Shown piece after piece: positions 1-64,000 of a stretch of 64,000 nt of DNA. Every line of letters starts with the position of its first letter. Positions within the stretch are counted from its first letter, which is position 1. The translations under genes were made by a program, and so were the position numbers. Origin of the DNA: Halalkalirubrum salinum (lineage in GTDB: Archaea > Halobacteriota > Halobacteria > Halobacteriales > Haloferacaceae); NCBI RefSeq assembly GCF_005543295.1, contig NZ_SRSG01000009.1:1-64000 (forward strand). The letters are read 5' to 3'. The notes beneath the pieces were generated by a model, which saw nothing but the letters and a program-made list of their open reading frames with translations, was not told where the DNA came from and ran no database searches.

Positions 1-72
1 GCGGTATCAACATCGGAATTGAACCCAGTGAGTCGCAGCCTGCGCAGCGAAGCAAGCAGGAACGTCTCATGT

Positions 73-186
73 CGGTTCAATTCCCGGACGGCGCATTTTC
101 TGAGCGGAGTGAAGAAAATCGCTGGACGGAATTGAATCAGCGAGCGAACGCAGTGAGCGATCGCGGTTCAATTCCCGGACGGTGCA
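73..186. repeat. Pair of T-arm-like direct repeats
   Basis: A 23-base sequence starting CGGTTCAATTCCCGGACGG occurs at 73-95 and again at 164-186 with one mismatch. It resembles the T-loop and 3' strand of a tRNA, but no matching T-stem or acceptor strand can be folded around either copy. Between the copies lie short purine-rich palindromic stretches (GAGCGGAGTGA, GAGCGAACGCAGTGAGCGA), a type of filler common in haloarchaeal spacers. It may be the decayed tail of a tRNA gene or of an attachment site beginning outside the window; I cannot decide which. Confidence 0.45.
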
Positions 187-254
187 CTCTCATCCAATCG
201 AATTCCTGCGGTTTTGGCTTGTGTCGAGGAGGCGACAGCAGCACGATCGAACAG

Positions 255-1397
255 TCACGTTTCTAGTTCCGCTTCGCGCTCGGCGTCGTTGGAGTCCGCA
301 GTAGCCTCCTCGGCATGCGTTGTATTCGAGTCACCATCCTTGATCGCCTTGGCCTCCTGTTCGAGCGCGGTAATGTCCAGCTCAGCGGCCTTTTCGATCT
401 CACCGAGGATTTCTTTGATGTTGTCAAGTCCGAGGAGTTCACGCGTCTCAGCGTCGAATTTGAGGCTGTCCAACTGCTGGCCATTCGCTGCAACGTCGCT
501 TCCAGAAAGATGTTTACCGTACCGCCCGACCAGCGAGGTGAGCTCCTGTGGGAGCACGAATGTCGTCGACGCTCCCTGTCCGATCGCCTCGAGCGTTTCC
601 ATGCCGCGTTCGATGATCGCCCGCTCGCCCATCGAATCGGCAGCCTTCGCGCGCAAAACTGTCGAAATCGCCTCACCCTGGGCTTCGAGGATCTGGCTCT
701 GTTTTTCCCCTTGGGCGCGAATGATGTTCGACTGTTTGTCACCCTCGGCCTTCTCGACTGCACTCCGGCGTTCGCCCTGTGCCTCGAGGATCGTCGCCCG
801 GCGTCGCCGCTCTGCGCCGGTTTGTTGTTCCATCGCGTTTTGCACCTCCTGGCTGGGATTGACCTCGCGAACTTCGACCGACTCGACGCGAATTCCCCAT
901 TCGTCAGTCGGTTCATCGAGTTCTTTCCGAATCCGAGCGTTGATTTCTTGGCGCTTGTTGAGCGTATCATCGAGTTCCATGTCGCCAATGACTGCCCGGA
1001 GCGTGGTCTGTGCGAGGTTTGAGACGGCGTGTTTGTAGTCTTCGACCTCCAGAAAGGCCTTTTTGGCGTCCATCACACGGAGATAGACGACCGCATCTGC
1101 GGTCACCGGAGAGTTATCCCGCGTGATTGCCTCCTGGCGAGGAACGTCCATCGTTTGGGTCCGCATGTCAAACCGGTACGTGCGCGAGACGAACGGGGGG
1201 ACGAAATTGATCCCTGGTTCGAGCAGCTTTCGATACTCGCCAAACACGGTGAGTGCCTGTTTGTCGTAGGCGTCCACGAACCGGACCGTCTGCCAGACAG
1301 TCACCACGGCCAACAGCAGTACCAATAGGCCGATGAGTCCAAATGCGAGAACGGAGGTTTGCACCGTGACCGGGGCGTTCATGTAGTCTGTATTCAA
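255..1397 (-). CDS. SPFH/Band 7 (stomatin-like) membrane protein
   Basis: A 380-residue SPFH-domain protein. One N-terminal membrane segment (about residues 13-37) is followed by a Band 7 domain (about 40-200, including the typical start FGEYRKLLEPGINFVPPF), an Ala/Glu/Arg-rich helical region with repeated EAQGE and RAQGEKQS units (about 195-260), and an acidic low-complexity tail. Family members form large oligomeric membrane rings that scaffold proteases or organise membrane domains. Bacterial stomatin-like genes often neighbour an NfeD protease; none is seen on the right side, and the left side is outside the window. It follows nuoCD on the same strand with a 120-base gap. Family assignment is firm; the cellular role is not. 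Confidence 0.9.
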   Translation of the reverse strand: MNTDYMNAPVTVQTSVLAFGLIGLLVLLLAVVTVWQTVRFVDAYDKQALTVFGEYRKLLEPGINFVPPFVSRTYRFDMRTQTMDVPRQEAITRDNSPVTADAVVYLRVMDAKKAFLEVEDYKHAVSNLAQTTLRAVIGDMELDDTLNKRQEINARIRKELDEPTDEWGIRVESVEVREVNPSQEVQNAMEQQTGAERRRRATILEAQGERRSAVEKAEGDKQSNIIRAQGEKQSQILEAQGEAISTVLRAKAADSMGERAIIERGMETLEAIGQGASTTFVLPQELTSLVGRYGKHLSGSDVAANGQQLDSLKFDAETRELLGLDNIKEILGEIEKAAELDITALEQEAKAIKDGDSNTTHAEEATADSNDAEREAELET

Positions 1398-1520
1398 TCT
1401 GTAACTGCATCAAGGGGCGAGATTTTTACACTCAATCGGTTTTTAATTATTCGAGAGACAAAAGACAGCACCCAGTGGTCGATCGTCGTCGCATCCCTCA
1501 CACACAGGCCAACACGCGGC

Positions 1521-3176
1521 CTATCGATCGACTTCGCCCATGATCGTATCCAGACTGCCAAGTGTCGCGATCAGGTCCGGCACGTGTTCGCCAACAGCCA
1601 TTGCAGGAAGCGCCTGGAGATTCGAAAACGACGGGCCGCGAATCTTGAACCGAGCCGGTTTCTCGCTGCCATCTGCCCGAATGTAGATTCCCAACTCGCC
1701 TTTGGCTGCCTCGACAGCCCAGTACCCCTCGGCGTCATCAGCTGGTCGGATCGTCCGCGGGACGTTTGACTGGACTGTTCGGTCGTCGTCGGGCCACTCA
1801 GCGAGGAGGTCGACACACTGTTCGATAATTTTGGCTGATTCTTCGACTTCCTGGATGCGAACCAACAGCCGCGAGTAGTTGTCCCCGTGCGGCTCAGTTA
1901 TCACGTCCCAGTCAAGACGATCGTAGTAGCCGTAGGGGTCGTCGCGTCGCAGGTCGTAATCGATACCCGAGCCACGGGCCACCGGGCCAGTGCAGCCGTA
2001 GTTTTTGGCTATCTTGGCCGGAAGGATGCCAGTGTCGACGGTTCGGGCCTGGATGATCTCGTTATTAGTGAGAAGGTTGTGGATATCAGTGAGGCGCTCG
2101 GGGAGCCCATCGAGATACGAACGGACGCGATCGAGGAACGCCTCGCGTGACTCCGGCAGGTCCCAGGCGACACCGCCGAGTCGGAAGTAATTGAACATCA
2201 GTCGCTGACCCGTGAGGTCTTCAAGAATATTCTGGACACGCTCGCGCTCGGTGATCGCGTACATGAACGTGGCCGTGAAATCCCCCGAGATATCGAGCGC
2301 ATAGGCTCCGATCGCCAGCATGTGCGCCAGTATGCGGCTGAGTTCCGCAGACAGTGTCCGAATGACCTGTGCGTACGCAGGCACCTCAATGTCGGCGAGT
2401 GCCTCAGCGGCGCGGGCGTAGGCCCATTCGTTGCAGAGCCCGCCGCCGCTCCAGTCCCATCGATCGGGGTATGGCATGATCTGGTGGCGATAGGTGCAAG
2501 TTTGGGCCATCTGCTCCTCACATCGGTGGATGTAGCCGATATCAGGCTCGACAGCCGCGACCTGTTCGCCCTCGAGGGTGAGCTTGAGATGCATTACGCC
2601 GTGTGTGGCCGGATGGTGTGGCCCGATGTTGATGAACATCGTCTCTCCTCGCCCCTCGCTTGCCAGTGCGTGAGCCGAACCGTCTTGCTCTCGAAGCGGA
2701 ACGATCTGAGGCTGGGTTTGATCATAGCCCAGTGAGAGTGGATGACCCTGCCACGTCTCGGGCAGCAAAATACGCCGCAAATCGGGATGGTCTTCGTAGT
2801 TAATGCCGACCAGATCGAAGGCTTCCCGTTCGTGCCACGCGGCAGTCTGAAACACCTCGGACCCGGAGGTCGATCGCGGGCGCTCGCTGTCTGTCGGCAC
2901 GACGATACTCGCCTCCTGTGTCGGATCATCGTAGGATCGCAGATGATAGATCGTCTCATACCGATCAGCGTACTGCTGGGCGGTTACACAGGAGAGATGG
3001 TCCAGCCCAGATTCATTTTTGAGCGTGCTGAGGACAGCCGGCACATCCCGTGGGGAGATCCGAGCTGCTGGCGCGTTGCGGTGTGTCTCTTGTCCGATAA
3101 TTTTGTCTGCGATCGGGGCGAGGATGTCTGCCAGCGCTGATTCCGCTGGCATATGGCTACCGACTTCGCTCGACAT
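1521..3176 (-). CDS. nuoCD: Fused NADH-quinone oxidoreductase subunit C/D
   Basis: A 551-residue fusion of the two peripheral-arm subunits of respiratory complex I. The NuoC-like part (about residues 1-160) has the signature HEREAFDLVG followed by HPDLRRILLPETWQGHPL. The NuoD (49-kDa) part begins at about 190 with NIGPHHPATHG and includes GYIHRCEEQM and GCTGPVARGSGIDYDLR. Haloarchaeal NuoCD is normally inside a nuoA-N cluster; here no other nuo gene is adjacent. I chose ATG 3176 because the GTG 14 codons upstream lies before the start site expected from the TATA box near 3228-3239. It may be the only copy, moved out of its operon, or a second copy; only the full genome can tell. Confidence 0.92.
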   Translation of the reverse strand: MSSEVGSHMPAESALADILAPIADKIIGQETHRNAPAARISPRDVPAVLSTLKNESGLDHLSCVTAQQYADRYETIYHLRSYDDPTQEASIVVPTDSERPRSTSGSEVFQTAAWHEREAFDLVGINYEDHPDLRRILLPETWQGHPLSLGYDQTQPQIVPLREQDGSAHALASEGRGETMFINIGPHHPATHGVMHLKLTLEGEQVAAVEPDIGYIHRCEEQMAQTCTYRHQIMPYPDRWDWSGGGLCNEWAYARAAEALADIEVPAYAQVIRTLSAELSRILAHMLAIGAYALDISGDFTATFMYAITERERVQNILEDLTGQRLMFNYFRLGGVAWDLPESREAFLDRVRSYLDGLPERLTDIHNLLTNNEIIQARTVDTGILPAKIAKNYGCTGPVARGSGIDYDLRRDDPYGYYDRLDWDVITEPHGDNYSRLLVRIQEVEESAKIIEQCVDLLAEWPDDDRTVQSNVPRTIRPADDAEGYWAVEAAKGELGIYIRADGSEKPARFKIRGPSFSNLQALPAMAVGEHVPDLIATLGSLDTIMGEVDR

Positions 3177-3225
3177 ACCTGTAGATGAATCGCCATTTAC
3201 CCAACAATTCTGCCTCACTGCTCCG

Positions 3226-3237
3226 GTTATTTATATA
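3226..3237. promoter_or_regulatory. Shared divergent TATA box
   Basis: The sequence TTATTTATATA reads as a TATA box on both strands. On the plus strand it lies about 27 bases before ATG 3258, fitting a leaderless transcript of the HTH_10 regulator. On the minus strand CGTATATAAATA would give nuoCD a short leader. No second TATA-like element is obvious in the 80-base spacer, so both genes may share one box. Confidence 0.55.
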
Positions 3238-3257
3238 CGCCGGCTCACACTGTGGTT

Positions 3258-3923
3258 ATGAAATACCTGCAACTCACACTTCGATTTGCAGCCAATGCGA
3301 GACATCCGATGCATCAGTTCATCGACGAGTCTGACGCAGTCGATCGGGACGTGTTAGTCCACGGCAATACGATTGGGGAACTCGACACCTTCCTCTTTTA
3401 CATCGTCGGTGATCGGGAGCCATACGCTGCGGCCCTGGAGGCTGCCGAAATGATTGCCGATTTTCAGATTACGGCAATCGACGATCGGAGCTTCTACTGT
3501 TTTCTGACGCAGCGACGCAACGCCGTCGACGAAGCCATGTTCGCCTCGTTTAACAGAACCGGTGTCATCATTGTGCCGCCGATCGAATTCCGCCCCGATG
3601 GAGTCGCAGACCTCACTGTCGTGGGCGACGCCGCCAGCGTTCAACAAACACTTGCAGAGATCCCCGACGAGGTGGCGGTAGACATCCAGCAAGTCGGCGA
3701 GTACGACTGGCGACAGGCGCTGTTCGATCCAGGGCTGACACACCGACAAAAAGAAGCCGTGAACGCTGCCGTTGCGGCAGGGTACTACGCAGTTCCGCGT
3801 GAGAGCGACGTCGAGACGATCGCTGACACCCTCGATTGTGCGGCGAGCACAGCGGCCGAACACCTGCGAAAAGCTGAGCAGGCGGTGATGACCGAGTTCT
3901 GTGCGCTTCACCACTACGAGTAA
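3258..3923 (+). CDS. HTH_10 (Bat-type) transcriptional regulator
   Basis: A 221-residue DNA-binding protein of the haloarchaeal bacterio-opsin-activator family. The C-terminal HTH_10 domain (about residues 157-215) begins with the family signature LTHRQKEAVNAAVAAGYY and carries the helix-turn-helix TIADTLDCAASTAAEHLRKA. The N-terminal part is a ligand- or partner-sensing region of unknown specificity. An in-frame GTG at 3252 is possible, but ATG 3258 sits at leaderless distance from the TATA box. It is divergent from nuoCD, so it is a candidate controller of that gene; this is inference from position only. Confidence 0.88.
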   Translation: MKYLQLTLRFAANARHPMHQFIDESDAVDRDVLVHGNTIGELDTFLFYIVGDREPYAAALEAAEMIADFQITAIDDRSFYCFLTQRRNAVDEAMFASFNRTGVIIVPPIEFRPDGVADLTVVGDAASVQQTLAEIPDEVAVDIQQVGEYDWRQALFDPGLTHRQKEAVNAAVAAGYYAVPRESDVETIADTLDCAASTAAEHLRKAEQAVMTEFCALHHYE

Positions 3924-4118
3924 AAATCCACACTCGTCGTTTTCGGTACGGTTGTCGATCGGTCAGGACCACGACGTGAGTACGACGGGATACTTATACG
4001 GGCGTTTGCAACGCTTCCCAACAAATAGTATTAGATTCGGTTCGCAAGCCTTCGCGCCGACAGTTACTGAACGGAAGTGGCGGGTGGAGTTTTGGGCACC
4101 GGGTTCGTACGTCAATAC

Positions 4119-4514
4119 GTGACAGACCAGAATCAGAACGCAGCCGACACGGAGTCTGAGGACGCCGAGAACGAAACAGAGGAGTTCGAGTTGGAAGGGA
4201 TGATGACCCACGAGGAGGGAGCAGCAGTCCTCCGAGAGCTCGCCGACCACATCGAAGCCGGATCGGTGGAACTCGGCGACGGCGAGGAGCCGGTGAGCGT
4301 CCCCGAGCAGTTCGAGGTGGAATTCGAGTACGAGGAGGGGGACGACGAGGCCGAACTGGAGATCGAACTGGAGTGGCCGATCGGCGACGACAAGCGGTCA
4401 CCTACGACGGAATCCGACACGGACGACGGTGAGGAGACAGTCGACGAGGAAGTAGGCGAAGCGGAGACCGACGACGAGGAAGTTAGCGAGGTAGAGACGG
4501 ACGACGAGGACTAG
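4119..4514 (+). CDS. Amphi-Trp domain protein
   Basis: A small, very acidic cytosolic protein of about 131 residues. The middle (roughly residues 20-90) matches the amphi-Trp domain pattern: an EGMMTHEEGAAVLRELADHI helix, then VSVPEQFEVEFEYEE and alternating acidic/hydrophobic strands ending in EW. The tail is low complexity, with repeated ETDDEEV units made by a short in-frame DNA repeat. Function of the domain is unknown. The ORF is open back to an ATG at 4077, but homologous sequence appears to begin with VTDQNQN, so GTG 4119 is the preferred start. It stands alone between two unrelated genes. Confidence 0.75.
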   Translation: MTDQNQNAADTESEDAENETEEFELEGMMTHEEGAAVLRELADHIEAGSVELGDGEEPVSVPEQFEVEFEYEEGDDEAELEIELEWPIGDDKRSPTTESDTDDGEETVDEEVGEAETDDEEVSEVETDDED

Positions 4515-4548
4515 AGCAGTCTGTGGATAGAGTACCCGCCACGATCGC

Positions 4549-5652
4549 TCAATCGCCACGGACGGGATCGCGTGGAACCTCCGAGTCGTTCTGGGTAGGT
4601 TCGTGGAGCGCGCGATCGATCGAGAGGGGGCCGCCACCGGTGACAAGCAGCGCCGAGACGAGCCCAAACAGCGAAATATGCGCCAACACAGGATCGTCAG
4701 GCAGGCCGAACAGGGTTGTGACAAAAAGCAGGAAGGCAACGCCGGCGGCCGCACGGGTGAACGCCCCCACGATGAGCAACACGCCGACAAACGCCTCCGT
4801 GAGGCCCGCGCCAAGGACCCAAAGTTCCGGGGGAACTGGAACGACCGCGGTAAGATCGTACTTTGCGACGACCGCAAGCGCCTCACCCGGACGCATCAGC
4901 TTCTGGGCGACACCAAGATAGATGAACGAGATGCCAACGCCTATCCGGATGACCGTCGGGACGTACGCCGTGAGATGTTTCGTCCGCTCAACGAACGGGA
5001 GCGCGACCTGACGATAGAACGGATCGATACGCGAGTACAACGTCCGGTCGTCGGCAGCCATGGATGCGACGACGTGATCCGCGCTCGGACGGCCGCCCCC
5101 GACAAGCGCGATCGCCAGAAATCCCGGCACGTACTCAAAGGCAAGCATGAGTGCTGGCTGGACGGTGAACGCGACAAGGTACGAACCGAGCCCGATCGCA
5201 GCAACGAGTCTGGTGCCGAATCCAAACAACAACAGAAAGCCGATCGTGATCCCAAACAGCCGGACAAACACCGGCGCAGGGGGCTGGACGGCTGGCGAAA
5301 AGAAGTACCCTGAGAACCCAGCGCCGACCAATGGCAGGCCAATCGAGAGCCGAAGCAGCCACGGCAACAGTTCCTCGTAGGACCGAAGGATTCGCCGGAA
5401 GACCGCGATGTCGGTCCGAAGCGGCTGGAGCCGAAGGTACGCAATACCGACAGCAGTAACGGCAATCCCCCCGGCACCGATGACCGCCAGGTTGAATGGG
5501 GTCGTCAGGGCAGCGAGGAGAAATTCGATGACGTCGATCGGATCGCTACCCGGGGTGACGTATTCGACGTGTGCAGTCGCTGATCCAACTCCGGCGACCA
5601 ACACCGAAAGGAACCCGGCGATCGCGGCCACGCCGCGAACGGGAGAGAACAT
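4549..5652 (-). CDS. DoxX-family membrane protein (two DoxX-like halves)
   Basis: An integral membrane protein of 367 residues with about nine hydrophobic segments and an N-terminal signal-like segment (VAAIAGFLSVLVAGVGSATA). The C-terminal half (about residues 235-350) has the DoxX pattern RIGVGISFIYLGVAQKL and later LWVLGAGLTEAFVGVLLIVG; the N-terminal half repeats the layout more loosely, suggesting an internal duplication. DoxX proteins are often tied to oxidative stress or thiosulfate oxidation, but here there is no partner gene to define the substrate. The end is separated by 34 bases from the convergent amphi-Trp gene. Confidence 0.8.
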   Translation of the reverse strand: MFSPVRGVAAIAGFLSVLVAGVGSATAHVEYVTPGSDPIDVIEFLLAALTTPFNLAVIGAGGIAVTAVGIAYLRLQPLRTDIAVFRRILRSYEELLPWLLRLSIGLPLVGAGFSGYFFSPAVQPPAPVFVRLFGITIGFLLLFGFGTRLVAAIGLGSYLVAFTVQPALMLAFEYVPGFLAIALVGGGRPSADHVVASMAADDRTLYSRIDPFYRQVALPFVERTKHLTAYVPTVIRIGVGISFIYLGVAQKLMRPGEALAVVAKYDLTAVVPVPPELWVLGAGLTEAFVGVLLIVGAFTRAAAGVAFLLFVTTLFGLPDDPVLAHISLFGLVSALLVTGGGPLSIDRALHEPTQNDSEVPRDPVRGD

Positions 5653-5723
5653 GCCTAAAGTTGTGCTTACGGTCGTATAAGCGTTCGTCTGCTGGCGATC
5701 GGGCGATGCGTCGGTAGCATATT

Positions 5724-5879
5724 TCAGGAGTCGTATTGTCGCTTCGAAACCAACCCGTCGTGTTCCAGCATCATCTGCGAGATGCAGTTGGAGACGTCGA
5801 AATCCCCCCGTTGAATCTCAAAGAGACGTTGCTCGAAGGTGACGGGAACACTGAACAGCGTCGTGTGTGAGCGTCGGTG
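5724..5879 (-). pseudogene. Coding-like in-frame stretch after the Rieske-protein stop
   Basis: Directly after the TGA of the Rieske-domain gene, the same frame stays open for 51 codons and ends in TGA. The translation is well-mixed and protein-like (for example FEQRLFEIQRGDFD and CISQMMLEHDGLVSKRQYDS), with haloarchaeal codon choice. It has no usable start codon until two Met codons close to its end. It is therefore either a C-terminal extension cut off by a recent nonsense change, or the tail of another decayed gene. I do not recognise the sequence. Confidence 0.4.
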
Positions 5880-7637
5880 TCAGTCGTCGACATCTTCGTA
5901 GATGGCCTCGCCGTCGAAGAGTCGCTCCGCAATCGTGACCGTTTGCTCGCGCTCGCGGCGAGTGGGGAAGTGAGCAGCCATATACCGTGCCGGCGCGATC
6001 AGCGCCAGTCGTCGTTCCCGGTCGCTTTCGGCCAACTCGAACTGTCGGAAGCCAGCTTCGACGTTCTGCAGGGTGTGGAAGTTAGCGTCCTCTCGTAACA
6101 GGCCCTCGCCCAGTGTCTGTTTGAGTGCTGTGGGGTCACCGTCGGCGTCGAAGTGCCCGGCGACGATCCGTGCCGCCTCGTCGACGCCGCCCTGCTGGTC
6201 GAGGACCGCCAGCAGGCGGTTCCGGAGTTCAGACGGGGTGCCGTCCGCGCCTGTCCCGGGGTTGGGAATGGTCGCCGGCGGCTGATTCAGGAACCGATCG
6301 AGATACACCGACATCGCACCCTGCCAGCAGGCCTCGTAGATGTCCGGGGCGTCGGTGCGACGGGCGAGGTTGTCGACGGCGTTGGCAAACGAGAACGTGT
6401 GGTGGACCGTGTTCCAGTCGCTGAATTCGTTCCCGGTGCCGAAGTGTGCGACCCGACGGAGTGCGGCGACCGCGATCGCGTGTGCGAGTTGCTCGGTATT
6501 CGCGCCGCCGGCGACGGCATCGCGCAGAGCGTCATCGATTTCGTGTGGGTCGCTCGACAGCAGCGTGTCGATGAAGTCGTTGGGGCGGTCCCACTCCTTG
6601 CCGGTCCCGGCGGCGACCATTTCGGGGAGGTCCTCGGCAGCGTCGAAACACAGCCCGGCCACGTCGATCGGCCGGGTCCACGTGCTGGTTTCTTCGCCCC
6701 GTGAGGCGTCCGCAATGGCGTCGACCACGGTGGCGAGGACGGGTTCCCGGCGGTCCCAGCCAACGTGGTCCAGTGTCTCGACGGCTTTGTTGAGGAAATC
6801 GATCGTGTGGCTGTTGTTCATATAGATATGGTCGGTGCCAGCGGCGACCAAGACTTCGACGAGGTCCTCGCGGTCGAGGACGGCCGCCGCGGTGCGAAGA
6901 CAGCGCTCGGCACCCGTACTGTCGCGAACATCGCAGGTGTCGCGGAACCACGATTTGAGCCGCGGCTTCGAGAGGTCGTCGTTGCCAAGCGCGTACTGTT
7001 CGAACCGAGGTGGTTCGCCGTCGCAGTTGTCCGCGACCTCGGTGACACCAACGATCATCGCCCGCAGTTTCTCGTCGTGGGCGAGGGCATCGTAGAGGTT
7101 CGCCATCGCGCCGAGCGTCGTCATTCCCCGCCCCCAGCCGTCGGCGCGGTACTGCGTTCCGAAATCGACTGCGGTCTCCAGTGGTGTCGTGAACCCGTCG
7201 CCGTAGTGGTCAAGGTGGATGACGGCCTTCGCGGCGACCAACGAGAGGTTTTCCGCTAGGCCGTCGGCCAGTCTGTTGCGCCAGTGGGTCTCCGGGGGCA
7301 CGTCGGGGTCGGGATCCGGGTCGATGTAGACGGTCCCGTCCTGAACCTGGGTGGGGAACGTCTGGACATCGTCGGCCCAGATGTCCAGCGTGTCACCCTG
7401 TGCGAGTTCGAACCGCGCGTGGTGCCAGTCACAGGTCAACAGGCCGTCTTCGACGCTGCCTTTCGAGAGCGGAAATCCCATATGCGGACAGCGGTTATCA
7501 ACTGCGTACACCTCGCCCTCGTGGTGAAAAAGTGCGACCGGGCGGCCGCCTGCCATCGTGACTGTCCGTCCGTCATCGCGGAGACTGTCGATGTCGGCGA
7601 CCGCGGTCATATCGTGGTCCGAGAGGTCAGATGACAT
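5880..7637 (-). CDS. Rieske [2Fe-2S] domain fused to a large unassigned domain
   Basis: A 585-residue soluble protein. Residues about 8-105 form a Rieske ferredoxin domain with both cluster motifs intact: C50-P-H52 and C69-D-W-H72. Residues about 120-585 are a mostly helical region that I cannot place confidently; it has conserved-looking histidine patches (HLDHYGDGF, NNSHTIDF, WNTVHHTFSF) and the stretch GWGRGMTTLGAMANLYDAL. The layout suggests an electron-transfer module feeding a monooxygenase-like or questin-oxidase-like catalytic part, but that is inference. It is a single gene with no redox partner next to it. The frame continues open past its stop codon. Confidence 0.8.
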   Translation of the reverse strand: MSSDLSDHDMTAVADIDSLRDDGRTVTMAGGRPVALFHHEGEVYAVDNRCPHMGFPLSKGSVEDGLLTCDWHHARFELAQGDTLDIWADDVQTFPTQVQDGTVYIDPDPDPDVPPETHWRNRLADGLAENLSLVAAKAVIHLDHYGDGFTTPLETAVDFGTQYRADGWGRGMTTLGAMANLYDALAHDEKLRAMIVGVTEVADNCDGEPPRFEQYALGNDDLSKPRLKSWFRDTCDVRDSTGAERCLRTAAAVLDREDLVEVLVAAGTDHIYMNNSHTIDFLNKAVETLDHVGWDRREPVLATVVDAIADASRGEETSTWTRPIDVAGLCFDAAEDLPEMVAAGTGKEWDRPNDFIDTLLSSDPHEIDDALRDAVAGGANTEQLAHAIAVAALRRVAHFGTGNEFSDWNTVHHTFSFANAVDNLARRTDAPDIYEACWQGAMSVYLDRFLNQPPATIPNPGTGADGTPSELRNRLLAVLDQQGGVDEAARIVAGHFDADGDPTALKQTLGEGLLREDANFHTLQNVEAGFRQFELAESDRERRLALIAPARYMAAHFPTRREREQTVTIAERLFDGEAIYEDVDD

Positions 7638-7849
7638 ACCTAGTGGTCCGAGAGCGAGACAAATATGTGTTCGGCCGCGACTGCGTTCGACTCTTCACGT
7701 CGGGTTAACGGGCTGCGAGTCTGCCGTGTTGCAGTAGTCTCTGTCAGCGAAGTCACTCCTCATTCTGATGGGTTGCGAAGAGACGAATCTCAGTCGGCGT
7801 GATCGTGCATGACGTTCGATGTTACCCCTCTTCGTGTTCGCAGACCCAG

Positions 7850-8018
7850 CGGTAATTGTTCCCGCCGGTTGGTTCCACGTTCCATACCCAATCATCGCAT
7901 CAAGCCGATCGTGATCGATGGCGATCGTCGGTGCGCAACGAAACGCAACCGGTCGGCCAAGCGAATCTCCACACGCTAACCCGAGAAGGACTTCACAGGC
8001 TTGATCCGGATGCAGGTG
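7850..8018 (-). pseudogene. ADP-ribosylglycohydrolase N-terminal remnant
   Basis: The minus-strand frame starting just after TAA at 8019-8021 encodes VLLGLACGDSLGRPVAF and, after a gap, MIGYGTWNQPAGTIT. This is the N-terminal signature of the DraG/ADP-ribosylglycohydrolase family (GxxxGDALGxPVEF ... GQPPGTxTDDT). Directly after the conserved IT the expected DDT metal-binding motif is missing and the frame runs into unrelated sequence. There is no start codon upstream and no recognisable remainder of the roughly 300-residue enzyme nearby, so this is a decayed fragment. The 500-base spacer around it holds no intact gene. Confidence 0.6.
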
Positions 8019-8165
8019 TTATCTACAGTTTATTTCTGCGAAAAGTATAGAGAAAAAATCACTCATTGGGTCTTGTTCCTGTCCGAAGGTGTCCCGATAT
8101 TTTGCCCACGTCTGGTACATCTCTACCCGTTCTTTCTCCGTCATTGAGTTCCCCTCGGTTGGATG

Positions 8166-8576
8166 TCAATCACTCGAACTGTCGTACATCGCTTCGAATT
8201 CTTTTTCACCGCGGATTAATTCGTCTACGCCACTTGTGAGCGTCACCTTGCCGAACACTGTCGCGCGGTAGTACGTGTACAAGCCATCTTGTCCTCGGTC
8301 AGTGTGTTGCCGTTTTTCAACGAGTCCCACAGCAACGAGTTTGTTCAGGTGGTAGTGGAGGGTACTATCGTCTATATCGATCGCCGCTTCCAGTTCTTTG
8401 GGGCTCATGTCTCCGCTGTGAACAAGTCGGTAGAGGATCTCGTATCGAGTGCGGTGGCCGATCGCTGCATGCATCGCTAGATACTCATCCAGGCTGAGAA
8501 CGCTATTCTCAGGCAGCAAATCTTCAGGGTCCTCTGGAGCCCCTGGTTCGACTGTCTGCGTGGAATTCGTCGCCAT
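8166..8576 (-). CDS. Winged-helix (ArsR-like) transcriptional regulator
   Basis: A regulator of about 136 residues. Residues about 30-100 carry a winged helix of the ArsR type: LAMHAAIGHRTRYEILYRLV, MSPKELEAAIDIDDSTLHYHLNKLVAVGLV as recognition helix, and a wing ending in YYRATVFGKVTL. The N-terminus is acidic and unstructured. The ORF is open upstream, but MATNSTQ is a better start than the two Met codons before it. It is divergent from the neighbouring 206-residue gene across about 100 bases and probably controls it or itself; no metal-binding cysteine box is seen. Confidence 0.85.
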   Translation of the reverse strand: MATNSTQTVEPGAPEDPEDLLPENSVLSLDEYLAMHAAIGHRTRYEILYRLVHSGDMSPKELEAAIDIDDSTLHYHLNKLVAVGLVEKRQHTDRGQDGLYTYYRATVFGKVTLTSGVDELIRGEKEFEAMYDSSSD

Positions 8577-8642
8577 CTTGCTTCGTGATAGGGATTGAAG
8601 ACTCTTAGACATTCTCAAGCCGAACTCTCTCAAAAACTCTGG

Positions 8643-8651
8643 TTTTTAAAT
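8643..8651 (+). promoter_or_regulatory. TATA box for the gene at 8675
   Basis: TTTTTAAATA lies about 27 bases before ATG 8675, the normal spacing for a leaderless haloarchaeal transcript, and supports that start codon. Confidence 0.6.
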
Positions 8652-8674
8652 ACTAATCGAGGTCATAATTCCTC

Positions 8675-9295
8675 ATGGCTGTGGAAATCACACGCGATTT
8701 AATTGTCGAACGGTTGGGTCACGTGACGTACGACCGGTTCCTCTTTTACTTGATGGGGCCATACAAATCATTCAATCTCAACTACGTTCTCAGCGAGCAA
8801 GAGCAGCAAGAAATCGACGTGGAAGACCTTCCTGGGCCGCTTCGTCGATTATTCCAAAGCAAAGAAGCGATAGATGCGGCACAGGCACTCTTGCGACGAG
8901 TACAAGGAGCGCTTCGCGTGAATCCCGGAGTGAACGCGTTTCTCGCGCTTGATGTTGACGTGGATACTGATGATGTTGATGCTGCAACGCAGAGTATCGA
9001 CTACACACGGTGTAGCAACGCGACGGCGTTCATCCTGCCGTTTCTCGGGCATAATTTCGGTGTCGGAGAAGAAGCTGGAAGTATTCTAGAAGCGCTTTCT
9101 GAAACCCACGGCGACCGGTTGATTTTTATGCACGAGGATGACGTTACGAGTGCGATGATACGATCGGCGCAGATGCGATGGGACTTGCGGGTAGAAACAT
9201 ACGAGAATGAGTCAGAGCTCGTTTCGAAGCTTCGAATGTTCGCCGGCGGTATCATGCATCAAGAACGCCGGGGAGATCTCGCACCGTTAGATTGA
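8675..9295 (+). CDS. Haloarchaeal protein with possible nucleoside-hydrolase/TIR-like fold
   Basis: A 206-residue cytosolic protein of a family that I recognise only as a haloarchaeal DUF. It begins with a hydrophobic strand FLFYLMGPY (about residues 22-30), has a helical middle, and then a Rossmann-like stretch: CSNATAFILPFLGHNFGVGEEAG (113-135) with two Glu at 132-133, followed by DRLIFMHEDDV and DLRVETY. A GP(Y/M) after the first strand and a GxxxEhG motif are also seen in nucleoside 2-deoxyribosyltransferases and related NAD/nucleotide glycosidases, so a nucleotide-cleaving role is possible but unproven. It lies divergent from a winged-helix regulator and just outside an integrated element. 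Confidence 0.7.
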   Translation: MAVEITRDLIVERLGHVTYDRFLFYLMGPYKSFNLNYVLSEQEQQEIDVEDLPGPLRRLFQSKEAIDAAQALLRRVQGALRVNPGVNAFLALDVDVDTDDVDAATQSIDYTRCSNATAFILPFLGHNFGVGEEAGSILEALSETHGDRLIFMHEDDVTSAMIRSAQMRWDLRVETYENESELVSKLRMFAGGIMHQERRGDLAPLD

Positions 9296-9596
9296 GTTTA
9301 CGCAGAATTGCGAGGGAAGGAATTCAAGTTTCATTCGCACGAACTCGTCGCTTTCATATTGGCAGTCCTGCCTGGAAGCAGGTCCTGACGTGAGGCCAAC
9401 CCCGGATGATTTCCCGTCGATTTTGCCGATCGCCAGACAGCGATCGGGTTTTCCATTGAGATTCATTGCCTCCGAGAAAACCGGAATCGACAGACAGCGT
9501 CGGGGCCAATACCCCGTTTGAGACGAATTGCCTTCGAACATAGGTTTACGTCTGGTTAGCCACGCAAAAACCAGCAGAATGCGACGCGATCGGAGT
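9296..9596. other. Spacer left of the integrated element
   Basis: About 300 bases between the 206-residue gene and the left attachment repeat. A minus-strand frame ending at 9287 is open and moderately protein-like over its last 60 codons, but it runs through the attachment repeat, has no recognisable domain and no good start. I see nothing here that I can call a gene. Confidence 0.4.
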
Positions 9597-9637
9597 GCTC
9601 CTATGGGGATTTGAACCCCAGTCATTGCCGTGAGAGG
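9597..9637 (-). repeat. Left attachment site (partial tRNA-Glu copy)
   Basis: On the minus strand this is the 3' portion of tRNA-Glu(CTC), from the anticodon stem through the T-arm to the acceptor end, with one substitution in the acceptor strand. The sequence on the 5' side does not continue as a tRNA, so it is an attachment repeat and not a second functional tRNA. Confidence 0.75.
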
Positions 9638-9916
9638 CCGCAGTGATTCGCACCGCGTACAAGTCTGTCTCTCAATCAGATCCCCCTGGAACTCGGGTTC
9701 TGATCTGTTACAATAGACGTGTTCAGCAGGTAAGTACTTAAAACACCTAGACGATTGCCGCACTGGCAAGTGGTCTTAGAACGATTCACACCTCAAACCT
9801 CAGCATATTAGAGCACACCAATGGGGTTATAGAATAGTTCACATTGTCTGAAACCCACAACAAATGGGGTACAAAACACAGAGGATGTAGTCAACACAGA
9901 GCAGTCGGAAGTTCCA

Positions 9917-10087
9917 TTAAGCGGTGCGTTGGTCGTATTGTTTGACCAACACTCGGAGCCACCACAGTTTCAGGCCGACGCTGGCCACGACACCCAGTGT
10001 CGCTCCCGTTGGTGACTGACGCCATGCGGCGTATATAAATCCAAGGGCACCGGCGGTGTTACAGACGTTCGGATAGTCGGGCCCCAC
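9917..10087 (-). pseudogene. C-terminal fragment of a DUF6653-like membrane protein
   Basis: A 56-residue open frame from a possible GTG start. It encodes DYPNVCNTAGALGFIYAAWR, then TGATLGVVASVGLKLWWLRVLV and a short basic tail. This matches my memory of the C-terminal end of haloarchaeal DUF6653 membrane proteins (YPN ... LKLWFV..LV..YD), which are about three times longer. The first two thirds are missing, so it is probably a remnant carried by or trapped in the integrated element. The in-frame upstream stop is 12 bases before the GTG. Confidence 0.45.
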
Positions 10088-10162
10088 CGATCGATTCTAC
10101 CCGATCTGATTTGAATCAGCAGTAGTTCACTCGACTACTCTTGTATATATGAGATCCATCCA

Positions 10163-10170
10163 AATATATA
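10163..10170 (+). promoter_or_regulatory. TATA box of the winged-helix cassette
   Basis: AATATATAA lies about 30 bases before ATG 10197 in a very AT-rich spacer. It fits a leaderless transcript covering the three tightly packed genes that follow. Confidence 0.55.
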
Positions 10171-10196
10171 ATTGATAGTAGTGACTACCTCAGTAT

Positions 10197-10754
10197 ATGA
10201 CTGAATCTGGCCTGGGATCGTGGACTGATGATCTCTCTGCACGAGAGCGCGTCAGACAGATTGCGACGACGCTCACTGAGGATCGCTCTGTTGAATGGGT
10301 GCGAAAAGAAGCGCAGATCTCCTCGTGGCAAACTGCGAAAGATGAGTTGGAGATGCTTGTTGAATTCGGACAACTACAGGCTGTCGAGGGTGATGATGGC
10401 AACAGAAGATATGCGCCAAACTACCAGCTCCGGTATTTCAATGAAATAACGGAGTTAATTAACACACATACCCGCGAAGAACTTCGTGAAGAAATCGCAA
10501 CGATCCAAGCAGACATTGACGAGTGGAAACACGAATTCGCGGTCGAATCAAGCGATGAATTAGAATCGACGCTCACTAATGACGACCTCAATAGTGAGGC
10601 CGTACGGCATCGCAATCGCGTGCTTCGACAGTGGGAGCACTCCGAGGACAACAAACGTCTACTCGCTCATGCGCTTGAACTCTACGACGATGCTCGTGAA
10701 CTCTACTCAGGCGAGGACGGCTCATCAAACTCGTCGATCCCGCTCTCGCAGTAA
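10197..10754 (+). CDS. Winged-helix plus helical protein of haloarchaeal plasmids
   Basis: A 185-residue protein. Residues about 15-85 form a winged helix (RVRQIATTLTEDRSVEWV, then KDELEMLVEFGQLQAV), followed by a long charged helical region (about 90-175) of the kind that dimerises or coils. I recall this family as DUF7342-type, common on haloarchaeal plasmids and islands and usually followed by a specific small partner gene, as is the case here. Its stop codon directly abuts the start of the next gene, so the two are almost certainly co-translated. Role unknown; DNA binding is likely from the fold. Confidence 0.75.
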   Translation: MTESGLGSWTDDLSARERVRQIATTLTEDRSVEWVRKEAQISSWQTAKDELEMLVEFGQLQAVEGDDGNRRYAPNYQLRYFNEITELINTHTREELREEIATIQADIDEWKHEFAVESSDELESTLTNDDLNSEAVRHRNRVLRQWEHSEDNKRLLAHALELYDDARELYSGEDGSSNSSIPLSQ

Positions 10755-11261
10755 ATGATCTTTCTCGCAAATCGCGCCAATCTCGATAAGCGAACGCTGC
10801 TCACACGAATTCATAACTGGTTACAGACGCAAACCACCACGCGGGATTCTCCGGTTGAGCAAGTGTGGTATCATCCCTCTCAACGGAACAAACTCAGCGT
10901 CCGAGCCACAGTCATCCCGGAGGCGTTTCTTCAGGCGTCGTATCCAACTGCCGAGGCAGAGTTGCAGATCTCATTTGATTTTCCGCAGGGCTATGCGTAC
11001 GATTTTTACAGAATTCAGTGGGTTGAACCAGATCGGAACCTCATGCTTGGATGGCACCAGGACGAAACCCACATGGATCTCGGCGAGTGTCACTTCCAAA
11101 TTGATTATCACGGCGACACTGTACAGAGAGCCTCGGCCACATTTCTTGACTCACATCCGTTGAATGTCCTCGACCAACGAATCGACGATCTTGTCGGCGT
11201 AATTGACGCCCTCGTGTGGGAAGATACAATCCCACAACTGCCGACAGCGGCCGTGAGATGA
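10755..11261 (+). CDS. Partner protein of the winged-helix gene
   Basis: A 168-residue soluble protein beginning exactly after the stop of the upstream gene. It has alternating beta-type segments (RNKLSVRATVIPEAFL, AELQISFDFPQGYAYDFYRI, LMLGWHQDETHMDLGECH, FQIDY) that suggest a compact beta-rich fold, and ends with a helix containing DDLVGVIDALV. I recognise it only as the usual companion of the preceding family. No catalytic motif is evident, although several His and Asp residues cluster in its middle (GWHQDETHMDLGECH). Confidence 0.7.
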   Translation: MIFLANRANLDKRTLLTRIHNWLQTQTTTRDSPVEQVWYHPSQRNKLSVRATVIPEAFLQASYPTAEAELQISFDFPQGYAYDFYRIQWVEPDRNLMLGWHQDETHMDLGECHFQIDYHGDTVQRASATFLDSHPLNVLDQRIDDLVGVIDALVWEDTIPQLPTAAVR

Positions 11262-11491
11262 AAGATCGCTCGCTGTGGGACGCCCAACGATGTATCGCAC
11301 TCCAATACCTACTCCCGAGATCACTCGACGACTGCATGAGTGCGACCTGGAGACGAGTACCGAGGTACGGGACTGATTCACATAGCACAGCAGACACAAC
11401 CAGTCCGGGAAAACGAGCACTGAGAAGGGCCGATAGTAGACTCACGGCCGGGCAGTCGGACTCACAGCATGACCATATCGTATCCAACTAA
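11258..11491 (+). CDS. Small ORF overlapping the cassette's second gene
   Basis: A 77-codon frame whose ATG overlaps the upstream TGA (ATGA), the pattern of translational coupling. The first 35 residues (MKDRSLWDAQRCIALQYLLP, then SLDDCMSATW) look protein-like; the rest is Ser/Thr/Arg-rich low complexity. It may be a genuine third gene of the cassette that has lost its end, or a chance frame. I do not recognise it. Confidence 0.35.
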   Translation: MKDRSLWDAQRCIALQYLLPRSLDDCMSATWRRVPRYGTDSHSTADTTSPGKRALRRADSRLTAGQSDSQHDHIVSN

Positions 11492-11646
11492 CAACAATCA
11501 GGCACATAGCCGCGTGAATGAGGGGCCGTACGTGCAGGCGATCGCGTAGCTAAATTTGGGAGAGATACACGCAGTTCAGGTCGCCGATTAGTACACCTAT
11601 AGGGCATCATACTTTTCGTTTTCACTTTCACTGTGGTCGGCACAGG

Positions 11647-11655
11647 TATTTATAA
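11647..11655 (+). promoter_or_regulatory. TATA box for the zinc-finger gene
   Basis: TATTTATAAG in the spacer before the small zinc-finger gene. A transcript starting about 25 bases downstream would carry a leader of about 45 bases to ATG 11721. Confidence 0.5.
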
Positions 11656-11720
11656 GCAGAACACAAAGTTGTAATTGGAACTTGGGCATTGTCACACGCT
11701 CCAAGTTCCTCCCCTTACCC

Positions 11721-11870
11721 ATGTCACAAGCAGCAACCAGTCTCGGTACGTGCCCCTTCTGTGGGACGCTGGTCTCGCCAAGCGAGATACTTATCGAATA
11801 CAAAGTTGAAGGTGAGCACCGCCTGTACGCTGAATGCTCTGACTGTAAGGAGCCAGTTCGGCCAGAATAA
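11721..11870 (+). CDS. Small zinc-ribbon protein
   Basis: A 49-residue protein with two CxxC knuckles: CPFC near residue 11 and CSDC near 39, separated by a hydrophobic strand (ILIEYKVEGEHRLYAE). This is the typical haloarchaeal zinc-ribbon micro-protein seen on plasmids and islands; I recall the family as DUF7837. Such proteins often act as nucleic-acid or protein adaptors, but no function is known here. The frame is open upstream to a TTG at 11682, but MSQAATSLG is the usual beginning of the family. Confidence 0.7.
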   Translation: MSQAATSLGTCPFCGTLVSPSEILIEYKVEGEHRLYAECSDCKEPVRPE

Positions 11871-12114
11871 TCGTCACTTCCCGAGCGTACGCGACTGTTT
11901 GAGCTACCACTGCCCCATCACATACGATAGACACAGGACTTGTGAAGGGCCCCAGGATCACGCATGAGCAGTACGACAGGCGTTCGATGATTCCGAGTAC
12001 TGCATAGCAATGCATGTAACACCTCCTCTGGGCCACCCCAATGCAACAAGATTTCTGTACTAAAGTCAGCGTCTACATCTACAGACAATTAGGCAGCATC
12101 ACGCAGTAGGCAAT
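11871..12114. other. Spacer inside the integrated element
   Basis: About 240 bases between the convergent zinc-ribbon gene and the truncated ATPase. No open frame, hairpin or repeat that I would call. Confidence 0.4.
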
Positions 12115-13113
12115 TCAATTGAATAATCCACGGACTTTGTTGAGTATGCCGTCATCAGGTGCTGTTTCATTCGTTTCTGTGGTGGGGTCGCTACTAATTC
12201 GTCTATCTAATTCAACGCCAGTAGGCACCTCTCCTAGCCAGTCTAAGAACTCATCTGGGGATTTGATCAACAGATCTCGACCACGTCGCTCAACGCGTGC
12301 AACCGTAGGCGGATCACGGGCGTACGTGTAGGTGTCTGTAGACATCTCTTCGGGGAATGACACACGTAGCCGTTCGCCCTGATCTTCTGTTGCAACATCC
12401 TCTCGTTTGAGCAGGTCAAACCACCGATCACGACCCGCATCGTGCTCACGCTCGGCTGGCCGACGCGGGAACCACGCTGGTACATCACGGTCAGCATAGT
12501 CGTACAGTTCTAACATCACTGTTCGAGCTGTTCGTAGCGCATCATCATCGTTCGAGAGTGTCAGCTCACGCGTCAGCATTTTGTGAGTGAACCAGAGAAA
12601 CACCGGGTTGTCCTGCTCAATCAGGCGATTCACTTCGGCTTCGCCTTTGTAGCTCGTATCGAAATTCACGTTGAAATGCAGGATCTTCGATCGGTTCCGA
12701 AACCATTCGTCGGGCCGCTTATCATTGCTAATGAAGGCAAACAACGGGTAACTTGCGTCTGGCGTCCAATTGCCCCAATAATTCCGGAATGTATCTAATC
12801 GATTCACGGTCGTTTTCGTGATGTCATCGACAACGACAGGGAACGCAGTATTCGTAGAGCGCATTCCACGAACCTTTCGCTTGCCGACTTCATCCGCATC
12901 AACCGGATTCAACACCCGTCCACCACTGATCATTGACAGAGCAAACTGCGCGAACGTTCCTTTCCCCGCGTCGGATTCGCCGAGGATATAGAGATTCGGA
13001 AGCGTCTTATCAAGATCAATCCCATAGTGGTCATAGAACGCCGCGTCGCGGACGTGATGAAAACAGGCGATTTGCCCGCAAAAATCATGCTCCGATGGGG
13101 ATTTGAACCCCAG
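12115..13113 (-). pseudogene. 5'-truncated AAA+ (superfamily 3-like) replication ATPase
   Basis: The frame is open from within the tRNA attachment repeat (just after TGA 13114-13116) to 12115. Before the first ATG (12933) it encodes a Walker A motif, ILGESDAGKGTFAQ; after it come a Walker B-like strand FPVVVDDI and a sensor/motif C-like PLFAFISNDK. This order fits superfamily 3/D5-type helicase ATPases of plasmids and viruses. The primase or N-terminal domain expected upstream is absent and no start codon precedes Walker A, so the gene was cut at the attachment site. The C-terminal part (about 270 residues) is intact and could still be translated from ATG 12933, but without Walker A. Confidence 0.65.
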
Positions 13114-13162
13114 TCATTGCCGTGAGAGGGCAATATGATTGGCCGGACTACACCATCGGAGC
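13089..13162 (-). tRNA. tRNA-Glu (anticodon CTC)
   Basis: A complete cloverleaf reads on the minus strand. The 7-bp acceptor stem pairs GCTCCGA with TCGGAGC, the anticodon stem TTGCC/GGCAA closes the loop CTCTCAC with anticodon CTC, and the T-arm is GGGGTTCAAATCCCC. No CCA is encoded and there is no intron. The 3' half serves as the integration site of the element on its left; the gene remains whole because the element restored the 3' end. Confidence 0.92.
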
Positions 13163-13375
13163 GCATTCGATCGTAGCCCACAATACAGTAAAACAGTTGC
13201 GTTTCGATCGACCCGTGCGTCAGTTCCGCACAGTAACACGCCGGGTTGGTAAAACGAGTTCGGACGCCGACAGCGTGGACGAACAGTGGTGTGGTCAGTC
13301 ACGGAAACGATCGGACACGCATCGACGACCAGCCGCAGGCAATGCGACTGGATCCAGTGTAACTCAACGAACCGC

Positions 13376-14437
13376 TCAGTCGGCGGTGACAGCCGTTCCC
13401 TTGTCAACGAGGCCGAGCACATCGTCGAAGAACCCAAGCGAGTCGTGTGGGCCAGGGTTGGCTTCGGGATGGTACTGCCGGGTGATGATGCCGTGTTCCT
13501 CACTGGCGAGCCCCTCGGCGGTTTCGTCGTTGACGTTGATCTGAGTGACGTCCAGGTTGCCGGGATCCGACACCGTGTAGCCGTGATTTTGGGTCGTCAT
13601 GACGACCTGGCCGGATTCGACGTCCATGACCGGTTGGTTCACACCGCGGTGGCCGAAGGCCATCTTTGCAGTGTCCCCGTCGAACGCACGGGCGACAATC
13701 TGTTGGCCAAGACAGATGCCGGCGATCGGCAACTCGCCGGTGAACGTCTCCACGAGCGACTGCGCTTGCGTGAAGTTCGCCGGATCGCCCGGGCCGTTCG
13801 AGATGAAGAGCACGTCCGGGTCGACCGCACGCACGTCTTCGGCGCTTGCGTCGTACGGCAGGACGTGAACGTCAGCGCCGCGCTCGTTCAGCGAGCTGAT
13901 AATCGATCCCTTCGCACCACAGTCGATGAGCGCAACGTCGTACTCACCGCCACCCAGATGGACCGTGTGCTCGACGGTGGTGACGCGCTTGCCGATATCG
14001 ATGTGTTCGCTCATGCCCTTACACTCGGCGAGTTCGGCTTTCGCTGCCTCGGGCGTTGCGTCTGGACCCGCAGCGATGCCGCATTTCATCGCCCCATCCT
14101 CACGGATCGCCGTGACGAGTTCGCGGGTGTCGAGGTGGTCGATCGCAGGCACGCCGGCCTCGGTCAACCACTCGGCGACGTCGTCGGTGAACTCCTTGGC
14201 AACCGCCGCGCGTGGGTGGACTCGGTCTGATTCGAATCGCTCCGATCGCACGCCGTAGTTGCCGATCAACGGGTACGAGAACGTGAGCACCTGCTCCTCG
14301 TAGGAAGGATCGGTGAGGCTCTCTTCGTACCCCGTGTACGCGGTTGTAAACACCAGTTCGCCGCGGGTGCGCCCCGGCGCACGGCAGCGGGCTTGCACCA
14401 CGCTCCCGTCGGCCAGCGCGAGGTAGGCGTCCGACAT
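13376..14437 (-). CDS. carA: Carbamoyl-phosphate synthase small subunit
   Basis: A 353-residue glutamine amidotransferase subunit that hydrolyses glutamine and passes ammonia to CarB for carbamoyl phosphate, used in pyrimidine and arginine synthesis. The N-terminal CPSase domain (about 1-140) has LVFTTAYTGYEESLTDPSY. The class I glutaminase domain holds the nucleophile Cys242 in GICLGQQ and the His323/Glu325 pair in QYHPEANPGPHD. Length is normal for archaeal CarA. carB is not next to it: downstream lies the tRNA with the integrated element, and upstream a divergent Lrp-type regulator that is a natural candidate for its control. Confidence 0.96.
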   Translation of the reverse strand: MSDAYLALADGSVVQARCRAPGRTRGELVFTTAYTGYEESLTDPSYEEQVLTFSYPLIGNYGVRSERFESDRVHPRAAVAKEFTDDVAEWLTEAGVPAIDHLDTRELVTAIREDGAMKCGIAAGPDATPEAAKAELAECKGMSEHIDIGKRVTTVEHTVHLGGGEYDVALIDCGAKGSIISSLNERGADVHVLPYDASAEDVRAVDPDVLFISNGPGDPANFTQAQSLVETFTGELPIAGICLGQQIVARAFDGDTAKMAFGHRGVNQPVMDVESGQVVMTTQNHGYTVSDPGNLDVTQINVNDETAEGLASEEHGIITRQYHPEANPGPHDSLGFFDDVLGLVDKGTAVTAD

Positions 14438-14533
14438 TACGAGTTACGTATGGTTGGTCGGCAATAAGTGCGTCGTTCGAAGTTGAGTTACGAAATTCGT
14501 AATTGGTAAGTCACCGCAGTGTGGACGTGCCGT

Positions 14534-14947
14534 ATGGACGACCTCGATCGCCAGATCCTCGACATCCTGCGGCGCGACGCCCGCACGCCGTACACCGAAA
14601 TCGCCGCACGGGTCGGGACATCAGAAGGAACCGTCAGGAACCGCGTCGATCGGCTCACAAACGACGGGATCATCGAGCGATTCACCGTCACAACCCAGAC
14701 AGGCAACGTGAAAGCGATGATCGAGGTCTCCGTCGAAATGAACGTCAACACCAGTAAGGTTAGCGAGCAGATGGCAGAGTGGGAGGAAGTGGACTTCGTC
14801 TGGCAGGTCTCCGGCGAGGAAGATATCGTCCTCGTTGTTGACTGCGTTGACACCCGTGCGGTGAACGAGCTGATCACACAGGCCCGCGAGCTCGACGAGG
14901 TCAAACGAACGAAGACGCGACTCATTCTCGACGAACGGCTCGGGTAA
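14534..14947 (+). CDS. Lrp/AsnC-family regulator
   Basis: A 137-residue regulator starting MDDLDRQILDILRRDARTPY. The N-terminal winged helix (about 1-60) has the recognition helix SEGTVRNRVDRLTNDGII; the C-terminal RAM/effector domain (about 65-137) shows the usual beta-alpha-beta pattern (KAMIEVSVEMN, VDFVWQVSGEEDIVLVV, KTRLIL). Such proteins form octamers and sense amino acids. It is divergent from carA with under 100 bases between starts, so regulation of carA by an amino acid or nucleotide signal is plausible. The five codons upstream of the chosen ATG do not look conserved. Confidence 0.9.
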   Translation: MDDLDRQILDILRRDARTPYTEIAARVGTSEGTVRNRVDRLTNDGIIERFTVTTQTGNVKAMIEVSVEMNVNTSKVSEQMAEWEEVDFVWQVSGEEDIVLVVDCVDTRAVNELITQARELDEVKRTKTRLILDERLG

Positions 14948-15065
14948 CGTTCGGGTTGATAACAGCGGAGTATTGAGGCGATCGACCGACTGTTGAGGCG
15001 ATCGATCGACCGATGTCCCGCGCGCGATCGAACCCTTATTGACCCCGCTGGCCGTTCATGCGTGC

Positions 15066-15638
15066 ATGAGCACCGACGAAGCCGCGAACGAGCGCGGCGA
15101 AGTCCACAAGAACGCCCGCCAAGATGTCATTGCCGTCGATCCAGACGACAACGAAGAGGGGCTCGTCAACCGTCTCGATGCCCACACCGGCGACGGCGTC
15201 AGACACCGAGCGTTTACCTGTCTCGTATTCGACCACGATGGACGAATTCTGCTCGCACAGCGATCGCCCGACAAGCGCCTGTGGGACACCCACTGGGACG
15301 GGACTGTTGCCTCTCATCCAGTCGAGGGACAATCACAAAAAGACGCCACCGAACAGCGTCTCGAAGAGGAACTCGGGATCACTCCCGACCAGTACAACGA
15401 CCTCCGCATCACCGATAAGTTCGAGTACAAACGCTACTATCCGAACGAAGGCGTCGAGTGGGAGGTCTGTGCAGTCCTGAAGGTGACACTCGACGACACC
15501 TCACTCGACCCAGACGAGGCAGAGATCGGCGGGATGCTGTGGGTCGACTACGAGCACCTCCACACGCACCCGAAGCTGTACCGCCAACTGCGGCTGTGTC
15601 CGTGGTTCGAGATTGCGATGCGCCGAGATTTTGAGTAG
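15066..15638 (+). CDS. idi: Isopentenyl-diphosphate delta-isomerase, type I-like
   Basis: A 190-residue Nudix-fold enzyme that interconverts IPP and DMAPP for archaeal lipid and carotenoid synthesis. The Nudix-like region includes TCLVFDHDGRILLAQRS, then RLWDTHWDGT, and the acidic EWEVCAVL (Glu131 and Glu133 align with the metal/catalytic glutamates of the bacterial enzyme). The position of the bacterial catalytic Cys (SVCGHP) reads VASHP here, so that Cys is absent while the metal-binding His84 is kept. The family is clear; activity as a classical type I enzyme is less certain. Confidence 0.88.
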   Translation: MSTDEAANERGEVHKNARQDVIAVDPDDNEEGLVNRLDAHTGDGVRHRAFTCLVFDHDGRILLAQRSPDKRLWDTHWDGTVASHPVEGQSQKDATEQRLEEELGITPDQYNDLRITDKFEYKRYYPNEGVEWEVCAVLKVTLDDTSLDPDEAEIGGMLWVDYEHLHTHPKLYRQLRLCPWFEIAMRRDFE

Positions 15639-15663
15639 TCGCCGGCGTCAAGAATTGAGTCGG

Positions 15664-16581
15664 CTATCGATCGGTCCCGGTCTGTGGACCGCCGCGAATA
15701 AACCCAATCAGCTCGTTGGCCACCCGCACCGGCTCTTCGTGCAAAACCCAGTGTGTCGCCATATCGAGCATACACACATTTCCGTCCTCACAGAGATCGA
15801 TGCTTTCCCACGCCATCGACTGTTTCAAGAATTCGTCTTTTGCGCCCCAGATGACGAGCGTCGGCACCGTAACCATTGAGTCGACGGCGCTCGGGCGGTG
15901 GCGAACGATCGCGCGATACCAGTTAATCATCGACCTGAAGGCATCGGGTTGGGACCACGCCTCGCGGTATCGCTCGAAGTCCTCCACAGTAAACGTCCCC
16001 GGCTGGCTCGTCGATCGCATCGATCGGACGATCCCACGGTAGTTTCCAAGTTGTGACAGCGTCTCGGGCACGACCGGCAGCTGAAACGCGAGGAAGTACC
16101 AGCTTTTCAGCCGCTGTTCCCAGCTTCGGCTGAGGGTTCGCTCCATCACGGTCGGGTGCGGGACGTTGACCGCACAGAGCTTCGAGACACGGTCAGGATA
16201 GTGGAGCCCAACCCACCACGCCACCGCAGCCCCCCAGTCGTGGCCGGCGATCACCGCAGTGTCGCGATCGGCGGCATCGATGAGCCCGACAACGTCGGCA
16301 GCTAATTCGTCGATGTGATACGAGTCGATTCCCGGGGGCTTGTCGCTTCGATTGTAGCCGCGTTGGTCGGGAACAACGACCCGGTAGCCCTCGTTGACGA
16401 GTGGGCGGATCTGGTTGTGCCAGCCGTACCAAAACTCCGGGAAGCCGTGAAGCAACACGACGAGCGGCCCGGATTCTGGGCCAGCCTGTACGGTGTGTAG
16501 TTCGATTCCGTTGGTCTCGACGAATACCGACTCCCCGAGCACGTCGGACGGAATCGACGCCGATCGCGAAGACTCAGACAT
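15664..16581 (-). CDS. Alpha/beta hydrolase (epoxide-hydrolase-like)
   Basis: A 305-residue alpha/beta-hydrolase. It shows the oxyanion motif LHGFPEF, the strand VVVPDQRGYNRSDKP, the nucleophile elbow GHDWGA (Asp nucleophile, as in epoxide hydrolases and dehalogenases), and a C-terminal acid/His pair in VIWGAKDEFL and MATHWVLHEEP. The Asp nucleophile and HGFPE pattern favour epoxide hydrolase or fluoroacetate-dehalogenase relatives over esterases. The gene stands alone and is convergent with idi. The start MSESSRS is preferred over nine codons further upstream. Confidence 0.85.
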   Translation of the reverse strand: MSESSRSASIPSDVLGESVFVETNGIELHTVQAGPESGPLVVLLHGFPEFWYGWHNQIRPLVNEGYRVVVPDQRGYNRSDKPPGIDSYHIDELAADVVGLIDAADRDTAVIAGHDWGAAVAWWVGLHYPDRVSKLCAVNVPHPTVMERTLSRSWEQRLKSWYFLAFQLPVVPETLSQLGNYRGIVRSMRSTSQPGTFTVEDFERYREAWSQPDAFRSMINWYRAIVRHRPSAVDSMVTVPTLVIWGAKDEFLKQSMAWESIDLCEDGNVCMLDMATHWVLHEEPVRVANELIGFIRGGPQTGTDR

Positions 16582-16661
16582 AGGTGTACATATATCGCAG
16601 ACCGGCAAATAGCTGCCTCCAGAAGCGAGCCCGCCGAGGCGTCAAGGAGGCGATCGCGGGG

Positions 16662-16982
16662 CTACGTTGCGGCGGTCATCGACCAGACGGCAACCAGCCC
16701 GAGGATCACCGCGGGGATGAGCGGCAAGACGAGGAAGGTCGCCACGAAGCCGAGCCCGAAGCCCGGCAACACAGTCGGAAACAGGTAGATCGCGCCAGGG
16801 ATCACGAGGAAACAGCTCACGACCGCGGCGACGAGGATCCACCCCTGTGCACCAAAGCCGGTTGGCTCGGGCTCCGCGGGCTCCGATTGGCGATCGCCAT
16901 CTGTGTCGCCGCTCACGGCGTCGTCGGGGCGGTGAACGTACCCCCCGTCGGATGTCGTCTCGGGGTCGTCGTTAGCGCTCAC
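16662..16982 (-). CDS. Two-helix membrane protein of unknown function
   Basis: A 106-residue protein with an acidic, Pro-rich cytosolic N-terminus (about 1-45) and two hydrophobic segments (about 47-68 and 74-100). It overlaps the end of the upstream dehydrogenase gene by 11 bases, so the two are co-transcribed. Small acidic-tailed proteins like this are frequent in haloarchaea; I do not recognise a named family and no catalytic motif is present. Confidence 0.65.
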   Translation of the reverse strand: MSANDDPETTSDGGYVHRPDDAVSGDTDGDRQSEPAEPEPTGFGAQGWILVAAVVSCFLVIPGAIYLFPTVLPGFGLGFVATFLVLPLIPAVILGLVAVWSMTAAT

Positions 16983-18018
16983 TGTCTGGAATTACCACTA
17001 CCTTGCCAAAGCCCTCACGGTTTTCCAACAGCTCATGACCACGGGCAGTTTCGCTCATCGGCAGTGTCTCTCGAATTCGTGGGGAGAAGGTCCCGTCCCA
17101 GACGAGCGAGAGCACGTCGTCGAACTGGCCGGGCGTCGCCATCGTCGAGCCGATCACCGACAGCTGGTTGCCGAAGATTCGGTGTAGCCCTGCACCGGGA
17201 TTCGGGCCGGTCGTCGCGCCGCAGGTGACGATCCGTCCGCCTTTCGCCAGCGACTTGAGCGAGTCAGGGTAGGTCGCTTCGCCGACGTGGTCGACAACCA
17301 TGTCGACGCCGCGGCGACCTGTCCGAGAGCGAATCTCGTCGGCAAAGTCGTCGGTCGTGTAGTCGATGACGTGATCCGCACCGCAGTCTTCGGCGTGTCG
17401 GCGCTTTTCAGCGGTCGAGGCTGTCGCGTACACGGTCGCGCCAGCGTGGGCAGCGATCTGCACTGCGGCGTGGCCAACGCCACCGGACGCGCCCACCACG
17501 AGCACCGACTCGCCTGCTGAGAGATCGCCACGATCGACGAGCATCCGCCAGGCGGTGCCAAAAACGAGCGGGACAGCAGCGGCGGTTTCCCAGTCGACAT
17601 CGTCTGGAACGGCGACGAGGTTGTCTTCAGCGACGACAGCGTACTCGGCGTGAACGCCGGGGAGATGTTCGCCGAGGATCTGGTAGCGAACACACAGCGT
17701 CGGATCGCCGGCTCGGCAGAACTCGCAGGTTCCACAGGAAACACCCGAGGTCACCGTGACGCGATCGCCCGGCTCGAACCGCGAGACGTTCTCCCCGACG
17801 CGATCGACGATCCCCGCCGCGTCACTGCCGGGTGTGTGCGGCATCTCGAGGTCAAGCCCAGGCAGTCCTCTGCGAGTCCAGACGTCGAGGTGATTGAGCG
17901 CCCCGGCTTTGACGTCGACGCGCACCTCGTCTGGTCCAGGCGTGGGGACTGGGGTTTCGTTGTAGGAGATCACGTCGTGATCGCCGTGTCCGTCGAACTG
18001 AACAGCCATCATCGTCAT
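16972..18018 (-). CDS. Medium-chain zinc-type dehydrogenase / quinone reductase
   Basis: A 348-residue MDR-superfamily oxidoreductase. The catalytic zinc region GALNHLDVWTRRGLP and the structural-zinc loop with four cysteines (CGTCEFCRAGDPTLC) are present, followed by the Rossmann motif GASGGVGHAAVQ (about 170-181) for NAD(P)H. The sequence pattern is that of zinc-binding alcohol dehydrogenase or quinone oxidoreductase; substrate unknown. I chose MTMMAVQFDGHG because the 27 codons upstream are not protein-like. It is followed by an overlapping small membrane-protein gene. Confidence 0.88.
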   Translation of the reverse strand: MTMMAVQFDGHGDHDVISYNETPVPTPGPDEVRVDVKAGALNHLDVWTRRGLPGLDLEMPHTPGSDAAGIVDRVGENVSRFEPGDRVTVTSGVSCGTCEFCRAGDPTLCVRYQILGEHLPGVHAEYAVVAEDNLVAVPDDVDWETAAAVPLVFGTAWRMLVDRGDLSAGESVLVVGASGGVGHAAVQIAAHAGATVYATASTAEKRRHAEDCGADHVIDYTTDDFADEIRSRTGRRGVDMVVDHVGEATYPDSLKSLAKGGRIVTCGATTGPNPGAGLHRIFGNQLSVIGSTMATPGQFDDVLSLVWDGTFSPRIRETLPMSETARGHELLENREGFGKVVVIPDSER

Positions 18019-18144
18019 AGAGTACGATCTGCGGCACCCGACAAAACAGTACGGGAGACGCGAGGGGTAAGCAGTGAAGATTTTTGAACCATGATTCAAT
18101 CACTAGGCTAGACCGGGAGCGAGTCGTTTCGATCGCCGAGTAAT

Positions 18145-18152
18145 GTTTATAC
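18145..18152 (+). promoter_or_regulatory. TATA box of the vapBC module
   Basis: TGTTTATAC ends about 25 bases before ATG 18176. It overlaps a short inverted repeat (ATAC-AATC-GTAT, 18149-18160) that could be part of an autoregulatory operator for the ribbon-helix-helix antitoxin. Confidence 0.5.
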
Positions 18153-18175
18153 AATCGTATAGGCTATGTGGAGGT

Positions 18176-18400
18176 ATGAGCACCGATCGACAGTCTGTTC
18201 CGGTTTCCCTCCCACCAGAACTGGTTGAGCGTCTCGATAGACTCGTCGACGACGGCGTCTTCGGGTCACGGTCGGAAGCGCTCCGTTACGGTGCTCGGCT
18301 CGTCGTTCGAGAAGAGCAGCTAGAACGCCTCCACGAACAGGCAGGCAGCAAAGCGAAAAAGGACGTTGAAGAAAGGCTCGATCGAAAACGTGTATCTTGA
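18176..18400 (+). CDS. vapB: VapB-type ribbon-helix-helix antitoxin
   Basis: A 74-residue protein with an N-terminal ribbon-helix-helix DNA-binding region (RQSVPVSLPPELVERLDRLV, then GSRSEALRYGARLVV) and a charged C-terminal helix (EQLERLHEQAGSKAKKDV) that would wrap the toxin. The ATG follows GGAGG closely. It overlaps the next gene by 11 bases. Expected role: neutralise the PIN-domain toxin and repress the shared promoter. Confidence 0.82.
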   Translation: MSTDRQSVPVSLPPELVERLDRLVDDGVFGSRSEALRYGARLVVREEQLERLHEQAGSKAKKDVEERLDRKRVS

Positions 18401-18776
18401 CCTCGACGTCATCCTTGCGGAGCTGAAAGCCGATGACTGGTTGGCGAGTGACGTCGATATCGATTCGATCGAGGATCCGAAGACGTCGGTTGCGACCGGT
18501 ATCGAACTCCAGTACGTGATGGAAGATGTGTGGGATCGGCACCGCGTCGTTCGGGCCCATCAAGAGATCACTGAGAAAAACATCGAACTGGTACCGCTGA
18601 CCAGCGACGCACTGGCCGCCGCTGCCGATCTCAGAGCACAGTACGACGCACTCAATGTATTCGATGGCGTGCATCTCGGTAGTGCGGCTGTCCTCGACGA
18701 ACCGATTGTTTCAACCGATACGCTGTTCCCTGAGATCTCGGAAGTCGAACATATCGATCCCCGCAATCTCGAATAG
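18390..18776 (+). CDS. vapC: VapC-type PIN-domain ribonuclease toxin
   Basis: A 128-residue PIN-domain protein. The conserved acidic residues for the metal site are visible: Asp4 in YLDLDVI, Glu39 in TGIELQY, Asp92 in NVFDGVHLGSA and Asp110 in IVSTD. Families like this cleave tRNA or rRNA when freed from the antitoxin. I chose GTG 18390, giving the typical PIN start (V/M)YLDLDV and overlapping the antitoxin's stop; a TTG at 18366 is also open. All active-site residues are intact, so the module is likely functional. Confidence 0.82.
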   Translation: MYLDLDVILAELKADDWLASDVDIDSIEDPKTSVATGIELQYVMEDVWDRHRVVRAHQEITEKNIELVPLTSDALAAAADLRAQYDALNVFDGVHLGSAAVLDEPIVSTDTLFPEISEVEHIDPRNLE

Positions 18777-18842
18777 AGACATACAATTGGAGGCAGCCGT
18801 TGGTCCCGATCGGTTTTGTATCCCGCGCGTGTATCACACCGC

Positions 18843-19511
18843 ATGAGCGATCACACAGAGCACAGCGATGAGGGTGATGAACACGATCATGGGGAGGACG
18901 ATCACAACGGACACGAGCACGGCGAACACGACCACCACAACGGACAGGATGATCACAGCCATGAGCACCACGGCAACCACAGCCACGACCACCACGGCAA
19001 CCACAGCCACGACCACCACCATCACGACGTTTCAGACGTCGGGATCGCCGTCGTCACCGTTTCGTCCTCGCGGAGTCTCGATGACGACCCCGCCGGGGAT
19101 ATACTCGCTACCGAACTCGAGGCGGCGGGACACACGGTGGTCACCCGTGAGCTGGTGCGCGACAGCTTCGACGGGATTCAGTCTGCGATCGGGAACCTCT
19201 CGAACCGCGGGGACGTCGGAGCGATCGTGACCACCGGCGGGACGGGCGTGACGCCAGACGACGTGACGATCGAGGCCGTTTCAGACTTTTTTGAAAAGGA
19301 ATTGCCCGGATTCGGCGAGCTGTTTCGATCGCTCTCGCGCGAGGAGATCGGTACGCGAGTTGTCGGGACGAGGGCGACCGCAGGAGTGACCACAGACGGG
19401 ACCGTTGTCTTTTCACTCCCAGGCAGCGAAAACGCCGTACAGCTTGGGGTTGAAGAGATTATTCTCCCAGAGGTTGGCCACCTCGTTGGGCTTGCGGGCC
19501 GCGAGGAGTAG
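18843..19511 (+). CDS. moaB: MoaB/MogA-family protein with a His-rich N-terminus
   Basis: A 222-residue protein. The C-terminal 160 residues form a complete MoaB/MogA molybdopterin-binding domain (VGIAVVTVSSSR, TTGGTGVTPDD at about 130-140, LPGSENAVQLGVEEIILPE), which adenylylates molybdopterin before metal insertion. The first 62 residues are an unusual His/Asp tract with 24 histidines, partly encoded by a perfect 24-base tandem repeat (18966-19013). The tract could store or deliver metal, by analogy with His-rich tails of nickel and cobalt chaperones; this is inference. The gene is monocistronic. Confidence 0.88.
   Translation: MSDHTEHSDEGDEHDHGEDDHNGHEHGEHDHHNGQDDHSHEHHGNHSHDHHGNHSHDHHHHDVSDVGIAVVTVSSSRSLDDDPAGDILATELEAAGHTVVTRELVRDSFDGIQSAIGNLSNRGDVGAIVTTGGTGVTPDDVTIEAVSDFFEKELPGFGELFRSLSREEIGTRVVGTRATAGVTTDGTVVFSLPGSENAVQLGVEEIILPEVGHLVGLAGREE
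18966..19013 (+). repeat. Perfect 24-bp tandem repeat in the His-rich tract
   Basis: Two identical 24-base units beginning CACCACGGCAACCACAGCCA lie head to tail inside moaB, encoding HHGNHSHD twice. The following CACCACCATCAC is a partial third unit. Such a repeat can expand or contract in frame and change the number of histidines. Confidence 0.85.
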
Positions 19512-19575
19512 ACGACGTGAGGCTCGTCGAACTGCCCTAATAACAGAGAGACCGCAACGGTTGTCGATTCGCGGT

Positions 19576-19583
19576 CTTTTAAG
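19576..19583 (+). promoter_or_regulatory. TATA box for ilvD
   Basis: TCTTTTAAG lies about 28 bases before ATG 19607, at leaderless spacing. Confidence 0.5.
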
Positions 19584-19606
19584 CCCGTCGGGCATAACCG
19601 ATCGGT

Positions 19607-21352
19607 ATGAGCAAACAAGAGCCACGGCCGGATTCCGACCGGTTCGCCGGCCGTAAGGAGGACAATCTCCGAAGCAAAGACGTGACCGAAGGGGCCGAAC
19701 GCGCGCCGCATCGGGCGATGTTCCGCGCGATGGGATTCGACGACGAGGACCTCTCCTCGCCGCTTGTCGGCGTGGCGAACCCGGCCGCAGACATCACACC
19801 GTGTAATGTTCATCTCGACGACGTGGCCGACGCCGCGATCGCCGGCACTGACGCGGCGGGCGGCATGCCGATCGAGTTTGGGACGATCACGATTTCGGAT
19901 GCGATCTCGATGGGGACCGAGGGAATGAAAGCGTCGCTCATCTCCAGAGAGGTGATCGCCGACTCAGTCGAGCTCGTCTCCTTCGGCGAGCGGATGGACG
20001 GACTCGTCACCGTTGCCGGCTGTGACAAGAACCTGCCCGGCATGATGATGGCCGCGATCCGAACTGATCTCCCGTCGGTGTTTCTGTACGGCGGCTCGAT
20101 CATGCCCGGTCACCACGACGGCCGCGATGTGACGATCGTCCAGGTGTTCGAAGGCGTCGGCGCGTACGGACAGGGCGATATGGACGACGAGGAACTCGAC
20201 CAGCTCGAACGCACCGCCTGTCCAGGCGCGGGCTCCTGTGGTGGGATGTTCACCGCAAACACGATGGCGTCGATCTCGGAGGCGCTCGGGCTCGCGCCGC
20301 TCGGCAGCGCCTCTGCGCCCGCAGAGGTCGACGAGCGCTACGAAGTCGCCGAACGGGCCGGCGAACTCGTCCTCGAGTGCATCGAGAACGATCGCCGCCC
20401 GTCGGACATCCTCTCACGGGAGTCCTTCGAGAACGCGATCGCCGTCCAGACCGCGATCGGCGGCTCGACGAATGGCGTCTTGCACCTGCTCGCGCTCGCC
20501 GCCGAGGCGGGCGTCGACCTCGCGATCGAGGACTTCGACGAGATCTCCAGACGGACCCCGAAGATCGCGGATATGCAACCCGGCGGCCAGAGCGTCATGA
20601 ACGATCTCCACGAGCTCGGCGGCGTGCCGGTCGTCATCCGGCGGCTGCTGGAGGCGGGACTCATCCACGGCGATGCGATGACTGTCACCGGCCGGACGAT
20701 CGCCGAGGAGCTCAAAACCCTCGATCTTCCAGACGACACAGCCATTGAAGCGGACTTCCTCTATACCGTCGAGGAGCCAAAACAGGCCGAGGGCGCGATC
20801 AAGATTCTCACTGGGAACCTCGCCCCGGACGGCGCGGTGTTGAAAGTCACCGGCGACGACGCGTTCCACCACGTCGGTCCCGCGCGGATCTTCGAAGACG
20901 AAGAGGACGCGATGGCGTACGTCCAGCGCGGCGACATCGAATCCGGCGACGTGATCGTCATCCGCAACGAAGGCCCGAAAGGCGGTCCAGGAATGCGTGA
21001 GATGCTCGGTGTCACCGCTGCGGTAGTCGGCGCGGGCCACGAAGACGATGTGGCATTGCTCACCGACGGACGGTTCTCTGGGGGGACCCGTGGGCCGATG
21101 ATCGGTCACGTCGCACCCGAGGCCGCAATCGGCGGACCGATCGGCTTACTCGAGGACGGCGACGAGGTGACTGTCGACATTCCGAGCCGAGAGCTGTCGG
21201 TCGATCTCAGTGAGACAGAACTCGAGTCTCGCCGCGAGGAGTGGGAACCACCAGCACCGCAGTACGACGGCGGGATCCTCGCAAAGTACGCCCGAGACTT
21301 CGGCTCGGCAGCCGACGGGGCGATCACGAACCCTGGGCTCAAAAACGAGTAG
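19607..21352 (+). CDS. ilvD: Dihydroxy-acid dehydratase
   Basis: A 581-residue iron-sulfur enzyme that dehydrates 2,3-dihydroxy-isovalerate and 2,3-dihydroxy-3-methylvalerate in valine and isoleucine synthesis. Cluster and active-site cysteines are present in [20 protein letters not shown] and [16 protein letters not shown], and the C-terminal signature [11 protein letters not shown] is intact. The length is typical. No other ilv or leu gene is adjacent; it precedes an HTH_10 regulator on the same strand by 48 bases, but that gene has its own TATA box. Confidence 0.96.
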
Positions 21353-21368
21353 TTCCCGGAGGGAGCTA

Positions 21369-21377
21369 CGTTTTTAT
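21369..21377 (+). promoter_or_regulatory. TATA box for the HTH_10 gene
   Basis: GTTTTTATC lies about 28 bases before ATG 21401, suggesting separate transcription from ilvD. Confidence 0.45.
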
Positions 21378-21400
21378 CTACCGACGCGTTTGGTAGGGTA

Positions 21401-22060
21401 ATGAGTGTCCGTGTCGAGTTTAGCGTCCCTGCCAGCGCCTGTGCACTCGGCCGATCGCTTGGTGGCAATCCCGAGTTGTCGATAGAACTCGATCGGATCG
21501 TCCCGACCGACTCGACGATCATGCCCTTCTTTTGGCTCTGGGGGCCCGATGTCGAGTCGTTCTATGCGGCCGCCCGCGAAGAGCCAGCGATCGAGACGCT
21601 TACCATCATTGATGAGGTCGACAACGGAGCGCTGTTTCGTGCGCAGTGGAATCCCGATGCGGTTGGAACGCTCCGGTCGATCACGGACACCGACGGTGTG
21701 CTTCTTGACGCGCGTGCGGACATGACTGGCTGGGCTTTCGAGGTCCGCTTTGCAGACAGCGAACAGACGAGCCGGTTTCGAGAGCTGTGTGCGAAACGCG
21801 ATGTCCCGATGCAGGTGATCCGCGTGCGTACCGGCGCAGAAGGGCCGACACACGATGGCTATCGGTTGACTGACGAACAAGCAGAAGCGCTCGCCGCAGC
21901 GTATCGGCTGGGCTTTTTCACAGAGCCCCGATCGGCAACACTGGAAGAGCTTGCTGACGAACTCGGCATCTCACCACGCGCGGTCGCCGGCCGGCTTCGG
22001 CGCGGACAAGCAACACTGCTCGAAGAAACTGGGCTCGCTGAAGTTGCGGCTGTGCAGTGA
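21401..22060 (+). CDS. HTH_10 (Bat-type) transcriptional regulator
   Basis: A 219-residue protein. The C-terminal HTH_10 domain (about 160-215) reads LTDEQAEALAAAYRLGFF, then LEELADELGISPRAVAGRLRRG. The N-terminal sensor-like region (about 1-155) matches the bacterio-opsin-activator type that lacks a PAS/GAF module. Target unknown; neighbours are ilvD on the same strand and the lactate-utilisation genes convergent with it. Confidence 0.85.
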   Translation: MSVRVEFSVPASACALGRSLGGNPELSIELDRIVPTDSTIMPFFWLWGPDVESFYAAAREEPAIETLTIIDEVDNGALFRAQWNPDAVGTLRSITDTDGVLLDARADMTGWAFEVRFADSEQTSRFRELCAKRDVPMQVIRVRTGAEGPTHDGYRLTDEQAEALAAAYRLGFFTEPRSATLEELADELGISPRAVAGRLRRGQATLLEETGLAEVAAVQ

Positions 22061-22276
22061 GACGGAAACTGCGGAAGAAATCGCACCGGTTACAAATCGA
22101 TTCTCTTGGGGGGTGCCTGCAACGACGACAAGAGGGTATTCTTCGCAGCGGTGCCCGAGGTCCGCTGTCACCCCCCTGTGTCAGCTATACCTATGGCTCC
22201 GTTCTGATTGGGCCTATCCGTTCAGCGCTGAATCCGTTTATATACCGCCGGGAGTTGCCGCCGATCGAGACGACAG

Positions 22277-24487
22277 TCAGGCAGCCGGATCAATCACCAT
22301 CACAGGATGTTCGCTCTCCCGGGACAGCAGATCAGACAGCTGTTCGACACAGGAGGTGCCACTGGCAACGACCCGCCGATCGCGCGCCGGTTCGCGCTCG
22401 AACTGCTCGCGGAGCCGATCGCCGACATCCATGCTCAGCTCGTAGTACTGGCGTTTGTATCCGAAGCTGCCGGCCATACCACAGCACTCGACGTCGCTTT
22501 CGAGCACGTCGTATCCGAGTTCCGAAAGCACCGCGGTCGTATACACCTCGAGCCCGAGCGTTCGCTGTTGGCAGTGGGCGTGATATGCGATCGCCTCGCT
22601 ACCCGACCGTAACTGATCTGGATCCGCGCCGTTTTCGAGCAGTCCGTAAATGTACTCGAACAGCTCGTAGCTGTTCGCCGATAGTCGCTCGTACGACGGC
22701 GCAGGCAGCAGCCGCTCGTACTCCCGATCGAACATCGCCAGGTCGGAGGGTTCGATGACGACGACGTCCCGGCCGGCGTCGATCGGCTCTGCCAGTGCCG
22801 CAAACACCTCGCTTGCGCGGCGATCAGCCGTCGACACCATCCCCTGCGACAGCGGGGCGCGGCCGCTTTCTGGGACCGATGGAATGGTCACGTGGACATC
22901 GAGCGCTTCGAGCACGCGGACGGCTGCCTTCCCGCGATCGACGGCGACGTGGTTCGTATACACGTCTGCGTACAGGACAACTTCTCTGTCGGCGTCGGCA
23001 AGCGATACCTGACAGCCGCCGCGGCTGGCAAACCATCCCCGAAGCGTCTCCCGTTCGAATGAGGGAAGCTCACGCCGGCTATCGATACCGACGAGCCGCT
23101 CCATCGCCGATCGAACGGGACTGAGTGAAGCGATCGCGTTCGACAGCGGTGCGGTCGCACTCCCGAGTTTCGCGAGCGTCCCGTAGTTGCCAAAGAGACG
23201 TTTCTGGAGGTCAATTCCGCTCGGTTCCTCGTCGGGGACGAGCTCTTCGTAGAGGAACTCAAAGCGGCTCGGATCCCCGCCGCGGTTGAGCCGATCGCGG
23301 ACAACGGTGTTGATCCACGGGATGTCGATCCCCACCGGGCACTGGTTGACACACCGCGAACAGCCAGTACAGAGGTCGTTGAACGTGGCCGCCGAATCGT
23401 AGCCATGGACGCCGGCTTCCCAGCCGGTCGCGATGCCGCCGGAGTACGTCTCCCCACCGAAGGCGTGGCCACCGACGCTCTGGAAGTTCGCACACGAGTT
23501 CGCACACGCCGAACACCGAATACAGTACAGTGTCTCTCGCAGATCATCGTCTTCGCGCATGGCCATCCGGCCGTTGTCGATCAACACGAGGTGGAACGCA
23601 CGGTCGTCGTCGCGATCGGCGAACGCCACGTCCGGCTCGTCAACGTCGACAACTGGGGAGTCGACCGGTGGGGTGAGAAGCGAAATATAGGAGGTAATGT
23701 CCTGGCCGGTTCCCGATCGACCGATCAGCTCGATGAACGGCGAGAGGTCTTCGACGGACGGGACGATCTTTTCGACTCCAGCGACAGCAACGTGCGTGTC
23801 GGGGACAACAGCTGTTTTTCGGGCATTACCCTCGCTCGTGACAAGCATAATTGTGCCCGAGTCGGCGGTAATGAAGTTCGCGCCGGTCATCCCGACGTCG
23901 GCCTCGCGGATTTGCTCGCCGAGCTTCTCGCGGGCGAACATGGTGAGTTCTTCAGCGGTTTCGAGGGGCTCGTCGGGATCGAACAGCTCGTTGAACAGGC
24001 GGGCGATCTCCTCGCGGGACTTGTGGATCGCGGGCGCGACAATGTGTGAGGGCGCTTCGTCGGCCAGTTGCAGCACCCACTCGCCGAGATCGGTCTCGAC
24101 GACATCGACGCCATCAAGTTCGAGCGCCTCGTTAACCTCGAGTTCCTCGCTCGTCATGGATTTGGATTTGACGAGCCGATCGGCCTCGGCCTCCCGAGTC
24201 ACCTCGCGAATGTAGCGGTTCGCGTCGGCTGCATCGCTTGCGAGATAGACTGTTCCGCCGTTGGCCTCAACGCGCGCGGTGAGTTCATCGATGAGTTCAG
24301 GCAGCCGCTCGATTGCGTCTGATTTGATCTCGCGCGCGCGGTGTTTTAGTTTCTCGTAGTCCTCAAGATCAGCGACGGAGTCGTAGCGACCCTGGTTGAA
24401 TCCGAGTGTGTTCTCCTCGACGGCTGCGCCCTCAGTTCGAAGCAGGTGGCGGATGCGATCGGCCGTCGCCTCGCGGGCGTCACTCAT
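22277..24487 (-). CDS. LutB-LutA fusion: lactate-utilisation iron-sulfur protein
   Basis: A 736-residue fusion. Residues about 60-290 form the LUD domain; two ferredoxin motifs follow (Cys322/325/328/332 in CIRCSACANSC and Cys373/376/379/383 in CTGCSRCVNQC). The C-terminal LutA-like part (about 490-736) has a complete second CCG domain (AHCQQRTLG, ECCGMAGSFGYKR, SGTSC). The first CCG-like domain has lost its cysteines: the usual CCGRP reads ESGRA and the usual EPSC reads EPSD. The protein is expected to carry electrons from L-lactate oxidation. Its start overlaps the end of lutC by 4 bases (one operon, lutC first). Confidence 0.88.
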   Translation of the reverse strand: MSDAREATADRIRHLLRTEGAAVEENTLGFNQGRYDSVADLEDYEKLKHRAREIKSDAIERLPELIDELTARVEANGGTVYLASDAADANRYIREVTREAEADRLVKSKSMTSEELEVNEALELDGVDVVETDLGEWVLQLADEAPSHIVAPAIHKSREEIARLFNELFDPDEPLETAEELTMFAREKLGEQIREADVGMTGANFITADSGTIMLVTSEGNARKTAVVPDTHVAVAGVEKIVPSVEDLSPFIELIGRSGTGQDITSYISLLTPPVDSPVVDVDEPDVAFADRDDDRAFHLVLIDNGRMAMREDDDLRETLYCIRCSACANSCANFQSVGGHAFGGETYSGGIATGWEAGVHGYDSAATFNDLCTGCSRCVNQCPVGIDIPWINTVVRDRLNRGGDPSRFEFLYEELVPDEEPSGIDLQKRLFGNYGTLAKLGSATAPLSNAIASLSPVRSAMERLVGIDSRRELPSFERETLRGWFASRGGCQVSLADADREVVLYADVYTNHVAVDRGKAAVRVLEALDVHVTIPSVPESGRAPLSQGMVSTADRRASEVFAALAEPIDAGRDVVVIEPSDLAMFDREYERLLPAPSYERLSANSYELFEYIYGLLENGADPDQLRSGSEAIAYHAHCQQRTLGLEVYTTAVLSELGYDVLESDVECCGMAGSFGYKRQYYELSMDVGDRLREQFEREPARDRRVVASGTSCVEQLSDLLSRESEHPVMVIDPAA

Positions 24488-25002
24488 TGGCCGCCCTCCG
24501 TGTCTGTGGAGAGAATAACCACGTGAACCTCCTTCGGGCCGTGTGCACCCCGCACGAGTGCCCCCATGTCGGCGGTCGCGCTCGGTCCCGTTGCGATAAT
24601 CGCGCTCTCGCCGTCACGCAGCCGCGGTCCAAGTTGATCGATCGCGTCGGCCATACTGTCGACGATGTCGCTCTCGCGAACCACCGGCACGTGGAGATCA
24701 GTGAACAAACTCACCTGCTCGGAACCATCGGGCCGGCTGGGAAGCACGACACTGCCGTACGCGCCGATTCCCATCGAGGCGGCAGTAACGGTCGTCTGTG
24801 CGGCCTCTAAGGACCGGGGCGTTGGTTCGGTGTCGACGACGTCAGGGACTGAGACGTCATCGAACGGAAGCGGCGTTCCGACACACGGCGGCTCGACGAT
24901 CGTTTCGATCGTCTCTGCGGATCCAGATGGGTCGGTCCACGTGACGGCCACGTCGAGATCCTCGAGCGACCGGGTGAACCGATCGATAGGTGATGCACTC
25001 AT
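24484..25002 (-). CDS. lutC: LutC-type LUD-domain protein
   Basis: A 172-residue LUD-domain protein, the third component of the LutABC L-lactate oxidation system. Typical features are the stretch TVTAASMGIGAYGSVVLPSR, the strand SLFTDLHVPVV and the end SAIIATGPSATADMGALVRGAHGPKEVHVVIL. It is first in the operon, with an ATGA overlap to the LutB-LutA gene, and divergent from the lactate permease across 580 bases. No DNA-binding motif is present. Confidence 0.85.
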   Translation of the reverse strand: MSASPIDRFTRSLEDLDVAVTWTDPSGSAETIETIVEPPCVGTPLPFDDVSVPDVVDTEPTPRSLEAAQTTVTAASMGIGAYGSVVLPSRPDGSEQVSLFTDLHVPVVRESDIVDSMADAIDQLGPRLRDGESAIIATGPSATADMGALVRGAHGPKEVHVVILSTDTEGGQ

Positions 25003-25584
25003 ATCTTGATCCTTCGCTGGGACGGATTTTACTGTTCTGTTGGTTCACACATTTTATTCACTTATATTTAGAGGGGAAAAAAGAAGCCGACCTCGCAGCC
25101 CGGATCACAACCAAATCTGCGGGCGGTGCAAGATGACGAGTCGATCGGCCGAATAATAACGATTGAAGCTGTCGCACGAGTGACTACCGTTGTGTGCACT
25201 GGCCAGTACCGTTGTGTGTACATCCAGTAGTTTTGACTGTAGTGGCGTCTAGAGCGCAAAGGAAGCTAGTGTAGAAGTACAAATATCCATATTCTGTAAT
25301 ATTCTATAGAATTTAACACAAAAGTATCGCAATACTCCACCGCTATACTCAAATTAATGGATAGAACTATAATATATTTTATCTTTACAGGGCAGCGAAA
25401 GAACAACTACGATACGAGTGACAAAATCAGCAAGACGACCGACCCATTCAGAAATACCGTACGCCGCGTTTTTTGGGGTCTATAGGGCCTATATCTCCCT
25501 ATCTCTGAATTTACGAGAGGGTGAGTAACGATAATTATAAATACCAGTCGTTTCATGCCATAGCCATGCCAGCACAGACATGGT
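25003..25584. other. AT-rich divergent control region, lutC and lctP
   Basis: A long spacer without a gene. It contains the perfect palindrome ATTCTATAGAAT (25301-25312) preceded by a near copy ATTCTGTAAT, and a TATA-like ATTATAAATA (25533-25542) suited to the permease. On the other strand a TATA-like AAATATAAG lies about 65 bases before lutC. The length and palindrome suggest operators for a lactate-responsive regulator. Confidence 0.5.
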
Positions 25585-27435
25585 ATGGCACGGCACCGCA
25601 CGACAGAAGAACACCCATCGGTCGATCGAACGGGGGTGAACACTGTGGTTAGTCCGGTTGAGCTGCTCGCGGCAGCGACGCCACTGATCCTTGCAGGGGT
25701 CCTCTTGGTCGGGTTCCTGTGGCCGGCCACGCGGGCGATGCCGATCGCTTGGGTGGCCGCGGTAGTGATCGGGCTCACCGTCTGGGGAATGCCGTTCGAG
25801 TGGATTATCGCTGCATCGATCACAGGAGCGATGACGGCAGTACAGATCCTGTGGATCGTCTTTGGTGCGCTGTTGTTGTTGTATACGCTGACACAAGCTG
25901 GTGCGTTCGATCGAATTAATCAGGGATTCGCACGGATCAGCGACGATCGGCGGGTGCAGGTGATCTTACTCGGTTTTTTCCTCGCAGCGTTCATCGAAGG
26001 AGCCGCCGGGTTCGGTACCCCCGCAGCGGTCGTCGCCCCGCTGCTTTTGGCACTCGGATTCCCCGCACTCGCGGCGGTTATCGCCGCATTGATCGGTCAC
26101 GTTCTCGCGGTGACGTACGGTGCGGTCGGCACCCCGATTATCATTGGCATCGAGAACCCGCTTGCAGCCTCTGAGGCGACAAATGAGGCGATCACCGCTG
26201 CGGGGTACACCGTACAGGGATACTCTGTTGAAGTAGCAGTGTGGGCAGCGACGTACCACGCGATCGCCGGATTCGTGCTGCCGCTTTTTGCCGTCGCAAT
26301 GGTCGTGTACTTCTTCGGCGACCCAGACGAGCGGAGCCTCAAGCCGGCCTGGGAGGTTGCCCCCCTCGCGCTGTTTTCCGGCATTTCGTTTGTGGTTCCC
26401 TACTGGCTGTCCGCACAGATTAGCGCGGAGTTCCCGTCACTCGTCGGCGCAATGGTCGGCGGCGCGATCGTCGTGACCACGCTCAAGGCAGGATACCTCG
26501 TTCCCGACGAAGAGTGGGACTTCCCGCCGCGATCGGAGTGGCCGAGCCACTGGGTCGGGACGATCGAACCCGGCGAGGTCGATTCGAGCACAGCCCGACG
26601 AGCCGGTGATGCGGCCGTCGCCGACGGCGGCACCTCGGCCGCAGATGTCCACGACATCTCGTTGCTCCGAGCGTGGACGCCGTACGTGCTTCTGGTTACG
26701 TTACTCGTAATTACCCGCGTCGTTGAACCACTGCCCGGCTTCCTGCAGGGAGAGCCACTCGAGATCGGCGGGACCGTGATAACCGCCCACCAGTTCATTT
26801 TCACCACAACGTGGGACAGAATCCTCGGAACGACGCTGGGCGGTGAGATCAGCTGGGTGTACGTCCCTGGCTTCTGGCTCGTCGTCTGTGCGGTTGTGGC
26901 GATTCCGCTGTACAAGATGAACGGCTCACAGGTCAAAGCCGCGTGGGCAGAGGCCGCACAGAAGCTCATCGCGCCGTTCATCGCACTCGTGTTTGTGATC
27001 CCGATGGTCCAGATTATGCTCCAGTCGGGGGCACACGCCGCCGGGGCCGAGAGCATGATCTTCGTGTTGGCACAGGCGACTGCTGACCTCGTCGGGCCGG
27101 CGTATCCGTTCATTTCAGCGTTGATCGGTGCACTCGGGGCGGCGATGGCCGGCTCAAACACCGTCTCGAATATCACCTTCGGTGGCTTCCAGTTCGAGGC
27201 CGCCACACAGCTCGGATTGCCGACGCAACTCATGGTCGGTGCACAGGCTGTTGGCGGCGCGATCGGCAACCTCGTTGCGATCCACAACGTCGTCGCGGCG
27301 GTTGCAACTGTCGGGCTCGTCGGTCAGGAAGGGCGGGTAATCCGGTTGAACCTCATCCCGCTTGTTTACTACGCGACGGCAGTCGGGGTGTTAGCACTGC
27401 TGTTTAGCTACGTGTTCTTCCCGGGGCTGTTTTGA
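25585..27435 (+). CDS. lctP: L-lactate permease, LctP family (copy 1)
   Basis: A membrane transporter of up to 616 residues with about 13 hydrophobic segments. LctP signatures are clear: [35 protein letters not shown] and, near the end, [14 protein letters not shown] and [11 protein letters not shown]. The family imports lactate or glycolate with protons or sodium. The first 17 residues are basic and lack counterparts in the second copy, so GTG 25636 is an alternative start; the TATA box position allows either. It faces lutC across the control region. Confidence 0.9.
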
Positions 27436-27528
27436 ACTGACAGGTGCTGCATCGATCGGCCCGCATTCGGCAATCGCTGCGGCCCCATCCGTCAGGAGTC
27501 ACGAACAGTGGCCCGATCGGCGAGACAG

Positions 27529-28104
27529 TCACCCAAGCGTGGGTGTGAACCGATCGCCGCCAAGAAGCTGCCAGATCTGGCCGCGCTCCTCAGGTGGGTC
27601 GACGCCGGGGAGTTCTTTCAGCGCTGGCTGGATGGCGTTCCACCAGCCGTCTGGCGTTTCGAACGCCGCCGGGTGGTCAGGGTAAACGTGTTCAATAAAG
27701 TCGGATTTTTTTGCGCTTGGATTGTCCGCGAGGTACTCGTAGGCTGCCCGAAGCGCGCGGCGGCGTTTATAAAGCGTTTCGCCGGTTCCGGGAAGCTCGA
27801 CGCTGTCGATCGCGTTCTCGACAGGCGATCGCTCGGGCTGGCGGCCACTCGGGGCAGCTTCGATCGGGATCCACCAGACCCGGCCTCGTGCACCCACCTT
27901 CCGTGTGGCGAGCACGCCCTCGTCGACGAGCGCATTGAGCTTGTTGTGGGCGGTTCGACGCGAGCAATCAAGGACGTCCATCACGTCGCTTGCAGTGACT
28001 GGCCGGGCCACATCTTCGCGCGAATCGAAGGCCTCGAGGGCGGCCTCCGGCGGGATCCGGCCGACATACTGCCCGTTCGCGTTTCGCTCGCGATCCTCGG
28101 TCAT
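27529..28104 (-). CDS. Winged-helix regulator between the two lactate permeases
   Basis: A 191-residue protein. The N-terminal half carries a helix-turn-helix (VTASDVMDVLDCSRRTAHNKLNALVDEGVLATRKVG, about 37-72, with a wing GRVWWIP). The C-terminal half has a conserved-looking block, GETLYKRRRALRAAYEYLAD, then SDFIEHVYPDHPA and WWNAIQPALKELPGVD, typical of a haloarchaeal regulator family of unknown ligand. Its position, divergent from the second permease and convergent with the first, makes it a candidate lactate-response regulator. Confidence 0.8.
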   Translation of the reverse strand: MTEDRERNANGQYVGRIPPEAALEAFDSREDVARPVTASDVMDVLDCSRRTAHNKLNALVDEGVLATRKVGARGRVWWIPIEAAPSGRQPERSPVENAIDSVELPGTGETLYKRRRALRAAYEYLADNPSAKKSDFIEHVYPDHPAAFETPDGWWNAIQPALKELPGVDPPEERGQIWQLLGGDRFTPTLG

Positions 28105-28198
28105 GTCTCAATGATCGATGTCCGACTGCAAAAAACCCGCCACCAGCAAAGAGTATCAACAACTGTTATGATGGATCACCGCACAGGGTGAAGTATCC

Positions 28199-29977
28199 GT
28201 GACAGCACCGACCACCGTTGCCCTTGCGGCACTCCCACTCGTACTCGTCGGTGTGCTGCTCGTTGGCCTGCTGTGGCCAGCAACGCGGGTTATGCCGATC
28301 GCATGGCTTTCGGCGCTTGTGGTCGGATACACCGTCTGGGAGGTGCCGCCGGTGTGGCTCGCGGCGGCAACGATCGAGGGCGTGATCACCGCGCTCCAGA
28401 TCCTGTTCATCGTGTTCGGTGCGCTCGTGTTACTGTACACGATGCTTCGGGCAGGGGCATTCGACGCGCTCAATCGTGGCTTTACACGCATCAGCGATGA
28501 TCGGCGGGTACAGGTGATTTTACTCGGGTTTTTTCTCGCGGCGTTCATCGAAGGGGCGGCCGGGTTCGGCACGCCCGCAGCTGTCGTCGCGCCGCTGCTT
28601 TTAGGACTGGGCTTTCCCGCACTCGCGGCCGTCATCGCCGCACTCGTCGGCCACGTCGTCGCCGTCACCTACGGTGCGGTTGGAACGCCCATCATCGTGG
28701 GAATTCGAGAACCACTCGAAGCCGTCGCGCGAACAAACCTCTCGATTACCAGCGAGGGATTAACCGCCGCGGAGTTTTCGGTCAACGTTGCCCAGTGGGC
28801 GGCGACCTACCACCTCATTGCAGGTGTTGGGATCCCGTTCATCGCTGTCGCCATGGTCGTCTACTTCTTCGGCGACCCTGACGAACGGAGTCTGGCACCG
28901 GCGATCGAAGTCGCACCGCTTTGTCTGTTTGCCGGGGTCGCGTTTGTTGTTCCCTACTGGCTGTCTGCACAGGTCAGCGCGGAACTACCGGCGCTCGTTG
29001 GATCGATCGTCGGGGCAACGATCGTGCTCGTGACGCTGCAGGCGGGGTATTTTTTGCCCGACACCGAGTGGGAGTTCCCGCCCCGAGCAGAGTGGCCTGC
29101 CCACTGGACCGGCTCGATCGAACGGGGCGACGTTGAGGGGGCGCTCGCGTCCCATCAACAGATGTCCATCTCGCGGGCGTGGTCGCCGTACCTGATCGTG
29201 ATCGGCTTGCTCGTGTTCACAAGGATGGTCGATCCGGTCGGTGCACTAATGCAGGGAGAAACCGTCTCGCTGATCGGCTACAAATTGACGCCGGACATTG
29301 GCGCGATCAGCGGGAGCTTCGGAACCGTTTCCGTTGGGTTGTTCGGGGTCCAGTGGGAGCAGATCCTCGGAACCGAGCTCTCGAACGGGATTAACCTATT
29401 TTACATTCCGGGGACCTGGCTGCTCGTCAGCGCGATCGCGGCGATCCCGCTGTTTGGGATGTCGACGGCTGTAGCAAAGCGAGCGTGGATCGAGGCCGCC
29501 GGTCGTCTCGTTACCCCACTCATCGCGTTGACATTCGTCCTTGCGATGGTACAAGTGATGCTCCAGTCGGGCGCACATGACTCGGGCGTCAACAGCATGA
29601 TTGTAGTGCTTGCGACAGCGACTGCCGACCTGCTCGGCCCGGCATATCCAGCCGTCGCAGCGTTGATCGGCGCGCTGGGAGCAGCACTCGTGGGCTCAAA
29701 CACCGTGAGCAACGTGACGTTCGGCCCATTTCAGTTCGTCGCCGCGGAAAACCTCGACCTCTCACGGGAACTGATCGTTGGCGCACAGGCAGTTGGCGGC
29801 GCGATCGGCAACCTCGTTGCGATCCATAACGTCGTCGCCGCGCTCGCAACGGTTGGGCTCGTCGGACAAGAGGGTCGGGTTGTTCGGCTGAATCTCGTGG
29901 CGGTGGCGTACTATACGATCGTGGTCGGTGCACTCACCATAGCGTTCGTCTACGTGGTGTTTCCGGAGACGTTTTGA
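28199..29977 (+). CDS. lctP: L-lactate permease, LctP family (copy 2)
   Basis: A 592-residue paralogue of the preceding permease, with the same segments nearly word for word ([54 protein letters not shown]). The central variable loop differs (here an extended region around EGALASHQQMSISRAW). Translation starts at GTG 28199. Two tandem LctP copies imply different substrates or expression, such as L- and D-lactate or glycolate. A winged-helix gene lies between the copies. Confidence 0.9.
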   Translation: MTAPTTVALAALPLVLVGVLLVGLLWPATRVMPIAWLSALVVGYTVWEVPPVWLAAATIEGVITALQILFIVFGALVLLYTMLRAGAFDALNRGFTRISDDRRVQVILLGFFLAAFIEGAAGFGTPAAVVAPLLLGLGFPALAAVIAALVGHVVAVTYGAVGTPIIVGIREPLEAVARTNLSITSEGLTAAEFSVNVAQWAATYHLIAGVGIPFIAVAMVVYFFGDPDERSLAPAIEVAPLCLFAGVAFVVPYWLSAQVSAELPALVGSIVGATIVLVTLQAGYFLPDTEWEFPPRAEWPAHWTGSIERGDVEGALASHQQMSISRAWSPYLIVIGLLVFTRMVDPVGALMQGETVSLIGYKLTPDIGAISGSFGTVSVGLFGVQWEQILGTELSNGINLFYIPGTWLLVSAIAAIPLFGMSTAVAKRAWIEAAGRLVTPLIALTFVLAMVQVMLQSGAHDSGVNSMIVVLATATADLLGPAYPAVAALIGALGAALVGSNTVSNVTFGPFQFVAAENLDLSRELIVGAQAVGGAIGNLVAIHNVVAALATVGLVGQEGRVVRLNLVAVAYYTIVVGALTIAFVYVVFPETF

Positions 29978-30061
29978 TCGCGACATCCATCGTGAACACG
30001 GTATGTCGGGTGGTATCACGAGTTCCAAGGCGTTTTACCCTGTCAAATCGTTAGGTATGTC

Positions 30062-30346
30062 ATGAGCGAAGAATCCGGGCGTCGGAACCTCCGAATGCCC
30101 CATGGAGACGAGCTATTTGCGATCGTAACCGAACACAACGGTGGGAACCACGTCCGTGTCCGCTGTGAGGACGGGCAAAACCGTATGGGCCGGATCCCTG
30201 GCCGAATGAAGTATCGAACGTGGATCAACGAAGGCGACGTCGTCCTCGTCGAACCGTGGGACTGGCAGGACGAGAAAGCCAACATCGAGTGGCGCTACTC
30301 CGGGCAGGACGCCGACCAGCTCCGCCGGGAAGGCCACATCGACTGA
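30062..30346 (+). CDS. eif1A: Translation initiation factor aIF-1A
   Basis: A 94-residue S1/OB-fold factor that binds the A site of the small ribosomal subunit during initiation. The sequence matches archaeal aIF-1A throughout ([51 protein letters not shown]). It is preceded by CGTTTTACC about 28 bases upstream as a likely TATA element. Highly conserved and single. Confidence 0.97.
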
Positions 30347-30413
30347 ACTGTTTTGGACAGCCATGGACGCTATACGGCCGAGGGCACTCCCTTCGTGTCG
30401 CGATCGCCGGTAG

Positions 30414-31232
30414 ATGCTTCTTTTCGCACAGATCGCGTTCCTCGGGGCCGTTACCGTCTGTGCAATCGTCTTATTAACGATCGGCTGTCTCGGGACAGAA
30501 CCACTGTCTCGTCTCCGGGCATCGCCCCGTTCGCTGCTGGTGAGTCGGGTCCGTTCGATCGCACCGTACGCTGGGTTTGCAGTGGTCGTGTTCGGCGCGA
30601 ATAACGCCTTCCGGTGGACGATCAGAGATGTAGCTGCAGACAGTGGAATCAGGGCTACTGACCTGATCTACGCGATCGAAGGGAATCTGGTCGCGTGGCT
30701 TCAAGCCGCATTGCCGGAGCTGTCGATGTATGCATTCGCTGTGGTGTACGTGATTGGCTATCCGATCGTCGTCTTGTTTCCGATCGTCGGCTACTTTCTC
30801 GCGTCCGTTGGGCACCTCAAAACCCTGCTTGTCGCCTACACGCTCAACAGTGCGATCGGCACGATTATGTACGCGAGTGTCCACGCTTACGGGCCGCGGA
30901 ATCACAGCCCCGAACTGGTCCGCAGCGTCCTCTTGGAGATATATCCGGATATCACGACGCTCACGTCGCAGGTCAACGCCGAAACCAACGTCTTTCCCTC
31001 TCTGCACGTCTCGATGTCCGTCACCGCGTTGTTGCTCGCGATCGAAACACGAGCGCCGTATCCGCGCTGGACCGCAGTTGCGGCGGTGCTGACGGGGACG
31101 ATCGCACTCGCAACGATGGCGCTCGGGATTCACTGGGCGGTAGATGTTGTCGGAGGGATCGCCCTCGCGGTCGGGAGCGTCGCTGTCGCGCGTGTTGGCG
31201 TGGCAGCGGTCGAACGCCGGAGATCACACTAG
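30414..31232 (+). CDS. PAP2-superfamily membrane phosphatase/transferase
   Basis: A 272-residue membrane protein with about six hydrophobic segments. Two of the three PAP2 motifs are clear near the C-terminus: FPSLHVSMSV and GIHWAVDVVGG. The first motif is loose (SVHAYGPRNH). This pattern fits the AUR1/inositol-phosphotransferase-like branch, which transfers or removes phosphate on lipid substrates at the membrane. Alternative: an undecaprenyl/dolichyl-type pyrophosphatase. It stands alone after aIF-1A. Confidence 0.8.
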   Translation: MLLFAQIAFLGAVTVCAIVLLTIGCLGTEPLSRLRASPRSLLVSRVRSIAPYAGFAVVVFGANNAFRWTIRDVAADSGIRATDLIYAIEGNLVAWLQAALPELSMYAFAVVYVIGYPIVVLFPIVGYFLASVGHLKTLLVAYTLNSAIGTIMYASVHAYGPRNHSPELVRSVLLEIYPDITTLTSQVNAETNVFPSLHVSMSVTALLLAIETRAPYPRWTAVAAVLTGTIALATMALGIHWAVDVVGGIALAVGSVAVARVGVAAVERRRSH

Positions 31233-31621
31233 CGGACACCCAAACACGATCGAGTTCGTCTAACCGGAAAAAGACGATCGAAGTAGAGACGGCAAGCAAC
31301 GGATAACACAGCAAATAAGATCAGTATAAGAGAATAATACTATTTCATATATTTATGACAGTGTGAGGCAATAACCGTGACAAAAGCCAAGATAGAAAAT
31401 TTACTATCACCGATTAATAGGCTGGATAATTGCACTATATAAGCAATAATTTTTAAAATATTGAGATATAAGTTGTATTTACCAATTAATCAGAGAATAG
31501 TAAATATCTCATGGAACTAACGCAATAAGACGTGTTCCACAGGCAGTCAGAGCGATCGGAACCAGTGACCCGGTTCGATCGATGTGTCTTGAAATAAAAT
31601 GCCAGCAATAGTTACTGTTAG
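31233..31621. other. AT-rich spacer without a gene
   Basis: About 390 bases between convergent genes, strongly AT-rich, with several TATA-like runs (for example AATTTTTAAAATATTGAG near 31448) but no open frame of note and no clear hairpin. Nothing further is identified. Confidence 0.4.
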
Positions 31622-32878
31622 CTATACCATCATTGAACTAATAAATCCGATAATAATTCCGACAAGGATCAACACTGCGCTGTAGAGTAATACCGGTTTG
31701 ACCAATTTTCGCTCGACCGCCGCGGCAAAAAAGACCTTCACGAGGATCGACGCAACCGTTCCGGAAATGACACCCCAGACCGCGGTTTCGGTCGTGATCT
31801 GTCCGGTAGAGACGAGTGATATCGCTGTCGTCGCAGCAGTGCCAGAGGAGACCAGTCCCGCGAGGAACGTCGTCGCGATGAATCCACCCGCGCCGAGCGT
31901 CTCTTGAGCGGCCGCAGAGACGAGCAACACGATGAGGAACAACAGCCCGAATGTGAGTGCGTTGCGGAGGCTAAAGGGCGATTCGAGATCGGCTTCGATC
32001 GTCGCAGACCAGTCGCTGGTCGCGATCGAGATGAGAACGCCCGTAATCGCGATCGCCCCCAGCGGTAACCCGACTGTCAAAATCGCGGAGGGCAAAAAGA
32101 TCGCAACGATGAGCGCGTTTCGGATCGCCATTGCGGCGTTTGCCAACAGGATTGCACCGACTGCGAGCCCAACGAGCGACGAATCAGTGCTCGCGCGCTT
32201 CGACATCTCGGCGATAACTGCGGTGGAGTTGACGAGCCCACCAAAGAAGGCGGTGAACGCGATCCCCTGGCCCTCGTAGCGTTTGACGAGGACGTAGTTG
32301 ACAAAGCCGATCGCGCTAATCGCGATCACGAGGAGCCAGATCATCCGCGGCTGGATGGCGTTCCATGGGCCCATGGTTTCGGCGGGAAGGACCGGGTAGA
32401 TGACAAATGCGAGGATCGCAAACTCAGTGGCCGAGCGAACCTCTTCGCGCGAAAGCCCCCACGCGAACTCGTGGAGTTCGCGTTTGAGTACCAAAAGCAA
32501 CGAGGACAACACCGCAACGGTGACTGCCTCGATGTACAGCCCGGTCCCGACGAGCCCGCCAACGCCGTAGGCGACGAGCAGCGACGTGGACGTGGTCAAC
32601 AACAGCCCGTCGCGGTCTTCTTGGACGAGGCTCCGAACTGCCAACAACACGGCGTGGGCGATCACGAGCAATCCGCCGACGAGCAACAGCTCACGGGAGT
32701 CCAAGACAACGAACAACGATCCAAGCAGACTGACAAGCGCAAACGTTCGGATACCGGCGGACTTCTGTGACCACTCGCGTTCTAACCCCAGAAACATCCC
32801 AAGCGAGGCAGCAACGACGAGCTTTACCACTGATGAGTCGAGGTTTAACAGAACGACATCCTCGAATGGTGAAAGCAT
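31622..32878 (-). CDS. MgtC/SapB-DUF4010 membrane protein
   Basis: A 418-residue protein with about twelve hydrophobic segments. The N-terminal part (about 15-145) is MgtC/SapB-like, with the signature LVVAASLGMFLGLEREW and SAGIRTFALVSLLGSLF. The C-terminal part (about 180-400) corresponds to DUF4010, with VNYVLVKRYEGQGIAFTAFFGG and SSGTAATTAISLVS. Such fusions are linked to growth in low magnesium or other stress in bacteria; transport has not been shown. It stands alone. Confidence 0.87.
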   Translation of the reverse strand: MLSPFEDVVLLNLDSSVVKLVVAASLGMFLGLEREWSQKSAGIRTFALVSLLGSLFVVLDSRELLLVGGLLVIAHAVLLAVRSLVQEDRDGLLLTTSTSLLVAYGVGGLVGTGLYIEAVTVAVLSSLLLVLKRELHEFAWGLSREEVRSATEFAILAFVIYPVLPAETMGPWNAIQPRMIWLLVIAISAIGFVNYVLVKRYEGQGIAFTAFFGGLVNSTAVIAEMSKRASTDSSLVGLAVGAILLANAAMAIRNALIVAIFLPSAILTVGLPLGAIAITGVLISIATSDWSATIEADLESPFSLRNALTFGLLFLIVLLVSAAAQETLGAGGFIATTFLAGLVSSGTAATTAISLVSTGQITTETAVWGVISGTVASILVKVFFAAAVERKLVKPVLLYSAVLILVGIIIGFISSMMV

Positions 32879-33067
32879 AGTATCAGAGACGATCGGCTAG
32901 TAGCAGTTTACCTACGGTTCGATCGGTGATAAAACTATTGTTGACAACGTTTGTCACATATATCTATATAGATTATCGAGACCCACGACGATCGCCGGAT
33001 TGCTGAAGAGATTGCGTCTAATTCGTCGGGTAGCAAAGTTACGAATCGTCTGGAGGAGAAATCGCAG

Positions 33068-33736
33068 CTACTGTTCGGTGATCTGCCAGTCGTCAACGAC
33101 GACACCGTCAACACCTGCTGCACGGAGTCGATCGACGGTCACGCGATCCGGAACCGTCCAGGTGTTGACCGCGAACCCGCGGTTGTGAGCATCGTCGATC
33201 CGTGCCGCATCAACTAGGGGATAGTGTGGATGGACCGCTGTACAGCCGAGCGCGTCGGCCACAGCGAGTGCGTCCGACCAATTATCCGGTGACCCCTCGT
33301 AAAAGAGATACGCGGTCTCGTACGCCGAAAGCGGCGCGATCGCGTGTGGGTCGAACGAGGAGAATAACAACTCATTGTCGGTCGTGGAGATGATGTCGAT
33401 CACGTCTGCGGCCATGCCGGCGTGTTTGAGCTCCACATTCACCGGCAGATCCGACGGGATCGACTCGAGAAACGACGAGAACAGCGGAATCGTCGCGTCT
33501 GAATCGCCAATGGTGAGCGTTTGAAGCGACTCCCACGGAGTCGTGGGAACCGCACCCGACGCGTCGGTCAGCCGATCAAGTATCGTGTCATGGAACACAA
33601 TGATCTCGCCGCTCGAACACCGCTGGATGTCGATCTCGACCATATCGACGTGCGGTGCGGCGGCTCGAACCGCTTCGATCGTGTTCTCTGGGCCGTGGGC
33701 CAGACAGCCACGATGGCCAATTACCTGCATGGTCAC
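33068..33736 (-). CDS. ugpQ: Cytosolic glycerophosphodiester phosphodiesterase
   Basis: A 222-residue GDPD-family TIM-barrel enzyme without a signal peptide; it hydrolyses glycerophosphodiesters to glycerol 3-phosphate and an alcohol. Motifs are intact: VIGHRGCLAHGPENTIEAVR (catalytic His and metal Glu), EIDIQRCSSGEIIVFHD (second catalytic His) and NVELKHAG. The start GTG overlaps the stop of the ABC ATPase gene (GTGA), so it is the last gene of the importer operon; ATG 33730 is an alternative. Confidence 0.92.
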   Translation of the reverse strand: MTMQVIGHRGCLAHGPENTIEAVRAAAPHVDMVEIDIQRCSSGEIIVFHDTILDRLTDASGAVPTTPWESLQTLTIGDSDATIPLFSSFLESIPSDLPVNVELKHAGMAADVIDIISTTDNELLFSSFDPHAIAPLSAYETAYLFYEGSPDNWSDALAVADALGCTAVHPHYPLVDAARIDDAHNRGFAVNTWTVPDRVTVDRLRAAGVDGVVVDDWQITEQ

Positions 33737-34851
33737 TGAGTGACCCCCGGAGGTGTAACCGACACCGCTGGGTCAGAGTGATAAATCGCCTCGCCGGTGT
33801 CTCGATCGAACAGGTGGAGTCGGTCTGGATCGTAGCCGAGTTCGACGGTATCGCCGGGCGTGATCGTTCGTCGCGGTTGCGCCTGGATCTTGAACTCGTG
33901 GCCCTCAATCTGACCGTGCAGTAACAAACTATCGCCGAGGGGCTCAGTCACGCTGACGGTCGCTTCGAACGTTTCGGGGCTCGTCGCCTCGCGCTCGTCG
34001 GCGAGATACAGATCCTCGGGCCTGACACCGAGCACGGACGAGCCGACCGAGAGGCTGTCCGCGTCAGGAAGCGGAATCGTAAACGCGGGATGACTCGCGG
34101 TCCCGTCTGCGACATCGACCGCGATCATGTTCATCGCCGGGTCGCCGATAAATTCGGCGACGAATCGATTTTCGGGAAAGTCATACAGCCGCTGGGGCGA
34201 ATCGACCTGCTGGAGCTGCCCACCATCGAGCACAACGACCCGATCGCCGAGTGTCATCGCCTCGGTCTGGTCGTGGGTGACGTAGACGGTGGTCGTCCCA
34301 AGTTCGTCGTGGAGTTTTGCGAGTTCGGCGCGCATCTGGACCCGAAGCTTCGCATCGAGGTTCGACAGCGGCTCATCCATGAGAAACACCTGTGGGTCTC
34401 GACAAATGGCTCGTCCAAGCGCGACCCGCTGGCGTTCGCCACCCGAAAGCGCCCCCGGCTTGCGATCGAGGAGATCTGTGATGTTGAGGATCTCCGCGGC
34501 CGACATTGCCCGCTCTTCGATCTCCTCGTCCGTGAACGATCCTGCGGAATTCATACCGAACGTCATGTTCCGCTTTGCAGTCATGTGTGGGTACAGCGCG
34601 TAGTTTTGAAACACCATTGCGATGCCCCGATCGCTCGGTTCCTGACCGGTTACGTCAACGCCGCCAATACGGATCGTTCCCTCGGAGACCGATTCGAGTC
34701 CGGATATCATCCGTAATGTCGTCGACTTTCCACACCCAGAAGGTCCGACGACAACAATAAATTCGCCGTCTTTGACCTCGAGGTTGAGATCCTTTACTGC
34801 CACTACGTCGTCAAACCGTTTCGTGATGTTTTCGAGTTGTATCTCTGCCAT
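33733..34851 (-). CDS. ugpC: Ugp/Mal-type ABC transporter ATPase
   Basis: A 372-residue ATPase of the MalK/UgpC type. Walker A GPSGCGKST (about 37-45), signature LSGGERQRVALGRA, Walker B VFLMDEPLSNLDAKLR and the switch His in YVTHDQTEAM are all present; the C-terminal third is the OB-fold regulatory (TOBE) domain. It energises the importer made by the two permease genes directly upstream, with two bases between genes. Operon context with a glycerophosphodiesterase supports a glycerophosphodiester or glycerol-3-phosphate substrate. Confidence 0.92.
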   Translation of the reverse strand: MAEIQLENITKRFDDVVAVKDLNLEVKDGEFIVVVGPSGCGKSTTLRMISGLESVSEGTIRIGGVDVTGQEPSDRGIAMVFQNYALYPHMTAKRNMTFGMNSAGSFTDEEIEERAMSAAEILNITDLLDRKPGALSGGERQRVALGRAICRDPQVFLMDEPLSNLDAKLRVQMRAELAKLHDELGTTTVYVTHDQTEAMTLGDRVVVLDGGQLQQVDSPQRLYDFPENRFVAEFIGDPAMNMIAVDVADGTASHPAFTIPLPDADSLSVGSSVLGVRPEDLYLADEREATSPETFEATVSVTEPLGDSLLLHGQIEGHEFKIQAQPRRTITPGDTVELGYDPDRLHLFDRDTGEAIYHSDPAVSVTPPGVTQ

Positions 34852-34853
34852 GA

Positions 34854-35735
34854 TTATTTTTGTTGGAGTCCAAACGTTTCAAGGAGTGGTTTGTGCAATA
34901 CGACGAGGACGATGAGCGGCGGAATCAACGCGATGATCGCCCCCGACATGATGAGTCCCCACTCGATCTGGCCTGCTGCCGCCGTGCCTTCGAGGCTCTT
35001 GAGGCCGACCTGCAGCACCTGGTTCTCTTCGTTGTTGATCACCGCTAGCGGCCAGAGATACTGGTTCCACGCGTAGACGTACGTGATCACGCCCACACCA
35101 GCGATCATGCCCTTCGACATCGGAATCAACACGTAGATGAGGAATTTTATCCCACCGATATTGTCGAGTTTGGCCGCCTCGACCATCGACGCCGGGATCG
35201 CCATGAAGTGTTGTCGAAACAGGAACACAGCGGTCGCACTTGCGAGGTACGGCACCGTGATCGCCCACATAGTGTTGATCCAATCGAGGTTAACCATCAG
35301 CTCGAACAGCGGAACGATCCGGACCGGGACCGGCAACATGAGCGTGAACAACACGAACACGAAGACGGCATTCTTGTACGGGAAGTCGTAATAGACGAGC
35401 GCAAGCGCTGCGAGCAGCGACAACGCGATCTTGCCGACCACGATCGCGATCGCCATGATGAACGAGTTGATCATGAACGCAAAGAGGTTGTGCTCGAACA
35501 GTGCCCGCGTGTAGTTGTCGACTCCCTGTCCGCCCGGCGCGAGGTTCGTCACTTCGTATATCTGGCTGACCGACTGGGTAGACATGATCGCCGCGAGTAC
35601 GATCGGCAGCGACATGAGTGCGATCGAGGCAATCAGCCCGATGTGCATCCAGAGGTTATCGGGGAGCGCGTCACTGAAAGAGCCACTCGCGTATTGGTCG
35701 ACCGCGTCGCGTTCGGTTGCGTCGTGTTTAGCCAT
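34854..35735 (-). CDS. ugpE: ABC transporter permease, UgpE/MalG type
   Basis: A 293-residue inner-membrane permease with six hydrophobic segments. The ATPase-contact EAA loop reads EAAKLDNIGGIKFLIYVLIP. The soluble N-terminus has about 25 residues. It partners the adjacent UgpA-like permease (6-base gap) and the ATPase downstream. Confidence 0.88.
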   Translation of the reverse strand: MAKHDATERDAVDQYASGSFSDALPDNLWMHIGLIASIALMSLPIVLAAIMSTQSVSQIYEVTNLAPGGQGVDNYTRALFEHNLFAFMINSFIMAIAIVVGKIALSLLAALALVYYDFPYKNAVFVFVLFTLMLPVPVRIVPLFELMVNLDWINTMWAITVPYLASATAVFLFRQHFMAIPASMVEAAKLDNIGGIKFLIYVLIPMSKGMIAGVGVITYVYAWNQYLWPLAVINNEENQVLQVGLKSLEGTAAAGQIEWGLIMSGAIIALIPPLIVLVVLHKPLLETFGLQQK

Positions 35736-35741
35736 CTGTAA

Positions 35742-36647
35742 TCACCCGTAGTGTGCGTAGCGGTCAGTGACCCGAAGCTGGATGTACATGAGAACACCAA
35801 CAACGAGGAACAACACCAGCGACTGTGCGGCCGCGTATCCGAGGTTGAAGTTCTCGAAGGCGTCGATGAACAGCTTGTAGATGAGGATGTTTGTCGCGCC
35901 GCCAGGGCCGCCGGACGTCATGAGGTCGATGATCGGGAACGTCGCGAAGAACGCGTAGATCGTGTTGATGACGACCAAAAAGACGAGCGTCGGCGACATC
36001 AGTGGAACGTAAATCTTGAACAGCCGGTTAGTACGGCTGATCCCGTCGAGCTGTGCGGCTTCATCAATTGTGTTGGGAATGTTGTTCATTGCGGCAACCA
36101 TGAAAATGATGTTATAACCGAGCTGTTTCCAGATCGCGGTAATAGAGACAACGGTAAACGCCAATGGCCCGCTCGTCCGCCAGTCAAGCCCGAGATCCAA
36201 CCCAAAGACCGCGCCGAGTGATCTGATCCAGTAGGTCAGGATGCCGAGATCCGGTTGCAAGAGGAACAACAAGACGAGTCCGGCGACCGCTGGCGGCAAC
36301 GCATACGGCCAGATCGCGGTGATGAGATAAATCGAAGTAAACCGATCGACCTCATAGAGCATAAATGAAATAAACAGCGAGAGCAACATCGATCCGGCGA
36401 CAACGACGAAGCCGAACCCAAATGTGACCAGGAGGCTGTTTTGGTAGCTCCCAGAGGTGAAAAGTCGGATGTAGTTGTACGTCCCGGCGAACCGCTCGCT
36501 GGTGAGCGACGTCTGAAAGAAGCTCAACCGGAACGTATCGATTGCCGGCCAGTACAGGAATACGACGATAACGAGAAGCGTCGGCAACAAGAGTAATACG
36601 GCTTCCTTGTTGTTCGTAAACACCTCCCGTGCTGATTGTTCGCTCAT
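35742..36647 (-). CDS. ugpA: ABC transporter permease, UgpA/MalF type
   Basis: A 301-residue permease with six hydrophobic segments and the EAA loop DEAAQLDGISRTNRLFKIYV. It starts MSEQSAREVFTNNKEAV; an open frame 15 codons upstream is less protein-like. It lies 141 bases after the binding-protein gene and directly before the second permease, giving the order binding protein, permease, permease, ATPase, phosphodiesterase. Confidence 0.88.
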   Translation of the reverse strand: MSEQSAREVFTNNKEAVLLLLPTLLVIVVFLYWPAIDTFRLSFFQTSLTSERFAGTYNYIRLFTSGSYQNSLLVTFGFGFVVVAGSMLLSLFISFMLYEVDRFTSIYLITAIWPYALPPAVAGLVLLFLLQPDLGILTYWIRSLGAVFGLDLGLDWRTSGPLAFTVVSITAIWKQLGYNIIFMVAAMNNIPNTIDEAAQLDGISRTNRLFKIYVPLMSPTLVFLVVINTIYAFFATFPIIDLMTSGGPGGATNILIYKLFIDAFENFNLGYAAAQSLVLFLVVGVLMYIQLRVTDRYAHYG

Positions 36648-36788
36648 TTGTGTTGTGTATCTTGCGTGGGTATCTTCAATGTATCCTTCCACCGCAGTGA
36701 ATGCGTCTCGGTCTCCGAAAGGAGTTCAACGCGATCACAAGTGGCCGTAGTCGATCGAGATGAGACAGGCAATCGATACGCGGAGACG

Positions 36789-38153
36789 CTATTCGCTCTG
36801 GCGCTCGTTGTAGTCTTCGAGCGCCTCGTCGATCTCGTCTTTCGCGTCTGCGAGCACCTCATCAACCGAGTCACCATCAGCGATCGCAACGTAGCTCTCG
36901 GCGACTGTCGTACGGAGGTCGAGGAACGGACCCACGACCGCGCCACGGGTCGCCGACGTATCCTGATCGGCCTCGAGCTGATCGAGTGCGACACGGAAGG
37001 CGGGGTTTTCGTCGTAGAAGCCCTCCTCGGTGAGGTTCTCGATCGATTCCTCGCGGACCGGGAAGTAGCCGGTGTTTTGATGCCAACGAGACTGTTGTTC
37101 GGGTTCAGTGAGCCAAAGCAGGAACTCGATCGCCGCCTCCTCCTCAGCTTGCCCCTGCTCGTCGGGGACCCACAGCGATCCGCCGCCGATAGTCACGCCG
37201 GCCTGCTCGCCGCCGGGGACCGGCAGCCGTGCCGCGGAGGCCTCGAAGTCGTTGTCGGCCGCACCCTGCAGCATCGGGTTGATACTCGAGGTCGAGTACA
37301 GGACGATCGGTGCTTCCTGGGTGAAAAAGCCCTGCTGAGCCTCACCCCACGCCTCGATTCCCGTCGAGAGCACGGCGTCTTTATCCATGAGTTCCTGAAT
37401 GAACTCGAAGATAGTCGTCCCAGCCTCTTCGTTGATGAACGTCTCGGTCGGATCGCCATCACGGCCATTATCATTGTTGACCAACAGCGAGTCTTGACCA
37501 GCGAACCACTGTTCGACGAACCACGAGTGATTCGGCCACGTGATGCCGTATTCGTAGCCGGCGTCCATCAGCTGATCGGAGTAGTCGAGAACGTCCTGGA
37601 AGCTCCGCGGCGGTGAGTCGGGATCGATCCCAGCCTCGGAGAACGCGTCGCGGTTGTACATCATGATCGCGTTCGAGGAGTTGAACGGCATTGAGTTCAG
37701 CGCGCCGTCGATGCGGTAATAATCGAGCACCGGGACGAGGAACGAGTCCCAATCGATTCGGTCTTCGGGAATCGCCTCTTCGATCGGCACGAAGGCCCCG
37801 CTGTCGAGCGCGGTCTTCGTCCCGACCTCGAAGATTTGTGAAATTCCTGGTGGCTCGCCGGACCGAACCGCGTTGATCGTCTGGTTCATGGTCTCGCGGT
37901 ATGAGCCCTGTTCGACCGCTTCCACGGTGATCGTATCTGACTGATCACTGAAATCCTCCGCGAGTGAGGAAACCTCCTCGCCGAGATCGCCGCTGAGGCC
38001 GTGCCACAGTTCGATTTCGACGCTGTCGACCTCGTCAAGGCCTTCCTCATCATCACCACCGAGGCAGCCGGCCGTTGCAAGCGCTCCAATCGCCGCTGTC
38101 GTTGCCCCCGTTCGTCGTACGAACGATCGACGTGTCTGTCTGTATGACGACAT
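36789..38153 (-). CDS. ugpB: Extracellular substrate-binding lipoprotein, UgpB type
   Basis: A 454-residue binding protein. The N-terminus is a twin-arginine lipoprotein signal (RRSFVRR, then a hydrophobic stretch and lipobox TAGC with Cys30). The mature part starts with an acidic linker and has the family-1 binding-protein pattern (VEIELWHGLSGDLGEEVSSL, FVPIEEAIPEDRIDW, NAIMMYNRDAFSEAGIDP). It captures the substrate outside the membrane and is the first gene of the importer operon. The spacer upstream is divergent to the dehydrogenase operon. Confidence 0.9.
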   Translation of the reverse strand: MSSYRQTRRSFVRRTGATTAAIGALATAGCLGGDDEEGLDEVDSVEIELWHGLSGDLGEEVSSLAEDFSDQSDTITVEAVEQGSYRETMNQTINAVRSGEPPGISQIFEVGTKTALDSGAFVPIEEAIPEDRIDWDSFLVPVLDYYRIDGALNSMPFNSSNAIMMYNRDAFSEAGIDPDSPPRSFQDVLDYSDQLMDAGYEYGITWPNHSWFVEQWFAGQDSLLVNNDNGRDGDPTETFINEEAGTTIFEFIQELMDKDAVLSTGIEAWGEAQQGFFTQEAPIVLYSTSSINPMLQGAADNDFEASAARLPVPGGEQAGVTIGGGSLWVPDEQGQAEEEAAIEFLLWLTEPEQQSRWHQNTGYFPVREESIENLTEEGFYDENPAFRVALDQLEADQDTSATRGAVVGPFLDLRTTVAESYVAIADGDSVDEVLADAKDEIDEALEDYNERQSE

Positions 38154-38262
38154 CGTGGCCGTATGTGGCTATCGGTGGGCAATAAATATTATGATAATAT
38201 TATTATATAATCTATGTGTGCGAACGTGGTCCACAGATGCGTATAGAGGTAGACGAAAATTT

Positions 38263-38394
38263 ATGAGAGTTGCCACCAACGGTCAACGTGTAATGACCCC
38301 AGCAGCCGCACGGGGCGGGAGCACCGCCCGTGGGAATCCGACAGCGACAGCACTGCCAAATCGATCGATCGGCCACGGCGGTGAGCAACAATGA
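38263..38394 (+). CDS. Possible small leader ORF before the iron alcohol dehydrogenase
   Basis: A 43-codon frame starting MRVATNGQRVMTPAAARGG whose TGA overlaps the ATG of the alcohol dehydrogenase gene (ATGA). The peptide is Gly/Ala/Thr/Arg-rich and otherwise featureless. The overlap suggests translational coupling or a leader peptide, but the codon content is also what a GC-rich 5' leader would give by chance. I do not recognise it. Confidence 0.3.
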   Translation: MRVATNGQRVMTPAAARGGSTARGNPTATALPNRSIGHGGEQQ

Positions 38395-39605
38395 GTCTCG
38401 GTTCGTACACGCTCGCGTTCCCGATCCAAGTCGAATTCGGCTCGGGGACGATCGATCGACTCGAAGGAATCGTTAACTCACAGGAGTGGGAGTCGCTGCT
38501 CGTCGTGACAGACCCTGGTATCATCGACGCAGGGATTCTCGATCCAGTAACTGCGGCGCTTTCAGCGACCGAGGTCGAGTACAACGTGTACGACGGCGTC
38601 CGACCAAATCCAACAGTATCGATGGTCGAAGAAGCGACAGACGCTATCACGGACGCCGACGCGGATGCGATCGTCGCCGTCGGTGGCGGGAGTTCGATCG
38701 ACACGGCCAAGTGTGCGGCGTTGATGACAACAAACCCCGGCTCGATTGTCGACTACGAGGTCACGTCTGCAGCGGAGGTCGCCGAGGGTCCGATCGAGAC
38801 CGCGCCGCTGCCGCTCGTGACGGTCCCGACGACCGCCGGAACCGGCAGTGAGGTCGATTACTGGGCGGTGATCACTGATGAGGAACGAGAGTTCAAGATG
38901 GCGATCGGCCAATCGCCGCTGTACCCCGGCGGACCGTACCTCGGCGCGGAGGCCTCAATCGTCGATCCCGAACTCACGCGATCGCTGCCGCCGGGACAGA
39001 CTGCTGCAACCGGTTTTGACGCCTTCTCGCACGCACTCGAAAACCACGTCTCCTCGGCGTGTCCGCCGTTCGTCAAGCCGCTGTCGAGTCACGTGATGGA
39101 AACCGTCCCGGCGTACCTCGAACGCGCGTACACAGACGGCAAATCGGACATGGAGGCCCGCGAGCAGATGCTCTACGCCTCCCACCTTGCAGGGATCTGT
39201 GAGAACTTCGCGGGCTTCGGCGCGATTCACTCGCTCGCGGAGGTCACCGGCGGGATGTACCCAGAGATTCCCCACGGCGAAGCGATCGCCGCGTACACCC
39301 CAGCGGTGATGCGGTACAACCTCGAGGCGGTGCCCGAGCGATACGCGGAGGTCGCCGAGGCGATGGGCGTCGACACCACGGAGCTGTCAACCGCTGAGGC
39401 CGCAGCCGAATCCGTGAGCGCCGTCGAGGAACTCATCGCCGCGGTTGACCTCCCAGAAAGCCTTGCAGCACTCGGCGTCGATCGCGACGACCTCCCAGAG
39501 ATCGCCGAAAAATCGCTCGATACGATCGAGATCCACGACAACCCGCGGGACGCCGATGCTGACGACCTGCTGGGGATCGCCAGGGACGCCTACGAGGGCC
39601 GATGA
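38391..39605 (+). CDS. Iron-containing (type III) alcohol dehydrogenase
   Basis: A 404-residue NAD(P)-dependent dehydrogenase. The dinucleotide motif GGGSSIDTAK (about 98-107) and the four metal ligands Asp210, His214 (GFDAFSHALENH), His280 and His295 (GAIHSLAEVTGGMYPEIPHGEA) are intact. The gene is coupled to an aldehyde dehydrogenase through an ATGA overlap. This pair mirrors Bacillus GbsB/GbsA, which oxidise choline to betaine aldehyde and then betaine. Next to a glycerophosphodiester importer, choline is a reasonable candidate substrate, with glycerol or ethanolamine as alternatives. Confidence 0.87.
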   Translation: MSLGSYTLAFPIQVEFGSGTIDRLEGIVNSQEWESLLVVTDPGIIDAGILDPVTAALSATEVEYNVYDGVRPNPTVSMVEEATDAITDADADAIVAVGGGSSIDTAKCAALMTTNPGSIVDYEVTSAAEVAEGPIETAPLPLVTVPTTAGTGSEVDYWAVITDEEREFKMAIGQSPLYPGGPYLGAEASIVDPELTRSLPPGQTAATGFDAFSHALENHVSSACPPFVKPLSSHVMETVPAYLERAYTDGKSDMEAREQMLYASHLAGICENFAGFGAIHSLAEVTGGMYPEIPHGEAIAAYTPAVMRYNLEAVPERYAEVAEAMGVDTTELSTAEAAAESVSAVEELIAAVDLPESLAALGVDRDDLPEIAEKSLDTIEIHDNPRDADADDLLGIARDAYEGR

Positions 39606-41107
39606 CCGACGAGGAACCGCTCAGCCACGCCGACACGATCGCCGAGGTAACGGGCGGACTATCGTTCGGCCCGTGGATCGACGGAGGCTCCGCGGAGACA
39701 GCCGAGACGTTCGAGACGATCGATCCAGCAACCCACGAACCGATCGTGTCGGTCGGTCGCGGCGACGCAAGCCACGTCGATCGGGCAGTGTCCGCAGCGT
39801 GGGACGCATCCGATCGCGAGTGGGCCGAAACGACGTACGCCGATCGGGCGCGGCGACTTGGCGAGTGGATCGAGACACTTCGAGACCACGCGGAGGAGCT
39901 GACGCGGCTGGAGTGTCTCGACACCGGCAAGCCGATTGCGGACACGCGCACGGAGGTCGAAGGCGCGATCGATACGCTCGAATATTACGCGTCGATCGCC
40001 CGCGGAGAGCGCGGGGCGCAGATTCCCGCAGCCGAGGACACGCACATCTACACCCGGCGAGAGCCCTACGGTGTCGTCGGCCAGATCGTCCCGTGGAACT
40101 TTCCGATCTGGTCGGCAGCCTGGAAGCTCGGGCCGGCACTCGCGGCGGGCAACGCGGCAGTGCTCAAGCCCGCGACGGACGCGCCGCTTTCGATCATTCG
40201 GATGGTGCAGCTCTCCGCAGACATCCTCCCTGCGGGAGTTTGTAACGTCGTGCCCGGCTCCGGATCGACCGTCGGGTCGGCGTTGAGCGATCACACAGAC
40301 ATTAGGAAGGTCTCGTTTACCGGAAGCGCCGAGGTTGGCGAGCAGGTGATGCGCGCGGCCGCACCGCAGATCGTTCCCGTAACCTTAGAGTTGGGTGGCA
40401 AGTCGCCGTTCGTCGTGTTTCCGGACGCTGACCTCAAGACCGCGGTGGACGCGGCCTCCAGCGGAATCTTCTACGGCACCGGGCAGATCTGTGATGCACT
40501 TTCGCGGGCGATCGTCCACGAGGACGTCGCAGATGAGTTCCTCGAGAGGTTGTGCGAGGCAGCTGGAGGGTACGCACCGGGCGATCCACTCGAAGAATCG
40601 ACGACGCTCGGGCCGCTGACAACCCGATCGGGCTACGACGATGTCCGCGAATACATGCAACTGGGGCGTGAGGAAGGCGCAACGGTGGCCACGGGCGGTG
40701 GGACACCCGACAACGCTAAGCTGCGCGATGGGTGGTACGTCGAGCCAACGGTGTTCACCGAAGTTGACTCGTCAATGACGATCGCCAGCGAGGAGATCTT
40801 CGGCCCCGTGTTGACCGCCCAGACGTTCGAAACATACGAGGAGGCGATCGAGATGGCCAACGATACCGACTACGGACTCGCAGCAGGGATCGCGACAGAA
40901 CGAACGTCGATTGCACACCGCGCGGCCGCGGATCTCCAGGCCGGGATCGTCTACGTCAACGCCTACGGTCCGATCCTGCCAGAGGCACCCTACGGAGGAT
41001 TCAAACAGTCTGGGATCGGCCGGGAACTGGGAACGGAAGTCCTCGATCACTATCAGCAGACGAAGACCGTGTGTGTCACCCTTTCGGAGCCCACGATCGA
41101 CGGGTAA
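39602..41107 (+). CDS. Aldehyde dehydrogenase (betaine-aldehyde type)
   Basis: A 501-residue NAD(P)-dependent aldehyde dehydrogenase. It has the PWNFP motif (164-168), Lys189, the catalytic Glu263 in LELGGKSPF and the catalytic Cys297 in GTGQICDALSR. The overall pattern is closest to betaine-aldehyde dehydrogenases, but substrate specificity cannot be fixed by reading. It overlaps the upstream alcohol dehydrogenase by 4 bases and is convergent with an IclR regulator. Product in the proposed pathway: glycine betaine, an osmoprotectant in haloarchaea. Confidence 0.9.
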   Translation: MTDEEPLSHADTIAEVTGGLSFGPWIDGGSAETAETFETIDPATHEPIVSVGRGDASHVDRAVSAAWDASDREWAETTYADRARRLGEWIETLRDHAEELTRLECLDTGKPIADTRTEVEGAIDTLEYYASIARGERGAQIPAAEDTHIYTRREPYGVVGQIVPWNFPIWSAAWKLGPALAAGNAAVLKPATDAPLSIIRMVQLSADILPAGVCNVVPGSGSTVGSALSDHTDIRKVSFTGSAEVGEQVMRAAAPQIVPVTLELGGKSPFVVFPDADLKTAVDAASSGIFYGTGQICDALSRAIVHEDVADEFLERLCEAAGGYAPGDPLEESTTLGPLTTRSGYDDVREYMQLGREEGATVATGGGTPDNAKLRDGWYVEPTVFTEVDSSMTIASEEIFGPVLTAQTFETYEEAIEMANDTDYGLAAGIATERTSIAHRAAADLQAGIVYVNAYGPILPEAPYGGFKQSGIGRELGTEVLDHYQQTKTVCVTLSEPTIDG

Positions 41108-41127
41108 GGCGCACGACAACAGCGGTG

Positions 41128-41928
41128 TTACGCTGTCGGCCACAGGCCTTCAATATCTGATTCGAACGTTTCAATCGCTGCAGCCAACGTTGTAGAGATC
41201 TCCTCTTCGATCGTCGCGTCATCCAGACGGTAGGCCGGCCCGGACACGCTGAATCCGCCGATCGGTGACCTGAGTGGATCGGTGACCGCCATCCCAACGC
41301 TTCGGAGCCCGTCGGTAAACTCCTCGTCATCGATCGCGTAGCCACGCTCGCGGACAACTGCGAGTTCTTCGGAGAGCCGATCGCGATCGGTGATCGTGTT
41401 CTCGGTGTTCGCTGGCAGCCCCCACCGATCAACGATCGCTGAGACACGCCCCTCTGGGAGTGCCGCCAGGATCGCCTTTCCGGCCGCCGTCGAGTGCATG
41501 TGGTAGTACGTCCCGACCCGGGCTCTGGCGGTCGGGGCCGATCGAGCGTCGATCTGACCGTAGCGATTCTGTTCGTGGTAAGATTCACTGACAGTGACAA
41601 TGCGGCCGTGTTCTTCGACGACGAAGTCGACCTCCTCGCGTGTTTCAGTTGTGAGAACGTCGACCGTCTCCGCGGCTCGGCGGTGCTCCGGGCGTCGCTG
41701 TCTGGCGTATTCACCAAGGGAGAGCAGTTTGAGCCCGACGTGGTAGGTGGTACCCTCTTTGATGAGATAGCCGGCTTCATAGAGCGTGACGAGATGTTTG
41801 TGTGCCGTGCTTGTCGCGAGGTCCAACGCGTCGGCGATCTCCGTGACGCCAGCACCGTCGAGCTGTTGAATCGTCTCTAACACGTCGATCGACGTTTCGG
41901 TTGTCGAGAGGGTCGTTCGGGGGGCCAT
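41128..41928 (-). CDS. IclR-family regulator of the dehydrogenase locus
   Basis: A 266-residue regulator with an N-terminal winged helix (ETIQQLDGAGVTEIADALDL, then STAHKHLVTLYEAGYLIKEG) and a C-terminal IclR effector domain (about 80-255) including MHSTAAGKAILAALPEG and GGFSVSGPAYRLDD. It lies convergent with the aldehyde dehydrogenase gene and upstream of the exported phosphodiesterase, so it probably controls the locus. A TATA box (TTTTTAAATTTT) about 25 bases before its ATG supports a leaderless transcript. Confidence 0.9.
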   Translation of the reverse strand: MAPRTTLSTTETSIDVLETIQQLDGAGVTEIADALDLATSTAHKHLVTLYEAGYLIKEGTTYHVGLKLLSLGEYARQRRPEHRRAAETVDVLTTETREEVDFVVEEHGRIVTVSESYHEQNRYGQIDARSAPTARARVGTYYHMHSTAAGKAILAALPEGRVSAIVDRWGLPANTENTITDRDRLSEELAVVRERGYAIDDEEFTDGLRSVGMAVTDPLRSPIGGFSVSGPAYRLDDATIEEEISTTLAAAIETFESDIEGLWPTA

Positions 41929-42304
41929 ATGACTACCATACCGAGTTAAAATTTAAAAATGTACGCATAAGGGAAGACTCGAATTCGAATAAAGATTCTA
42001 ACGATCGTGTCGGAAAGCCGGATACGCGATCGATCAGTGATGAATATCACGACAAATCTGGATAGTAATACGAGGAGGATCGAATTTTATCACGGATATA
42101 CAGAACAAAGTGAGAGATATTCGTGATATTTGAGGTAGATTTCAATCTAGCCGAGAGTATAGTAATTGTGATACAAAGTGTGATTCTGGCAGCGACTAGA
42201 TAGAAATATATATTCTATATATCCATGTATGCGGGAAAACCTCGACAAACTGCTTCGGCATCAAATCCCCGATCGCTTTTCACGGCGGCCCTAGATGTAG
42301 CGGT
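41929..42304. other. AT-rich control region before the exported phosphodiesterase
   Basis: The spacer contains the palindrome TCGAATTCGA near 41977, an inverted repeat AATATCACGA (42043-42052) and TCGTGATATT (42121-42130), and TATA-like runs close to 42210-42225. No open frame is convincing. The inverted sequences are candidate operators for the IclR regulator. Confidence 0.45.
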
Positions 42305-43126
42305 ATGAACACGGACGGTCCAACCAGGCGGACACTGTTGGCGGCGATGGGCTCTTCGATCGCCGTGACTGCAGCAGGATGTGTGGATTCAGCTGGCGGA
42401 GAGGACTGTCCAGATCCCGACATCCCACCGCGAACCGAGTGGCAGCTAGGCTCGGATCGCGACGGACGAGAGGTCATCGCTCACCGCGGCTGTGCAGCCC
42501 AGTTTCCCGAAAACACGCTGTACGCCTTCGAGCGCGTCTCGCCGTACGTTGACGGGATCGAATTGGACGTCCGACGAGCCGAGTCTGGCGAAATTGTTGT
42601 GTTTCACGACGAGACACTCGATCGGCTGACGGCGTGTTCTGGAGAAGTCGCTCAAAGAGACTACGAAGCGCTTGCCTCCTGTGACGTCGGCTGTACCGAC
42701 GACGGCGTGCCGCGGCTCGGAGACGCCTTCGAGGTAATTCCGCCGGACGTGCAGGTGAACGTCGAACTGAAAACTGCCGGGATTGCCGACGAAGTAACGT
42801 CGATCGCGGCAGCGGTTGAACACGAAATACTCGTCTCGTCGTTTTTACCCGAGGCGTTACAGGAGATTCGGGACAGCGATTCCTCGGTGCCGATCGCACT
42901 CGTAACCGATCAGCGACTCCGCGAAAGCCTCGCGGTCGCCCGCGATCTGGGGTGTTCAGCACTCCATCCTCGATACGATCTCTCAGAGCTCTCGGCGACG
43001 GTAGAGGAGGCACATGCGGACGGGATACGGATTAACGTCTGGACGATCGACGACGAATCCGGCGTTGAGGTGGCGGTTGAGGCTGGTGTCGATGGGATGT
43101 TCGTCGATCGACTGGACATTCTCTAA
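42305..43126 (+). CDS. Exported glycerophosphodiester phosphodiesterase lipoprotein
   Basis: A 273-residue GDPD enzyme with a twin-arginine lipoprotein signal (RR at 8-9 followed by TLLAAMGSS; lipobox AAGC with Cys26). The catalytic motifs are intact: VIAHRGCAAQFPENTLYAFE, IELDVRRAESGEIVVFHDE and NVELKTAG. It should act on the outer face of the cell, releasing glycerol 3-phosphate and the alcohol from extracellular glycerophosphodiesters. It is a distinct protein from the cytosolic enzyme 9 kb away. Confidence 0.9.
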   Translation: MNTDGPTRRTLLAAMGSSIAVTAAGCVDSAGGEDCPDPDIPPRTEWQLGSDRDGREVIAHRGCAAQFPENTLYAFERVSPYVDGIELDVRRAESGEIVVFHDETLDRLTACSGEVAQRDYEALASCDVGCTDDGVPRLGDAFEVIPPDVQVNVELKTAGIADEVTSIAAAVEHEILVSSFLPEALQEIRDSDSSVPIALVTDQRLRESLAVARDLGCSALHPRYDLSELSATVEEAHADGIRINVWTIDDESGVEVAVEAGVDGMFVDRLDIL

Positions 43127-43528
43127 CCACACGCGGTCGCAGGCACGGCGATCGCGGGCCGTTCACCGTTGCAGACCACATCGCTGGCTGCGATACATCT
43201 CCCAGGGCCCACCGTCGCCCGCTGCGAGCCCCGTTCATCGGTTAAAAATTACATGTGTATGCGTGTAATTATAGATGCAACAAAATATCGGATGTCGCTG
43301 CACCACATCTAGACTAATTCATTCTCGAAATGTGAATACGACGCCGAAGATAGCAACGGGACACACCAGGTGTACAACTCGATCTGTCAGTGGATCGTCG
43401 TACCGTTCGCAACGCTTAGTAGCAAATAACATGTTATTCAGTTCGAGAACGTCTGAGCCGACAGTCCCGGACAGCAGTGTGGAAACATCGTAGCGTTCGC
43501 ATAATGTGAACATTACGACGGATATGAA
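43127..43528. other. Spacer with palindromes, downstream of the second IclR gene
   Basis: About 400 bases between convergent genes. It holds the perfect palindromes AATAACATGTTATT (43425-43438) and TAATGTGAACATTA (43502-43515), plus a related ATGTGAATAC near 43328. A 64-codon minus-strand frame covers part of it, with a hydrophobic end, but it has no recognisable similarity. No gene is called. Confidence 0.45.
43499..43515. promoter_or_regulatory. Operator-like palindrome (site 1)
   Basis: GCATAATGTGAACATTAC contains the perfect inverted repeat TAATGT-GA-ACATTA. The same 14-mer GCATAATGTGAACA recurs at 44325-44338. Site 1 lies just past the stop codon of the IclR gene and site 2 just before its start. 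Confidence 0.5.
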
Positions 43529-44290
43529 TTATTGCAAAAGTGTCTGTTCGAGGGTATCGACAGCCTCGAGTACTGCGTCGGCGAGATCGCCGTACAGCTG
43601 TGCGGTGTCAATGCGATACTTTGGGCCACCGACGCTCAACCCGCCCAACAGCGTACCGTCCTCATCGTGGACGGTTGCGCCGACAGCGAGTAGTCCCGGC
43701 GCGAATTCCTCGTCGACAATGCCGTATCCCCGCCGTTTAGTTTCATCGAGGGCGTCGAACAGCCGATCGCGATCTGCGATCGTCGCCTCGGTTTCTCGGG
43801 GCATCCCCCACCGATCCAAGACAGCCTCGACCTGTTCGCGATCCATCTCTGCGAGAATTGCTTTGCCTGCGGCCGTGTTGTGCAGGTAGTACTCTCGGCG
43901 AAAACCGTCGTCGTCGTGCGCTGCTGTCGGAGCCGAGCCACACAGCATGAGGAGCCTGCCGTGTTCGAGTACGGTGAAATTGGCCTCCTCGCCGGTGCGT
44001 TTCGACAGGTCGGTCACGATGTCTGTGGCAACTGTGTCGAGGCGGGTACGCCGTCTTACCTGCTCGCCCAGCAGCGCAAGCCTGAAGCTGACCTCGTAGG
44101 TGTGCCCGTTTCGTTTCAGATATCGACAGCCCCGTAACGTTTCGAGATGGCTGTGTAGCGAACTTTTTGGCTTGTCTACCAGCCCGTCGAGTTCGGCTAA
44201 CGTCAACCCTTCGTGCTCCAAAACGAGTTCGAGTATTCGAAGTGAGGTTTGGGTCGTTTTTAATGCTCGTCCCGTGGTAGGCCCAGGCAT
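43529..44290 (-). CDS. IclR-family regulator of the Tm-1-like locus
   Basis: A 253-residue regulator. The winged helix (about 8-70) has SLRILELVLEHEGLTLAELD and KPKSSLHSHLETLRGCRYL; the effector domain has HNTAAGKAILAEM and LGGLSVGGPKYRIDT. I chose MPGPTTGRALKTTQ, since upstream sequence is not protein-like. It is directly downstream of the Tm-1-like gene on the same strand and is flanked by two copies of an operator-like 14-mer, pointing to autoregulation and control of the neighbouring genes. Confidence 0.88.
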   Translation of the reverse strand: MPGPTTGRALKTTQTSLRILELVLEHEGLTLAELDGLVDKPKSSLHSHLETLRGCRYLKRNGHTYEVSFRLALLGEQVRRRTRLDTVATDIVTDLSKRTGEEANFTVLEHGRLLMLCGSAPTAAHDDDGFRREYYLHNTAAGKAILAEMDREQVEAVLDRWGMPRETEATIADRDRLFDALDETKRRGYGIVDEEFAPGLLAVGATVHDEDGTLLGGLSVGGPKYRIDTAQLYGDLADAVLEAVDTLEQTLLQ

Positions 44291-44324
44291 ACAGTCAAAT
44301 CGATCGTCCGGGATAAAATTATTT

Positions 44325-44338
44325 GCATAATGTGAACA
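44325..44338. promoter_or_regulatory. Operator-like 14-mer (site 2)
   Basis: GCATAATGTGAACA, identical over 14 bases to site 1, lies about 35-48 bases upstream of the IclR start codon, where a repressor would cover the promoter. Confidence 0.5.
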
Positions 44339-44369
44339 GCATGGCCGGAGTGAAACCGGGCGTCGCGGC

Positions 44370-45593
44370 TCACGTCGGCCCGGCGCCAGCCGCGCGCATG
44401 TATGCGTCCAGCTTTTCTGCGATCGCCAGGGCGAATCGTTCATCATTGATGTCGGTGTCAAGCTCGAGCAGTTCGACACTGTCGTTCAGATGCTCGCGGA
44501 GGGCATCGAACAGCGCGTTGTCGGCGACGGGATCATAGAAGTCCTCGCCCTCGACACCGATCATCGAAACCCCACCGAGCGGGAGTGCAAGCGCCGTCGG
44601 GCCAGTGGCTGCATTGAGTTTTTCCGCGATTATTGTCCCGATTTCGGCAGTCTCCTCGGCCGTAGTCCGCATCAACGTTACTTGTGGGTTGTGCACGTGG
44701 AACTGTCGTCCCTCGAACGCTTCGGGCACCGAATCGCGGGGTCCGAAGTTGACCATGTCCAGTGCACCCGTCGAGACGACCTGCGGGATGCCGGCGTCTG
44801 CGGCCGCCTCGAGACGATTCTCACCGGCTCCGAGAATACCTCCAACGTGTTGATCGGCCCACTCTGTCGTCGTGACGTCCAAGACGCCGTCGACGATGCC
44901 CTCCTCGATTAGACTCTCCATCGCACGCCCGCCGGTGCCGGTCGCGTGGAAGACGATCGTCTCATACCCTTCCGCTTCGAGGTACTCACGGGCAGTCTGC
45001 ACACACGGCGTCGTGACGCCGAACATCGTGATAGCGATCGTGGGTCGCTCTTCGACTTCGACGTCCGGTTCGTTTGTGGCCATCCCGACTATCGCGAGCG
45101 CGCCGTTGGCGATGACCCGTCGAGAGAGCTGGTTGAGTCCCTCGATATCCGCGACGGAGTACATCATCGCGACGTCTTTGATCCCGACGTACGGTTCGGT
45201 GTCTCCGGAGGCGACCGTCGAGATCATAAGCTTCGGAACACCCACCGGAAGCGCACGCATTGCGGCGGTCGCGATTGAAGTGTTCCCGGATCCACCCAGG
45301 CCGAGGATGCCGTCGAGAACACCCTCCTCGTAAAGACGGACGGCGACAGCGGCGGCTCCTTCACCCATCGTCCTGACCGCCTCCCCGCGATCGCTGGACT
45401 CGCGTAAGGCCTCGAGCGTCGTTCCGCCAGCCTCGGCGACCTCACTCGCTGACGTGTCCGGCTCGATCTTGGGATCGTCCATGACCCCCGTGTCTACGAG
45501 GTGGACATCGACACCCTGGGCCACGATGACGTCACGAGCAAATCCGATCTCCTCGGCCTTCGTGTCGAGCGTCCCGACGATGACGACGGCCAT
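44370..45593 (-). CDS. Tm-1-like ATP-binding protein (UPF0261)
   Basis: A 407-residue protein of the UPF0261/Tm-1-like family, named after the N-terminal domain of the tomato virus-resistance protein Tm-1. Family hallmarks include AVVIVGTLDTKAEEIGFARD at the start, LGLGGSGNTSIATAAMRALPVG and MFGVTTPCVQTAREYLEAEG. A nucleotide-binding fold is known for the family, but the reaction is not. It is last of a three-gene unit with a cupin and a TIM-barrel protein that corresponds to the other half of plant Tm-1. Confidence 0.9.
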   Translation of the reverse strand: MAVVIVGTLDTKAEEIGFARDVIVAQGVDVHLVDTGVMDDPKIEPDTSASEVAEAGGTTLEALRESSDRGEAVRTMGEGAAAVAVRLYEEGVLDGILGLGGSGNTSIATAAMRALPVGVPKLMISTVASGDTEPYVGIKDVAMMYSVADIEGLNQLSRRVIANGALAIVGMATNEPDVEVEERPTIAITMFGVTTPCVQTAREYLEAEGYETIVFHATGTGGRAMESLIEEGIVDGVLDVTTTEWADQHVGGILGAGENRLEAAADAGIPQVVSTGALDMVNFGPRDSVPEAFEGRQFHVHNPQVTLMRTTAEETAEIGTIIAEKLNAATGPTALALPLGGVSMIGVEGEDFYDPVADNALFDALREHLNDSVELLELDTDINDERFALAIAEKLDAYMRAAGAGPT

Positions 45594-45596
45594 GGG

Positions 45597-46019
45597 TCAG
45601 TCACCCCCGGCCGCATCGACTGTCGGGAGTTCGCCTGCGGGCACGATCGTACACTCGGGCAGGTCCGCCAGCACCGCCTCGGGACCGGGCGGGGCGTACA
45701 CCGCCAACAAGAGCAGCGGCTCCCATCCCGTATTGACAGTGCCGTGCTCGACGCCTTCGGGAACGAACACCATGTCACCGGCCGCAATCTCGCGGGTTTC
45801 GTCTGCAACCTCCTGCTCACCCTCGCCGCGGATGACGTACAGGATCTCGTCGCTGTTGGGGTGGGTGTGGCGCTCGTGGCCCTTGCCAGGTTTGAGTTTA
45901 ACCACGCCCGCGCTGAACCGCTCACCGCCCGTTACGTTGGGAGTACTCATCCACTTGAGAACGCCCCAGTCGAACACCTGGCTCTCGACGTCGTCAGGGC
46001 TGAGAAAGTGCTCGCTCAT
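45597..46019 (-). CDS. Small cupin-domain protein
   Basis: A 140-residue single-domain cupin. The metal-binding motif 1 reads GHERHTHPNSDEILYVIRGEG, and motif 2 is GDMVFVPEGVEHGTVNTG; together they give the usual His/Glu ligands. Such proteins act as isomerases, dioxygenases or sensors. It sits between the Tm-1-like gene (3-base gap) and the TIM-barrel gene (4-base overlap), so it belongs to the same operon and probably the same pathway. Confidence 0.87.
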   Translation of the reverse strand: MSEHFLSPDDVESQVFDWGVLKWMSTPNVTGGERFSAGVVKLKPGKGHERHTHPNSDEILYVIRGEGEQEVADETREIAAGDMVFVPEGVEHGTVNTGWEPLLLLAVYAPPGPEAVLADLPECTIVPAGELPTVDAAGGD

Positions 46020-46849
46020 AGGTCCATCCCCTTGAATTTGCGTGCCTGATTCTCGATCGCTTCCTCAGTGGGGAGCCGTTCGAGTGAGGACGCACCAAAG
46101 AAGCCGACGACTCCCTCGGTGTTGTCGAGAATATACTGTGCGTCTTCGGGCCAGGCGATCGGCCCGCCGTGACAGATCACGAGTGCGTCCTCGTTGACTT
46201 CCTTGACGGCGTCGTGGTGGGCCTGGACGCGCTCGGCGGCAGTTTCGAGGTCGAGCGACGTTTCAGCGCCGATGTCTCCGGATGTAGTCAGTCCCATGTG
46301 CGAGACGACGACGTCCGCGCCCGCCTCGGTCATCTCGCGGGCCTCCTCCTCGGTAAATACGTACGGGCACGTGAGCATCCCCTGTTCGCTTGCCTCCTGG
46401 ATCATGTCGACTTCCTTGTCGTATCCCATGCCGGTTTCCTCGATGTTCGCGCGGAACGTCGAATCTCGATCGAAGATGCCGACGGTGGGGAAGTTCTGGA
46501 CGCCGGAGAACCCTCGCCGTTTCAACTCCTCGATGAACACCTCCATGTCGCGGAATGGATCGGTCCCGTTGACGCCCGCGAGCACCGGCGTGTCTTCGAC
46601 GACCGGCAGCACCTGATGGCCCATGTCGAGAACGATCTCATTGGCGTCCCCATAGGGCAAAAGCCCCGCGAGCGATCCCCGACCGTTCATCCGGTAGCGC
46701 CCAGAGTTGTAGATGATTAACAGGTCGACACCCCCACGCTCGGCGAACTTCGCCGAGATTCCCGTTCCGGCACCAGCGCCGATGATGGGCTCGCCAGATT
46801 CGACCGTCGATCGCAGCCGCTGTATGGACTCGTCTCTACTGTATTTCAT
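46016..46849 (-). CDS. TIM-barrel protein, Tm-1 C-terminal/PEP-hydrolase-like family
   Basis: A 277-residue TIM-barrel protein of the family annotated as phosphoenolpyruvate hydrolase-like, equivalent to the C-terminal half of plant Tm-1. It shows GAGAGTGISAKFAERGGVDLL, LLPYGDANEIVLDMGHQVLP, VLAGVNGTDPFRDM, FSGVQNFPTVGIFDR and ADVVVSHMGLTTSGDIGA, the expected substrate loop. Reaction unknown. It is first of the unit and divergent from the flavin oxidoreductase. MKYSRDESIQ is the chosen start. Confidence 0.88.
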   Translation of the reverse strand: MKYSRDESIQRLRSTVESGEPIIGAGAGTGISAKFAERGGVDLLIIYNSGRYRMNGRGSLAGLLPYGDANEIVLDMGHQVLPVVEDTPVLAGVNGTDPFRDMEVFIEELKRRGFSGVQNFPTVGIFDRDSTFRANIEETGMGYDKEVDMIQEASEQGMLTCPYVFTEEEAREMTEAGADVVVSHMGLTTSGDIGAETSLDLETAAERVQAHHDAVKEVNEDALVICHGGPIAWPEDAQYILDNTEGVVGFFGASSLERLPTEEAIENQARKFKGMDL

Positions 46850-46944
46850 GCGTGTCAAGTACACACATCTACCGACTCACTATTCAATATTTTGGTCCAC
46901 AAGGTTTAATAACATATAGCACACTCGAAAAAGTGCTGAGAGAC

Positions 46945-48978
46945 ATGAGCACTCATACCACAACTAAAGACGAAGGTGGCGGGCTCGAAGCCCTGTTTTC
47001 CCCGGTCGAAATTGGTGGCGTCAGGGCGAAAAACAGGATTATCATGGCACCGATGCAGACGAACCTCGCAGGGTACACAGAAGGCGAGATCAACGAGCGG
47101 TTGATCCGATACTACACCGAGCGGGCGAAAGGCGGTGTCGGGACGATCGTCGTCGGTGCATCCGCCGTCGATTGGGAGACGTGCAAAAGCCCCGTGAATC
47201 AAAAGAATATCTCCTACGACAGACATCTCCCCGGATGGGCAGCGTTGAACGACGAGATGCAGTCCTACGACGTCAGGACGTTCGTCCAGATCCACCACGC
47301 CGGGAGGCAGATGGCGCCGTACTTTCTGGATGCGAACCAGGAGTCGGACGTGCCCGATCGGGAGCCAATCTCTGCGTCAGATGTAACCGAGGAGTTCATG
47401 GGCAACAAGCCGCGGCCGATGAAAACCGAAGAGGTCGAGGCGATGATCGAGCGGTTCGGAGACGCGGCACTACGGGTCAAACGGGCTGGGTTCGACGGCG
47501 TGATGTTGCACGGTGCACACGGGTACCTGATCGAACAGTTCATGTCTCCGTACACCAACCGGCGCGACGACGAGTACGGAGGATCATTCGAGAATCGCCT
47601 GCGGTTCCCACGAGAGATCATTCGGAACGTCAGGGCGAAAGTGGGCGAAGACTACCCGGTGGCGATGCGGATCAGCGTCGAAGAGTACGTCGACGAGGGG
47701 TACCATCTGGAGGAGGGCGTCGAGATCTGTGCGGCACTCGAAGCGGAGGGAATCGACTGGTTCGACATCACTGCCGGGATCTACGAGACGATGCCGACGA
47801 TCTTCTATCCGTACGCACAGGACGAGGCCTACCGGATCCATCACGCAGCGGCCGTCCGCGAGGCAGTCGACGTGCCGGTCAGCGGCGTCGGCAAGATCCG
47901 GAGTCCCGAAGTCGCGGAGGATATTCTTCAAAACGGACAGGCAGACATGGTTGCGCTGGCGAGGTCGCTGTTGGCCGATCCAGCGTGGCCAAAAAAAGCA
48001 CGAGACGGTCGAATAGACGAGATTCGAACGTGTATCTCGTGTAACTACTGTACCCAGCGGCTGTTCGAGGACAAGCCAGCCGCCTGTACGGTCAACCCGG
48101 TGATGGGTCGCGAGATCAGGTACGGTGACGACCTTGGCTTCGTGGACGAGCCGCTGGACGTGGTCGTCGTCGGGGGTGGTCCGGCCGGAATGGAGGCGGC
48201 CTGGCGATCGGCCGCCCGAGGAAACGACGTCACGCTGTTCGAAGAAAACAACGAACTCGGCGGCCACCTGCTCGTCTCGAGTATTCCACCAGAGAAAGAT
48301 TCGCTCTTACACCTCCTGGAGTGGCAAAAAAGTAAGCTCACCGAATCAGAGGGGATCGACATCAGGCTCGGCAATCGGGTCGAAGTGGACGACGTTGTGG
48401 CGATGGATCCCGACGTGGTCGCGGTGGCGACCGGATCAAGCCCGAGTCTCCCCCAGATCGGAGGCTGTGAGGCGGGCGTCGCTGCGGCTGGCGTGCTAAC
48501 TGGCTCAGTGGACATTACCCCGGGCGCAGACGTGGTCGTACTCGGTGGCGGAGAACTCGGCTGTGAAACCGCGCTACATCTCATCGAGAATGGTCACGAC
48601 GTTGTGTTGCTTGCGACCGAAGACGACATTGCGACGGACGCAGAACCCATCTATATGACGCACTTACACGAGAAATTGAAGGGCCAACAGAACCTGCCAA
48701 TCGAGTCCGTTGAAGATCACGTGACGATCTATACCGGGGTAACCCCCGAGCGCATAGACGATGGGATCGTACACTTCGAGACTGCTGACAGAAACGCGTC
48801 GGTCACGTTCGATGCGCTCGTGAGTGCGTCCGGATACGAACCGAACGACGAGTTGGCCGGCGAGCTCGCAGACGAAGGGATACCGCGCGTCGTCATCGGG
48901 GACGCGAGAAGTCCCGGTTACCTCGCGGATGCAGTCAAGCAGGGATACGATTTCGCCAGGAACATCGAGGATTGGTAA
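46945..48978 (+). CDS. FMN/iron-sulfur/FAD oxidoreductase, 2,4-dienoyl-CoA reductase type
   Basis: A 677-residue multi-domain flavoenzyme. An old-yellow-enzyme TIM barrel (about 15-360) binds FMN and has HHAGRQ and LHGAHGYLIEQFMSP with the catalytic His. A four-Cys cluster motif follows (CISCNYC, then CTVNP), and the C-terminal half is a dinucleotide-binding module (VVVGGGPAGMEAAW and VVLGGGELGCETALHL). This is the architecture of 2,4-dienoyl-CoA reductase and trimethylamine dehydrogenase. It is divergent from the Tm-1/cupin/TIM-barrel unit, so it probably reduces or demethylates a substrate of the same pathway. Confidence 0.9.
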   Translation: MSTHTTTKDEGGGLEALFSPVEIGGVRAKNRIIMAPMQTNLAGYTEGEINERLIRYYTERAKGGVGTIVVGASAVDWETCKSPVNQKNISYDRHLPGWAALNDEMQSYDVRTFVQIHHAGRQMAPYFLDANQESDVPDREPISASDVTEEFMGNKPRPMKTEEVEAMIERFGDAALRVKRAGFDGVMLHGAHGYLIEQFMSPYTNRRDDEYGGSFENRLRFPREIIRNVRAKVGEDYPVAMRISVEEYVDEGYHLEEGVEICAALEAEGIDWFDITAGIYETMPTIFYPYAQDEAYRIHHAAAVREAVDVPVSGVGKIRSPEVAEDILQNGQADMVALARSLLADPAWPKKARDGRIDEIRTCISCNYCTQRLFEDKPAACTVNPVMGREIRYGDDLGFVDEPLDVVVVGGGPAGMEAAWRSAARGNDVTLFEENNELGGHLLVSSIPPEKDSLLHLLEWQKSKLTESEGIDIRLGNRVEVDDVVAMDPDVVAVATGSSPSLPQIGGCEAGVAAAGVLTGSVDITPGADVVVLGGGELGCETALHLIENGHDVVLLATEDDIATDAEPIYMTHLHEKLKGQQNLPIESVEDHVTIYTGVTPERIDDGIVHFETADRNASVTFDALVSASGYEPNDELAGELADEGIPRVVIGDARSPGYLADAVKQGYDFARNIEDW

Positions 48979-49065
48979 TTCCACGCTCGACGGGCAGCTC
49001 GCGGTCTCACCGAACGGACAGCGCTGCGCGAAAAGGTTTTAATCATACTTATCGTTCGTTATCGT

Positions 49066-49980
49066 ATGAACGAACCCACGTCGCGCGGTCCACAGGCGGT
49101 TGTCTCGGACGAACGCCGCGTGGGAACCGCCGAGGAGTTACTCGAGAGCGTCCAGCGTCTCACCGGCGTCGGCGCGTGGGCCTACGACAAAGCCACAGGT
49201 GAGGTGTGGTTGAGCGAGCAGGCCAAGCGGATTCACGGCTTCGATCCGGACGGACAGCCGACATTCGAGCGTATTCTCGACAGATACGCCGAGGACGATC
49301 GCCACCGTGTGGTTGAGCTGATCGACACGGTGCTCCAGAGAGCGGAATCGGGCGAGATCGATATCGGACTCAGCTGGGCGGGAACGCTCGAACGGACCGT
49401 CCGGATCCGTGGCGAGCCGCGCCAGCGCGGTGCCAATACGGAGATCAGTGGTTTGTACGGAACGGTTAGAGACGTAACCGAGGCCCACCGCCGCGAACAG
49501 CGTATCGAGGTGCTCCGGCAGACGAGCCAGCAACTGAGGCGGGCCCACTCTCGGCAGGCCGTCGCCGACGTACTCGCCGATGCGTCGAAGAACATCCTCG
49601 GACTCGTCAACACGACTGTCCGGTTGATCGACGACGATAACGAGGTGTTACAGACTGTCGTCGCGACCGAGGAGTGTGTCGAACGAGCCGGAGAACGTCC
49701 AGATTATTCCGTTGGGGAAGACAGTCCGGCCGCGTGCGTGTTCCGGACCGGCAATCCGCTGCTGTACGCCGACATCGCGGCGACCACAGACGGACACGAT
49801 CGCGGCGAACTGGTCAGCGGAATTTACGTCCCGATCGGCGACCACGGCGTGTTGAGTGCCGGAGACGTCGTCATCGACGCCTTCGACGAACGCGATCTGG
49901 AGGCAGCCTGTCTCCTTGGTGAACTGGGCGCAGAAGCACTCACCCGAATCGACTGGGCGCAGCGATCGCGTGCCGTATAG
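49066..49980 (+). CDS. PAS-GAF sensor protein without an output domain
   Basis: A 304-residue cytosolic protein. Residues about 25-145 form a PAS domain (GVGAWAYDKATGEVWLSEQAKRI; C-terminal cap GLYGTVRDVTEAHRRE), followed by a linker helix and a GAF-like domain (about 155-300: DVLADASKNILGLVNTTVRL, then DSPAACVFRTGNPLLYADIA). This is the sensor half of Bat-type regulators, but the protein ends without HTH_10, kinase or other output. It may act through a partner, or the output domain has been lost. Confidence 0.82.
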   Translation: MNEPTSRGPQAVVSDERRVGTAEELLESVQRLTGVGAWAYDKATGEVWLSEQAKRIHGFDPDGQPTFERILDRYAEDDRHRVVELIDTVLQRAESGEIDIGLSWAGTLERTVRIRGEPRQRGANTEISGLYGTVRDVTEAHRREQRIEVLRQTSQQLRRAHSRQAVADVLADASKNILGLVNTTVRLIDDDNEVLQTVVATEECVERAGERPDYSVGEDSPAACVFRTGNPLLYADIAATTDGHDRGELVSGIYVPIGDHGVLSAGDVVIDAFDERDLEAACLLGELGAEALTRIDWAQRSRAV

Positions 49981-50897
49981 ATTAATAATAGTATATCTAT
50001 CATTTAAAGTGTCTGGTAGTGGTTACGTAGAAGATAATATATGGTTAGCTTGCGTTCGCCTGCTCAGCGATTATTAGGGTAGTTGCTAATTTGAATAATG
50101 TGCAAAAAATTCAATATATTGGCAAATGACAATCGACTGCCAACCCACAAATTATGGAGGCGGTCAACTCGCATGTTGTGTGGAGTAAGTCATTGTTGAC
50201 CAGGGTTCGATCGACGTGATCGAGCGATCGATCAGAAAATATCGAATGGCCACAGTTTGGTATCCGTAGTCACCAACAAGAAACATTGTGTCAAAGAGCC
50301 TGTCTTTTCGAAGCGTATGCAGGACACGGCATCCAAATCAGTGCTATGTCGAGCAAAAAATGTGATATCAAGAATTATTTTTGTCCCGTATAATTGTATA
50401 ATAATAGCAATACTACCAGTATTACTCTTAACGATAGTGGCCTCTGACATGAGATTGATCACGGCGTCATCAGTGGCCCAAAATAATATCAATTTCTCTG
50501 TATATTTAGCAAGTAATATTGATAATATTTGTCTACGGCGTATAGCCGAGGAATTTCTTGTGCTTTTTGTCACACATCCTCTTATACTCTCTAAGATGCA
50601 TCAATCACCGTATTCAATGCCTCTGTGAGTAGTTATTGAGTCAACTGCCCCGCGCACGGTGGCGCGGGGAATCCGCCTTGAGTATCGTCTGAATATGGAC
50701 TCACCTGTAGTAACGTTTGCAACGCTTTGCAACAGACACCCTGAAATACAACCCAAGAGAGCGTGAACCGGAGTGAGAAAATAATGGCAAACGCTACTAT
50801 AGACAGTGCAGAGAACGAACAAATGACTCGAGCGATCGCTCTCTGCGGTGTAAATAATGAAACTGAGAAATGTCGTCGTGAGACGACCGATCAGTAA
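49981..50897. other. Long AT-rich spacer with insertion-element remnant
   Basis: About 900 bases of AT-rich DNA. The left 650 bases hold only low-complexity open frames on both strands that lack the haloarchaeal acidic bias; I do not call them genes. The right part carries the insertion-sequence end at 50640-50685. The composition is foreign compared with neighbouring genes. Confidence 0.5.
50640..50685 (-). mobile_element. Probable IS605/IS1341-type right end with hairpin
   Basis: GTCAACTGCCCC, then a perfect 8-bp stem CCCCGCGC/GCGCGGGG around ACGGTG (50648-50669), then GGAATCCGCCTTGAG. Read on the minus strand (GGATTCCCCGCGC ... GCGCGGGGCAGTTGAC) this matches my memory of the hairpin at the right end of haloarchaeal tnpB-carrying elements, the region that also forms the guide (omega) RNA scaffold. 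No tnpB frame remains on its right, so this is a solitary end. Confidence 0.45.
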
Positions 50898-51092
50898 TTA
50901 GTTGCGGACGACGTTCGTCGCGCGTGGGCCCTTCGGAGCCTGTTCAATATCGAATTCGATCTCGGTCCCCTCGGTTAGATCCTCACCGCCAACGTCCTCC
51001 ATGTGGAAGAAAACGTCCTCGTCAGCATCGTCCGTCGAAATGAAACCGTAGCCGCCTGTGTCGTTGAAGAAATCAACTTTACCGTTTGCCAT
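50898..51092 (-). CDS. cspA: Cold-shock-domain protein
   Basis: A 64-residue single cold-shock domain, an OB-fold that binds single-stranded RNA and DNA. The RNP1 motif reads GGYGFISTDD and RNP2 reads DVFFHMEDV. The acidic surface is typical of haloarchaeal CspA. The start MANGKVDFF is the family beginning; the 14 codons upstream are not conserved. It is monocistronic with an AT-rich upstream spacer. Confidence 0.95.
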   Translation of the reverse strand: MANGKVDFFNDTGGYGFISTDDADEDVFFHMEDVGGEDLTEGTEIEFDIEQAPKGPRATNVVRN

Positions 51093-51293
51093 TGCAACTA
51101 AACAAACCCTCGGTGCACGGATAAGGGTTGGCATTCGTCATCCATATGGGTTAGTTGATAGACGTATGTTCTGTAATTAGCGTTTATTAGTATATTTTAA
51201 CAATATGCCGCGATTTGCCGGGGAGAACCGCTACAATCGGTACCGCAAACAGAAACACACGCAGAATTGGAAATTCGATCGCCGTGTGTGAGA

Positions 51294-51863
51294 TTAGGTA
51301 GCAAAAGTTGGGGCGCGTTCGCCGGCTCGGATCGCACAGTCGAGCCAGTTTTCTTCCGGCGGGAGCGGACACGAGAAGGCGTCGCTGAACGCGCAAAACG
51401 GCGAGTACGCGAGGTTGAAATCGATCGGGACCGTCGCACCAGTCTCGAGTTTGGTAGTCGGCGTGAGTTCCATATATCGGCCCTTTCGGTAGCTCTGTTG
51501 GCCGGTTGTCTTATCGCGAAACGGGACGAAGATCGACTCCTCGTCGGCAGTCTCCTGTTCGTACCCCGAAAGTGTGTGCGTGTCACCCGCCAGGCCGAAT
51601 TCAAAGGACACTGTCCGCAGGTATCGAACGTTCGGACCGGCGGTCGTCTCCAGTTCGATCGGCTCGGGATCGTTGTGAACGGTCACCGTCGCCTCAACGC
51701 GGTAGGTTGGATCAGGATCGAAGTACGCGAGTCCGTCGAACTCCTCGCGGTGTTCGGGTGCGATTGGCGATTGGGGGTGTTCATCCAGAAACGCGTCCTT
51801 TTCGGCGCGGTTGTCACGCAGTTCACGTCTCCAGGCGTCAACGTCGAACGATTGATCGGACAT
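51294..51863 (-). CDS. DUF1684-family protein
   Basis: A 189-residue soluble protein of the DUF1684 family, recognisable by the C-terminal signature NLAYSPFCAFSDAFSCPLPPEENWLD, which continues to IRAGER, and the upstream FRDKTTGQQSYRKGRYMEL. Members are beta-rich proteins of unknown function found in bacteria and haloarchaea. It lies 50 bases after the XRE-type regulator on the same strand and could share its transcript. Confidence 0.87.
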   Translation of the reverse strand: MSDQSFDVDAWRRELRDNRAEKDAFLDEHPQSPIAPEHREEFDGLAYFDPDPTYRVEATVTVHNDPEPIELETTAGPNVRYLRTVSFEFGLAGDTHTLSGYEQETADEESIFVPFRDKTTGQQSYRKGRYMELTPTTKLETGATVPIDFNLAYSPFCAFSDAFSCPLPPEENWLDCAIRAGERAPTFAT

Positions 51864-51911
51864 ACCGGTTGTAGGGCTGACCGACCCAAAGAGCCAGTGG
51901 TCTCTGTCGAG

Positions 51912-52619
51912 TCAGTCGAACGATCGGAGGCTGTCGAGCGCGGTTCCGATGTCGCAGGTCGAAACCGCGAGTGAGAAGCCGTCAACAGAGGCCAGCGCAG
52001 CGGCGTGCTCCCAGAGGTCATCCTCGGTGAGTCCGTGGAGGACGACCGCGTTCGGAGTGGGCGTGACGACGCGCATCGCAACGAGCGGAGATTCCCCGCG
52101 CGTGACATCAGTAAACACGAGCGCCCGATCGGTACTCTGTCCGTACAGTCGGTAGAACTCCTCGCTCGAGAGTCGCGTAATTGCCTGAATGCTGTTGATG
52201 ATTGTGTGACCGTTGACGTAGTCTCGATCGCCACTGGTGATCTCTGTCGCCTCGATCGCGTCATAGAAGTCCGACAGCGAAATCGCGGTGCGGTATTCGC
52301 GGAGGTCCCGCACGATGTCGCTTTCGAATCCCGCGGTGAGCACGCGGCCGAACTGGCGGATACGCTTGCCGCCGCGCTCGTCGTCGATCGCCAACAGCGC
52401 GGTCACCATTCGTCGGACGACGCCGATTCCGGGGCTCTCACGGCGGCCGCTCTCGTAGTCGGAGACGACCGATGATGAGACGTCCAGTTCGGCGGCGAGC
52501 TCGGTCTGGGAGACGCCAAAGTCTGTTCGCCACTTGCGCAGTGTCGCGCCCGGGTCGCCGCTTAGCGTGATCTCACCGGCGATTCGGCGGGCAAGCTCGT
52601 CCCGTGGGGCGTCACTCAT
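51912..52619 (-). CDS. XRE-type HTH regulator with C-terminal sensor-like domain
   Basis: A 235-residue regulator. The N-terminal helix-turn-helix (about 24-60) reads LRKWRTDFGVSQTELAAELD and SSVVSDYESGRRESPG. The C-terminal domain (about 100-235) has the pattern NSIQAITRLSSEEFYRLYG, then STDRALVFTDVTRGESPLVAMRVV, TPNAVVLHGL and FSLAVSTCDIG, characteristic of a conserved archaeal regulator family; the ligand is unknown to me. Its start is followed divergently by a GNAT gene. Confidence 0.87.
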   Translation of the reverse strand: MSDAPRDELARRIAGEITLSGDPGATLRKWRTDFGVSQTELAAELDVSSSVVSDYESGRRESPGIGVVRRMVTALLAIDDERGGKRIRQFGRVLTAGFESDIVRDLREYRTAISLSDFYDAIEATEITSGDRDYVNGHTIINSIQAITRLSSEEFYRLYGQSTDRALVFTDVTRGESPLVAMRVVTPTPNAVVLHGLTEDDLWEHAAALASVDGFSLAVSTCDIGTALDSLRSFD

Positions 52620-52808
52620 CCAAGCCACCCCGTGTCGTCGGTCATGTATGTCGCTGGATCGCATACCAGCAAAAGCGTATCGAACCCAGGGTTCGACAAC
52701 TGCCGAAGTGGCTGGAACCCGCAGGCGATCGGCCCAATGCATTCGCACAGAAATTGTGCGATCGGCCGGAACCCGAAAAACTTCCATGGTGGGCAGGTAT
52801 CGATCGGC

Positions 52809-53330
52809 ATGAGCGATCTGAACGTCACTGTTCGACCGTATCGACCGAGTGATTCAACTGGGTTGTGGAAACTCAAAGAGGGGTTCGAACGAGGCCTCGG
52901 AGAGGGGACCGGCGGTGAGTCGAAGGCCGCACGCTACGACGCTAAGCTAACCGAGACGTACCGCGATCACTACCTCGCGTGGGTCGGCCGCTGCGTCGAC
53001 GAGGACCCACAAAGCGTACAGGTGGCAGTTGACGACGACGGGGAGATTGTCGCAGCGGGTGAGCCGATCGGCTACGTCTTCGTTCTGCCGTCGTCGCTGT
53101 CGTTCATCTGGGACGCGGCCGTGTTGAACGAACTGTATCTTCACCCAGACGTGCGGGGCACCGGGATCGCCGATCGGTTGATGGAGGCCGCAATCGAAAC
53201 TGCCGACGAGCAGGAGCTCCCGCTCGATCGGATTGTCCTCGATGTGGATCAGAAAAACGAGCGCGCGCGAGCGTTCTACGAGAAGTACGGCTTCGAACAC
53301 TGGGGTGAGATGGTCGCTCGCGATCTATGA
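52809..53330 (+). CDS. GNAT-family N-acetyltransferase
   Basis: A 173-residue acetyltransferase. The acetyl-CoA-binding region reads LNELYLHPDVRGTGIADRLMEAAIETA (motif A, V-RGTG-A), and the C-terminal part is VDQKNERARAFYEKYGFEHWG (motif B), typical of GNAT enzymes acting on amines. Substrate unknown. It is divergent from the XRE-type regulator and convergent with the surface-protein gene. Confidence 0.88.
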   Translation: MSDLNVTVRPYRPSDSTGLWKLKEGFERGLGEGTGGESKAARYDAKLTETYRDHYLAWVGRCVDEDPQSVQVAVDDDGEIVAAGEPIGYVFVLPSSLSFIWDAAVLNELYLHPDVRGTGIADRLMEAAIETADEQELPLDRIVLDVDQKNERARAFYEKYGFEHWGEMVARDL

Positions 53331-53356
53331 TTGGTCGACCGACGGGCCAGTGAGGA

Positions 53357-54994
53357 CTACCGCCGACGTGCCAAGAGCGCGGCGCTTACAATTGCAACGA
53401 TCGCAGCGACGGGACCGAATCCGGGGACGAGATCGTCTGCAGCGTCGTCGGTCTCGTTCGCCGGGTCGCTAGCAGCTGCGTCACCAGCAGCGTCGTCGTC
53501 GCTGGTGTTCGTGTCGGTTGGCTGTTCGTCAGCAGCCTGCTCGGCGATCGCGTCAGCCGTGCTCGGCCGGAGCTGTTCGATCGCCGCTGGAGTCGGTCCG
53601 TGAACAATCTCGACGGCCGTACCGTCGAGATGGACGCCGTAGGCACCGCTGAACTCGCTATTTTCGCCGAGGACGTAGATCCCGTCGTCGCGGACCGTCC
53701 CGTTGTGAGCATCCGCATCGAGGATCGACAGATACGCCTCGTAGAATTCGGTGGCATCGTCTTCGCTCTCCCACTCTGTCACCCAGACGTAGCCGTTCTC
53801 GTCGTCGCCGCGTCGATATGGGTAGAGTTCGTCGTTCGCCCAGCCCTCTGAGGGATCGGACACGTAGTTGAGCTGTTCGTACTCACCAATGAGCGATTCA
53901 TCACCGACGATCCGCCAGTCGATCGCCTCGGCACCGTACTCACGAGACTGGTGGTAGAACATCGCGAACATCGACGCTTCGCCGACGGTGTCGGCCCCAT
54001 CAACGCCCTGGTCAGGATAGGTCTCCCAGCCATCGGTAGCCTCATTCTCGAAGTCGATCGAGACTGGTTCGCGATCGGTCCGATGAATGACCTGGGCCGT
54101 CGATTCTGGGGGGTCCTCCATCCGATCGTCGACTGCCCCCCATCCGTCAGATTGGACGAGCGCGTGCACGTACCCCGGCCCGTCGGAGTACGGATTGAAA
54201 ATCGTGAGATACACACCAAGATTGAGATCGCTGTCACCGCCATCGCCACTGGATGATGGCGGGCTGTGACAGGTCCACTCGGCACCACAGCGTTCTTCAT
54301 ATCGCTGTTCGATGTATCCCGCCTCGCCTTCGACGATCCCGTCGATCGCCAGATCTTCGTCCTGGGTCTCACCGCGGTAGCGTTCGTCCGTCAGGTCGTA
54401 GTACTGGTCCTGCATCGCGTGGACGTGCTCGTGGACGAGCGTCGCGTCATCGATCGTCACGTTGTCTGTATCGGGCGTGATGATGACGATCTCATCGCGG
54501 GTTGGTGAGTAGAAGCCGGCAACCGAGCTACCGAGAGTATCGCTGATTTCGTCGTCCGAACTCGTCGACTCGCCGATTATCATGAGTCCTTTCCACACCT
54601 GATCGTTCCAGCGGTTGTACTCATCGCCATCTCCATTGGATTGGTTCGACTCCTGAGATCGGTACTCCTCGCGGGTCATCACGTCGACCCCAACGTCTTC
54701 GCGGAACGGTCGATCGCGGATGTACTCCACGCGGGCCATCGACTGGGAGACGAACAGCTCCAGTTCCTCGTCGTCGAGGCCGTCGGATTGGTCAATGTCC
54801 AGTTCGTCGTCGTGACAGACGCCGTTGACACAGCCGATCTGGCTGTCTTCGAATCCGTCCTCGGTCTGCATTAGGTCCGGACTGTCAGTGGCAGTCTCTG
54901 CGGTTACCGGCGCGAGTCCGGCGGTCGAAACGACAGCAACGGTCGCCATCCCGACGAGGAGGAACACGAAACAGACGGGGAGGAGTCGTTTCAT
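53357..54994 (-). CDS. Hvo_1808-family surface protein with HExxH-like motif and PGF-CTERM
   Basis: A 545-residue secreted protein. Residues 1-35 are a signal peptide with a hydrophobic core (VCFVFLLVGMATVAVVSTAG). The central region has ATLVHEHVHAMQDQYYD followed by EGEAGYIEQRY, a zinc-metalloprotease-like HEhxH plus downstream Glu. The C-terminus is a Thr/Asp/Ala-rich linker, then VPGFGPVAAIVAIVSAALLARRR, a PGF-CTERM for archaeosortase A processing and lipid anchoring. I recall the family as Hvo_1808. It should sit at the cell surface; proteolytic activity is inferred. The ORF is open further upstream, but the start shown gives the signal peptide. Confidence 0.87.
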   Translation of the reverse strand: MKRLLPVCFVFLLVGMATVAVVSTAGLAPVTAETATDSPDLMQTEDGFEDSQIGCVNGVCHDDELDIDQSDGLDDEELELFVSQSMARVEYIRDRPFREDVGVDVMTREEYRSQESNQSNGDGDEYNRWNDQVWKGLMIIGESTSSDDEISDTLGSSVAGFYSPTRDEIVIITPDTDNVTIDDATLVHEHVHAMQDQYYDLTDERYRGETQDEDLAIDGIVEGEAGYIEQRYEERCGAEWTCHSPPSSSGDGGDSDLNLGVYLTIFNPYSDGPGYVHALVQSDGWGAVDDRMEDPPESTAQVIHRTDREPVSIDFENEATDGWETYPDQGVDGADTVGEASMFAMFYHQSREYGAEAIDWRIVGDESLIGEYEQLNYVSDPSEGWANDELYPYRRGDDENGYVWVTEWESEDDATEFYEAYLSILDADAHNGTVRDDGIYVLGENSEFSGAYGVHLDGTAVEIVHGPTPAAIEQLRPSTADAIAEQAADEQPTDTNTSDDDAAGDAAASDPANETDDAADDLVPGFGPVAAIVAIVSAALLARRR

Positions 54995-55098
54995 ACCGAT
55001 CGATAGGGACGGGGACAGAAGTACCTTGCCGGAATGCGTGTCGATCACCAGACGCCCTCGCCGTCGAAGTTTTGCGGATCGATCACAAACAATGGGGT

Positions 55099-55689
55099 AT
55101 GCAGTTCGAACCGACAACAACCGCAGCGATCGTGGTTGACATGCAGAACGGGTTTTGCCACCCCGACGGGAGTCTCTACGCCCCACCGAGCGAAGCGGCG
55201 ATCGCCCCGGTGGCGGACGTGGTCGAGACGATTCGTGCGGCTGGCGGGGCGGTCGTCTATACTCGCGACGTTCACCCACCAGAACAGTTCGATGACACCC
55301 ACTATTATGATGAGTTCGATCGCTGGGGCGAACACGTCGTTGAGGGGACGTGGGACGCGGAACTGGTCGACGAACTCGATGTCCACGAGGAGGATCTCGT
55401 CGTGGAAAAACACACCTACGACGCGTTCTACCAGACGAATCTCGAAGGATGGCTGCGCGCACACGGCATTTCGGACCTGTTGCTCTGTGGGACGCTCGCG
55501 AACGTCTGTGTCCTCCACACCGCCGGCAGCGCGGGGCTCCGGGATCTCCGGCCGATCGTCGTCGAAGACGCGCTGGGGTTCATCGAGGACGATCACAAGG
55601 CGTACGCGGTCGAACACGCCGATTGGCTCTTTGGTGAGACGACGACGATGGATGCGATCGAACCCGTTTCGTCACCAACAGATGAATAG
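55099..55689 (+). CDS. Isochorismatase-family cysteine hydrolase
   Basis: A 196-residue hydrolase. The catalytic triad is in place: Asp in IVVDMQNGFCHPDGSL, Lys in EKHTYDAFYQTNL, and the nucleophile Cys in LCGTLANVCVLHTA. The metal-loop pattern resembles nicotinamidases and maleamate amidohydrolases. Nicotinamidase in NAD salvage is the most common assignment in haloarchaea, but the surrounding genes do not point to NAD metabolism. It is divergent from the surface-protein gene and followed by an MBL-fold gene on the same strand (38 bases). Confidence 0.85.
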   Translation: MQFEPTTTAAIVVDMQNGFCHPDGSLYAPPSEAAIAPVADVVETIRAAGGAVVYTRDVHPPEQFDDTHYYDEFDRWGEHVVEGTWDAELVDELDVHEEDLVVEKHTYDAFYQTNLEGWLRAHGISDLLLCGTLANVCVLHTAGSAGLRDLRPIVVEDALGFIEDDHKAYAVEHADWLFGETTTMDAIEPVSSPTDE

Positions 55690-55727
55690 ATCGAACCATT
55701 TTCCTCACCAGCAAGTGATAAAGGCGT

Positions 55728-56636
55728 ATGACCCGCGGCGATCTCACGGAAGTTCCGGGCTGTAGCGACCTGTATTACCACGCAACCGGGATGTACGACG
55801 TCGACGGCTACGGATCGGTGTACATTTTCGACACCGAACATCCTGCGGTAATCGACACCGGAATCGGTACCAACGTCGAGACGCTCATGGACTCGCTGTC
55901 GGCGCTCGACATCGGCGCGGACGACCTCGAGTACATCGTGCCGACGCATATCCATCTCGACCACGCGGGCGGGGCAGGCTTTCTTGCCGAATCGTACCCG
56001 AACGCGACCGTGTTGGTCCACGAGCTCGGCGTCGACCACCTTGTCGATCCGAGCCGTCTCGTCGCGGGAACGAAAGCCGCCGTCGAAGACCAGTGGGAAT
56101 TCTACGTAGAGCCGAAGCCGGTGCCGGCCGATCGGATCGACGCACTCGAAGACGGCTCGACAATCGATCTCGGCGATCGAACCCTAACTGCTCACCACGC
56201 GCCCGGCCACGCGCCACACCAGCTCATCTTCAGTGATGATGGCGACGACGTGGTTTTTACCGCGGACGCGGCGGGGATCTGGGTGGCCGAACGCAACGAA
56301 ATCAGAGAAACCTCCCCACCCCCGCAGTTCGATCTCGATCAGTGTCTCGAGGACGTGTCGATGATCCAGGCGCTCGAACCGTCACAGCTCTGTTTCGCAC
56401 ACTTTGGGCCGGTGCCGTACGACGAGGAGCTGTTGTCGGGGTACAAACGGACGCTCGTCGAATGGGTCGAAGCGGTCAGGCAACGACGGGCCGAATTCGA
56501 CACCGACGAGGCGGTGATCGAGCACTTCGTCACCCATGTTGATACTGAGGGGCTGTGGAGCGATCGAAAGGCCCGCGACGAGACCAGAATAAATGTCCGC
56601 GGCGTGCTGGCGTATCTCGATCGCGTCGAGGCGTGA
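55728..56636 (+). CDS. Metallo-beta-lactamase-fold hydrolase
   Basis: A 302-residue MBL-fold protein. The metal motif THIHLDHAGG and the later AHHAPGHAPHQ and VFTADAAGIW give a complete di-metal site. It is longer than glyoxalase II, with a C-terminal extension (about 215-302) containing LCFAHFGP, an extra His often seen in this subfamily. The substrate is not readable; thioester or lactone hydrolysis are typical. It follows the isochorismatase-type gene and precedes acyl-CoA synthetase, but with its own spacing. Confidence 0.86.
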   Translation: MTRGDLTEVPGCSDLYYHATGMYDVDGYGSVYIFDTEHPAVIDTGIGTNVETLMDSLSALDIGADDLEYIVPTHIHLDHAGGAGFLAESYPNATVLVHELGVDHLVDPSRLVAGTKAAVEDQWEFYVEPKPVPADRIDALEDGSTIDLGDRTLTAHHAPGHAPHQLIFSDDGDDVVFTADAAGIWVAERNEIRETSPPPQFDLDQCLEDVSMIQALEPSQLCFAHFGPVPYDEELLSGYKRTLVEWVEAVRQRRAEFDTDEAVIEHFVTHVDTEGLWSDRKARDETRINVRGVLAYLDRVEA

Positions 56637-56775
56637 TCGAGCAGCCGAATACGACCGGAGCGGGTGCGATCGAGGTACGAAGCGTTCAAAAAGAACGCAA
56701 CGCAAGTTTATGATCGTGTAACCACGTGTTTTGCGTTCCAAACTATTTATGATGATAGGTAGAGTGGGTCAGGGC

Positions 56776-58740
56776 ATGAATTTCAGGGATCGCGAAGCGT
56801 CGTTCGAACACGAGATCTTCGAGCGGACAACGCTCATAGAGATGTTCGAGGCGAGCGTGGAGCGGAACGCCGATCGACCCGCTCAGCGGTACAAAGGCGG
56901 TGTGTACGATCGGACGCTCGCGACCGCCGGCGTCGTCACCCCGGCAGACCCAGAAACCTATCGCGAGTTGACGTACGCGGAGATGCGATCGATCGTTCGC
57001 CGGCTTGCGACAGGATTTCGAGAACTCGGCGTCGAAGCGGGCGATCGGGTCGGCATCTTTGCAGAGACACGAATAGAGTGGGCGCACACAGACTTTGCAG
57101 TCCTCGCCGCCGGCGGTGTCGTCACCACCGTCTACAGTTCCTCGTCGGAACAGCAAGTCCGGCACCTGCTCGGGGACTCGGAGGCCTCAGGCGTCGTAGT
57201 CGAGGACGCAAACGCGCTGCGGCGCGTCCTTGCCGTCGAAGACGACCTCGATCTCTCGTTCATTATCGTCATCGACAAAATTCCCGACGGCAGTGGCATG
57301 GCTGGGGCGGCACGCGATCGCGAGGACATCCACACGCTCGGAGAACTGTACAAAATGGGCGAATCCACCTACGACGAGGACACCTACCAGTCGTGGCTCG
57401 ACGAACGCGCCCCTGCGGATCTCGCGAGTCTCATCTACACCTCCGGAACGACTGGACAGCCGAAAGGGGTCCGGCTGACCCACTGGAACTTCCGATCGAA
57501 CGTCAACCAATCACTCCGTCGGTTCCTGCCGCGGCCCGACAAGGCCCCGGACGTGCCGACGATCAGCCCTGGAACAAAGACGATCTCATTTCTTCCGCTC
57601 GCGCACGTCTTCGAGCGGATGGCCGGACACTTTTTGATGTTCGCAGCCGGTGCAACCGTCGCGTACGCCGAAAGCCCAGACACCCTCCGCGAGGATTTTC
57701 AGCTCGTCCGGCCAAACGTCGCAGGATCGGTCCCGCGGGTATATGAGAAGCTCTACGATGCGATCCGCGCGCAGGCGAGCGAGTCCCCGATCAAAGCACG
57801 CATCTTCGAGTGGGCAGTCGGAGTCGGAAAAGCGTACCACACTGCCGAGGAGCCGGGCACGCTCTTGAGTGCCAAACACGCGATCGCCGATCGGCTCGTG
57901 TTTGAAAAGGTCAGAGACGGCGTCGGCGGTGACATTGACTTCTTCATAAGCGGCGGTGGGAGCCTCTCAGCGGAGCTGTGTGCGCTGTATCACGGCATGG
58001 GGGTCCCAGTGCTCGAAGGCTATGGGCTGACAGAGACCTCGCCGGTCATCACCGTGAACCCGGCAGAAGCGCCGAAGGTGGGGACGATCGGCGCGCCGGT
58101 TCACGGGGTCGAGGTACAGGTCGACACGTCGGTCGCTGGTGGAGCCACCGGCGATGCCGGCGGTGAGGTCGGTGAACTCCTGGTGAAAGGGCCAAATGTG
58201 ACCGACGGCTACTGGAATCTTCCTGAGGAGAGCGCCAACGCCTTCACCGACGAGGGGTGGTTCCGAACGGGAGACGTGGTCGAACTCCGGCCGGATGGGT
58301 ACATCGCGTTCGAGGAGCGAGCCAAACAGCTGCTCGTCCTCTCGACGGGCAAAAACGTCGCACCGGGGCCGATCGAGGACGCGTTCGCAGCCAACGAGTA
58401 CATCGAGCAGTGCATGGTTCTCGGGGACGGTCGAAAGTTCGTCAGTGCACTGTTTGTCCCGAACATGGAAGCCATCAACTCGTGGGCCGACCGCGAGGGC
58501 ATCGATCTGCCAGACGAACGGGCAGCGATCGCCCGAGACGACCGGGTCAAATCACGGATCCGTGAGGAGGTCGATTCGGTCAACGAACGCTTCGAACCGT
58601 ACCAGCAGATCAAACAGTTCCGCTTGGTACCCGAAGAGTTCACCGAAGAGAACGACCTGTTGACCCCGACGATGAAAAAGAAACGACGCAATATCCTCGA
58701 TCGGTTCGCCGACGAGGTCGAGCTTATTTACGAAAACTGA
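56776..58740 (+). CDS. Long-chain fatty-acid--CoA ligase
   Basis: A 654-residue AMP-forming acyl-CoA synthetase. The ATP/AMP motif YTSGTTGQPKGVRLTH, the second motif GYGLTETSPVITVN and the hinge/adenylate motif GDVVELRPDGYIAFEERAKQLLVLSTGKNV are present, as is the C-terminal catalytic-Lys region (NDLLTPTMKKKR). Length and pattern match the FadD15/ACSL group of long-chain enzymes. It activates fatty acids to acyl-CoA at the membrane. MNFRDREASFEHE is the chosen start. Confidence 0.92.
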   Translation: MNFRDREASFEHEIFERTTLIEMFEASVERNADRPAQRYKGGVYDRTLATAGVVTPADPETYRELTYAEMRSIVRRLATGFRELGVEAGDRVGIFAETRIEWAHTDFAVLAAGGVVTTVYSSSSEQQVRHLLGDSEASGVVVEDANALRRVLAVEDDLDLSFIIVIDKIPDGSGMAGAARDREDIHTLGELYKMGESTYDEDTYQSWLDERAPADLASLIYTSGTTGQPKGVRLTHWNFRSNVNQSLRRFLPRPDKAPDVPTISPGTKTISFLPLAHVFERMAGHFLMFAAGATVAYAESPDTLREDFQLVRPNVAGSVPRVYEKLYDAIRAQASESPIKARIFEWAVGVGKAYHTAEEPGTLLSAKHAIADRLVFEKVRDGVGGDIDFFISGGGSLSAELCALYHGMGVPVLEGYGLTETSPVITVNPAEAPKVGTIGAPVHGVEVQVDTSVAGGATGDAGGEVGELLVKGPNVTDGYWNLPEESANAFTDEGWFRTGDVVELRPDGYIAFEERAKQLLVLSTGKNVAPGPIEDAFAANEYIEQCMVLGDGRKFVSALFVPNMEAINSWADREGIDLPDERAAIARDDRVKSRIREEVDSVNERFEPYQQIKQFRLVPEEFTEENDLLTPTMKKKRRNILDRFADEVELIYEN

Positions 58741-58819
58741 TTTTACAGGTATCCCTGTCTGAAACCAGATTCGCAAACGCCCCACGAGGTTTATCATCGA
58801 TGTTGGAGAATAAATACGC

Positions 58820-60511
58820 ATGAGACACGCGACAGGCGAGCTACTCTCGATCGACGTGCGCGAGCGTCAAGTCGTGCGCGAGCAAATCGACGACATCCTC
58901 GCGTCGTTCATCGGCGGGCGTGGAGTGTGTACAAAACTGGCGAGCGATCGGATCCCACAGGACGTCGATCCACTCGGTCCCGAAAATCGGCTGTATTTCG
59001 CGACGGGCCCGATGCAGCAGTCGACGATGTCGTTTACCGGTCGAACGAATGCAACGGGCGTCTCACCGCTGACGAACGGGCTGCTCTCGTCGAACGCGGG
59101 TGGGTTCGTCTCGCGAAACCTCGTCGATACCGGCTATGCGGCCATCGAGCTGGTCGGCGCAAGCGAGGAGCCGGTTATTGTCCACGTAACAGACGAGGAG
59201 GTGACCTTTGAGCCGGTCGCAGAACTCGCAGGGGCGACGGTTCCCGCGGTGACAACCCACGTCGAGAAGACGCGTGGGCTTGACGAAACACACATCATTG
59301 CGATCGGCCCCGCTGGCGAGAACGAGGTTCGGTTCGCGTCGATCATGACGACCGAGTCGCGCGCGTTCGGCCGCGGCGGATTGGGAGCGGTGATGGGTTC
59401 GAAGAACGTGAAGGCGATCACCGTGGAAGGTGATTCCGCGCCTGAACTCGAACTCGACTTCCCTGCGGCGGCCGGAGAGATCCACCGCGAGGCCGCAACG
59501 AGCGATAGCATCATGAAACGGCAGGGAACCGCGAGCGTGACCGAATTGGCCAACGAAACCGATGGATTGCCAACCCGGTACTTTTCGGAGACATCCTTCG
59601 AGAGTGCAGAACAGATTAACGGCGACGCCGTCGAATCGAAAAAATACAAGAAGGGGACGTGCTCGTCGTGTGCGTTCGCCTGTAAGCTGCCGACGAAAGA
59701 CGACGTCCGTGGCGTCGAGACAGAAGGCCCGGAGTTCGAGACGATCATGGCGTTCGGCTCGAACACCGCAACCGACGACATCGTCGATGTGATGCAGTCA
59801 AACGAGTTGTGTGACATCTACGGGCTCGACACCATCTCCTGTGGGGACACGATCGCCGCTTATCTCGCGAGCGAAGACGAGTTCGGGAACACAGAACTGA
59901 TCCACGAGTTGATCGAAAAGATCGCCCGCAGAGAGGGGGTTGGCGACCTGCTCGCGGAGGGCGTCGATCGCTGTCACGAGGCGCTCGGCGTCGAAAACTG
60001 GTCGGTGAAAGGCATGGAGTTCCCCGGCCACGAAGGCCGGCGGCTCCACGGGCAGGCCTTGTCGTACGCCGTAGCGAACCGCGGGGCAGATCATATGTAC
60101 GCGACGTTTTACGCCTGGGAGTATCCGCTCGTCGACAGCACAGAGGCGTTCGATCCCGAGGGGATTACCCCGGAGAAGGCGCGAGCGGTCATCCGACAGG
60201 AAAACACCCGGGCGCTCGAGGACTGCGGCGTTATCTGTCGGTTCTCCCGCGGAATGATGACCGACGATCGCTTCGAAGCGCTGTTCGACGCTGAGTTCGA
60301 GACGCTGCTTTCGGTGGGCGATCGGATCGTCACGCTCGAGCGGGCGTTCAACAACAATCGCGGCTTCGATCGCTCCGTCGATACCCTGCCATACGCCGAC
60401 GAGATCGAGGGACTGGCCGAGGGAATCGACGCATACTACGAGGCGCGCGGATGGACCACAGACGGGCTGGTACAGGACGAAGCCGCCGACGCAGCCCCGG
60501 CGGACGACTGA
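58820..60511 (+). CDS. Aldehyde ferredoxin oxidoreductase (tungsten/molybdenum)
   Basis: A 563-residue member of the AOR family. It has the N-terminal AOR domain (about 1-200: SFIGGRGVCTKL, FGRGGLGAVMGSKNVKAITV) and the cluster cysteines Cys281/284/288 in CSSCAFACK with a fourth in DCGVICRF, plus the pterin-site pattern LCDIYGLDTISCGDTIAAYL. Such enzymes oxidise aldehydes to acids with ferredoxin and carry a bis-pterin tungsten or molybdenum. It overlaps the following cyclase gene by one base (TGATG), so the two are one operon. Confidence 0.92.
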   Translation: MRHATGELLSIDVRERQVVREQIDDILASFIGGRGVCTKLASDRIPQDVDPLGPENRLYFATGPMQQSTMSFTGRTNATGVSPLTNGLLSSNAGGFVSRNLVDTGYAAIELVGASEEPVIVHVTDEEVTFEPVAELAGATVPAVTTHVEKTRGLDETHIIAIGPAGENEVRFASIMTTESRAFGRGGLGAVMGSKNVKAITVEGDSAPELELDFPAAAGEIHREAATSDSIMKRQGTASVTELANETDGLPTRYFSETSFESAEQINGDAVESKKYKKGTCSSCAFACKLPTKDDVRGVETEGPEFETIMAFGSNTATDDIVDVMQSNELCDIYGLDTISCGDTIAAYLASEDEFGNTELIHELIEKIARREGVGDLLAEGVDRCHEALGVENWSVKGMEFPGHEGRRLHGQALSYAVANRGADHMYATFYAWEYPLVDSTEAFDPEGITPEKARAVIRQENTRALEDCGVICRFSRGMMTDDRFEALFDAEFETLLSVGDRIVTLERAFNNNRGFDRSVDTLPYADEIEGLAEGIDAYYEARGWTTDGLVQDEAADAAPADD

Positions 60512-61176
60512 TGGGGACGCACAATCTCTCGCGGCCGCTCCGTTCGGACATGGTCGTCTATCCGGGAACGCCGCCGGTGTCGATCGAACCCGCCGCAACG
60601 GTTACCGAAGACGGGTTCCGGACGACGGCGATCAAACTCGATTCGCACACGGGAACCCACATGGACGCGCCGGCGCACATGGTCGACAACGGCCGGACGC
60701 TGGATACGTATCCGCCGGAGACGTTTCGCTTCGAGGCGGCGATCGTTGACTGTCGGCCCCTCGACGATCGAGAACCGATCGCGCGATCGATGTTGGCCGA
60801 TCGAGCAGCAGCGGACAATCGTAGCAATCTCGACATGGTGATCCTGCGGACTGGCTGGGAAGCCTACTGGGGCGACGATCGCTACTTCGACCACCCGTAT
60901 CTGACGGGCGACGCGGCGGCATGGCTCGCCGAGCGAGAACTGCACCTCGGCGTGGATATGCTCAACGTCGATCCAACGCCAACCGCAAACGCGGCTTCCG
61001 GAGAGCCGTCGAAGTATCCGGCCCACCACGGGCTGTTCGCGGCCGATCGGCTCATTGTTGAGAACCTCTGTGGGTTGGCTGGGGTCGGCGATCGCATCGA
61101 TCTGCACGCGTACCCGCTGGCGATCGAAGCCGCCGACGGCTCGCCGGTTCGGGCAGTCGCGATCGACCAGCAGTGA
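60511..61176 (+). CDS. Cyclase-family (kynurenine-formamidase-like) hydrolase
   Basis: A 221-residue metal-dependent hydrolase. The family signature HxGTHxDxxxH is intact (DSHTGTHMDAPAHMVDNG, about 44-61), with a second metal/acid region YPAHHGLFAADRLIVENLCG. Members include kynurenine formamidase and isatin hydrolase. It is translationally coupled to the aldehyde ferredoxin oxidoreductase, so it may supply or consume an acid/amide of that pathway; this is inference. Confidence 0.88.
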   Translation: MGTHNLSRPLRSDMVVYPGTPPVSIEPAATVTEDGFRTTAIKLDSHTGTHMDAPAHMVDNGRTLDTYPPETFRFEAAIVDCRPLDDREPIARSMLADRAAADNRSNLDMVILRTGWEAYWGDDRYFDHPYLTGDAAAWLAERELHLGVDMLNVDPTPTANAASGEPSKYPAHHGLFAADRLIVENLCGLAGVGDRIDLHAYPLAIEAADGSPVRAVAIDQQ

Positions 61177-61224
61177 CAGTCTGTGCACCAGTTAGGCTAT
61201 TAGCTCACGGCGCATTTCGTCCTC

Positions 61225-61770
61225 ATGGCACGGATCGATTACGCGCACGCTGAGGATCTGCCGGCAGCGTACCAGGATCTACTCGTTTCGGCGCTGCAGG
61301 GCAAACCGGTCAACGTCTACAGCGCGATCGGTAACAATCCCGAGGTACTCTATGGGATACGGACGTTCCTTGGCTCCTTGTGGCAGGATTCGGGACTCGA
61401 CGATCAAAGCCGCGAGCTCGCCATACTCACCGTTTCTCGTGAGGCACCCTCGCCGTACGAGTGGCACCAACACGTGAACGTGGCGCGGGATGTTGGCATC
61501 AGCGACGCGGAAATCAGGGCGATCGGTGCTCGCGAGTACGACGCGTTCGATGACCCAGAGGCACTGCTTTTGACCTACGTTCGTGCGGTCCTCGACGACG
61601 AGGTCACTGACGAACTGCACGATCAGATTGCTGAGCGGTACAGCGAGGCGACGATCGTCGGGATTGTGGGCCTCGTTGGCGGATATTTCGGCCTGTCGCG
61701 GATGCTCTCGGCGTTCGATGTCGAGACCGAAGACTCGTTCGTGGGCTGGGAGCTAGAAGCTGAGGAGTGA
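61225..61770 (+). CDS. Carboxymuconolactone-decarboxylase-family protein
   Basis: A 181-residue all-helical CMD/AhpD-fold protein. The family core reads LYGIRTFLGSLWQDSGLD, ELAILTVSREAPSPYEWHQHVNVARDVG and LLTYVRAVLDD. The AhpD CxxC is absent, and the usual Glu/His pair is kept (EW..H), so it belongs to the cofactor-less, non-redox branch. It lies 48 bases after the cyclase gene on the same strand and may be part of the same operon. Confidence 0.86.
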   Translation: MARIDYAHAEDLPAAYQDLLVSALQGKPVNVYSAIGNNPEVLYGIRTFLGSLWQDSGLDDQSRELAILTVSREAPSPYEWHQHVNVARDVGISDAEIRAIGAREYDAFDDPEALLLTYVRAVLDDEVTDELHDQIAERYSEATIVGIVGLVGGYFGLSRMLSAFDVETEDSFVGWELEAEE

Positions 61771-61940
61771 TTGCTGGCGAAATGTGAAAATTACAGCGGT
61801 GGACGCTGCCTACTCGCCGCTGCTGTAGACTCTTGAGGGCGGGAAGCTGAGTATCTTCGTTCTCAGTCAAACGGATGGATTCAGAGCAGAGAGGATCCAA
61901 CGGTCGGCAAACACTTGTCCGTGCCGGCCAAGACGTCCGT

Positions 61941-62372
61941 ATGGAGGTCACATACCTGCCGTATGCACTTCTTGCGATGGGGGCGTATGCGCTTGTCTCC
62001 CCACTCATGCGCGTCGCAACGACCGGTCCTGACGCGGTTCCGAGCGACGTTGCTGTTGTCATCTCTAACACCCTGCTTATAATAATGGCAATCGGTGTGT
62101 TGTGGTATACAGGTCAAGGCTTTGTCGCTCACTTGTCCTCACCGAACATAGTGTACGTACTCGCCGCAGGCGTCTTTTTGGGGATTGGAATCCTCGCACT
62201 GTACCGATCGCTGGCCCTGGGCCCAGTCAGCGTTGTCACGCCCATCTTCGCAATGTTTCTCGTGTTCTCTTCGGTAATCGGGTTTCTCCTGCTGGGCGAG
62301 GAGTTCACCACCCGGAAAGCGCTCGGCATTGTCTTCGCCATACTCGCGGTGTATTTCGTTTCGGGCGCGTGA
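61941..62372 (+). CDS. Small EamA-like membrane protein
   Basis: A 143-residue protein with four to five hydrophobic segments, equal to one EamA (drug/metabolite transporter) repeat: YLPYALLAMGAYALVSPLMR, NIVYVLAAGVFLGIGILALYRS and IGFLLLGEEFTTRKALGIVF. Full transporters have two such repeats, so this single repeat probably dimerises. An upstream open stretch of 22 codons is not protein-like. Role unknown; transport of a small metabolite is plausible. Confidence 0.78.
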   Translation: MEVTYLPYALLAMGAYALVSPLMRVATTGPDAVPSDVAVVISNTLLIIMAIGVLWYTGQGFVAHLSSPNIVYVLAAGVFLGIGILALYRSLALGPVSVVTPIFAMFLVFSSVIGFLLLGEEFTTRKALGIVFAILAVYFVSGA

Positions 62373-62402
62373 GGACACAGCCGACACGATCGTCCCCGAT
62401 GT

Positions 62403-63545
62403 TCACCGACTGAACTCGATCGCCGCACCCTGCCCAAACCCAACACACAGCGTCGCGAGCCCGCGATCGGCGTCGCGTTTTTGCATTTCATGAATGAGCG
62501 TAACCGGTAGCCGTGCACCCGAGGCCCCGAGCGGATGGCCGATCGCGATCGCGCCGCCGTTGACGTTGTAGATCTCGGGGTCGATTCCAAGTTCGTCGCG
62601 GGCGTAGACACACTGGCTTGCGAACGCCTCGTTGAGCTCGACGAGGTCGTAGTCGTCGATCGATCGGCCAGCGCGTTCGAGGAGGCTCCGGGTCGCCGGG
62701 ACGGGGCCGATTCCCATTACCGTCGGGTCGACACCGGCGACGGCATTTGTGCCAATCTCAGCGAGGACGTCGAGCCCGTGGTCCTCGGCGAAGGCCTTGC
62801 TCGTCACGAGCGTCGCCGACGCGCCGTCGGATATCTGTGAGGAGTTCCCGGCGGTGACGGTACCGTCGCCGGTGAACGCCGGCGAAAGTCCAGCCAGCGT
62901 CTCGATCGTCGTGTCCGGACGGATACCCTCGTCGGCGTCGACCAGGCCGTCATCGGTTTCGATCGGAACGATCTCGTCGTCGAACCGGCCGGATTCAGTC
63001 GCCTCGGCGGCGCGCATGTGACTCTTATAGGCGTACTCGTCTTGGACCTCCCGGGAAACATCGTACTCTTCGGCGACTTTTTCGGCGGTCATCCCCATCT
63101 GGAGCTGAAAGATGTTGTACTGCTCGGAGAGTTCCGGATGGAGGTGCTGGTAGGAGTCACCATCCATCGGAACCCGCGACATATTCTCAACGCCGCCAGC
63201 GATGATCGCCTCGCGGTTGCCCGCCGCGATCGCGTCGCTCGCGGAGATAACCGACTGCATTGACGAGGCACACCATCGGTTGATCGTCGTCGCGGGAACG
63301 CTCTCACCCAGCTCGGACAACAGCGCGATGACCCGCGCGACATTGTTGTCCTGTTCGGTCCGCTGTTGGGCACAGCCCCACATCAGGTCGTCAACGTGCT
63401 CGCCTGTGAGGCCGGTTTCGGACAGGATGTGGTCAATGAGCGCGATCGAAAGGTCCTCGCTTCTGACGTCCGCGAAGACGCCGCCGCCTTTCCCCTGTGG
63501 AGTTCGGTAGGCTGCCGCGATTACCGGGGTCGTGGTGTCTGTCAT
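62403..63545 (-). CDS. Acetyl-CoA acetyltransferase (thiolase)
   Basis: A 380-residue thiolase II/I-type enzyme. The acyl-accepting Cys92 is in INRWCASSMQS, with NEAFASQCVY, GGAIAIGHPLGASGARL (catalytic His) and CVGFGQGAA (proton-abstracting Cys) all present. It catalyses acetoacetyl-CoA formation or beta-ketoacyl-CoA cleavage, useful in beta-oxidation or isoprenoid feed. It is convergent with the EamA-like gene; the acyl-CoA synthetase 4 kb away would supply substrates. Confidence 0.93.
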   Translation of the reverse strand: MTDTTTPVIAAAYRTPQGKGGGVFADVRSEDLSIALIDHILSETGLTGEHVDDLMWGCAQQRTEQDNNVARVIALLSELGESVPATTINRWCASSMQSVISASDAIAAGNREAIIAGGVENMSRVPMDGDSYQHLHPELSEQYNIFQLQMGMTAEKVAEEYDVSREVQDEYAYKSHMRAAEATESGRFDDEIVPIETDDGLVDADEGIRPDTTIETLAGLSPAFTGDGTVTAGNSSQISDGASATLVTSKAFAEDHGLDVLAEIGTNAVAGVDPTVMGIGPVPATRSLLERAGRSIDDYDLVELNEAFASQCVYARDELGIDPEIYNVNGGAIAIGHPLGASGARLPVTLIHEMQKRDADRGLATLCVGFGQGAAIEFSR

Positions 63546-63653
63546 ACCGGACGATTATTCTTCACGATCTTAAATCAGCCTGAAACTGCGAGGAATCGAC
63601 CGCGAGTTCACCGACGCCAATCCCCCAAGAGGATCCCGTCACTCAGCTACAAC

Positions 63654-63724
63654 GGTATGCGTTTGACCTGTCTGCCAGTCATGATGGTATGCGTTTGACC
63701 TGTCTGCCAGTCATGATGGCGTGC
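63654..63724. repeat. 32-bp tandem repeat
   Basis: Two perfect head-to-tail copies of a 32-base unit (beginning GGTATGCGTTTGACCTGTCT) at 63654-63685 and 63686-63717, followed by a degraded start of a third (GGCGTGC). They lie between the thiolase and mobA-like genes, both minus strand. No coding function is apparent. Confidence 0.85.
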
Positions 63725-63776
63725 ATGGAGCCAATAATGAGTGTGCACTGGGCGGGATAATCACCTCTGGATCGGC

Positions 63777-64000
63777 TCACAGAGGTCTCTTTTGTTGATC
63801 CAGCAGATCGTCGGGAGTGTTGATGTTCGTAAACGCCCTGTCGGGGACGTGGGCAAAGACCTCTGGTTCAGAGATGACGATCGGTTCGAGTTCGTCAATA
63901 AATCGAGGAAGAGAGGGGTCGCCCGAGCGGATAGCCGTCGTGCAGGCATCCTGGCCGGCCCGGACGTGGATCGCGGCCGGAAACGGCTGGGCCTGCCCAT
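63777..64000 (-). CDS. mobA: Molybdenum cofactor guanylyltransferase (MobA-like), 3' part
   Basis: The C-terminal 74 residues of a gene entering from the right edge. The end reads VFAHVPDRAFTNINTPDDLLDQQKRPL, and the upstream part AIHVRAGQDACTTAIRSGDPSLPRFIDELEPIVI fits the substrate-side half of MobA; AF(T/F)N(I/V)NTPDDL is the usual C-terminal signature. MobA attaches GMP to molybdopterin. It gives a link to the moaB gene and the tungsten/molybdenum aldehyde oxidoreductase in this window. N-terminus not seen. Confidence 0.7.
   Translation of the reverse strand, partial: GQAQPFPAAIHVRAGQDACTTAIRSGDPSLPRFIDELEPIVISEPEVFAHVPDRAFTNINTPDDLLDQQKRPL

Follow-up and report, generated by a model that had tools for sequence, protein, structure and literature searches.

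The window, i.e. the whole 64,000-nucleotide stretch of Halalkalirubrum salinum DNA that was analysed, contains a gene encoding a Rieske [2Fe-2S] domain followed by a part of ~466 residues (beyond ~residue 110) to which family scans assigned no Pfam or NCBIfam family. What is this second part, and what would a Rieske domain do in the same chain? The gene lies on the minus strand at 5880..7637, with an ATG start and 585 codons for 585 amino acids. Because full-length relatives occur in many phyla, the open reading frame is far beyond chance. We read its product as a two-domain non-heme-iron oxygenase, in which a Rieske electron-transfer domain is joined to a domain of the questin-oxidase fold and which would act on an aromatic, quinone or hydroquinone-like substrate. 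We give this reading a probability of about 0.6.

The Rieske domain spans residues ~12-106 (7320..7604, minus strand). Residues 12-93 matched Pfam family PF00355 (E 1e-15; 57.8 bits against a cut-off of 20.3), and residues 12-106 matched the naphthalene dioxygenase ferredoxin 2qpz among the PDB sequences (E 1.3e-10). The two cluster motifs, of the C-x-H and C-x2-H form, are C50-P-H52 (7482..7490) and C69-D-W-H72 (7422..7433), both on the minus strand. We aligned 40 sequences, namely the window protein, 38 relatives and the divergent L042, and found C50-P-H52 as well as C69 and H72 invariant in 40/40. Near-identical sequences (e.g. L001, L003, L006 and L010), the partial loci L017-L019, L035 and L036, L054 with its in-frame TGA, L085, L086 and additional haloarchaeal loci stood outside this alignment. 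With a score above the cut-off and both motifs present, the domain is a member of PF00355, and the cluster motifs are intact, as the original prediction had stated. Its closest counterparts are free-standing Rieske ferredoxins, such as that of naphthalene dioxygenase. Ferredoxins of this type (2qpz, HcaC type) resemble the N-terminal domain of the window protein, but they are separate chains of ~100 residues.

For the C-part, Pfam listed nothing at E up to 1 except DUF7691, which fell short of its cut-off (E 0.069), and the NCBIfam scan returned no row. One oxygenase model of NCBIfam, that of 4beta-methylsterol monooxygenase, was hit by the Rieske part alone and scored far short of its cut-off.

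The C-terminal domain (residues 120-585; 5883..7280, minus strand) was modelled with AlphaFold2 both within the whole protein (17 sequences; pLDDT 89.0) and alone (pLDDT 89.8). In both models it is all helical, apart from single strand-type residues. The domain model was compared with solved structures by VIA-align. The six top rows represented one kind of enzyme and covered most of the domain: BTG13 (7y3x, 7y3y and 7y3w; Z 17.7-17.5, 7y3x over 329 residues), AflY (8yxs; Z 16.6) and PaD (8z4r and 8z4q; Z 15.1), with an rmsd of 4.2-4.6 over 328-335 residues. The whole-protein model yielded the same three enzymes at Z 17.7-14.7, again with BTG13 first (17.7 over 330 residues). These scores exceed 14, the typical best VIA Z of helical models. 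The next four rows were C-terminal pieces of MgsA-type AAA+ ATPases (Z 13.2, 12.0, 11.9 and 9.4; 93-116 residues), and all rows below these had a Z of 6.2 or less. Foldseek placed 8yxs first for the C-domain (E 3.7e-3, TM 0.44, probability 1.00); nothing reached an E of 0.001 or better, and BTG13 was absent from the best 50 rows. The combined HMM and structure search of residues 120-585, which the original prediction had proposed, thus returned no Pfam or NCBIfam family and a fold of the BTG13/AflY/PaD type, matched over the full domain by a predicted model rather than a solved structure.

Within the C-domain model, the MgsA-type pieces matched residues 100-196 and, separately, residues 347-465 (2r9g at Z 13.2; 3bge at Z 9.4). 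These two MgsA-like parts may be an internal repeat or may reflect a helical unit that is shared. At the sequence level, MgsA_C gave a weak HMM match in 2 of 39 members.

Exactly three histidines of the C-domain were conserved in at least 95% of the aligned sequences: H277 (6807..6809; 40/40), H413 (6399..6401; 40/40) and H521 (6075..6077; 39/40, with Tyr in L014), all encoded on the minus strand. Each of them has a conserved partner, i.e. E287 at +10 from H277 (39/40), Ser or Thr at 416, +3 from H413 (40/40), and Q524 (6066..6068, minus strand) at +3 from H521 (39/40, with Lys in the divergent L042 only). Background column frequencies of the three partner columns give a product of ~4e-7, for a motif that was chosen after the fact. 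Furthermore, four charged residues were near-invariant across archaea and bacteria (E315, 40/40; D280, 39/40; D407, 39/40; K284, 38/40).

BTG13 carries H55 and H58 in its first helix, followed by the pairs H158/E168 (+10), H296/T299 (+3) and H374/K377 (+3). We checked this numbering by the mutant structures, in which H58F lies at 58 and the differing letter of the T299V chain at 299. By motif spacing, H277, H413 and H521 appear to correspond to H158, H296 and H374, with Q524 at the place of K377. The iron of BTG13 is held by four histidines and the carboxylated K377. Against this ligand set, three histidines of the window family have counterparts by motif, the lysine is replaced by Gln in 39/40, and a conserved first-helix histidine is missing, since no His column at residues 120-269 reaches 12/40. 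We infer that H277, H413 and H521 bind iron.

The original prediction had taken repeated histidine motifs as a sign of a metal-dependent oxidase part. In its HH motif (412-413), H413 held fully and H412 less so (31/40); its HLDH motif (141-144) is not conserved, with His at 141 or 144 in fewer than 12/40. Its broader proposal, a metal-dependent oxidase or oxygenase in the C-part, is supported by the predicted match to questin-oxidase-type enzymes together with the three histidines. It had also named two outcomes that would speak against it, a non-enzymatic family for the C-terminal domain and a lack of conserved histidines; both were looked for and neither arose.

Two other placements were considered. 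D407 was tried at the position of BTG13 H296. H413 is tentatively preferred, with Ser or Thr at +3 in 40/40, and because the match between L010 and Pfam family PF14027 also covers its equivalent (residue 299 of the L010 C-domain), near the estimated place of the LHxxT motif in the PF14027 profile. K137 was tried at the position of BTG13 H58. The ranges aligned by VIA favour residues near 170-173, again tentatively.

The divergent L042 (1147-2733, minus strand; from the cyanobacterial phylum) is also a Rieske fusion, with ~25% identity, and has Lys at 524 and His at 170. Judged from its sequence, it may lie closer to the BTG13 ligand set and is a possible intermediate. A drift from a BTG13-like set to a three-histidine set is plausible, on the basis of one sequence whose C-terminal third is uncertainly aligned.

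How far does the kinship with questin oxidases extend beyond the predicted fold? The Questin_oxidase family PF14027 was matched by one of 17 members (L010; E 0.0043, 17.1 bits against a 27-bit cut-off), and unrelated families scored much the same (CMD, E 0.0023; MgsA_C, E 0.0087). In a second set, which lacked L010, PF14027 was listed for 0 of 39 members. The best score thus lies below 27 bits, outside the family. PF14027 had no match in the host's own genome, where the control matched in two genomes, below the cut-off. Searches of 84 Poribacteria-phylum genomes, of nine genomes or records that contain the studied loci and of three plasmids gave no match either; the controls were silent there too, so that absence is not implied.

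A residue-level link to the solved enzymes was obtained only via bacterial questin oxidases. We built a profile from eight of these, namely a Streptomyces clavuligerus plasmid gene product (L087) and seven from Streptomyces or Rhizobium plasmids. Against PDB sequences, the profile matched PaD (E 3e-13), AflY (7e-7) and BTG13 (6e-4). In BTG13 the first stretch (32-184) was the only significant part; the second (289-382, with H296, H374 and K377) scored only 2.0 bits, with an independent E of ~840. The alignment of PaD to the profile is single (E 4e-12) and spans both stretches, and because of this parallel we accepted the second-stretch alignment of BTG13. Five histidines were invariant in the eight bacterial proteins. 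Three of them (H145, H291 and H375 of L087) are the corresponding ones, whereas the window family has no conserved equivalent of the other two, H48 (first helix) and H297. A Lys follows the last conserved His in only two of the eight. All of L087 to L094 (L087 from Streptomyces clavuligerus, L089-L094 from Rhizobium) are shorter and, unlike the window protein, lack a Rieske part.

Direct comparisons were weaker. Profile-profile alignment of the Rieske-fusion C-domain with the bacterial questin oxidases gave a probability of 0.3%, which is not significant; its local alignment does set H413 at the LHxxT histidine of the questin-oxidase family. A relatives' profile compared with L087 alone, and L042 compared with the bacterial profile, were not significant either. 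Searches of PDB sequences with the family's own profiles (hmmsearch) and with L010 and L042 (phmmer) returned nothing relevant. Sequence-level kinship with questin oxidases, as far as these comparisons reach, is therefore not significant. Because the direct sequence evidence is weak, we do not claim membership of PF14027; the claim is one of a shared fold and a similar site.

The fusion itself is widespread and conserved. Scanning a single genome for each species yielded 19 loci, three of which were partial (L017-L019). Their hosts were haloarchaea, Thaumarchaeota, Desulfurococcales, Acidilobaceae, Poribacteria and one cyanobacterial MAG. In the order of the host, a profile of the C-domain matched 147 of 293 sampled genomes (122 of the 255 of good quality), and 33 of the 60 nearest relatives of the host had a match. 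The cyanobacterial phylum gave 7 matches in 244 genomes, one of them a fragment and another the divergent L042. Among 72,556 plasmid records, 25 matched at E 0.001 or better, 24 of them over at least 80% of the domain. The plasmid matches include Halorussus, Paraburkholderia, Sinorhizobium, Microvirga, Nostoc, Gloeothece and Priestia; carriers of the C-domain overall comprise rhizobia along with Poribacteria, cyanobacteria, Paraburkholderia, Priestia and archaea other than haloarchaea. Most of the 25 plasmid rows (21) were annotated as Rieske protein, three had no annotation and one partial row read 'hypothetical protein'. The Rieske part was present in all 45 loci in which the whole protein was compared; these are the fetched loci rather than all matches, and they include the window's own copy (L045). 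The fusion described by the original prediction is thereby confirmed, and its interpretation partly supported. In a midpoint-rooted tree of 39 sequences, 20 haloarchaeal rows formed one well-supported group and four Thermoproteota rows another; L042 was excluded from this tree and from one of the relatives' profiles (A4). Scans of viral contigs found no relative of the Rieske fusion protein, and in a viral fold search nothing reached an E of 0.001 or better.

At least eight matches from the order of the host contain one in-frame stop (e.g. G037, G404 and G594; L054). Some copies in this order are therefore broken or mis-sequenced.

In the mechanism that we propose, a separate reductase would pass electrons to the N-terminal Rieske domain, which in turn would deliver them to a mononuclear non-heme iron at H277, H413 and H521. 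The iron, held in the helical questin-oxidase-fold domain, would activate O2 for the hydroxylation or cleavage of a compound of the aromatic, quinone or hydroquinone-like type. Electron passage between the domains, the use of O2 and the class of substrate are deduced from the fold and the conserved sites. The PDB title of 8yxs names a non-heme iron dioxygenase.

The original prediction suggested a self-sufficient oxygenase, which now appears too strong. Pfam and NCBIfam scans detected neither a flavin nor an NAD(P)H domain in the Rieske fusion protein. We compared the neighbourhoods of 23 loci, using open reading frames of at least 90 amino acids. All clusters found in at least seven loci lay inside or across the gene itself and were shadows in overlapping frames, and beyond the gene and these shadows no family was common to more than 4 of the 23 loci. 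None of the 23 neighbourhoods showed a recurrent reductase or pathway gene. Because no reductase domain was matched and no neighbouring family recurred in more than 4 of 23 loci, a separate, general reductase would be needed.

Several neighbours recurred in small numbers. A short-chain dehydrogenase was located near L024, L025, L028 and L085, just upstream in the case of Sinorhizobium L028. In L021 and L023 the gene just upstream is annotated as an alpha/beta hydrolase, and for L024 a hydrolase lies two genes upstream. A J-domain-like protein, judged by eye, occurred near L004, L005, L006 and L008. Such neighbours are suggestive, but they recur too sparsely to point to a particular pathway. 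In the window, the next gene downstream on the same strand encodes a DoxX-family protein (4549-5652, minus strand), with the DoxX match limited to residues 233-314. Further neighbours are a single open reading frame carrying both the 30 kDa and the 49 kDa domains of complex I (1521-3218, minus strand), a full-length DUF7509 match (8675-9295, plus strand) divergent from an HTH_20 regulator (8166-8633), regulators of the HTH_10 and HTH_20 types and an Amphi-Trp protein. None of these neighbours indicates a substrate.

The Rieske-fed iron oxygenase is our main reading, and its chief rival is a dioxygenase of the questin-oxidase fold that turns over without outside electrons. The Rieske domain would then keep the iron ferrous or reduce the quinone, replacing the fungal reductase. 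Rieske centres usually accept electrons from quinols or donate them to iron, and direct quinone reduction by such a centre would be unusual. Moreover, a site without the lysine and the first-helix histidine of BTG13 suggests altered chemistry. In favour of this rival are the same predicted fold and the fungal route itself. A review (PMC9890505) describes how, in the fungal relatives, an NADPH-dependent partner reductase first produces the hydroquinone, whose ring is then cleaved with O2, and how the ring-cleaving dioxygenases keep both oxygen atoms of O2 in the product. We regard such a dioxygenase as unlikely here. The same review (PMC9890505) calls GedK, a related fungal enzyme, cofactor-free, which would weaken the role of iron.

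Slightly less likely still is that the fold was retained and catalysis lost, leaving a redox sensor or scaffold in which the helical domain has a binding or regulatory function. The MgsA-type matches to parts of the model and the weak MgsA_C matches would suit such a protein, as would the missing first-helix histidine and lysine and the poorly conserved neighbourhoods. However, three histidines conserved in at least 95% of the sequences, together with the near-invariant E315, D280, D407 and K284, are more than a scaffold should need.

That the protein is a very divergent alpha subunit of a Rieske ring-hydroxylating oxygenase has a negligible probability; the original prediction had not recognised one either. 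In these subunits, too, a Rieske domain at the N terminus precedes a larger domain, but the catalytic part adopts a beta-rich helix-grip fold, whereas that of the window protein is predicted to be all helical. Membership would call for a catalytic-domain family match and a helix-grip fold with a 2-His-1-carboxylate site; no alpha-subunit catalytic family in Pfam or NCBIfam matched the C-part.

Several known systems come close to the protein as we read it. BTG13, a questin oxidase of Cercospora (7y3w; 7y3x, H58F; 7y3y, T299V), shares the predicted fold over ~330 residues and three histidines with the same local spacing (H158/E168, H296/T299 and H374); it differs in that the matched chain contains no Rieske domain, in possessing H55/H58 and K377, and in its overall sequence (~9% identity). 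The hydroquinone dioxygenase PaD (8z4q, 8z4r) and AflY (8yxs) likewise have the fold predicted for the window C-domain, at 8-10% identity, and PaD has H317 and H394-x2-K397, thus keeping the lysine that the window protein lacks. Rieske ring-hydroxylating oxygenases, if our reading is right, are similar in coupling a Rieske cluster to a non-heme iron oxygenase; their catalytic domain appears unrelated to the all-helical one modelled here. In our searches of the open-access literature we found no report of a fusion between a Rieske domain and a questin oxidase or AflY, and to our knowledge no other Rieske enzyme has the questin-oxidase catalytic fold. The protein is best seen as real, conserved and, as far as our open-access searches show, unreported, with a known Rieske domain and a known oxygenase fold in a combination for which we found no report.

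More tentatively, with the odds somewhat against it, the family could form a second class of Rieske-driven oxygenases, one of independent origin and spread across archaea and bacteria. Its iron site would have been rebuilt from histidines and lysine to three histidines, and an enzyme that relies on a separate reductase for its substrate would have become one with an electron supply of its own. If the oxygenase reading is true, a family found in half the genomes sampled from one archaeal order, and annotated just as 'Rieske' in most of the plasmid rows, would consist of oxygenases, and Rieske-powered non-heme iron chemistry would have arisen more than once. Its fold, for which BTG13, AflY and PaD are the solved examples in our comparison, would then be known from archaea as well. 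The fusion would also offer a single-chain system for asking how electron delivery alters quinone-cleaving chemistry.

Among the bacterial questin oxidases, the Rhizobium genes L090 (514-1551) and L093 (1414-2451) have an NAD(P)/FAD-dependent oxidoreductase gene on one side and an amidohydrolase gene on the other. In both products, the residue at +3 from the last conserved histidine is Ser and not Lys.
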